DNA of 39,049 nt from Chitinophagales bacterium (GTDB taxonomy: Bacteria; Bacteroidota; Bacteroidia; Chitinophagales; LD1). The notes under the pieces are model-generated. The model had not been told where the DNA came from. It worked only from the letters and a program-made list of their open reading frames with translations, and searched no databases. Below, piece after piece: positions 1 through 39,049 of the stretch (position 1 is the stretch's first letter; the number at the start of each line of letters is the position of its first letter). Both the position numbers and the translations under genes were made by a program. Location: assembly GCA_025057415.1 (NCBI GenBank), contig JANWXI010000017.1, positions 1-39,049 of the forward strand, written 5' to 3'.

Positions 1-23
1 AGGTGCTAACGTCCTTGCCCGAA

Positions 24-55
24 AAAAAAACCGCCTGCGCAGCAGGCGGTTTTGT
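24..55 (-). terminator. Rho-independent terminator downstream of rpoB
   Basis: Perfect stem AACCGCCTGC-GCAGGCGGTT around a short loop, followed on the minus strand by a run of about 9 T (poly-A on + at 22-30); lies ~20 nt after the rpoB stop. Confidence 0.85.
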
Positions 56-72
56 ATGTGGCGGAAATGAGA

Positions 73-3000
73 TTATTCAAACTTCAAATCCAGTGCAAGC
101 CCGCGCAACTCATGCATCAGCACGTTAAACGACTCCGGAACACCTGCCTCGGGAATATTCTCACCCTTCACAATTGCCTCGTAAGTTTTAGCGCGGCCTA
201 CGATGTCGTCACTTTTTACGGTGAGCAGCTCCTGCAGAATGTTTGACGCTCCGTACGCCTCCAGTGCCCACACCTCCATCTCACCAAAGCGCTGACCGCC
301 AAACTGTGCCTTACCACCCAGGGGCTGCTGCGTGATGAGCGAGTACGGTCCAATGGAGCGTGCGTGCATTTTGTCGTCCACCATGTGGATGAGTTTGAGC
401 ATATATATAACTCCCACTGTGGTCTTTTGATGGAAGCGCTCACCGGTTTCGCCATCGTACAGGTATGTGGAGCCAAATTCAGGCAGCCCTGCCTTTTCTA
501 CGTACGACTGTATCTCCTCCAGCGATGCTCCGTCAAAAATCGGTGTGGCAAACTTTACACCGAGTTTTTGCCCTGCCCAGCCGAGCACGGTTTCGTAAAT
601 CTGACCTAAGTTCATCCGCGAAGGTACACCCAGCGGGTTCAGCACAATGTCCACCGGCGTGCCGTCTTCCAGAAACGGCATATCCTCTACGCGCACTATC
701 TTGGCCACAATACCTTTGTTACCGTGGCGCCCTGCCAGCTTATCACCTACTTTCAGTTTGCGTTTTTTCGCAATATATACCTTCGCGAGTTTCAGCACAC
801 CGCTCGGCAACTCATCACCGATGCTGATGTTGAATTTCTCGCGCTTGTAGCGGCCGGTCTCTTCGTTGTAGCGCAGGTTATAGTTGTGCAGTATTTTCTT
901 TACAAGCTCGTTGGTTTCCTCGTCTTTTGTCCAGTTATTGCCGTCCACCACGCTGTAGTCCAGGCCGTCAAGTATTTTCGAAGTAAACTTGGTGCCTTTG
1001 CTGATGAGCTCTTCTTTGTAAATGGTGTAAACCCCGTTGCTCACTTTACCGCTGAGTACGGTCATCAGCTTGTCAATGAGCAAACCTTTTAGGTCTGCCA
1101 TTTTCTTTTCGTATGCCTTGTCGAGTTTTTCCAGCGCCTCTTTCTCTTTCAGTTTTGAGGTTTTGTCTTTTTTGGCGCGCTGGAAAAGTTTCTTCGCAAT
1201 CACCGTACCTTCTACCGAAGGCGGTACTTTGAGCGAGGCATCTTTCACGTCACCGGCTTTGTCGCCAAAGATGGCGCGCAACAGTTTCTCCTCGGGTGTG
1301 GGGTCGCTCTCGCCTTTAGGGGTTATTTTGCCAATAAGTATATCACCCTCGCGAACACGCGCCCCGATGCGGATGATGCCGTTTTCGTCCAGATCCTTGG
1401 TGGCTTCTTCGCTTACGTTGGGTATATCGGGCGTTAGCTCTTCTTCACCGAGTTTAGTGTCGCGCACCTCCATTTCAAATTCTTCAATATGAATAGAGGT
1501 GAAGATGTCATCACGCACCACGCGCTCAGAGATAACGATGGCGTCCTCAAAATTATACCCCTTCCAGGGCATAAACGCTACTTTGAGGTTAGCGCCCAGC
1601 GCCAGTTCTCCGTTGTCGGTGGCAAAACCCTCACACAACACCTGCCCTTTGGTCACACGCTGCCCCTTGCGCACAAGCGGTTTCAGGTTGATGCACGTAT
1701 TTTGGTTTGTCTTCAAAAACTTGGGCAGCTTGTACGTAACGCGGTCGTCTTTGAACGAAACGAGTTTTTCTTCCTCGGTGCGGTCGTAGCGGATAACAAT
1801 TTCGTTTGCATCCACGTACTCTACCACTCCGTCGCGCTCGGCATTAATGAGGTTGCGCGAGTCCTGCGCTACCTTGCGCTCCAGCCCGGTGCCCACAATG
1901 GGTGCCTGCGGGCGCAGTAGCGGCACCGCCTGGCGTTGCATGTTAGAACCCATCAGGGCGCGGTTCGCATCGTCATGCTCCAAAAACGGAATGAGCGATG
2001 CCGAAACACCTACAATCTGATTGGGCGCCACATCCATGTACTGCACCTCTTCGGGCGAAAGTATCGGAAACTCGCCCTGATAGCGCGCTTTCACTTTATC
2101 GCTCAGTACGTTGCCTTTGTCGTCTATCTTCACATTGCTTTGGGCTATTTTTACGGTGTCTTCCTCCTCGGCGGTCAAAAATGCTACCTTGCCTTTCAGG
2201 TTCACCCTGCCGTTCTCTACACGGCGGTAAGGGGTCTCTATAAATCCCATCTTGTTCACCTTAGCGTGCACACAAAGCGTTGAGATAAGCCCGATGTTCG
2301 GCCCCTCAGGTGTTTCAATGGTACATAGGCGCCCGTAGTGGCTGTAGTGAACGTCGCGCACCTCAAACCCCGCACGCTCGCGCGATAGACCCCCGGGGCC
2401 TAATGCCGATACGCGGCGCTTGTTCGTAATCTCGGCAAGCGGGTTGGTTTGGTCCAAAAACTGCGAAAGTTGCGATGTGCCGAAAAACGAATTAATCACC
2501 GATGAAAGCGTGCGCGCGTTAATCAGATCCACAGGCGTAAACACCTCGTTGTCGCGCACATTCATCCGCTCGCGTACCGTGCGGGCCATACGCGCCAGAC
2601 CCACGCTAAACTGTGCCGAGAGTTGCTCGCCAACAGTGCGCACCCGGCGGTTGCTCAGGTGGTCTATATCGTCAATCTCAGCGCGCTGGTTACTCAGGTT
2701 TACCAGATATTTTACGATATGGATAATATCGGTTTTGGTGAGCACCCGGGTATTCATGTCAATATCCAGGTTCAGCTTTTTGTTGATTTTGTAGCGGCCT
2801 ACTTCGCCCAGGTCGTAGCGCTTGTCGCTGAAAAACAGTTTTTCAATAATGCCCCGGGCGGTCTCCTCGTCGGGCGGCTCACTGCCGCGCAGTTGCTTAT
2901 AAATGTGGTTGAGCGCCTCTATCTCCGAGTTAGACGTGTCCTTGTGCAGCGTGTTAAATATAATGGAGTAGTCGGCTGTTTGCTCCTCTTTGTGTACAAA

Positions 3001-3885
3001 CACGCTCTTGGCTCCGCTCTCCACTATCAGGTCTATGTTGTCTTCCGTAATCAGTGTGTCGCGCTCCAGCAGCACCTCGTTTCGCTCAATGCTCACCACC
3101 TCGCCCGTATCCTCATCCACAAAATCCTCCATCCAGGTGCGCAAAACGCGCGCCGCGAGCTTGCGCCCGATGGCCTTCTCGGCCTCCTTGCGGGTCCTGG
3201 TGGGTATTTCATCGGCAAGCTCAAAAAGCTGAAGTATGTCTTTATCGGTATCGTAGCCCACCGCGCGCAGCAACATCGTCACCGGAAACTTCTTCTTGCG
3301 GTCAATGTAAGCATACATCACATTGTTGATGTCTGTGGCAAACTCCATCCAGGCGCCTTTAAACGGTATCACGCGTGCCGAGTATATCTTCGTGCCGTTC
3401 GGGTGATAGCTCTGCCCGAAAAACACTCCCGGGCTGCGGTGCAACTGGCTCACAATTACCCGCTCTGCCCCGTTGATGATAAAGGTGCCTTTGGGGGTCA
3501 TGTAAGGAATGTTGCCCAAAAACACATCCTGCACGATGGTTTTAAAGTCAATATGCTCGGGGTCGTTGCAGCTCAGTTTCAGCTTGGCTTTCAGCGGCAC
3601 ACAGTACGTAAGCCCGCGCTCAATACACTCATCTATCGTATAGCGGGGCGGGTCCACAAAATAATCTATAAACTCCAACACGAAAATGTTGCGCGTGTCG
3701 GTAATCGGAAAATTCTCCTTAAAAACCGCATACAGCCCCTCTTTGTGCCGGTTCTCGGGCGTTGTGTCTAACTGCACAAACTCTCTAAACGACTCCAGTT
3801 GAATGTCTAACAAATCGGGCTGTTCATCGGGGAGCTTAATCTTGCCGAAGTTGATACGCTCGGCAGGTTTCTTCGTTTCGACCAT
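73..3885 (-). CDS. rpoB: DNA-directed RNA polymerase subunit beta
   Basis: 1270 aa with classic RpoB segments ([106 protein letters not shown]). Confidence 0.99.
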
Positions 3886-4032
3886 AGCGAAATTTATGGG
3901 TTAGCGCTTTTAACAATTCCCTGAATACAAATACGATAGCTGCGCAGGCGTTTACCCATTACAGCGATAATTCACCTGCCAACCACAGTTATCAGCATAA
4001 GAATCCAGGAACCGGTTTTGCAAAACGGAGCG

Positions 4033-4063
4033 CAAAGGTACTTTATTGCCCGATTTTACCAAA
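4033..4063 (-). promoter_or_regulatory. Candidate Bacteroidota-type promoter for rpoB
   Basis: On the minus strand TTTG-N19-TACCTTTG, an exact fit to the Bacteroidetes -33 TTTG / -7 TAnnTTTG consensus; ~150 nt upstream of the rpoB ATG. Confidence 0.7.
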
Positions 4064-4160
4064 CTTTCATCCCATATTTTTTTGGGCTACACCGCGCATC
4101 CATACGCCCCTGTTCACCTCGTCTTTCCACGTTTCATGTGATGTGTAATTTTTGTTTGTA

Positions 4161-4335
4161 ATTGGGGGTGCCCCCGCAACGGCGCTCCGCAAAGCTACGC
4201 GCCGCTGCGGGGTCGGGCTTGCTACGGGGTACGCTTCGCTCCCGCCCCGCCCGCCACTGGCTCATATTCCAGCGGAGCGGGCGGGGCCGCTTCGCTTCGC
4301 TCGCGCCCTGCGCATCCCACACCCCACCGTATAGG
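4161..4335 (+). repeat. Hairpin-forming intergenic repeat, copy 1
   Basis: Contains TTGGGGGTGCCCCC, a 14-bp stem with 1 mismatch (4172-4185 / 4199-4212), core GGGGTCGGGCTTGCTACGGGGTACGCTTCGCTCCCG, and a second 11-bp stem GCCCCGCCCGC/GCGGGCGGGGC (4244-4254 / 4277-4287). Core matches copy 2 (11200-11365) in inverse orientation at about 33/36 positions. Confidence 0.8.
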
Positions 4336-4575
4336 AGCGGTCAAACGATTTCAAGTCGTTACACCTCTGTTGCCCCCGGCCGTTATTCTCTCTCTCCACC
4401 CGCGCCGCCGGCGCGGGCGAAACCATACCCCACTCCGCTCTCAACTTTCAATACTTCACCCCCACTCCCGCAACCTCATGCCAGCCACAATGCCCGCTAC
4501 ACCACCAATTTTCACCCTGCACAAAAAACAACCAACTCCATACCCCACCGACCACAAATAAACTATATTGCACCC

Positions 4576-5118
4576 ATGAACCACATCACGCAACGCCTTC
4601 ACCAAACCATCCGCACCGTGCCCGACTTTCCCAAGCCCGGCATTCAGTTCAAAGACATCACCCCCATCTTCCTCGATGCCGATTTGTGCGATGACATCGC
4701 CACGCAAATAATCAACCGGTTCCAACAACAAAACGTGCGAATTGATGCAATATGTGCCATTGAAAGTCGCGGCTTTTTTATCGGAATTTTAATCGCCAAC
4801 AAACTCCGCGTGCCCCTTTTTCCGGTGCGTAAAGCCGGTAAACTCCCCGCCAAAACCAAATCATACACTTACGAGCTGGAATACGGCAACGCCACACTCG
4901 AAATTCACACCGATGTGGTAAAGCCCGGCTGGCAGGTAATGATACACGATGACCTGCTCGCCACAGGCGGCACTGCTATGGCTGCCGCAGAACTCATACG
5001 GGCCGAGGGAGGCAGTGTGGCGGGCTTCTCATTTATCGTGGAGTTAAATTTTCTCAACGGAAGGCAAAAAATAAGCCCCTACAGCAACTGCATTGTTTCA
5101 CTCGTAAACTACACGTAG
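4576..5118 (+). CDS. apt: Adenine phosphoribosyltransferase
   Basis: MNHITQRLHQTIRTVPDFPKPGIQFKDITPIFLD... with PRPP-binding motif VMIHDDLLATGGTAMAAAELI; start set at the internal ATG, not the ORF-track start at 4162. Confidence 0.96.
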   Translation: MNHITQRLHQTIRTVPDFPKPGIQFKDITPIFLDADLCDDIATQIINRFQQQNVRIDAICAIESRGFFIGILIANKLRVPLFPVRKAGKLPAKTKSYTYELEYGNATLEIHTDVVKPGWQVMIHDDLLATGGTAMAAAELIRAEGGSVAGFSFIVELNFLNGRQKISPYSNCIVSLVNYT

Positions 5119-5155
5119 TAATTTATTGGCGGAATTACCGCACCTTTGCACACGC

Positions 5156-6268
5156 ATGATGAGCATTACACCCGATGACATACTGCGCGCCCTGCGCCAC
5201 GTGCATGACCCCGACCTCAAAAAAGACCTCGTATCGCTGGGCATGGTGAGTGATGTGGAAATTGCGGGCAATCACGTGCGTTTTAAGGTAACCCTTACCA
5301 CACCCGCTTGTCCGCTTAAAGAAAAAATCAAACAGGACTGCATAAATGCCGTGCGCAAACACATCCCGGGTATTGGCGATGTTGAGGTGGTGATGGATGC
5401 GCAGGTCACCAGCGCGCGGTTGGCAAGTGTAAACGTATTGCCGAGCGTCAAAAACATCATCTGTGTGGCATCGGGCAAGGGCGGCGTGGGCAAATCTACG
5501 GTTTCGGCTAACCTTGCCGTAAAACTTGCAGCGCATGGCGCCCGCGTAGGGCTGATTGATGCCGATATCCATGGACCGAGTATTCCCACCATGTTTGGCA
5601 TCAAGGACCGCAAACCCACAGTGCGCCTCATCAAAGAGAAACACTACATGGAACCCGTAGAGGCATACGGGGTCAAAACGCTCTCACTCGGTTTTTTGAT
5701 AAACGACCACCAGCCCGTGGTGTGGCGTGGCCCCATGGTCACCTCTGCCCTTCGCCAGTTTGTAACCGATTGCATCTGGGGTAAATTAGATTACCTGATT
5801 ATTGACATGCCCCCGGGCACCGGTGATGTACACCTCACCGTAGCGCAAATCATGAACGTAACCGGGGCCATTATCGTTACCACTCCGCAGGACGTTGCCC
5901 TTGCCGATGCGCGTAAAGCGCTGGCCATGTTTCGGTTAGATAGTATCCGCATCCCCGTTTTAGGTGTGGTAGAAAACATGGCGTACTTCACCCCCGATGA
6001 CCTGCCCGACCGCAAGTACTACATCTTCGGCAGCGGCGGCGGCAAGCGCCTTGCCGATGAGTACGAAGTGCCGTTTTTGGGTGAAATCCCCATCGTAACC
6101 GAAATACGCACAGGCGGTGACGAAGGAAGACCGGCATCGCTATTCAGCAACAACCCCGCCGTGCGCGATGCTTATGAAGTACTCGCCCTGCGCCTCGCAC
6201 AGCAGGTGGCTATCAGCAACGCACTACTGGTAACCGATGATGTAGCTAAAACCGAAACTATTACCTGA
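5156..6268 (+). CDS. Mrp/NBP35 (ApbC)-family P-loop ATPase, iron-sulfur carrier, with N-terminal MIP18/DUF59 domain
   Basis: N-terminal ITPDDILRALRHVHDPDLKKDLVSLGMV; deviant Walker A ASGKGGVGKSTVSANLAV; DADIHGPSIPTMFG; IIDMPPGTGDVHLT. Confidence 0.96.
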   Translation: MMSITPDDILRALRHVHDPDLKKDLVSLGMVSDVEIAGNHVRFKVTLTTPACPLKEKIKQDCINAVRKHIPGIGDVEVVMDAQVTSARLASVNVLPSVKNIICVASGKGGVGKSTVSANLAVKLAAHGARVGLIDADIHGPSIPTMFGIKDRKPTVRLIKEKHYMEPVEAYGVKTLSLGFLINDHQPVVWRGPMVTSALRQFVTDCIWGKLDYLIIDMPPGTGDVHLTVAQIMNVTGAIIVTTPQDVALADARKALAMFRLDSIRIPVLGVVENMAYFTPDDLPDRKYYIFGSGGGKRLADEYEVPFLGEIPIVTEIRTGGDEGRPASLFSNNPAVRDAYEVLALRLAQQVAISNALLVTDDVAKTETIT

Positions 6269-6269
6269 A

Positions 6270-6860
6270 ATGTTTACCGGTATCATTGAGGCAGTGGGTA
6301 CTGTAAGCGACCTCCATCGCGAGGGCGATAACCTGCACATTACCATTCGCTCCGCTATCTCCTCATCGCTCCGCGTGGACCAAAGCGTGGCACACGATGG
6401 GGTATGCCTCACGGTTATCAAAACTGACGACAACCGCCACACGGTGACTGCCGTGCGCGAAACCCTCGCCAAAACCACTCTTGGGGCTTGGAAAGCCGGC
6501 CACCTGGTAAACTTAGAACGCTGCATGCCTGCCGACGGTCGCTTTGACGGGCACATCGTGCAAGGCCACGTGGACGACACCGCAATTTGCCACTCAGTTA
6601 CTGACGATAACGGAAGCTGGATTTACCGCTTTCAATACCGTGCCTCACCCCGCTCCCTGATTGTCGAAAAAGGGTCGGTGTGTATCAACGGCATTTCGCT
6701 CACGGCTTTTGACGTAACAGACGAGGCGTTTTCGGTGGCTGTAATCCCCTACACCTATCGCCACACGAATATCTGCAAGGTGCGCCCGGGCGATGCCGTC
6801 AACATTGAGTACGACATTCTGGGTAAATACATCGCCCGCGTAATGGAACTGAGAAAATAA
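6270..6860 (+). CDS. ribE: Riboflavin synthase, alpha chain
   Basis: MFTGIIEAVGTV start and duplicated lumazine-binding fold; GHIVQGHVDDTA; KGSVCINGISLT; VNIEYDILGKYIAR. Confidence 0.97.
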   Translation: MFTGIIEAVGTVSDLHREGDNLHITIRSAISSSLRVDQSVAHDGVCLTVIKTDDNRHTVTAVRETLAKTTLGAWKAGHLVNLERCMPADGRFDGHIVQGHVDDTAICHSVTDDNGSWIYRFQYRASPRSLIVEKGSVCINGISLTAFDVTDEAFSVAVIPYTYRHTNICKVRPGDAVNIEYDILGKYIARVMELRK

Positions 6861-7700
6861 TTACAGCGCACGTTGCCGCACCAACACCTTGTAGGGTTTG
6901 TTACTAATTTGATATTGAAATGTGCCCAGCGGGTCGCTGGCAGAATAAAGCCGGAGCGTATCGCCCGAAAAAGCAAAGTGATACAGGTTATTCAAAAACT
7001 CGGAGCTGCTCTCATTTTCGTTGTAAAGCTCTATAGCATCAAAATCTATCCCTTCCATGAAATCGAAAATCAACGCATAGTGGTCTTCTTTCCAGCCGCT
7101 TTCAACCTTCCCGTCAGGATGAAACACCACAACCGTATGGTCAGACAAATCTTCGTAAGCGCCGGCTATCAATGCGCTGCTAAGCGCATACTGCGCATCT
7201 TTTACCCTGCGGTAAACCTCGCGGGTGTTTGAGTTGGTGAAAAAAATCTCTAACCGGTTGCTGTCAATCAGCCGCAGCTCAAACGGCTCATCTATGTAGG
7301 GTTCACCGGTACCTGTGTTTAAATTGTTTATGAAACGCCCTGTAGTACTGTCATATTGCAAGTACGCTAAATATCCGCCTTCGTGCTCGGTGGCTCCGCT
7401 GAGTATGGCCGAGTCGCTCATCAGGTTTTCTTTGTCGAGCCAGAAAGTAAAAAAGCTGAAGTTTACATCACGCGCTTTCCAGATAGATTTCGTTTGCTCT
7501 ACGGTGAGTAAATACTCTTCAGGCATCCAGGTTCCATTAAGGGAATCGGCTACAGCATGGCGAAGCGGTATAAGGTTTGCCTGTGTGGAAACGGTTTTGT
7601 TTTTGCAGCCAGTAAACAATACTATGATGAGCAAAAGGAATATACAAGGTCGCAGCATCGGGGTAGTTAGTTTCATAACGTAATTATATAATTTTTTCAT
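6861..7700 (-). CDS. Hypothetical lipoprotein
   Basis: 279 aa with lipobox-like FLLLIIVLFTGCKNK; no family recognised. Confidence 0.75.
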   Translation of the reverse strand: MKKLYNYVMKLTTPMLRPCIFLLLIIVLFTGCKNKTVSTQANLIPLRHAVADSLNGTWMPEEYLLTVEQTKSIWKARDVNFSFFTFWLDKENLMSDSAILSGATEHEGGYLAYLQYDSTTGRFINNLNTGTGEPYIDEPFELRLIDSNRLEIFFTNSNTREVYRRVKDAQYALSSALIAGAYEDLSDHTVVVFHPDGKVESGWKEDHYALIFDFMEGIDFDAIELYNENESSSEFLNNLYHFAFSGDTLRLYSASDPLGTFQYQISNKPYKVLVRQRAL

Positions 7701-7742
7701 TCAATGCCAAAATGCCGTAATATTGCACCGGTAATCGTGCCG

Positions 7743-8429
7743 ATGAAAAGGAAAACCCGTATTCGTATTCATCGCGAGGGGCACAAAATTTTGTTGGTTA
7801 CCTGTGCCGTATTGATAGCGCTCAACCTCTTCACTACCTTATATCTCAAAAATCCTGCCCTGAATGCCGTTACCGTTACCATGTCAGTTTTATTAGTGGG
7901 ATGTTTTGCGTATTTCTTCCGGTTGCCCCACCGCGAGTTTGTCACCGGCAACTGCCAGGTAATTGCTCCTGCCGACGGACGGATTGTGGTGATTGAAGAA
8001 ACCTACGAACAGGAGTATTTCAAAGATAAACGCATACAGGTTTCCATATTCATGAGCCCCACCAATGTGCACGTTAACCGCTCGCCCATCAGCGGGGTAG
8101 TCACTTATCAGAAATACCACCCGGGTAAATACCTGGTGGCATGGCACCCCAAAAGCAGCGAGAAAAACGAGCGCAACACGATAGTTCTGGAGCACGAAGA
8201 AAGCGATACCGAAATACTCATCCGCCAGATAGCCGGCAAATTAGCGCGCAAAATTCGTTGGTATTTCAATGAGGGCGATACGGTAATGCAGAATGCTGAG
8301 CTCGGCTTTATTAAATTTGGTTCGCGGGTAGATATGTTCTTACCCCTCGGTACAAAAATTGATGTGTCGCTTCGCCAGAAAGTAAAAGGCGGGGTAACCG
8401 TGATTGGTACCTTACCCGAAAACAACTAA
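7743..8429 (+). CDS. psd: Phosphatidylserine decarboxylase, short form
   Basis: APADGRIVVIEE, SIFMSPTNVHVNRSPISGVV, and C-terminal LGFIKFGSRVDMFLP with the GS autocleavage site. ATG at 7743 preferred over 7704. Confidence 0.95.
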   Translation: MKRKTRIRIHREGHKILLVTCAVLIALNLFTTLYLKNPALNAVTVTMSVLLVGCFAYFFRLPHREFVTGNCQVIAPADGRIVVIEETYEQEYFKDKRIQVSIFMSPTNVHVNRSPISGVVTYQKYHPGKYLVAWHPKSSEKNERNTIVLEHEESDTEILIRQIAGKLARKIRWYFNEGDTVMQNAELGFIKFGSRVDMFLPLGTKIDVSLRQKVKGGVTVIGTLPENN

Positions 8430-8440
8430 ATTTGTAAATC

Positions 8441-8728
8441 ATGCGCAAACTATTTTTGTTGATATGCATTTTTACCGCCACATCGCTCATGGCGCAGCAA
8501 AACGCAACCGAAAGCGCCGGTACTCCTAAAGCCAAACCTACGTTGCGCATTATGCCCCGACCGGCCCCCAACCTCGTACTGCCCGAAAAACACAGCTCCG
8601 CTATAAAAACACCTGACACCACAATTTCGCCATCCGAAAATACCGGCGCTATGCCTGTACCATCCAGATTGCCGGAAAGCAAATCTTCAGGAGAAGGTAA
8701 AATTTACAACCGCAACGCTGAGCGGTAA
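8441..8728 (+). CDS. Small hypothetical exported protein
   Basis: 95 aa with signal peptide MRKLFLLICIFTATSLMAQQ and a Pro/Ser/Thr-rich remainder. Confidence 0.6.
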   Translation: MRKLFLLICIFTATSLMAQQNATESAGTPKAKPTLRIMPRPAPNLVLPEKHSSAIKTPDTTISPSENTGAMPVPSRLPESKSSGEGKIYNRNAER

Positions 8729-8875
8729 ACGCACTGCTACTGCCCACTAATTGGTGCTATTCAGAAACTATCCACACTGTACAGGTTAATAGCGCATGCT
8801 GCGCATTGTACTATAACGTGCAGTTTTGTAGATACTTTATATCCTAATGTTTCGTTACTTTTTCAAATACGCTGT

Positions 8876-9559
8876 ATGACGTTACTGCAAATTGTGACCG
8901 AAGCCGGCGCCGGTGCAGCGCAGGCAGCCCCGACCGAACAATCGCTCTCGCTGTTTGAACTGTTGATGAAAGGCGGCTGGGTGATGATACCCATTGCCAT
9001 CCTGTCGGTAATTGCTGTTTACCTGATTGCCGAGCGCTATCTGGTTATTTCGCGCGCTTCTAAAGTGGACAGCAGTTTTATGAATAACATCCGCACCATG
9101 CTGCTTGACGGTAAAACCGAAGCGGCATTGAGTTTGTGCCGCAGTACCAACACCCCCATAGCCCGCCTGCTGGAGAAAGGCATCAAGCGGCTCGGCAAAC
9201 CCATCAAAGAAATTGAGAGCGCCGTGGAAAACACAGGCAAACTGGAGATTTACAAACTGGAAAAAAATTTGGCTTACCTCGGCATTATTGCCGGCATCGC
9301 CCCGATGATGGGTTTTATCGGCACTATCAGCGGAGTGATTAACATATTCTATAAAATCTCCATATCATCTGATTTCGGCATCCAGCAGATTTCAGATGGT
9401 TTGTATGAAAAAATGATAACCAGTGCGGCGGGGCTTCTCGTGGGCATTATCGCGCACGTGGGTTTTCACTACTTAAACAGCATGATTGACCGCGTGAGCT
9501 TTCAGCTCGAAAGCACAACGGTTGATTTTATTGACCTCATCCAGGAGCCGGCCAAATAA
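8876..9559 (+). CDS. exbB: MotA/TolQ/ExbB proton channel family protein
   Basis: TM-rich protein with GIIAGIAPMMGFIGTISGVINIFYKIS and MITSAAGLLVGIIAHVGFHYLN; adjacent to ExbD. Confidence 0.93.
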   Translation: MTLLQIVTEAGAGAAQAAPTEQSLSLFELLMKGGWVMIPIAILSVIAVYLIAERYLVISRASKVDSSFMNNIRTMLLDGKTEAALSLCRSTNTPIARLLEKGIKRLGKPIKEIESAVENTGKLEIYKLEKNLAYLGIIAGIAPMMGFIGTISGVINIFYKISISSDFGIQQISDGLYEKMITSAAGLLVGIIAHVGFHYLNSMIDRVSFQLESTTVDFIDLIQEPAK

Positions 9560-9580
9560 TTTTGCATCTAACCGCAACGT

Positions 9581-9985
9581 ATGCAACTGCGCAGAAAAAC
9601 CAGAATGCACAGCGAGGTAAGCACCCACTCCATGAACGACATCATGTTTTTTTTGATGTTGTTCTTTTTGCTTGTGAGCACCATGGTGGTCACCTCGGGC
9701 ATCAAAATTGCGCTTCCCAAAGCCGCCGCAGGCAAAAACATCGGCAAGCAAAACATTGTGCTGGCAGTGGACAGCGCCCTGAATTACTACCTGAATAATA
9801 AGCCCGTAACCCGCGAAGAACTGGAGCAGCGCCTCACCGAAGTGGCGAAGAAAGACACCTCAAAGGAAGCTACTATCATCTTTAAGGCAGACGGGCGCCT
9901 CACCCTGCAACAGGTAGTGGATGTGATGGACATGGGCCAAAAGCTGAAACTGAAAATGGTTATGGCTACCGATAAAAAAAGGTAA
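9581..9985 (+). CDS. exbD: Biopolymer transport protein ExbD/TolR
   Basis: Single N-terminal TM (MNDIMFFLMLFFLLVSTMVV), then ALPKAAAGK...IVLAVDSALNYYLNNKPVTREELEQRL...ADGRLTLQQVVDVMDMGQKL. Confidence 0.93.
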   Translation: MQLRRKTRMHSEVSTHSMNDIMFFLMLFFLLVSTMVVTSGIKIALPKAAAGKNIGKQNIVLAVDSALNYYLNNKPVTREELEQRLTEVAKKDTSKEATIIFKADGRLTLQQVVDVMDMGQKLKLKMVMATDKKR

Positions 9986-10104
9986 AACTCATATATCCAT
10001 CTGCACAACGGTTAATCCGTCTGGCAGGTGAAAGCATATTTTCGTATGTAACTTATGGAAACCGGTAACTATATTTATCTTTAATACAAACAACGCATCG
10101 CATC

Positions 10105-11016
10105 ATGTTTGCTACGGGGTTTGAGCGTGAAGAGGAAGAGTTTCGCAGGCAGAAAAATCTGAAAGCGGCTGTTATTACGCTGCTCGTGCACGGTTTGATA
10201 GCGTTGGCGCTGTTTGTATTGATGATTAAGACACCGATTCCGCCGTTTCCGGAGTTGGCAGGTGGTGGTGTGGAAGTGAACCTTGGGTATGATGATGTAG
10301 GTACCGGAGATGTACAGGCATTTAGCTACAACCCCGGACCCATGAGCACGGCACCCGCTACGAAGAGCAGCGCTGCGCCGCTAACCAACCAGGAAAATAT
10401 CCTTACACAAGAGCATGAGGATATAGATGCAGAGGCAGTGACAACGGATAAGCCCGTGAAGCCAAAACCCAACGTGATAACACCACCTTCACCGCCTGTT
10501 ACGAAACCCTCTAACAACCCCACAAAATCAAATACGAACAACACGCAAAGCAACCCTGCCCCGGCGCCTGTGCCAAACCAGGAAGCCCTCTTTACCAAAG
10601 GAGCAAAAGGTACACCCAACAATAGCAGCGGTGACGGAACGGGCGGGGGGCAAGGCGACCAGGGGAAGCCGGATGGTGACCCGAATGCTAAAAATTACTT
10701 AGGTGACGGAGGAGATGGAGACAGGCCTGGACCCGGCGGCTCGGGCAGTGGTGGCTACAACCTTCGCGGACGCAGCAAGGTGGCGCTGCCTGCCCCGGCG
10801 CAATGTAATACGCAAGGAAAAGTAGTAATAGAAATTAAGGTTGACCGCAGCGGCAAAGTGGTGGCTGCTAAATTTTTGCGTTTCAGCTCTACGGTATTTG
10901 ACGATTGCAACGTGAACAACGCATTGGCTGCTGCCAAAAAAGCTGTTTTTAATGCCGACCCGAATGCTGATGAAATTCAAACGGGAACGATTACCTATAT
11001 CTATAAAGTGAACTGA
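10105..11016 (+). CDS. TonB-like energy transducer / TonB-family protein
   Basis: N-terminal TM, Pro/Thr/Asn-rich linker, C-terminal GKVVIEIKVDRSGKVVAAKF; directly downstream of exbB-exbD. Confidence 0.8.
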   Translation: MFATGFEREEEEFRRQKNLKAAVITLLVHGLIALALFVLMIKTPIPPFPELAGGGVEVNLGYDDVGTGDVQAFSYNPGPMSTAPATKSSAAPLTNQENILTQEHEDIDAEAVTTDKPVKPKPNVITPPSPPVTKPSNNPTKSNTNNTQSNPAPAPVPNQEALFTKGAKGTPNNSSGDGTGGGQGDQGKPDGDPNAKNYLGDGGDGDRPGPGGSGSGGYNLRGRSKVALPAPAQCNTQGKVVIEIKVDRSGKVVAAKFLRFSSTVFDDCNVNNALAAAKKAVFNADPNADEIQTGTITYIYKVN

Positions 11017-11199
11017 AACACAGGGATGTAGTGTTGCTCTTTGCGGTAGTATGTGAAATTTTTCGCACGGGCTGCTTACGAAACAAATTCACTTGTCTGA
11101 GAATTTTTTATGCGCAAAAAGGCGGAGCGTGTAGCAATAGCGAATAATGTTTTGAAAAATACCGGTTGCCTGCAGAGTTTTCGGTACGCGGCAGGCAAA

Positions 11200-11365
11200 A
11201 TCAACTGGGTGCGATAGCGGGTGAGGGATGTGAAGGGCGCGAACGGAGTGAGCGGTGCGTAACGAAGTGAAGCACGGGAGCGAAGCGCACCCCGTAATAA
11301 GCCCGACCCCTGCGGCGGCGCGTGAGGTACGAGCGCACCGCCGCAGGGGGCACCCCCAACTAATA
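11200..11365 (-). repeat. Hairpin-forming intergenic repeat, copy 2 (inverse orientation to copy 1)
   Basis: Minus strand reads TTGGGGGTGCCCCCTGCGGCGG...CCGCCGCAGGGGTCGGGCTTATTACGGGGTGCGCTTCGCTCCCG. Perfect 12-bp stem at 11307-11318 / 11338-11349; 36-bp core at 11275-11310 differs from copy 1 at ~3 positions. Confidence 0.8.
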
Positions 11366-11484
11366 TTTTTTGATGCAGTGTATAACGCAAACGATAATAC
11401 ATTACATATAAAATGTATATGTAATAATTTTAATTTGTTTGCGGTGGCAGCCGTGTGTTTTGCCGGCTATCGAAGCAGCAAAAA

Positions 11485-12582
11485 TCAGGCGCGGTCGGTT
11501 GTTATGCGGTGTTCAAATTCCTGCATGGCGGCAATCAGCGCGTCAACGCCGGCTTCGGGCATGGCGTTGTAGAGCGAGGCGCGCATGCCGCCTACGGTGC
11601 GGTAACCTTTTACGCCTACGATGTTGTGTGATTGGCAAAAGGTGATGAATTTTTCGTCAAGGTCGCTGTTGCCTGTGGTGAAGCACACGTTCATGCAGGA
11701 GCGGTCTTCTCTGGCTACGGTGCCGCGGAATATGGCGGAGTTGTCAATGGCGTTGTAGAGTTTTTGTGCTTTGCGGAGGTTGGTATGCGCGAGTTGGTGC
11801 AGTCCCAGGCGTTTAGTCCAGCGGAGTGTGAGGAGCGCTACATACAAGGCAAAGCAGGGAGGGGTGTTGTGCATGCTGCGTTTTTGGATGTGTGTGCGGT
11901 AATCGAGCATAGCGGGCAGGGAGCGGCCGGAACTGCCCGCGAGGTTTTTATGGATGACTACCAGTGTAACGCCGGCGGGACCAAAATTCTTTTGAGCAGA
12001 TGCGTATATCAAACCAAAGCGGTGAAATGGCAGCGGGCGCGAGAATATGTCAGAACTCATGTCGCACACCACCGGCACAGAGCTGTCGAGAAGTTGATGA
12101 ATGTAATCGTTGCTAAACTGCGTGCCGTAGATGGTATTGTTGCTGGTGAAATGCAGGTAGCGGGCGTTGGCAGGCACTTCGTACTGACGGGGAATGTGGT
12201 TGTAGTTTTTCTGGCGCGATGATGCGGCTATATGAATATTGCCAAAGCGGCTTGCCTCAGTGAGCGCGTAGTATGCCCATTGTCCGGTATCGAAGTATGC
12301 GGCGGTTTCGTCCTGCGGGAGGAGGTTCATGGGTACCATGCAAAACTGTAAACTCGCGCCTCCTTGCAGGAAGAGCACTTCGTGGTCATCGGTTAATTGC
12401 ATTAATTCTTTTACTAATGCAATACATTCTTCTACAACAGCCGTGAACTCTTTACTGCGGTGCGAAATTTCTAAGATGCTCAGGCCGGTGTTGGCGAAAT
12501 TGAGGATGGCTTCCTGTGCCTGTTCCAGTACTTCATCGGGCAATACGGCCGGCCCGCTGTAGAAATTGAAGGGCTTGCTCAT
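11485..12582 (-). CDS. serC: Phosphoserine aminotransferase
   Basis: KPFNFYSGPAVLPDEVLEQAQ, SHRSKEF, GGASLQFCMVPMNLL, YASAQKNFGPAGVTLVVI (PLP lysine region), GVKGYRTVGGMRASLYNAMPEAGVDALI. Confidence 0.98.
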   Translation of the reverse strand: MSKPFNFYSGPAVLPDEVLEQAQEAILNFANTGLSILEISHRSKEFTAVVEECIALVKELMQLTDDHEVLFLQGGASLQFCMVPMNLLPQDETAAYFDTGQWAYYALTEASRFGNIHIAASSRQKNYNHIPRQYEVPANARYLHFTSNNTIYGTQFSNDYIHQLLDSSVPVVCDMSSDIFSRPLPFHRFGLIYASAQKNFGPAGVTLVVIHKNLAGSSGRSLPAMLDYRTHIQKRSMHNTPPCFALYVALLTLRWTKRLGLHQLAHTNLRKAQKLYNAIDNSAIFRGTVAREDRSCMNVCFTTGNSDLDEKFITFCQSHNIVGVKGYRTVGGMRASLYNAMPEAGVDALIAAMQEFEHRITTDRA

Positions 12583-12785
12583 GGGCGCGAACATAATGAA
12601 TGGTGTTGCCGGCGCATAATGCAGTTTTCAGCGCCGTTTTGTCAAAGGTCTGTAAAACGCGATTGCTCTGTGATGGAGTATGACAATCAAATGACAAAAA
12701 ACAGACACACAACTCATAATGTTGCTGCGTATAATGTAGCGCTAACCAGCTTTGAACTCATGAAAACACCTGCTTAGCGCAAAAG

Positions 12786-12804
12786 CGCCCGCCACCGGCG
12801 GGCG
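12786..12804 (-). terminator. Intrinsic-terminator-like hairpin after the quinone oxidoreductase
   Basis: Perfect stem CGCCCGCC-ACC-GGCGGGCG, followed on the minus strand by CTTTTG; 7 nt past the stop of the 12811-13833 gene. Confidence 0.65.
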
Positions 12805-12810
12805 TAATTA

Positions 12811-13833
12811 TTATGACCAAACGCACACCACTTTTCCGGTGGTTTGGCGCGTTTCCAGCAGGTGATGTGCCTGCGCAATTTGGTCGGCTTTGAACACCCT
12901 TCCCCGCTGCGGTTTGAAGACCCCTTCGTGATACAAGCGCACTACGTTATCTAAACATCGCTTGAGTATTTGCGGTTTTTTATCAGCTATACGCAACATG
13001 TTTACGCCAATCATACTCTTGCTGTTCATCATCAGCTCGGCAGGATGGTAGATGCCGAATTGTAAACCGCTGATGACTTGCGAGAAGATGTTGTTGGCAT
13101 CGTTGAGGGCAGCGGCTCCGTAACAAACGATGCGCCCGCCGGCAGCCAGGCATTGAAATCCCTGGCGCATTTGATTAGCGCCAACAGCATCAAAAATTAC
13201 ATCGGCACCTTCGCCCTTGGTGATGCGCATCAATGCTTCGTCAAAATCTTCTTTGGAAGTATTGATAACGTGTTCGGCACCGGCGGCTTGCAGCATGGCG
13301 ACTTTTGTATCGGAACCGGTGGTGGCAATCACCCTGCATTTTTTATGGAGCGCGTATTGAAGCAATGCTGAGCCAACACCCCCTGCCGCAGAGTGTATTA
13401 CTACGGTATCGCCTTCGTGCAGATGTACCATTTCGGCAGCGCAGTAATAAGCGGTACAGTATTGTGTGGTAAGGGCTGCCGCTTCTGTAATGTCGGTTTG
13501 TTCCTGAACCCGGGTAACTGCCCGTGCGTCTGTAACCACGTATTGAGCATAACCGCCAAAGCGGGTCATGGCGGTAACACGCTCTCCCTCTGCAAAATCT
13601 TTCACCCCCGCACCCTTGCGCACCACGCGCCCCACCACATCGTAACCGATGATGCACGGAGGAGGGGGTGCATCGCGGTATTGTCCTTTGCGAGCCATGA
13701 TATCGGCAAAATTTAACCCGAAACCCTCTACCTCAATCAACACTTCGCCTGCCTTGGGGACTGGCTTTGTGGTTTCACGGAGCGAAAATGCCTTGTCGGC
13801 AGAGCCGTGCTCAACTAAGTAGAGGGCTTTCAT
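12811..13833 (-). CDS. Zinc-type alcohol dehydrogenase / quinone oxidoreductase-like medium-chain reductase (VAT-1-like)
   Basis: MDR fold: GFGLNFADIMARKGQY, GYDVVGRVVRKGAGV, VVIHSAAGGVGSALLQYAL, CRVIATTGSDTKVAMLQAAGAEHVIN. Confidence 0.92.
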   Translation of the reverse strand: MKALYLVEHGSADKAFSLRETTKPVPKAGEVLIEVEGFGLNFADIMARKGQYRDAPPPPCIIGYDVVGRVVRKGAGVKDFAEGERVTAMTRFGGYAQYVVTDARAVTRVQEQTDITEAAALTTQYCTAYYCAAEMVHLHEGDTVVIHSAAGGVGSALLQYALHKKCRVIATTGSDTKVAMLQAAGAEHVINTSKEDFDEALMRITKGEGADVIFDAVGANQMRQGFQCLAAGGRIVCYGAAALNDANNIFSQVISGLQFGIYHPAELMMNSKSMIGVNMLRIADKKPQILKRCLDNVVRLYHEGVFKPQRGRVFKADQIAQAHHLLETRQTTGKVVCVWS

Positions 13834-13952
13834 ACGCAGTAGTTTGTCTTAAAATTATAAAAGGTACGTGAATGGCAAAATCTTTTTCGTGTAGCGAAGA
13901 CACTTTCAGGAGGCCGTAGCAAGATGGTTTTTCTAATTTTTCAAACAACTAA

Positions 13953-16958
<3,006 letters not shown>

Positions 16959-17105
16959 GAACTAACGGAAAATTTACTTTTCAATCAGTATTATCTTGCA
17001 GATGCAGGAACCACACACGCATCAAAAAAAATTTGCGCAAACAAAGTGTGTCAACTCCCCGGCAGGATTATGTACATAGGCATGTTGGATGTAATAGTTG
17101 TAAAG

Positions 17106-17681
17106 TCAATCGCGGTAAAGCCGGTTATCGCGAATATATTCCCAGACGCGCTCGGGTACAAAATATTCCATGGAAACACCTGCCCTAATTTGTTCGCGGA
17201 TGAAAGATGCCGAAATGTCAATAAAAGGAAAATCCATCCAAATAATATTGCGGCAATCGGGAAAAGGATTTTGCTCGCTGCCGCGCCTTTTATAGACGTA
17301 AATGGAGTAGCGCTTTAAAATCTGCTCGTAGTTTTTCCACTTATGTAGCGAAAGCAGGTTATCGCTGCCCATAATCAGGCAAAATTCATGCTGAGGGTAT
17401 TTTTCATGCAGGTAGGTAAGTGTATCAATTGTGTAATTGGGTTGCGGCAGATTAAACTCGATACTGCAGGCACGGAGGTTGTAGTTGTTTTCGATAGCAA
17501 GGCGAATCAGGTGTAAGCGGTCATATTCATTCAGCAGGTTTTTCTTCTCTTTGAGCGGATTGTGGGGGCTTATCACCAGCCACACCTGCCGCAGGTCGGT
17601 GGTTTCGCGGATAAAATTAGCGAGCATCAGGTGCCCGGTGTGTATCGGGTTAAACGAACCGAAAAACAATCCGATTTTCAT
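17106..17681 (-). CDS. nadD: Nicotinate-nucleotide adenylyltransferase
   Basis: MKIGLFFGSFNPIHTGHLMLANFI (GxFNPxHxGH), VISPHNPLKEKKNL, IMGSDNLLSLHKWKNYEQIL, FIDISASFIREQIRAG. Confidence 0.97.
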   Translation of the reverse strand: MKIGLFFGSFNPIHTGHLMLANFIRETTDLRQVWLVISPHNPLKEKKNLLNEYDRLHLIRLAIENNYNLRACSIEFNLPQPNYTIDTLTYLHEKYPQHEFCLIMGSDNLLSLHKWKNYEQILKRYSIYVYKRRGSEQNPFPDCRNIIWMDFPFIDISASFIREQIRAGVSMEYFVPERVWEYIRDNRLYRD

Positions 17682-17735
17682 GCGAAGCGCTGCGCCAAAC
17701 TTAGCAATTAAGTTGCTGTTGCTATACCTGCTGGT

Positions 17736-18791
17736 TTACTTTCTCCATATTTTTCGCGAAGTGAAATCGTCAAAAGAAAACCATCCGCGGCGGAAAGCAA
17801 ACGTAACGAGAGAGATGGTGACAAACAACATCACCAGAATGATTTCCCAGAAGCCCCAAGGGTCGGTAAGCCCCGGCATGTATTCAAAGTTCATTCCGTA
17901 TATACTGGCAATAAAGTTAAGCGGTAACATGATAAACGAAATACCCGTAAGAGTTTTCATCACATTGTTCATGCGGTAGTTTTGCATGGAGTAGTATGTG
18001 TCAGTGAGCGCATGCAGTTGTTCGCGCAGGAAGTCGAGTTCTTCAATGTGTCGCATCACGTGGTCCTGCAGGTCGCGCAGGTAATATTTGTTGCTCTCGT
18101 CAAAAAAGCTGATTTCGTAACGCATCAGGTTGTTGACCAAATCGCGCACAGGGTAGGTTTTTTTGCGCACATACAGGAGCGTATCTTTGAGTTTTTGTAG
18201 TTGTAGCAACTGGGAGTTGGTTTGTTTGCTGATTACTGATTCATCCAACCGCTCGATTTCTTCCGATAAAAATTCCAGCACTTCGGAGTATTTGTCCACT
18301 ACACTATCCAGCAGAGCGTATAAAAGAAAATCTTCCCCCCGTTTGCGAAGAGCCGGGTCGGCATTCTGCAGTTTTTCAATTACCTGACTGAAAACCCCGA
18401 AGTTCTCTTCACAAAAAGTGACTACCACATTATCAAACAATATAAAGCTGATTTGCTGGTCAATGATTTTTTTATCGTGCACAATGAACATGCGCAGCAC
18501 CACATAGAGCCGGTCGTCATACTCCTCTATTTTAGGGCGCTGCACAGTGTGTACGATGTCTTCTACTACGAGCGGGTGAATGCGAAAAATACGCGCCGCC
18601 TGCTGCATCGTGTCAGCGCGCAGGGCGCCCTGAATGTTTATCCAACACACATACCTCTGATGGTCGTAGTTATCAAAGTCCTCTAAGCGAAAATCGCGCT
18701 CCTGCCGGTATTCATCGGCATTGAAATAATGCATAACAATAGAGGTGGGCAACCGTGTGCTCATTAGTACAAAACAATGGATTACTGCCAC
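17736..18791 (-). CDS. corA: CorA-family magnesium/cobalt transporter
   Basis: HPLVVEDIVHTVQRPKIEEYDDRLYVVLRM and C-terminal GISFIMLPLNFIASIYGMNFEYMPG (YGMN motif). Confidence 0.96.
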   Translation of the reverse strand: MAVIHCFVLMSTRLPTSIVMHYFNADEYRQERDFRLEDFDNYDHQRYVCWINIQGALRADTMQQAARIFRIHPLVVEDIVHTVQRPKIEEYDDRLYVVLRMFIVHDKKIIDQQISFILFDNVVVTFCEENFGVFSQVIEKLQNADPALRKRGEDFLLYALLDSVVDKYSEVLEFLSEEIERLDESVISKQTNSQLLQLQKLKDTLLYVRKKTYPVRDLVNNLMRYEISFFDESNKYYLRDLQDHVMRHIEELDFLREQLHALTDTYYSMQNYRMNNVMKTLTGISFIMLPLNFIASIYGMNFEYMPGLTDPWGFWEIILVMLFVTISLVTFAFRRGWFSFDDFTSRKIWRK

Positions 18792-18893
18792 ACGAAAAAA
18801 TCATTTTTTTGCACAGCGTAAACACACCCCGTCCGATTCACCCGTACGGAGTTCGTTGTTTCAGCCGGCGGATAAACATAGATTTGATGCTCC

Positions 18894-19697
18894 ATGTCCA
18901 CATCTCTCATAACCAGTAACGCTAATCCGCAAGTAAAGTTGCTGCGCAAGCTGCAGAAGGCATCGGAGCGCCGTGAGCAAAACAAAATCCTCATCGAGGG
19001 GATTCGGGAAACCGTGTTGGCAGCAAAGTCGGGGCTGAAAATTCTATCGCTGTATGTATGCAAAGAATATTTGCGCGAAGACAACCGCTACAATCTGAAT
19101 ACTCTGAAGCAGATACCTTCCATCAACTATCTGAGCGCCTCGGTATATGAAACCCTCGCTTACCGCGAGGGTACCGAAGGGATAATAGCCGTGGCGGAAC
19201 CACGCCAGAGAACTTTGAATAATCTGCATTTGCCCGAAGACGCCCTGCTGCTGGTAGTGGAAGCAGTTGAGAAACCCGGAAACCTGGGCGCTATGCTTCG
19301 CACAGCCGATGCTGCCGGTGTGAATGCCGTGTTAGTTGCTGACAGTAAAATAGACATATATAATCCGAATGTGATACGTTCTAGCTTAGGTACTGTATTC
19401 ACTGTTCCGTTAGTAGTGGACGATGCACCGCAAATCATCCGGTATTTGAAGGAGAAAAACATCAGCATCTATGCCGCCACGCCAGAGGCAACAGTTCCAT
19501 ACTATCAATGCGACTACCGGGGCGCCACGGCTATTGTAGTAGGAGCAGAAGCAAACGGTTTAAGTGCCGCCTGGCGGCAAGCTGCACATCATGGCGTTGT
19601 GATACCTATGCACGGCCAAATTGACTCGCTGAACGTAAGCGTAAGCGCTGCGATTATGTTGTATGAAGCCATTCGGCAACGCAGTATAAAAGGATGA
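18894..19697 (+). CDS. TrmH/SpoU-family RNA methyltransferase
   Basis: ITSNANPQVKLLRKLQKASERREQNKILIEG; SPOUT motifs EKPGNLGAMLRTADAAGVNAVLV, IVVGAEANGLS, IPMHGQIDSLNVSVSAAIMLYEA. Confidence 0.94.
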   Translation: MSTSLITSNANPQVKLLRKLQKASERREQNKILIEGIRETVLAAKSGLKILSLYVCKEYLREDNRYNLNTLKQIPSINYLSASVYETLAYREGTEGIIAVAEPRQRTLNNLHLPEDALLLVVEAVEKPGNLGAMLRTADAAGVNAVLVADSKIDIYNPNVIRSSLGTVFTVPLVVDDAPQIIRYLKEKNISIYAATPEATVPYYQCDYRGATAIVVGAEANGLSAAWRQAAHHGVVIPMHGQIDSLNVSVSAAIMLYEAIRQRSIKG

Positions 19698-19845
19698 GAT
19701 GTTATTATATGCGTTAAATTGCACGGGAGAGTTTCTGAAAAATCATTTTCTACTTTTAATCTGAAAATCATCCACACGACAACATTGTTCAACTGCGAAA
19801 GTATAGTTACATTTTTTCATACTTGCACGCGTAATTGTTGTTGTT

Positions 19846-21075
19846 GTGCGCTCACAGGATGCTTACGCTGCGTTGCGTATTGAGGATTTCAGGCATTTTC
19901 AGTTGTCGCGTTTTTTACTGACTATGTCCATCCAGATGGCAGAAACGGTCATTTCATGGCGTGTTTATGAAATTACCGGCAGTAAGATGGCTTTGGGATG
20001 GATTGGGCTAAGCGAAGCTATACCATTTATATTAACATCGCTGGTGGGGGGGTATGTGGCAGACAAGTTTAACCGGTTTCACATTGCCCGTGCCACGATA
20101 GTCGGTTTTATACTTACTTTCGGCAGTTTGGGCTGGCTGATGAGCGGAAATAATCCGATTGTATCTGCTTATGGTGTGGCGCCTGTGTATTTACTCATTG
20201 GCGTGGGTGGCATTGTGCGCGGATTTATGGCGCCGGCTTTTCAGAGTATCTTTCCGCAAATCGTACCGCGGGCGCTTTACGCCAATGCTGCTACCTGGGC
20301 CAGTAATACCTGGCAAACTGCCGCTGTGGCCGGCCCGGCGTTGGGTGGTATTATATATGGACATACAGGTGCAGCCACAGCGTTCACCGTTTCGGTAGGG
20401 TGCATGTTGTGCTCGTTTTTTGTTTTTCTGCTCGTAACCGAAAAACCACAAACACATGCCGTAAAACAAGAATCCTTCCTGGCATCATTCACTTCGGGTT
20501 TGAAATTTGTTTTCAGCCAGCGTGCGATGCTTGGCGCCATCACGCTGGATTTATTTGCCGTATTGTTTGGCGGAGCAGTAGCGCTATTGCCGGTATTTGC
20601 CAAAGATATACTGCATGTAGGCCCTAAAGGACTTGGGTTTTTGCGCGCAGCGCCTTTTTTAGGCAGCGTTATGATGGGAGTTGTTTTAGCGTATTTTCCA
20701 CCTACTGCGCATGCAGGAAGAAACCTGATGTGGGCAGTAATCGGATTCGGGCTGGCAACTATCGGTTTTGCACTTTCAAAAAACTATTATCTGTCGCTTT
20801 TCATGTTGTTTCTCACCGGGGCTTTCGACAATGTGAGCGTAGTGATTCGTCAAACCATACTGCAAACCTTTACTCCCGATACCATGCGGGGACGAGTAAG
20901 CGCCGTGAATCAGATATTTATTGCCAGCAGCAACGAAATAGGGGCTTTTGAAAGCTCTCTGGCTGCCACTCTCATGGGCACCGTTCCCTCGGTTGTTTTT
21001 GGTGGGTGCATGACCTTGCTTGTTGTCGCGGTCATTTACCATGCCATACCCCAACTGCGCGCATTGCGCCTGTAG
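19846..21075 (+). CDS. MFS transporter (MFS_3/EntS-like)
   Basis: FRHFQLSRFLLTMSIQMAETVISWRVYEIT, GGYVADKFNRFHIA, RGFMAPAFQSIFPQIVPRALYANAATWASNTWQTAAVAGPALGG, MRGRVSAVNQIFI; ~12 hydrophobic segments. Confidence 0.9.
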   Translation: MRSQDAYAALRIEDFRHFQLSRFLLTMSIQMAETVISWRVYEITGSKMALGWIGLSEAIPFILTSLVGGYVADKFNRFHIARATIVGFILTFGSLGWLMSGNNPIVSAYGVAPVYLLIGVGGIVRGFMAPAFQSIFPQIVPRALYANAATWASNTWQTAAVAGPALGGIIYGHTGAATAFTVSVGCMLCSFFVFLLVTEKPQTHAVKQESFLASFTSGLKFVFSQRAMLGAITLDLFAVLFGGAVALLPVFAKDILHVGPKGLGFLRAAPFLGSVMMGVVLAYFPPTAHAGRNLMWAVIGFGLATIGFALSKNYYLSLFMLFLTGAFDNVSVVIRQTILQTFTPDTMRGRVSAVNQIFIASSNEIGAFESSLAATLMGTVPSVVFGGCMTLLVVAVIYHAIPQLRALRL

Positions 21076-21168
21076 GTTCTCCGCATGGTGAAATGCGCAA
21101 CAATACCATCTAATCGTAAAATCATATTCATTTTTCGAAAAGAGCTTATTACGTTTTCGTTAACTTTC

Positions 21169-21188
21169 AAACGGGTCATTGACCGTTT
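21169..21188. promoter_or_regulatory. Inverted repeat upstream of the phosphonatase-like gene, candidate operator
   Basis: AAACGGGTCATTGACCGTTT: near-perfect dyad AAACGG(G)TCA / TGACCGTTT with one bulged base; overlaps the likely -33 region of a promoter whose -7 element would be TATTCTTG (21201-21208). Confidence 0.45.
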
Positions 21189-21226
21189 AAGTACATATTT
21201 TATTCTTGCAAACGCGCGCTGATCCT

Positions 21227-21910
21227 ATGTCTATAAAACTTGCGGTATTTGATATGGCCGGCACCACCGTGCACGATGAAAATTTTGTGGCGGATGCTTT
21301 GGTGAGAGCATTTGCAACGCATCAATTATACATCACCCGTCAGCACGCCAATCGCAAAATGGGTATTCCCAAGCCGGTAGCCATTCGCGAGTTGCTGGAA
21401 GAAATGTATGAAGAGATGCCCGCAGACATTGATAAAACGGTAAATCAGATACATAACGATTTCCGCGCCGCGATGCTTGAATGTTATCGCACACACCCCG
21501 GTGTACGCAGCAAAGAACACGCAGAGGACGTTTTTCGCGAATTGAAAAACATTGGAATCACCGTAGCGTTGGACACCGGATTTTCGCGCGACATTGCCGA
21601 TGCGATTACGGAAAGATTGGGTTGGTCAACCCGAAAACTGGTGGATATGGTGATAACCAGCGATGAAGTGAAACAAGGCCGTCCCGCTCCCGATATGATT
21701 TTTCGCGCTATGGAGCTGGCAGGTGTACAACAAGCGTACGAAGTTGCCAAAATCGGAGATACCGTAAGTGATTTAGAAGAAGGAACATCTGCCGGCTGTC
21801 GCTATGTGATAGGTATTACTTCTGGCGCGCAACCTCGCCATGAGCTAGAAAAAGCGCCTCATACGCACCTCGTTGATAATTTAAAAGAGGTACTGCCTAT
21901 ACTTATTTGA
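21227..21910 (+). CDS. HAD-family phosphonatase-like hydrolase (PhnX-like; TIGR03351-type)
   Basis: Motif I VFDMAGTTVHDE (DxAGT), cap motif MGIPKPVAIREL with Lys at the PhnX Schiff-base position, motif III GRPAPDMIFRAM with Arg instead of Lys, KIGDTVSDLEEGTSAGC. Confidence 0.85.
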   Translation: MSIKLAVFDMAGTTVHDENFVADALVRAFATHQLYITRQHANRKMGIPKPVAIRELLEEMYEEMPADIDKTVNQIHNDFRAAMLECYRTHPGVRSKEHAEDVFRELKNIGITVALDTGFSRDIADAITERLGWSTRKLVDMVITSDEVKQGRPAPDMIFRAMELAGVQQAYEVAKIGDTVSDLEEGTSAGCRYVIGITSGAQPRHELEKAPHTHLVDNLKEVLPILI

Positions 21911-22046
21911 ACACAACTCTTTTAGAAGTATTTTACTCTGTCCGCTTTTTAAGAAACCGGAAATTTTCAACTTGACTTTTATAGTTTATGGTAATCTTAT
22001 CATAAAGATTTAGTAACGACTTAAATTTTATATTGAAAATTTACAG

Positions 22047-23387
22047 ATGTTACGCAGGATCCGTTTCCCTTGTATTACATATCATTTGGAAAAAAACGCT
22101 GTCTTGCTGACTATCTATGCAGGAGTGGCTACTTTTTTTACATACTCTTGTATGTACGCATTTCGCAAGCCCTTCACGGCGGCTACTTTTCAACAAACGG
22201 AAATGTTCTCAGTCGGGTATAAAACACTGCTGGTAATAGCTCAGCTATTGGGTTATACACTCAGTAAGTTTATCGGTATAAAATGGATTGCGGAATTACG
22301 AAGTGAGCATAGGGCCGCAGGTATAATCCTGTTAATTTTTATTGCATGGATTGCACTTTTGCTATTTGCCATATTACCTCCTGCCGCCGGAGTTGTTTGC
22401 ATGTTTCTGAATGGTATTCCTCTTGGTTTAATTTGGGGGATTGTGTTTAGTTATCTGGAAGGGCGCAGAACGACCGAAATGATGGGAGCGGTACTCACAG
22501 TGAGTTTCATTTTTTCATCGGGTGTGGTGAAAAGTGTGGGCAAGTGGCTGATGATAAACTGCAGCGTGAGCGAGATGGCAATGCCGTTTGTTACCGGTGC
22601 TGTATTCATATTTCCTCTGATAGTTTTTGTCGTTTTATTGGAGCAGATACCGCACCCTAGTAGAGAGGATAAAGCGCTCCGGTGGGAACGTGTGCCAATG
22701 AGTGCCGTTCAGCGAAGAGATTTTCTTAAACATTTTTTGCCGGGTATTGTGTTACTGGTTGTTACGTATGTGTTTTTGACCGTACTGCGCGACATACGCG
22801 ATAATTTTGCAGCCGATATATGGCAAGAAAACGGTTACGGTAAAGCTCCGGCCATTTTCACCTTTTCAGAGATACCAGCTTCAGTTTTAATCCTGTTCAT
22901 GATGAGTTTACTGGTATTGATTCAAGATAACTACGAAGCATTAAAAATAAATTTTATACTGATTACATTGGGCTGGGTGATTTCTCTATTGAGCACCCTG
23001 CTATTCAGAAGCTCCGCCTTGTCACCCGTCATTTGGATGATGTTAACCGGAATAGGGCTTTACATGGGATATGTGCCATTTAATTGCATGCTGTTTGAAC
23101 GACTGATTGCCGTATTTCGCAGGCCGTCTAATGTGGGATTCCTCATGTACGTTGCCGACTCGTTTGGTTATTTGGGAAGTATAGCTGTGTTGCTGTTTCG
23201 TGAATTTTTCAAAGTACCAATGAGCTGGACACATTTCTTTCAACATGCTTTACTGGTCGCCAGCATAGCAGGCACTGTTTTGATAGCGGCAAGTTATGTT
23301 TATTTTTCTTGGCGCTATAAGAAAACCGTGAAATTGGATGAAGGAGATAAACTCATTGAAGAAAAATCATCGGTTTACAAGATATAA
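22047..23387 (+). CDS. DUF5690-like MFS-type multipass membrane protein
   Basis: Many hydrophobic segments; YSCMYAFRKPFTAATF, YTLSKFIGIKWIAEL, FLNGIPLGLIWGIVFSYLEGRRTTEMMGAVL. DUF5690 is assigned from memory of the family. Confidence 0.75.
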   Translation: MLRRIRFPCITYHLEKNAVLLTIYAGVATFFTYSCMYAFRKPFTAATFQQTEMFSVGYKTLLVIAQLLGYTLSKFIGIKWIAELRSEHRAAGIILLIFIAWIALLLFAILPPAAGVVCMFLNGIPLGLIWGIVFSYLEGRRTTEMMGAVLTVSFIFSSGVVKSVGKWLMINCSVSEMAMPFVTGAVFIFPLIVFVVLLEQIPHPSREDKALRWERVPMSAVQRRDFLKHFLPGIVLLVVTYVFLTVLRDIRDNFAADIWQENGYGKAPAIFTFSEIPASVLILFMMSLLVLIQDNYEALKINFILITLGWVISLLSTLLFRSSALSPVIWMMLTGIGLYMGYVPFNCMLFERLIAVFRRPSNVGFLMYVADSFGYLGSIAVLLFREFFKVPMSWTHFFQHALLVASIAGTVLIAASYVYFSWRYKKTVKLDEGDKLIEEKSSVYKI

Positions 23388-23398
23388 TTATTTTATAT

Positions 23399-24526
23399 AT
23401 GACAAAAAAAGCAGTTGTTATTGGAGCAGGTATAGTGGGTTTAGCTATGGCGCGGGCTTTGGCGATACGCGGTTTTAGGGTGACGGTGTTGGAACGCAGC
23501 GGGCGTGCTGTAGGTGCATCGGTACGTAATTTCGGGATGGTGTGGCCGATTGGTCAACCCACCGGCAAACTGTTAGAGCGGGCCATGCGTACCCGCAGTA
23601 TTTGGATATCATTGTGCGAACAAGGAAAATTATGGTATGACCCTTGCGGCTCATTGCTGGCGGTACATGAGCAGGATGAACTGGACGTAATTCATGAGTT
23701 TACGGAGTTAAACCGCGCTCATCGCACTTGTGAGGTTTTCGATCCCGAAAGGGCTATATCGAAGTGTCCTGCCCTGTGCAGAGACAAACTTCTCGGGGCT
23801 TTGTGGAGCGATAGTGAAGTAATCGTGGATCCCCGACAGGTACTTGCTGCCTTGCCGATTGTGCTTAAAGAGTTATATGATATACAATTTTACTTTGGGA
23901 AGTGTGTTTCGCACGTTTCTCATCCGCGTGTGTTTTGCGGCCGCGAAGTTTTTGAAGCAGAGGTGATTGTTGTATGCAGTGGCTATGATTTTGAAACGCT
24001 GTACCCCGAAGCGTTCGCCTCGCAGCCCATCACCCGGTGCAAGTTGCAAATGCTGCGTACAGTGCCACAGCCAGACAGCTGGAGAATGGGCACTGCGTGC
24101 AGTGCAGGACTTACGCTGACACATTACGCTGCCTTTCGCGATTGTGCTTCTTTAGCCAAACTGCAAGAGCGGTATAAGGTCTCGCATCCTGAATATTTGC
24201 AGTATGGCATTCACGTAATGGCATCGCAACAAGGAAATGGAGAAATTACGTTGGGCGACTCGCATGAATACGGACTCACATTTGAACCTTTTGACTCAGA
24301 TCATATCAACCAACTCATTCTGAATTATTTAGATTTATTTTTAAAATTTCCCACCCGCAGAATTGCTCAAACCTGGCACGGGATTTACGCTAAGATGACC
24401 AACGGAGCCAGTGAGCTCATTCTGGAACCTGAAAGCGGTGTGCTTATCGTCAACGGGTTGGGAGGAGCGGGTATGACCCTCTCTTTCGGCCTGGCGGAAG
24501 ATGTGGTGGAGCAGTATCTGAAATAA
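23399..24526 (+). CDS. FAD-dependent oxidoreductase (DAO family, TIGR03364-like)
   Basis: Rossmann motif AVVIGAGIVGLAMARALAIRGFRVTVLERS, SVRNFGMVWPIGQPTGKL, C-terminal GVLIVNGLGGAGMTLSFGLAEDVVEQYL; 11 nt after the DUF5690-like gene. Confidence 0.85.
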   Translation: MTKKAVVIGAGIVGLAMARALAIRGFRVTVLERSGRAVGASVRNFGMVWPIGQPTGKLLERAMRTRSIWISLCEQGKLWYDPCGSLLAVHEQDELDVIHEFTELNRAHRTCEVFDPERAISKCPALCRDKLLGALWSDSEVIVDPRQVLAALPIVLKELYDIQFYFGKCVSHVSHPRVFCGREVFEAEVIVVCSGYDFETLYPEAFASQPITRCKLQMLRTVPQPDSWRMGTACSAGLTLTHYAAFRDCASLAKLQERYKVSHPEYLQYGIHVMASQQGNGEITLGDSHEYGLTFEPFDSDHINQLILNYLDLFLKFPTRRIAQTWHGIYAKMTNGASELILEPESGVLIVNGLGGAGMTLSFGLAEDVVEQYLK

Positions 24527-24584
24527 TTATCAAACATCATCCATTGAACCATTTCAAAAATTCTTTATACTTGTAAAAGGTTAC

Positions 24585-24636
24585 AATCTTCTAAGATAAT
24601 TCGCCTGACCCATTTCAGCGTAATCTTTTAAGATTA
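24585..24636. repeat. Paired near-palindromic sites AATCTTyTAAGAT
   Basis: AATCTTCTAAGAT (24585-24597) and AATCTTTTAAGAT (24622-24634, inside TAATCTTTTAAGATTA); CCATTTCA directly repeated at 24549 and 24610. Confidence 0.4.
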
Positions 24637-24673
24637 TACCGCATCTGAAAATATTAAAAACAACCCCAACGCC

Positions 24674-26269
24674 ATGTTACAAACTGCCCGATTAATTTTA
24701 CTCTGTCACGCTTGTTGTGTTTATGTTGCAGGTTATACACAACCGGTATATGGTACGGAGTGTAAGAAATCATATCCTGACCTTGGGTTCAGTTTAAGTA
24801 TGCGTTGTCATGTAATGGAAGAGAAAAAAGGGCAAGAAGCGATAGCGATTACGAATAAAGTAAAAGATGCCAGAAGCACACGCGATTATGAGATAACTGC
24901 CATCACTTTATACAAATTAGAGAAACCGACATCCATAGAAAGGAATAAATTTCTGGAAGAGGGCAAGAAACTATTGCAGAATATATTGGATAATACCAAC
25001 AGCCAATTTCGGGATATTAAGTGGCTTAGCGGCTCTACTTATGGTACCCAACTAACATATTATGCAGAGCAGAATAAGGTGAATTACCGGCAGCATCTGG
25101 TGGCCAAGTTAGAGAGCATCGACATGTTTATAGAGTATAACTTAGAGGCATTTTTTGAAGACGAGTTTATCGTTGCCTTAGCAGAAGCATTTTCATATAA
25201 GGATATTTCATCAAGTTTTGCAAGCGATTTGCGCGCGGGGAAAGAATCTTTTTGGGAGCTATTTTATTCATCGCCAACAAACATAGAATATACACCCCGC
25301 CCGCTCACCCGAAAAAATGCCGTTCAATTTAATTTATCGCTCATTATACCTCGCCACTATCTGAGAGCATATTTTGATGAACCCAATCAAACTTTTGTTT
25401 TTACTCCGAATGCCGTATGGGATGATGCCGTGGCAAAAGACAAAAAGCTGGGCGATATAAAACTAAAGCTGGTGAAGAAATTAGCCGCTAACGAAACATT
25501 CAGTGCCTATACTGCACCGATTGTAAAACAGTCCGTTAACAACAAATTAAACGACCCGCAAATCAAAGGACTGAACAAAAACATTCCGAATGTACTGATA
25601 TGTAAAGAGATGTATGTTGAGGACCCCAGACGCATTGAACACCCGTACTATCCGGCTAAATACATTTTTGAATGGAACAAAAGTATTTACGAATTAAGCG
25701 GAGATGTTTCACAACACGAGTTGCTGCGCGAATTATATGCTTCTATTTCCCCAATGACCGGCAATAGTACTGCTGCCGACAATTCCAATCAAAATACAGA
25801 AGCAGATCAGCTAATCGAAGTGATGAATGCTTGGTTAACTGATTTTTTTGTGAAGAATAAACAAAGCCGCCTGCAAGTCAACGCCTTGCTTGGGGCAGGG
25901 ATTTCGCGCTACTCTACCGATTTAAAATTCGGTAACTTTCAAACCTTTTTACAAGAAGAGGGCGTAATGCCCGTTGAGAAAAGGTATTGGATGGCGCTCA
26001 TAGGCAGCTACAATACCAAAGAAGAAGCTGTAAATGAGATGAAAAAGTGGATTGTGTTTATGGATAATTTTAAAACCAACGATATTGAGTTAAGCAAAAT
26101 CAGCGCCAGCGCTACCGGTACCCAATGGAAGGTGAAAATACTCAATAAAGAAAAAGCTCCTGAATCAATTACTAAATTGGAGATAAGAGTTGAGCAGGCC
26201 GAGATTTTGAGCACAGGCGGTGTAAAACACGAAGTTTATATCAAAATAGGCAGTTCTCTGAATCTCTGA
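24674..26269 (+). CDS. Hypothetical exported protein, 531 aa
   Basis: N-terminal hydrophobic segment and long ORF with normal codon usage; no recognised family. KRYWMALIGSYNTKEEAVNEMKKW near the C-terminus weakly resembles a SPOR-like segment. Confidence 0.75.
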   Translation: MLQTARLILLCHACCVYVAGYTQPVYGTECKKSYPDLGFSLSMRCHVMEEKKGQEAIAITNKVKDARSTRDYEITAITLYKLEKPTSIERNKFLEEGKKLLQNILDNTNSQFRDIKWLSGSTYGTQLTYYAEQNKVNYRQHLVAKLESIDMFIEYNLEAFFEDEFIVALAEAFSYKDISSSFASDLRAGKESFWELFYSSPTNIEYTPRPLTRKNAVQFNLSLIIPRHYLRAYFDEPNQTFVFTPNAVWDDAVAKDKKLGDIKLKLVKKLAANETFSAYTAPIVKQSVNNKLNDPQIKGLNKNIPNVLICKEMYVEDPRRIEHPYYPAKYIFEWNKSIYELSGDVSQHELLRELYASISPMTGNSTAADNSNQNTEADQLIEVMNAWLTDFFVKNKQSRLQVNALLGAGISRYSTDLKFGNFQTFLQEEGVMPVEKRYWMALIGSYNTKEEAVNEMKKWIVFMDNFKTNDIELSKISASATGTQWKVKILNKEKAPESITKLEIRVEQAEILSTGGVKHEVYIKIGSSLNL

Positions 26270-26319
26270 GTTTTCCTGATTTGCATAAAGTTTATCCAAC
26301 GAATTATTATTTATCTCCT

Positions 26320-27582
26320 TTATTGTTTTGCTACCACCCTTGGCGCTCCACCGTCCACCCAGGTAGCAAATACTTCCGCAAAGGCGTGCCATTGGCCCAT
26401 GTAAAGAAACGGGCGTGCCGATACGTATTTTAAAAATTCCATCACATCCTCCTGTGTAGCACTTTCCATTATGTCAAACAACATTTTACCGTTGTATGGA
26501 TTTTCTTTTCCTTCTATCAATTTGTTTTGCGGGTCGCCCTGCTCTTTTAATGCTGTTCCCACTTTTTGTAACTCAAGTACCATGGAACTGAGGCAATCTT
26601 GCTGCCATGCAGCTTTGGTCATTTCATAAATGTCATGAAAGTTACTTATCAAAGGCATATTGTACTCCAATTCATAAAAATTAATACCTTTTGAAAATAT
26701 GTTGAAGAACAAATTTTGTTTAATGGTATCCATAGGAATTTTTACAGAAGTGGCTATCAGTAGTTTTTCTTTATTGGGGTTATTTTTTGTGCGCAGAATG
26801 TATGGTTTTAATTTTTCATATTCCGGGATTTTGATTTTCACATATACTTCGTCTGAGTAATCTTCTTCGCCTAACGGAAATACATTTTCTGCCTTAATTT
26901 CTTTATCTTGATACGTGATGAATGCGATAGACGGTTTTAATTTTTTTCCTGCATTGCTGTTGTCAGTATATCTTCCATAAAAACGATTCGAGACGATTAA
27001 GTATGGGGCGCTGCCCTTCGGGTCGTTTTCAATAATCGTATCTATGTTAAAGAACATGACGGTTTCGGGGTCGTCCCAATACTCGGTTCCCTTATCATTG
27101 TAATAACCAATAAATTTGTTGTCTATGCGCTTCTCATGATAACCTTTTGGCAGTGTGGGCTCAGGCATGTTTTCGTACACCTCACGCGGCACGCATCCTC
27201 TGCACTCCCACTCTTTTAAGATTTTCAACACCTTACCTTCTTTATTGATTTTTCGCCAGAGGCCATCTTTTTGCACCCAGGTCGTGCCCTTTATAAAAGG
27301 ATACGTCATTTCATACTGGGCGGGCAATACCTCATTCCCTTTTACATCAATAAAAGCCCACAACCCGTCATACACATCAAAGCAATCATAATAGCATCCG
27401 TAAGCCACAGCCGCCATCCCTTCGCTAAACCATTCGGCTCGCTCGTACCTGGGCGGAATTACAATTTTTTTATCAGGTGTACAATACCCCCACAAGGCGC
27501 CACTGCGGTAGGGAATGAGCATTTGTGCCTGAGCGGAATGGCCAATCAAAATGACGACTAAAATTTTGAGGATGAGTTTCAT
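26320..27582 (-). CDS. WG-repeat-containing exported protein
   Basis: Signal peptide MKLILKILVVILIGHSAQAQ; WG repeats such as GALWGYCTPDKKIVIPPRYERAEWFSEGMAAV and GLWAFIDVKGNEVLPAQYEMTYPF. Confidence 0.85.
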   Translation of the reverse strand: MKLILKILVVILIGHSAQAQMLIPYRSGALWGYCTPDKKIVIPPRYERAEWFSEGMAAVAYGCYYDCFDVYDGLWAFIDVKGNEVLPAQYEMTYPFIKGTTWVQKDGLWRKINKEGKVLKILKEWECRGCVPREVYENMPEPTLPKGYHEKRIDNKFIGYYNDKGTEYWDDPETVMFFNIDTIIENDPKGSAPYLIVSNRFYGRYTDNSNAGKKLKPSIAFITYQDKEIKAENVFPLGEEDYSDEVYVKIKIPEYEKLKPYILRTKNNPNKEKLLIATSVKIPMDTIKQNLFFNIFSKGINFYELEYNMPLISNFHDIYEMTKAAWQQDCLSSMVLELQKVGTALKEQGDPQNKLIEGKENPYNGKMLFDIMESATQEDVMEFLKYVSARPFLYMGQWHAFAEVFATWVDGGAPRVVAKQ

Positions 27583-27838
27583 AGCAACGCATTTACATTA
27601 AAAAACGGTAGTAAACGATTATTCGTATGAAAACAGTAAGAATTGCGGGGTTTTGGTAATGGATGAAAAAACATGGATGAGAGGCGATCTTTCAAAAGGG
27701 AAATAGCATAAACCTTTTTGAAGAAAGCGCACTCTTGATTGATTACCTGTCTGTAATTTTGTTTGAGATGTTTTATTACTGTCCTGTATATTCTGGTATT
27801 GTATCAACACATGCTGTATTGTATGTGGCCGTGTTGCA

Positions 27839-29455
27839 TTATCTGAATTTGATTCTACCGGAACCTTTACATTCCGGGCAAATGGACTTAGGCGATGAAA
27901 TGCAAACGTAACAAGGGGCATATTTGTAATTTACGCTTTCTCTGTAGCCGCGGCTATTGTAATCGTAATATGTTGATGAAGGATTGCTGCGATCCAACAC
28001 TTGCACTTTTCCTCTGCCGCCACAAGCACTGCAACTGCTGACTTTTCCCGTGCCGGAACAGGTAGGACAGGGGTAATTTCCGGTGGGCATGGGTAGTTCT
28101 AATTCTGACAAGAATTCCCAGAATGTCTTCTTCTCTTTAGTCTGCTCTTTGGCTATAGTTTTCACTGTAGGGGTCACAGACACATTTTCTATTTTTTTTA
28201 TACCGGCAATGGCGCCATTCAGTTTATTCGTTAGTATTTTGCCATCAGCAGTGTGCGGCATCTTTACAAACCAGGCATAATAATCGCGTTTTAATTGAAC
28301 GGCAGCACACACGTTATAGCAACCATCCAGAAAATCTTCACGGATAGAAAATGCCTCGCTGTAGGGAAAATCATTTAAGATAAATGATGAGAGATAATTT
28401 AAGTCATTGTCATATTGAGCAAGAATTAGTTTTTTGCCATCGGAGGTTTGCCGGTAGCCGCCAAAAATTAACCCACCCATATACGTTTCAAAGCAGTTGA
28501 ATACGTCTTTTACAGAGGGGTCTTTAATCGAAGGATCGGATACTTTAATGCCTTTCCCAAGATTAACCGTTGATTGATTGGTAACTAATTCATAAGCCAT
28601 AGAGTTGGCATCAGCCGGATTACCGGAATTAGAATACTGACCCAATAGATAATATCGTGAAACAACCATGCCTAAATCTGACCCGGTAATGATATGGGTT
28701 GGAACAAAATAATTGAAAGTGCGCAAGTCATTTTGAATAATAACCTTTCTTTCAAGAGGATTGATGGCTGTAAGCTTGAGAGTGTATTTTTTTTCGGGAG
28801 TAATGTGATAGCCCGCACATACAATGTCCCGGTCAAGAATATTGATGGTAGTAAATTCTTCGCCTTCTTCATAGTGTTCAAAAAGTACTTTGCCAATACT
28901 GGCTATAATACCCATAAACATACTGTGTTTACGAGTTGACTTATCTATATGCTGACCAGCAACAAACAAGACCCCGTTATGATAGATACAAGCATTAATT
29001 TTTCCATAACCATCGTTGCTAAACGGAAAAGGTTTCAGCCATATTTCATCTCCGTTTCTTCGTATAGCCCCGATGATCGGAATATTAATATGAGCGCTAT
29101 CGGCCCAGCCGTAATAAAAAAAGTAATCAGCCGTGTCGCTGCCTACCGATTTCACACCGGCAATATGGGTATCAAAACTTTTGTATTTTAAATTTTTTGA
29201 CCACACAGACTTACCATTGGTATCAACAGCGGCTACAAACCCCGATTTGCCCGTATTGCCAATCAATAAATTGCCAAGTTTCTTTTGTTTATCCGGTGCG
29301 TCAGCGAGAAAATGAAATTGCAGATTATTACCGCCATGGATGAGCACCTCCTGAAAAGACAACGTTTCTTTTTGTGCCAATACCCAGTATGGGAATAATA
29401 CCCACAACAAAATAACCCGGCGTAAGCATCTCAGTAAATTATTAAAGATTTCCAT
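27839..29455 (-). CDS. Exported beta-propeller-like protein with C-terminal DnaJ-type (CxxCxGxG) zinc-finger module
   Basis: Signal peptide ending YWVLAQ; C-terminus has CPTCSGTG, CSACGGRG, degenerate CYVCISSP and CPECKGSG. Confidence 0.82.
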   Translation of the reverse strand: MEIFNNLLRCLRRVILLWVLFPYWVLAQKETLSFQEVLIHGGNNLQFHFLADAPDKQKKLGNLLIGNTGKSGFVAAVDTNGKSVWSKNLKYKSFDTHIAGVKSVGSDTADYFFYYGWADSAHINIPIIGAIRRNGDEIWLKPFPFSNDGYGKINACIYHNGVLFVAGQHIDKSTRKHSMFMGIIASIGKVLFEHYEEGEEFTTINILDRDIVCAGYHITPEKKYTLKLTAINPLERKVIIQNDLRTFNYFVPTHIITGSDLGMVVSRYYLLGQYSNSGNPADANSMAYELVTNQSTVNLGKGIKVSDPSIKDPSVKDVFNCFETYMGGLIFGGYRQTSDGKKLILAQYDNDLNYLSSFILNDFPYSEAFSIREDFLDGCYNVCAAVQLKRDYYAWFVKMPHTADGKILTNKLNGAIAGIKKIENVSVTPTVKTIAKEQTKEKKTFWEFLSELELPMPTGNYPCPTCSGTGKVSSCSACGGRGKVQVLDRSNPSSTYYDYNSRGYRESVNYKYAPCYVCISSPKSICPECKGSGRIKFR

Positions 29456-30707
29456 TGCTATCTATTTTAATGACCCACCCTTTGCGGTTAGATAAACTGT
29501 AATTCCCATTGTTTTCAAGCGATACATCCGTAGCAAAACCAACTATAAGTGCCCCCCAGTCCTTTGTGGTGCATATGTCGTATCCAACTGTAGATGGATA
29601 TTTATTTTTTTCTGAGGGATTATAATCACCGTAACTAAAGTTCTTTACCATAGCATCGTTAAAAAATGAATCGAACTTCACGTATGTCAGATTACATGAT
29701 TTGTGATACAAGGCACAACCGCTTCTGCCTATGAATAATTGATAACCCTCCTGGTCTAAGATGCCTTTCTCAAACATACATCCCATGTCGCAGCTTAAAA
29801 TATCAAATGTCTCCGGGTAACTGACCTTGTCTTTAATAAGCATGATAGTTTGAACAGCACTTTTCATCCCTCCGTTTACTAAGTCGTATCCATTAAACAG
29901 GATGGCTGCAAAGGCAATATTTGATACCGGAGCTACTACATATGAATTACTGCCTGAAGTTGATATTGAAAGGGTTCTAACGGGAGTACCTTCTCTTTTG
30001 ATAACACTTGTTAAATTTCCATTCATTACTTCTGTTATAAAATAGAATTCGTCTTTTTTCTTGTTTAAATAAGTATAGATTATAGAGTCGCTACCCCATG
30101 CATCAAAATCTGCATACCATTTCAGTGGGATGTCTTTTGCCAGGTTGCCGGTTGCCTTATCATACACATGTAGAAAACTCTCACAAATGTTTTTCTTTAC
30201 ACTAGAAGTAAAGCCACCTACAATTACATACTTTCTAAGTGTTATTATGCGCTCGTAAGAAGTGTTCTCATACCCTTTTTCAATAAGGTCTTTTTTGAGC
30301 CATTCCATTTCTGAATTATCTTTCAGTTTACCGATTAGTGCTGTAGCAGTTTTTTTCATCTGATCCCAATAAGGCCAACGGCCTAAGTAATAAATAAATC
30401 CTTCCGTTCCTGCAAAATAGTAACATTTATTGGCGGTATCGGTACTCAAGGCCTGAATAATCATTCCTTTACTGCTTGGTATCTCTCTGCGCCACAGTTC
30501 ATTTCCATCTTCATCTATTTTTATTAGCACCCCGTTTCCGGTATTTAATGTGGCCCCCAGAATATATCCTTCCCCCATGGCCTGAGTAACGGAATTTACA
30601 GAACTGACATTCGGATAAGTGCGTTGCCAGGTTTGAGCCAATAGGCCGGTTGCGTGAAGCGTGAAAAAAACAAACAGTATCGTTGGCAAGAAAACATTAT
30701 ATTTCAT
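29442..30707 (-). CDS. Hypothetical exported beta-propeller-like protein
   Basis: Signal peptide MKYNVFLPTILFVFFTLHATGLLAQ; AMGEGYILGATLNTGNGVLIKIDEDGNELWRR and GWVIKIDSNGN repeats; overlaps the next gene by 14 nt. Confidence 0.8.
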   Translation of the reverse strand: MKYNVFLPTILFVFFTLHATGLLAQTWQRTYPNVSSVNSVTQAMGEGYILGATLNTGNGVLIKIDEDGNELWRREIPSSKGMIIQALSTDTANKCYYFAGTEGFIYYLGRWPYWDQMKKTATALIGKLKDNSEMEWLKKDLIEKGYENTSYERIITLRKYVIVGGFTSSVKKNICESFLHVYDKATGNLAKDIPLKWYADFDAWGSDSIIYTYLNKKKDEFYFITEVMNGNLTSVIKREGTPVRTLSISTSGSNSYVVAPVSNIAFAAILFNGYDLVNGGMKSAVQTIMLIKDKVSYPETFDILSCDMGCMFEKGILDQEGYQLFIGRSGCALYHKSCNLTYVKFDSFFNDAMVKNFSYGDYNPSEKNKYPSTVGYDICTTKDWGALIVGFATDVSLENNGNYSLSNRKGWVIKIDSNGNL

Positions 30708-30822
30708 AATATAAATTTAATGAGTTACGATTGATATAGGGTATGATCATTAGATGATTTTGTTCCATGCAGGTATATAGAGAATTGTAATATTAGCTTA
30801 AATTACTGAAATAATAAAAAAA

Positions 30823-33648
30823 CTACTTCACAACTACTTTTATCGCTTTATCGCTCTCCATTCCCCTCAAAATATACACCCCTTGCGGCAATGTATGGTG
30901 ATACGTGAAGGGTTGGTTTCCTTGCACAAAAAATTTATCTAACCGTTTTCCGGTGATATCGTACAGTTCAATTTCACCATTCTGTGTTGCCACAATTGTA
31001 AATTCCCTTGTGGAAGGATTAGGATATATTATCCATAACTTTGGTAATGAGACTTCATCGTTACGTACAGTCGTAAAATTGTAACAGGCGGAAGTATCGG
31101 TGCATCCATTAGGTGTAGTTATTATTACCGCAAAAGTCCCATTTTGTGTAGGTAAAAACGATTGATTGGTGGCGTCCGCAATAGGTTGTTGGTTGCTGCA
31201 ATCAACCCATTGATAAGTAGCACCGGATTCATACGCCCAGAGTACCTGGCCCGCTTGATAAATACTATCAGACGGCAACTCATGAACTGCAACAGTAACC
31301 GATGCATAACTATTGCATCCGGCTTGGTTAGTAAGTATAAGTGTATAAATGCCTCCCTGAGCAAGAGTGGCGTTAGGTATAACTGGATTTTGAGCATGGG
31401 AAATAAAATCGCCTGGACCAATCCAATGATAAAAAGCACCCCAGATACTATCAGCCATAAACACAATTTCTACTCCGGCACATACCGGAGAATTGGATGA
31501 AATCGTTACGGGGGTAGGAACACAATAATCAAACTTTACTAAAAATGCATCAGACAAGGGGTTGTAATCTGTCTGATGTGCCCCATCGGTAGCAATGCCG
31601 TCAGTAGAGTTGGTGCTGCCAGCTACATAAAATGCACCCTGACGATCGGTAGCGCAGGCAAATGCGGTTTCCACACCGCTGCCTCCATAATAAGAGCTCC
31701 ACACCCTTTGCCCAGACGTGTCAAACACGGCAATAAACGCATCACGAACTCCACCGCTGTGAGTGGTCTGGTGTGCATCGTTGGTAGCTATGGAATTGGT
31801 AGAATGGGTAAACCCGCACAGATATACCTTATCATCCGAATCAACCGCACAGGCATTAGCTTCATCTAAGTCGGTTCCACCAAAGTATGTTCCCCATACC
31901 CGAGTACCATTCGTGCCATTCAACTTTACGAGAAATGCATCACTAAATCCTCCTGGCTGATTTACCTGAAAGGCACCCGCAGAGGAAATATTATTGTCGG
32001 AAGCAGTTCTGCCGGTTATATATACGTTACCTGCACCGTCCGCTGCACAACCGAATCCGTAATCGTCAAACATTCCCCCGTAGTAAGTACACCACACGCA
32101 GTTGCCGGTTGAATTAAATTTCACGACAAAGGCATCTGTTCCGCCATTCCTTACGGACTGATGTGCGGTGGGGGTAGCCAACAAGCTGTCAGAGTTACTG
32201 GCGCCAGCTACAAATACATTGTTCCACCGATCCACCGCTATTGCATACGGCCAGGAATTGTGATAAAGACCTGGCCCCGATGCATAAACTTTGTCCAGAT
32301 AAGTGGACCACAGTCTGACCCCAGAAGCGCTGAATTTAGACAGAAAAGGCCCCGGCCCTTTACTGCGAAATGCTCCGGCCGTAGCCATGAGAGTATCGGA
32401 GCTACTAAAGCCGGCAAAATACACATTACCCTGATTGTCGGTGGCACAAGCCATCCCTATATCATAATCAATATGGCCTCCGTAATAAGTTCCCCACCAT
32501 AATATGCCGTCAGCACTAAATTTTGCCAGGAATGCATCTGAGTGGGTACCGTTTAAGGTGGGTTGAAATGATCCGGGGGTAGCAATTCCTTGCGTAGAAT
32601 TAGATTCACCGGTTATAAATACGTTACCGAATTTGTCGGTGCTGATTGAATTACATTTATCCTCGTTTTCACCTCCATAGTAGGTACCCCACAACCGAAC
32701 ACCTGACGCATTAAACTTGGCAATAAATATATCGGAGATGCCACTTTGATAAGTAGTTTGATGTGCACCGGTAGTAGCGATGTGCAACGGGCTGTCGGAG
32801 GAGGTATTACCTCCGATGAATACATGTCCCGCTGTATCTGTGGCACATGCCTTAGCCACATCGACACCGTTTGCCGATGGTAATACCCCATACCCTCCAT
32901 AGTATGTGCCCCATATCCGCACGGGCGGGTCTATACGCAAGGGTTTTGATTTGTCGTAATTAGGAATGTTAAATGACACCACATTATTCTCTACCTGCCA
33001 ATCAGCCGGTATTTTTTTGCTGCCTTGATATACTTTCAGCGCTCCTTCCACAATGTCGCCAAATGGGGTTTTTATTATCAGTTCTTTGTTTTGAGAAACT
33101 TTTAACTCCGCTCCTTGTATCTGAATTTTTATCTGTTTGTAATCGGAGTTTGGGTGCACTATAAAATCGTATTCTAAATTCCCGTTATTAGTGTAAAAAT
33201 GTAAATCAATTCCAGTATAGATATTTTGATATCGGATGCTTTCGTAGCTTTTGACAAACAAAGCCGGCTCGGTGTTTTCGGGCACATTGTAATAATTCGT
33301 ATAGCCCGGCCATTCTTTTTCGCGAATGATTGTTGTTGCAGGAGAAGCGTTCAACCAGTTCACATCAACACGATAAATCCCGATTTGGTCGGGAACATCT
33401 TTTTTTTCTTCGGGAAGAAAGTGTTTTCTATTGTCTTCTTTTTTCCAGCTTTCTACACGGAACAACTGATAGTGCATACCGTCTTTTTTGAGGTGGTAAT
33501 ACAATCCGTTGGCCGAGCCGTTGAACAGCACATCGGGGCGGGGCTTGTAGTATTGGTCGCGGATTTGCCCTTTGTTTTCGGTGAAAAACACAGTTGCAAA
33601 ACTGTTTAAAACAACCAATAAAAAGATGGGGAGTATAAAAATTCGCAT
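30823..33648 (-). CDS. SBBP-repeat beta-propeller protein with T9SS type A sorting domain
   Basis: N-terminal FFTENKGQIRDQYYKPRPDVLFNG (DUF7948-like); seven WGTYYGG-type repeats; Ig/PKD-like segment; C-terminal LWIIYPNPSTREFTI...LPQGVYILRGMESDKAIKVVVK. Confidence 0.93.
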   Translation of the reverse strand: MRIFILPIFLLVVLNSFATVFFTENKGQIRDQYYKPRPDVLFNGSANGLYYHLKKDGMHYQLFRVESWKKEDNRKHFLPEEKKDVPDQIGIYRVDVNWLNASPATTIIREKEWPGYTNYYNVPENTEPALFVKSYESIRYQNIYTGIDLHFYTNNGNLEYDFIVHPNSDYKQIKIQIQGAELKVSQNKELIIKTPFGDIVEGALKVYQGSKKIPADWQVENNVVSFNIPNYDKSKPLRIDPPVRIWGTYYGGYGVLPSANGVDVAKACATDTAGHVFIGGNTSSDSPLHIATTGAHQTTYQSGISDIFIAKFNASGVRLWGTYYGGENEDKCNSISTDKFGNVFITGESNSTQGIATPGSFQPTLNGTHSDAFLAKFSADGILWWGTYYGGHIDYDIGMACATDNQGNVYFAGFSSSDTLMATAGAFRSKGPGPFLSKFSASGVRLWSTYLDKVYASGPGLYHNSWPYAIAVDRWNNVFVAGASNSDSLLATPTAHQSVRNGGTDAFVVKFNSTGNCVWCTYYGGMFDDYGFGCAADGAGNVYITGRTASDNNISSAGAFQVNQPGGFSDAFLVKLNGTNGTRVWGTYFGGTDLDEANACAVDSDDKVYLCGFTHSTNSIATNDAHQTTHSGGVRDAFIAVFDTSGQRVWSSYYGGSGVETAFACATDRQGAFYVAGSTNSTDGIATDGAHQTDYNPLSDAFLVKFDYCVPTPVTISSNSPVCAGVEIVFMADSIWGAFYHWIGPGDFISHAQNPVIPNATLAQGGIYTLILTNQAGCNSYASVTVAVHELPSDSIYQAGQVLWAYESGATYQWVDCSNQQPIADATNQSFLPTQNGTFAVIITTPNGCTDTSACYNFTTVRNDEVSLPKLWIIYPNPSTREFTIVATQNGEIELYDITGKRLDKFFVQGNQPFTYHHTLPQGVYILRGMESDKAIKVVVK

Positions 33649-33743
33649 GGCTATTTGTATTCGCGTACACAAAATAAAGGAAATGAATTTACATTCCCAG
33701 TACTACAAAAATATATGCGCTTTCTGAAATTGACAGCAGTAAA

Positions 33744-35516
33744 TTACTGAACGATAATCCTCCTCATCACCCCGCTCTTTGTTGCCCGTAGTACATACAC
33801 TCCCTGCGGCAGGGTGTGGTGGTAAGTAAACGATTCATTTTCGTTTATATAAAATTCATCCAGCATTTTTCCGGTTACGTCAAACAACTCGATCTCGGAG
33901 TTTTGGTTGCAGTAAATGGTAAATTTACTTGATGACGGATTGGGATATACAAACAACACGGGTTGCTTTTCTGAAATTTCTGTTTGCTGAAAAAATTCTT
34001 CCTCCAACTCCGCACGCTTAAATGCTTTCATATCATTTAAATCAAAACTTACCCACATAAACTGGCTGGGCAATAGTTGGTTTGTACAGGAAGTGTAGTA
34101 TGGTTTAAAATTGCCGGCTGCGTCAGGATAGTAAGCCACTCCGCCAATTTGTGGTGTGGTAATCAATTTGTTGCCGGCTGCAAGGTGCAGCAACTGCGAG
34201 TTGGTGTAATAGGAAATTTCAAACGCGGCATTGATATTGCCATAGCCGTTGATATAAGCATGTTTAATATCACCGGTGGCTCCGTTTAATTTCAGTAAGT
34301 AATTATTTACCACACCCACGTTGCCGAAGGGGTTTACGGTATATTCTTTACCGGCAGTAACAGCATTACATTTATCGTAATAGAATGTGGTAGGTAAATC
34401 CACCCACACATCGCCATTGTTATCCACCAGCGCTTTGTGCCACATAGCGTTCTGTGGCGAAAACTCGGTGCGCCACATCACATTACCGCTGGCATTGATA
34501 CGCACTAATTTTAAGCCCTTCTGAGGCGAATTGCCGGGTATATCCTGCTGCGTGTAGTATTCTCCAATAAATCCGCCATCGGGCAAAAAATGAAATTTGT
34601 CAATCGTTTTTATGTTTTGAATAGGAAAGCCGATTTCCCTGTTTATATTACGGGGAATGTTTTCAAATACTAAACTGTCAGGCGATGATTGGATGAGTAA
34701 ACGGTAGTATTTGTCACCCGCGTTATTCAAAAACCAAAGTGAATTATCATAGGGATTGTAATGCAACTCGTGGATAAGGTCTGAAACTCCGGTGGGCGGA
34801 TTCTGCCATTTCAACACCTGATTACTTTCAAAAAATCCGTAGCGGGTTTCAAAATACGTATTAGTCCACTGTCTGCGGTAAACTAATATTTTTTTATTGC
34901 CGGCTATGATAAAATCGTGTGTGTAACGGTTTTTGTAAAAATTGTAATATGAGCCATCATCGCTCAGGGTGAGTATAATGTTCTCATCACCCTGATAAGC
35001 CGAATCTAATGGCAGCATGGTTCCGTTAAAACTGATACCGTTACCGGTGGCAGTAAAAATCAAATACAGTTTTTGAGTAGATTCTTCCCAAAGCAGCCGC
35101 TTGGGATTTTCTGAAAGAAATTTTACCCACACGGCATTTCCATTAGCGCTATATTTAGCCACAAAGAATTTATGCTCAGCCGGACGGGTCTGAGTGAGCG
35201 GGCTGGGATTGTTGCTGCCGAACGTAATGAGTGGCCCTGCATAAGGATATTGTGGGTCGGTAGGAGGGTTCACCGTAAAATTGGCAAAACCGGTGAAATA
35301 CAAATTACCGGCTGCGTCGCTGGTTACATTAGTAAACTGCGCACTGGCGGGAGCGGAAAAGCCGGCTGTACTTTGAAATATTTGCTGCATATTTCCATTC
35401 ATACACGAATGATTGAGTACCACTGCATCAGGGACCGGCACTTTGTATTCGGGTGTAAGCTGACCCTTTGTAGCAAGTGAAACAAAAACCACTATAAACC
35501 CAAAATAATTTTTCAT
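33744..35516 (-). CDS. Exported protein with T9SS type A sorting domain
   Basis: Signal peptide MKNYFGFIVVFVSLATKGQ; C-terminal VYPNPSSSKFTIYCNQNSEIELFDVTGKML...LPQGVYVLRATKSGVMRRIIVQ. Confidence 0.9.
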   Translation of the reverse strand: MKNYFGFIVVFVSLATKGQLTPEYKVPVPDAVVLNHSCMNGNMQQIFQSTAGFSAPASAQFTNVTSDAAGNLYFTGFANFTVNPPTDPQYPYAGPLITFGSNNPSPLTQTRPAEHKFFVAKYSANGNAVWVKFLSENPKRLLWEESTQKLYLIFTATGNGISFNGTMLPLDSAYQGDENIILTLSDDGSYYNFYKNRYTHDFIIAGNKKILVYRRQWTNTYFETRYGFFESNQVLKWQNPPTGVSDLIHELHYNPYDNSLWFLNNAGDKYYRLLIQSSPDSLVFENIPRNINREIGFPIQNIKTIDKFHFLPDGGFIGEYYTQQDIPGNSPQKGLKLVRINASGNVMWRTEFSPQNAMWHKALVDNNGDVWVDLPTTFYYDKCNAVTAGKEYTVNPFGNVGVVNNYLLKLNGATGDIKHAYINGYGNINAAFEISYYTNSQLLHLAAGNKLITTPQIGGVAYYPDAAGNFKPYYTSCTNQLLPSQFMWVSFDLNDMKAFKRAELEEEFFQQTEISEKQPVLFVYPNPSSSKFTIYCNQNSEIELFDVTGKMLDEFYINENESFTYHHTLPQGVYVLRATKSGVMRRIIVQ

Positions 35517-35520
35517 AAGC

Positions 35521-36804
35521 TCAATAGTTTTTACTGAACAGGTGAATACTGTAATCATTTTCCGCCACTATCATCCAGTATTTACCACCTTTATAATGAA
35601 TATCCATAACGGCAGGCGCTATGCTTGATTTAAACTGAGGCAGTTGAATTTGCTGCGTGCTGCCGTTTTTATGCAGCAAGGCATAAACGCCAGTCGTTCT
35701 TTTCTCTGTAAAAAGAAAAGTTCCTTCATCGGTATCAATCCACTGAAAATGTTGGGTTAATCTTCCAAAGTTCTGCGTGCTGCGGGGCTGTGTGTATTGC
35801 CGCACCACCTGAAACTGAAACGTGTTGAGATTAAAGGTTACCACAAACAACTGCTGCAGGTTTTGAAAAAGCACATATAACAAATTGTTGTATTGATAGT
35901 AGTAGGGAAGCATTTCTATCTGATAAGCCGCATTCCACTGCGGAATAATTTCGGTGATGCGCTTCGCAAACAGCGGCTGCACCCCGCGAATAGAGCCATA
36001 GTCGGGCGAATAAATATCCTGGGGGGTTACGGCATTTACAATCACCATTTGAGAGTCAATATTTACAGAAAGCAGCAGCGATTGACTGGTAGAAGTGTTG
36101 GTGCCTAATGCCATATTAAAACTTCCCCAAAAGTTTTGTGTAAGCGCTGTGCGGTCAATAGCTTTCAGGTGCGTAGCGGGGCTGGAGATTACGCTGAGGG
36201 GCGAAGTACTTCCGGCAGCGAGATAATAAGGAAGCACAAATCCGTTGCCTCCTCCCGGCATTAGTTTACTGCTAAAGTAATTACTGGAATAAAGCGCACC
36301 GGGGTTATAAACTTTAAACTCCCCTTTGCCTGTGCCGAAAACCTGCACATCTACCGGATGTGTGTAATCCATGAGATGCGTGCCACCTGCATAAGGGCCA
36401 CCGGAAAAGGTGTAATAAATCGGTTCGTAGAGCAAGCCCGTGGTTTGTTGTGTAAACTCTTCTATGTTATCAATGTTGCGCTGTGTGGTTCCGTCAGTTT
36501 TTATCAGCCATCGGGTAGAGTTCATAAAGATACCATCACCGGGGCCTGTGTAGTTTGGCATCATATACCTTACTCCGTAAAACACATCGTAATAGCCGCT
36601 GCTGTGTTGATGCACCTTTGCAAGATACAGGTCGTAATAATCTCCTGAGCTGACAGGGAGCAGTTTGGTTTTGCCGTGATAACTCCACCCGTTGAGCGAA
36701 GTAGTAGGCCCGTTATTTTGCGGTGAGGTGTTTTTATCTTTTTTACACCCACCAACTGCCATCAGAGCAACCAAGCACAGAGCAGATATTTTTCGCATAC
36801 ACAT
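35521..36804 (-). CDS. Hypothetical lipoprotein
   Basis: MCMRKISALCLVALMAVGGCKKDKNTS lipobox; start overlaps the upstream gene's stop by 1 nt (TAATG). Confidence 0.85.
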   Translation of the reverse strand: MCMRKISALCLVALMAVGGCKKDKNTSPQNNGPTTSLNGWSYHGKTKLLPVSSGDYYDLYLAKVHQHSSGYYDVFYGVRYMMPNYTGPGDGIFMNSTRWLIKTDGTTQRNIDNIEEFTQQTTGLLYEPIYYTFSGGPYAGGTHLMDYTHPVDVQVFGTGKGEFKVYNPGALYSSNYFSSKLMPGGGNGFVLPYYLAAGSTSPLSVISSPATHLKAIDRTALTQNFWGSFNMALGTNTSTSQSLLLSVNIDSQMVIVNAVTPQDIYSPDYGSIRGVQPLFAKRITEIIPQWNAAYQIEMLPYYYQYNNLLYVLFQNLQQLFVVTFNLNTFQFQVVRQYTQPRSTQNFGRLTQHFQWIDTDEGTFLFTEKRTTGVYALLHKNGSTQQIQLPQFKSSIAPAVMDIHYKGGKYWMIVAENDYSIHLFSKNY

Positions 36805-37853
36805 TATTTTTTATTGGCTTGAAGTTGCCCACCCGCTCTCAATGCATCGGTTAATGCCGAAGCAGATGGCGAAGCATCATCTTTTATCTTGTAGATTTTT
36901 CCGGCAGCGTAAAGCAATTCGCTATTGCTCAGCCAAAACGGGTAAAAAAGTGATTTGTATTTTACATCATCCGGTATAGTGCCCTGGGTGAGTTCTCGCT
37001 TATCAAAGCCGTTTATGCTACGGGTAAGCATGTCGGTGTAGTAGGTGGTGTCATTCCCGAGTACATAGTGACGATTGGTTATGTAAGCCACACGGCTTCC
37101 ATCGGGTGACAGCGAGGGATTGAGCGGCTTTTCCCCTGCAGTAACAAAATGCGATGTGGTTTTAGAAATCAAATCATGAATAAAAACCGTGTCTTCGTTT
37201 GCCCAGCTAATCTTACTTCCACTTAGGGAAAAATCTTCGGTAAAGTGGAGTGGATACATGCCGGTTACATATCCGCTCTCAGGATGAATTTTTACCAAAT
37301 AGCTGCCATTGGCACCCGGGTTAGATGCTATCTGCACATTTCCTCTGGATATAATCACGTTTTCCTTTTCATACCAGGCAATACCATTGAAAAAAATGGT
37401 TGTGTCCCCCGTAAAGTATTCGTAGTTTGTGATTTTTTTTACGTTGGTGCCATCAGCATTGGCAGTATTAATGGGCCGGTCCAGATTCGATTGCGATATA
37501 TAGGCAATTTTCTTTCCATCGCTGCTCCACGCGCTAGACCATGCTTTGTCAATACTAACCGTGTTACCGCTATTTACGTCATACACTTTCAGCATGTAAT
37601 TAAAACTGCGGTATTTGATTTTACTGCCATCGGGCGAGAACACCGGCTCATATTCCGAATCACTCAGATTTTTGGCGCCCAGTTCACTGATGCGCTTAGC
37701 GCCTGTTCCGTCCATGGCGCAGGTGTAAATTTCCCCGTAGTTGTGGTCGGCTGTACTGATATATACAATTATGACCTTGCCGGGGTTTTTGTCTTTTTTA
37801 CATGCTGCTACTGAACACATCAAAACGACTCCTGTAAAAAGCCAACGATGCAT
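36804..37853 (-). CDS. TolB-like/PD40 beta-propeller lipoprotein
   Basis: MHRWLFTGVVLMCSVAACKKDKN lipobox; PD40 motifs EYEPVFSPDGSKIKYRSF, AWSSDGKKIAYIS, NPSLSPDGSRVAYIT. Confidence 0.88.
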   Translation of the reverse strand: MHRWLFTGVVLMCSVAACKKDKNPGKVIIVYISTADHNYGEIYTCAMDGTGAKRISELGAKNLSDSEYEPVFSPDGSKIKYRSFNYMLKVYDVNSGNTVSIDKAWSSAWSSDGKKIAYISQSNLDRPINTANADGTNVKKITNYEYFTGDTTIFFNGIAWYEKENVIISRGNVQIASNPGANGSYLVKIHPESGYVTGMYPLHFTEDFSLSGSKISWANEDTVFIHDLISKTTSHFVTAGEKPLNPSLSPDGSRVAYITNRHYVLGNDTTYYTDMLTRSINGFDKRELTQGTIPDDVKYKSLFYPFWLSNSELLYAAGKIYKIKDDASPSASALTDALRAGGQLQANKK

Positions 37854-37935
37854 AATTTATAAGTTCATTCAAAATTATATTAAAAATCTTTGTTCTTGAT
37901 AACCAAAAGTCCCTTATTCTTACTGCCGGATACAA

Positions 37936-38790
37936 ATGAGTGAAGCACTAATAACTCTGTTGCAGAACCAGTTTGGTGCAGATACCTCCATCACCATATT
38001 GCATGGGGTGCATGGCGGGTGTATCGGTCAATCGTATCACGTTCAAATAAACGGAGAGGAATATTTCATAAAAACATCCGGTGCAGTAGCACCTGCCGGT
38101 ATTTTTCAAAAAGAAGCAAAGGGCTTGCAGTTGTTGAAACAGTACGGTTTGCAGTTTGTTCCGGAAGTAGCGCTGGTAACAGATGAGTTTTTGCTGCTTA
38201 AATGGATTGAAACCGGTAAAAAAAACACAGGTGTCATGCAGCGCGCAGGTGAAAATCTGGCACGCCTGCATCGGCAAGCATTTCCTTATTTCGGTCTGGA
38301 GGATGACAATTACATCGGGTCATTGGTGCAGCAGAACACAGTAAGTTCCTATTGGCCTGAGTTTTACTATCAGCACCGATTGATGTACATGGGTCGCATA
38401 GCGTTAGAAAGAAAAGGAATTTACCCCTTCATTATGCAAGACATAGAGCGGCTCTATACCAAGCTACCCGAGATACTGCCCGATGAACCTCCTTCGCTAT
38501 TGCATGGAGATTTATGGGGCGGGAATTTCATGGCAAGTGCAGATGGCAAACCCTATTTTATTGACCCGGCAGTTTACGGAGGGCACCGCGAAGTGGACCT
38601 GGCTATGACAATGCTTTTCGGGGGCTTTGACACACCTTTTTATGAAGCATACAACCACCACTACCCTGTATTACCTGATTTTCGCGAACGGATAGCTATC
38701 TATGAATTGTATCCTTTACTGGTACATGCAGCAATATTCGGTATGCAGTATGCAAATGACTGTGCGCGATGTTTACGACAATATCTCTAA
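37936..38790 (+). CDS. Fructosamine kinase family protein
   Basis: Kinase motifs LLHGDLWGGNF and YFIDPAVYGGHREVDLAMTMLFGGFD. Confidence 0.94.
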   Translation: MSEALITLLQNQFGADTSITILHGVHGGCIGQSYHVQINGEEYFIKTSGAVAPAGIFQKEAKGLQLLKQYGLQFVPEVALVTDEFLLLKWIETGKKNTGVMQRAGENLARLHRQAFPYFGLEDDNYIGSLVQQNTVSSYWPEFYYQHRLMYMGRIALERKGIYPFIMQDIERLYTKLPEILPDEPPSLLHGDLWGGNFMASADGKPYFIDPAVYGGHREVDLAMTMLFGGFDTPFYEAYNHHYPVLPDFRERIAIYELYPLLVHAAIFGMQYANDCARCLRQYL

Positions 38791-38866
38791 AGTGAAGTAT
38801 TAAAAAACAGAGTATAACACACCTTCACTACTTGCAAAACGGTGCCGGAAAGTTGCATGATTATCT

Positions 38867-39049
38867 TTATTGAACCAGAAATTTGAATGATATACTTTCG
38901 CCCGATGTAGCTGTCATCACGGCTACGTAAACGCCGGGTGTTAGCCGTATATCAGAGTAGCCGGCAGGGTCATTTATAATTGTGTTCTTTTCGTAAATCA
39001 AATTGCCCGCCGTATTGTAAATGCGTAGTTTATTAACTCCCGGACGGGA
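38867..39049 (-). CDS. C-terminal part of a T9SS type A sorting-domain protein, truncated by the window edge
   Basis: Minus-strand translation SRPGVNKLRIYNTAGNLIYEKNTIINDPAGYSDIRLTPGVYVAVMTATSGESISFKFLVQ*; not in the supplied ORF track. Confidence 0.75.
   Translation of the reverse strand, partial: SRPGVNKLRIYNTAGNLIYEKNTIINDPAGYSDIRLTPGVYVAVMTATSGESISFKFLVQ

Follow-up and report, generated by a model that had tools for sequence, protein, structure and literature searches.

We analyzed a 39,049-bp stretch of DNA (hereafter, the window), which is one whole contig of a Chitinophagales assembly (3.22 Mb, 196 contigs, 93.9% complete). Three genes on the same strand occupy positions 21227-24526 and encode a PhnX-like HAD hydrolase, a DUF5690 membrane protein, and an FAD-dependent amine oxidase (Table 1). 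An earlier, sequence-only reading of this DNA had described the same three co-directional genes, with 11 nt from the DUF5690 stop to the FAD start, and both points agree with the sequence; it had also placed the beginning of the cassette at 21169, where no gene begins, and we therefore place the cassette at 21227-24526. The listed open reading frame of the HAD gene has a TTG start (21206-21910); its true start is likely the ATG at 21227 (MSIKLAVFDMAGTT), as the starts of relatives fall at the same place. The family assignments held in HMM searches, in which the proteins scored above the cut-offs of TIGR03351, PF18943, and TIGR03364, respectively. The DUF5690 proteins nearest to that of the window come from Chitinophagales, and the relatives found in our searches are from Bacteroidota.

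Table 1. Features of the putative aminophosphonate operon in the window.
Feature	Position	Strand	Description
TIGR03351 PhnX-like HAD hydrolase	21227..21910	+	227 aa from ATG; TIGR03351 221.4 bits (cut-off 218.9); predicted C-P bond-cleaving phosphonoaldehyde hydrolase
AT-rich spacer between HAD and DUF5690 genes	21911..22046	.	136 bp, read directly; longer than in most relatives
DUF5690 (PF18943) membrane protein	22047..23387	+	446 aa; PF18943 547.7 bits (gathering score 25), no other family at E 1; predicted aminophosphonate permease, major-facilitator OPA-like fold
TIGR03364 FAD-dependent amine oxidase, PbfD family	23399..24526	+	375 aa; TIGR03364 400.0 bits (cut-off 285.1), profile 3-365 of 365; predicted to convert N-methyl-AEP or AEP to phosphonoacetaldehyde

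The HAD and DUF5690 genes are separated by only ~0-7 bp in most relatives. The spacer in the window contained no convincing promoter or terminator, with sigma-70 and terminator scans at chance level, and the Bacteroidota-type promoter pattern matched twice in the window (1.7 expected), neither time upstream of the operon. Because the gap is unusually long, co-transcription of all three genes is likely rather than certain. The window proteins that were scanned included neither PhnW nor a C-P lyase nor an ABC phosphonate importer, as stated earlier, and on this ground we rejected C-P lyase and ABC import. The MFS_3 gene upstream (19846-21075) was likewise rejected as the importer gene, since its closest models are efflux proteins and it is not recurrent beside DUF5690.

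The FAD gene is linked to a phosphonatase-type HAD gene, which lies two genes upstream in the window and is also linked in most relatives. PbfD enzymes, which fall within TIGR03364, oxidize N-methyl-AEP and, in one case, 2-aminoethylphosphonate (AEP) to phosphonoacetaldehyde (Zangelmi et al. 2023, PMC10590968). This oxidation is known for PbfD1 and PbfD2 only, and pbfD usually adjoins phnX, without phnW (PMC10590968). The oxidative deamination to a phosphono-aldehyde that had been proposed for the FAD enzyme is thus demonstrated for its TIGR03364/PbfD relatives, and by analogy the window enzyme may catalyze it. The sequence-only reading was right that PhnW is absent, but this absence is not odd, since PbfD outside the PbfD1 group usually occurs that way. 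Across the genome, the best PhnW match reached 39 bits against a cut-off of 400.8, with none above it, and no PEP mutase was detected at E 0.001; these two results favor PbfD as the enzyme that supplies the aldehyde and speak against biosynthesis. A phosphonate-biosynthetic cluster from which DUF5690 exports the product is in our judgment extremely unlikely: PhnW can work both ways in other organisms (PMC10590968), but the enzymes encoded beside DUF5690 genes are catabolic (PbfD, PhnX, PhnA, PhnY, and PbfA), and the recurrent neighbors identified do not include PEP mutase.

The window resembles the PbfD-PhnX pathway of M. fucicola, which involves PbfD2 (PMC10590968): in both, a PbfD/TIGR03364 FAD oxidase is encoded beside a phosphonatase-type HAD, the genome lacks phnW, and the aldehyde arises by oxidative deamination (predicted in the window). 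It differs in that its HAD belongs to TIGR03351, not to the PhnX equivalog, and in that the operon encloses a gene for a DUF5690 membrane protein. Transporters in PbfD clusters are not discussed in the main text of that paper (PMC10590968). The enzyme part is therefore already described in other bacteria, and the enzymology of the sequence-only reading is essentially published (PMC10590968).

The HAD protein passed the TIGR03351 cut-off narrowly, by 2.5 bits, and scored 117.1 bits against the PhnX equivalog TIGR01422, below its cut-off of 220. Its best solved relatives are the Bacillus cereus phosphonoacetaldehyde hydrolases. All of 27 HAD homologues, and B. cereus PhnX as well, share the Schiff-base lysine (PhnX K53) and the DxAGT nucleophile loop, and the position of PhnX His56, in the cap active site, is alanine in the window protein and nearly all homologues. 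Because of the low TIGR01422 score and this alanine, we regard the protein, by sequence, as a phosphonatase-like enzyme of TIGR03351, a family separate from PhnX, and not as PhnX itself. C-P bond cleavage, the step assigned to this enzyme from the outset, is its predicted reaction.

The distinctness of TIGR03351 and its alanine would also fit an operon that degrades another phosphonate, such as an N-substituted or longer-chain aminophosphonate, with a HAD that takes a different phosphono-aldehyde. PbfD substrate use is less strict than that of PbfC, and N-ethyl- and N-propyl-AEP were among the compounds tested (PMC10590968); furthermore, the SusC/SusD pairs and secreted esterases at many DUF5690 loci suggest conjugated phosphonates as the outer substrate. 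We nevertheless find this reading rather doubtful, as the characterized PbfD enzymes yield phosphonoacetaldehyde, and in Novosphingobium a true PhnX replaces TIGR03351 beside the same DUF5690-PbfD pair.

All three families were searched for in one set of 346 Bacteroidota genomes (TIGR03351 at E <= 1e-30). DUF5690 was present in 34 genomes, TIGR03364 in 27, and TIGR03351 in 24, of which 23 also had DUF5690 (2.36 expected). DUF5690 and TIGR03364 occurred together in 25 genomes against 2.65 expected (Fisher 2e-28), and the signal stayed after genus-level collapse (shared by 19 against 3.6 expected; 3e-16), although the sampled genomes share ancestry, so that these values overstate independence and are not true probabilities. 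Of the 25 genomes with both, 19 have the FAD gene no more than 5 kb from DUF5690.

We also surveyed ~20 kb around each of the 36 DUF5690 loci in these genomes, which sample Bacteroidota evenly, together with 13 loci from a second collection. Phosphonate-catabolic genes lay within 10 kb of DUF5690 at 27 of the 36 sampled loci and 12 of the 13 others, and beside it in 3/3 annotated plasmid records. DUF5690 homologues generally remote from phosphonate genes had been named at the start as the finding that would speak against the phosphonate interpretation, which these counts leave unrefuted. The gene order of the window (HAD-DUF-FAD, same strand) was seen at 17 loci and DUF-FAD-HAD at 7, and the trio is not a chance grouping. 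Further neighbors included PhnW, PhnX, PhnY, PhnA, PbfA, and a Phn-HD oxygenase, in arrangements such as PhnA-PhnY-DUF5690-PhnW (locus L098), PhnW-PhnY beside DUF5690 with a different FAD oxidase (L075), PbfA-DUF5690-PhnW (L094 and L095), and DUF5690-PhnW-PhnX (G014). Annotated records of Parabacteroides distasonis and Bacteroides finegoldii show DUF5690-PhnX-PhnW, and a 757-kb Novosphingobium plasmid carries DUF5690-PbfD-PhnX. Operons for the hydrolytic AEP pathways PhnWX and PhnWAY have DUF5690 as their linked membrane protein in Bacteroides, Parabacteroides, and several other lineages; in the window, PbfD takes the place of PhnW, and TIGR03351 that of PhnX. The enzymes vary and the membrane protein is constant, as would be expected of a substrate importer. 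No second inner-membrane transporter recurs across these loci, whereas outer-membrane SusC/SusD pairs do, and many loci have such pairs together with secreted alkaline-phosphatase-superfamily esterases.

These linkages also bear on whether the HAD and FAD proteins could be a generic phosphatase and an amino-acid oxidase acting on non-phosphonates, with DUF5690 nearby only incidentally. Both belong to broad superfamilies, and the margin of the HAD over its cut-off is small. However, the co-occurrence and adjacency are specific, the HAD has the PhnX-type catalytic loop and lysine, and bona fide AEP enzymes substitute next to the same membrane protein, which makes this very unlikely.

DUF5690 loci away from phosphonate genes do exist. 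Nine of the 36 sampled loci had no phosphonate neighbor, and in a tree of 52 DUF5690 loci the 10 such loci required four changes; in both sets they fell mostly in two supported sub-clades. In five genomes (G115, G080, G122, G276, and G284), nothing passed the thresholds used for TIGR03364, TIGR03351, PhnX, or PhnW, and a search of another (G065) for the same four families yielded PhnW at a sub-cut-off score only. The family is therefore not strictly phosphonate-only, and because of the nine unlinked loci, gene linkage does not settle what each member carries. The putative phosphate-site residues described below are retained even in members without phosphonate neighbors, which may carry another phosphonate or an organophosphate.

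AlphaFold2 modeling of DUF5690 on a 48-sequence alignment gave a pLDDT of 93.8. In a Foldseek search of the PDB, the model matched major-facilitator proteins, the top match being G6PT (SLC37A4) of the organophosphate:phosphate antiporter (OPA) family, with E. coli GlpT ranked 16th and SLC37A2 lower; the TM-scores to OPA proteins were moderate (0.54-0.64), with other or unrelated major-facilitator proteins nearly as good. DUF5690 is therefore predicted to have a major-facilitator fold that is best matched by OPA antiporters. An hhalign comparison with a 23-sequence OPA profile gave 91.6% probability (E 8e-7, 351 collinear columns, ~17% identity), against 29.8% over 63 columns for a sugar-porter profile and <1% for reversed profiles. 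A profile of GlpT, UhpT, and UhpC only reproduced the register of TM1, TM2, and TM7 at lower significance. Single-sequence hhalign against GlpT, UhpT, UhpC, XylE, and FucP gave nothing usable, and a DUF5690 profile HMM search of PDB sequences found no match even at E 10. No OPA model (TIGR00881) was among the NCBIfam matches of 48 DUF5690 members at E 1, and a sequence scan of viral contigs found no DUF5690 relatives.

In the OPA profile alignment, the phosphate contacts of GlpT (Y38, R45, K46, Y76, K80, and R269; mutagenesis summarized in PMC4598623) correspond to Y33, R40, K41, Y70, K74, and R248 of DUF5690, all identical. Among 48 homologues, Y33, R40, K74, and R248 are conserved in 48/48, Y70 in 46/48, and K41 in 41, with arginine in the other 7. 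DUF5690 thus resembles GlpT, UhpT, and G6PT in its predicted fold and the six aligned residues, but with ~17% identity in the profile alignment and no TIGR00881 match it is not filed as an OPA member; that it works like an OPA carrier is our reading of model and alignment. A precedent is the Pseudomonas putida protein AepP, proven to be a permease for AEP, which is GlpT-related (28% identical to GlpT) and keeps the phosphate-binding residues (PMC8316502). By its published description, AepP is, like DUF5690 as predicted here, a major-facilitator carrier with the GlpT phosphate residues that is encoded with AEP catabolic genes, whereas AepP is an OPA-family protein and DUF5690 is related to that family by profile and fold only. 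Import by the membrane protein, offered at first as inference, gains independent support from the predicted fold and site residues.

An OPA-like carrier could also serve as an exporter, or as a release valve for excess phosphate or another product, with uptake left to an unlinked system. OPA-like carriers exchange phosphate, AEP catabolism for nitrogen frees phosphate (PMC8316502), and in two genomes (G190 and G250) the TIGR03351-PbfD pair sits away from DUF5690. Still, we judge this improbable, because no other inner-membrane transporter recurs at the loci, the recurring SusC/SusD pairs imply a need for inner-membrane import, and a phosphate antiporter would cover both jobs together.

We consider it likely that the operon serves aminophosphonate utilization by a DUF5690 permease, a PbfD-type FAD oxidase, and C-P cleavage by the HAD. 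The original hypothesis of import, oxidative deamination, and C-P cleavage thus stands, strengthened by linkage, predicted fold, and site residues. That DUF5690 is a transporter, which way and with what coupling it works, and precisely what it carries are our inferences. DUF5690 would move AEP, N-methyl-AEP, or a closely similar compound through the inner membrane, probably as a rocker-switch major-facilitator carrier and possibly in exchange for phosphate, with the phosphonate group held by R40/K41 (TM1), K74 (TM2), and R248 (TM7). The PbfD-type enzyme would then oxidize the amine with O2, yielding phosphonoacetaldehyde and either methylamine or ammonia, and the HAD would cut the C-P bond via a lysine Schiff base to give phosphate and acetaldehyde.

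The two enzymes by themselves would not be new. The new part is strong evidence, from sequence comparison and modeling, for DUF5690 as a probable aminophosphonate permease in Bacteroidota and some Alphaproteobacteria; none of the papers searched names DUF5690 or TIGR03351. A more specific proposal, which we hold tentatively, is that DUF5690 forms a divergent class of aminophosphonate permease in Bacteroidota (including gut Bacteroidales) and some Alphaproteobacteria that would grip its substrate as GlpT does and work by phosphonate:phosphate antiport, the released phosphate driving the next import. Phosphonates represent a sizeable source of phosphorus, and their use is commonly recognized in genomes by the uptake genes. 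Should DUF5690 prove to be the permease by which Bacteroidota import aminophosphonates, a role would be assigned to a family of unknown function that ~10% of the sampled Bacteroidota genomes encode, AEP use by gut Bacteroides and Parabacteroides would become directly testable, and environmental surveys built on PhnD, AepX, and AepP would be missing a class of transporter.

The AlphaFold2 model of DUF5690 (m394bc0342e7d), the predicted aminophosphonate permease, was compared with predicted viral structures in BFVD, where its nearest matches were major-facilitator proteins encoded by protist-infecting giant viruses. TM-scores between these predicted structures were 0.87 for an Edafosvirus protein (22% identity) and 0.76–0.83 for Pandoravirus proteins, and the giant-virus structures were nearer to the model than all solved structures. 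A sequence scan found no DUF5690 relatives in viral contigs. Among DUF5690 loci of other genomes, two sub-clades without phosphonate neighbours (L078, L096, L097 and L100; L099, L101, L103 and L104) both retain the residues aligned to the phosphate-contacting positions of GlpT.

Locus L075 carries a different FAD amine oxidase, scoring only 61 bits on TIGR03364 and placed between DUF5690 and PhnW-PhnY; it may belong to the PbfB or PbfC type, or be new. In the window, the MFS_3 transporter preceding the trio was not recurrent next to DUF5690 at other loci, and the repeat region of the 538-aa protein resembles a DnaJ-type zinc-finger.

Coordinates of additional genes in the window and at L075
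Location	Positions	Strand	Feature	Remarks
Window	19846-21075	+	MFS_3 family transporter	Efflux-type models; immediately 5' of trio, co-directional
Window	26320-27582		WG-repeat protein	Adjoins 538-aa protein
Window	27839-29455	-	538-aa protein	Cysteine-rich CxxCxGxG repeats, C-terminal end
L075	10686-11912		FAD amine oxidase, distinct from TIGR03364 type	N-methyltryptophan-oxidase/sarcosine-oxidase-like

A small helix-turn-helix and cupin-like regulator (cluster c4, ~190 aa) adjoins related operons at 18 loci (L074, L076, L077, L079, L080, L088 and L098, among others), hinting at induction by substrate. Many relatives (including L002, L003, L009, L012, L013 and L087) have additional genes 5' of the HAD gene: a SusC/SusD pair, secreted alkaline-phosphatase-superfamily esterases and Phn-HD (TIGR03276) oxygenases. 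The esterases occurred at 22 of 48 loci and at none of the ten lacking phosphonate genes, and the oxygenases at 16 loci; none of these three additions was seen in the window. Their presence in relatives suggests a larger phosphonate utilisation locus, with esters or lipids being made to give up their aminophosphonate outside the inner membrane.
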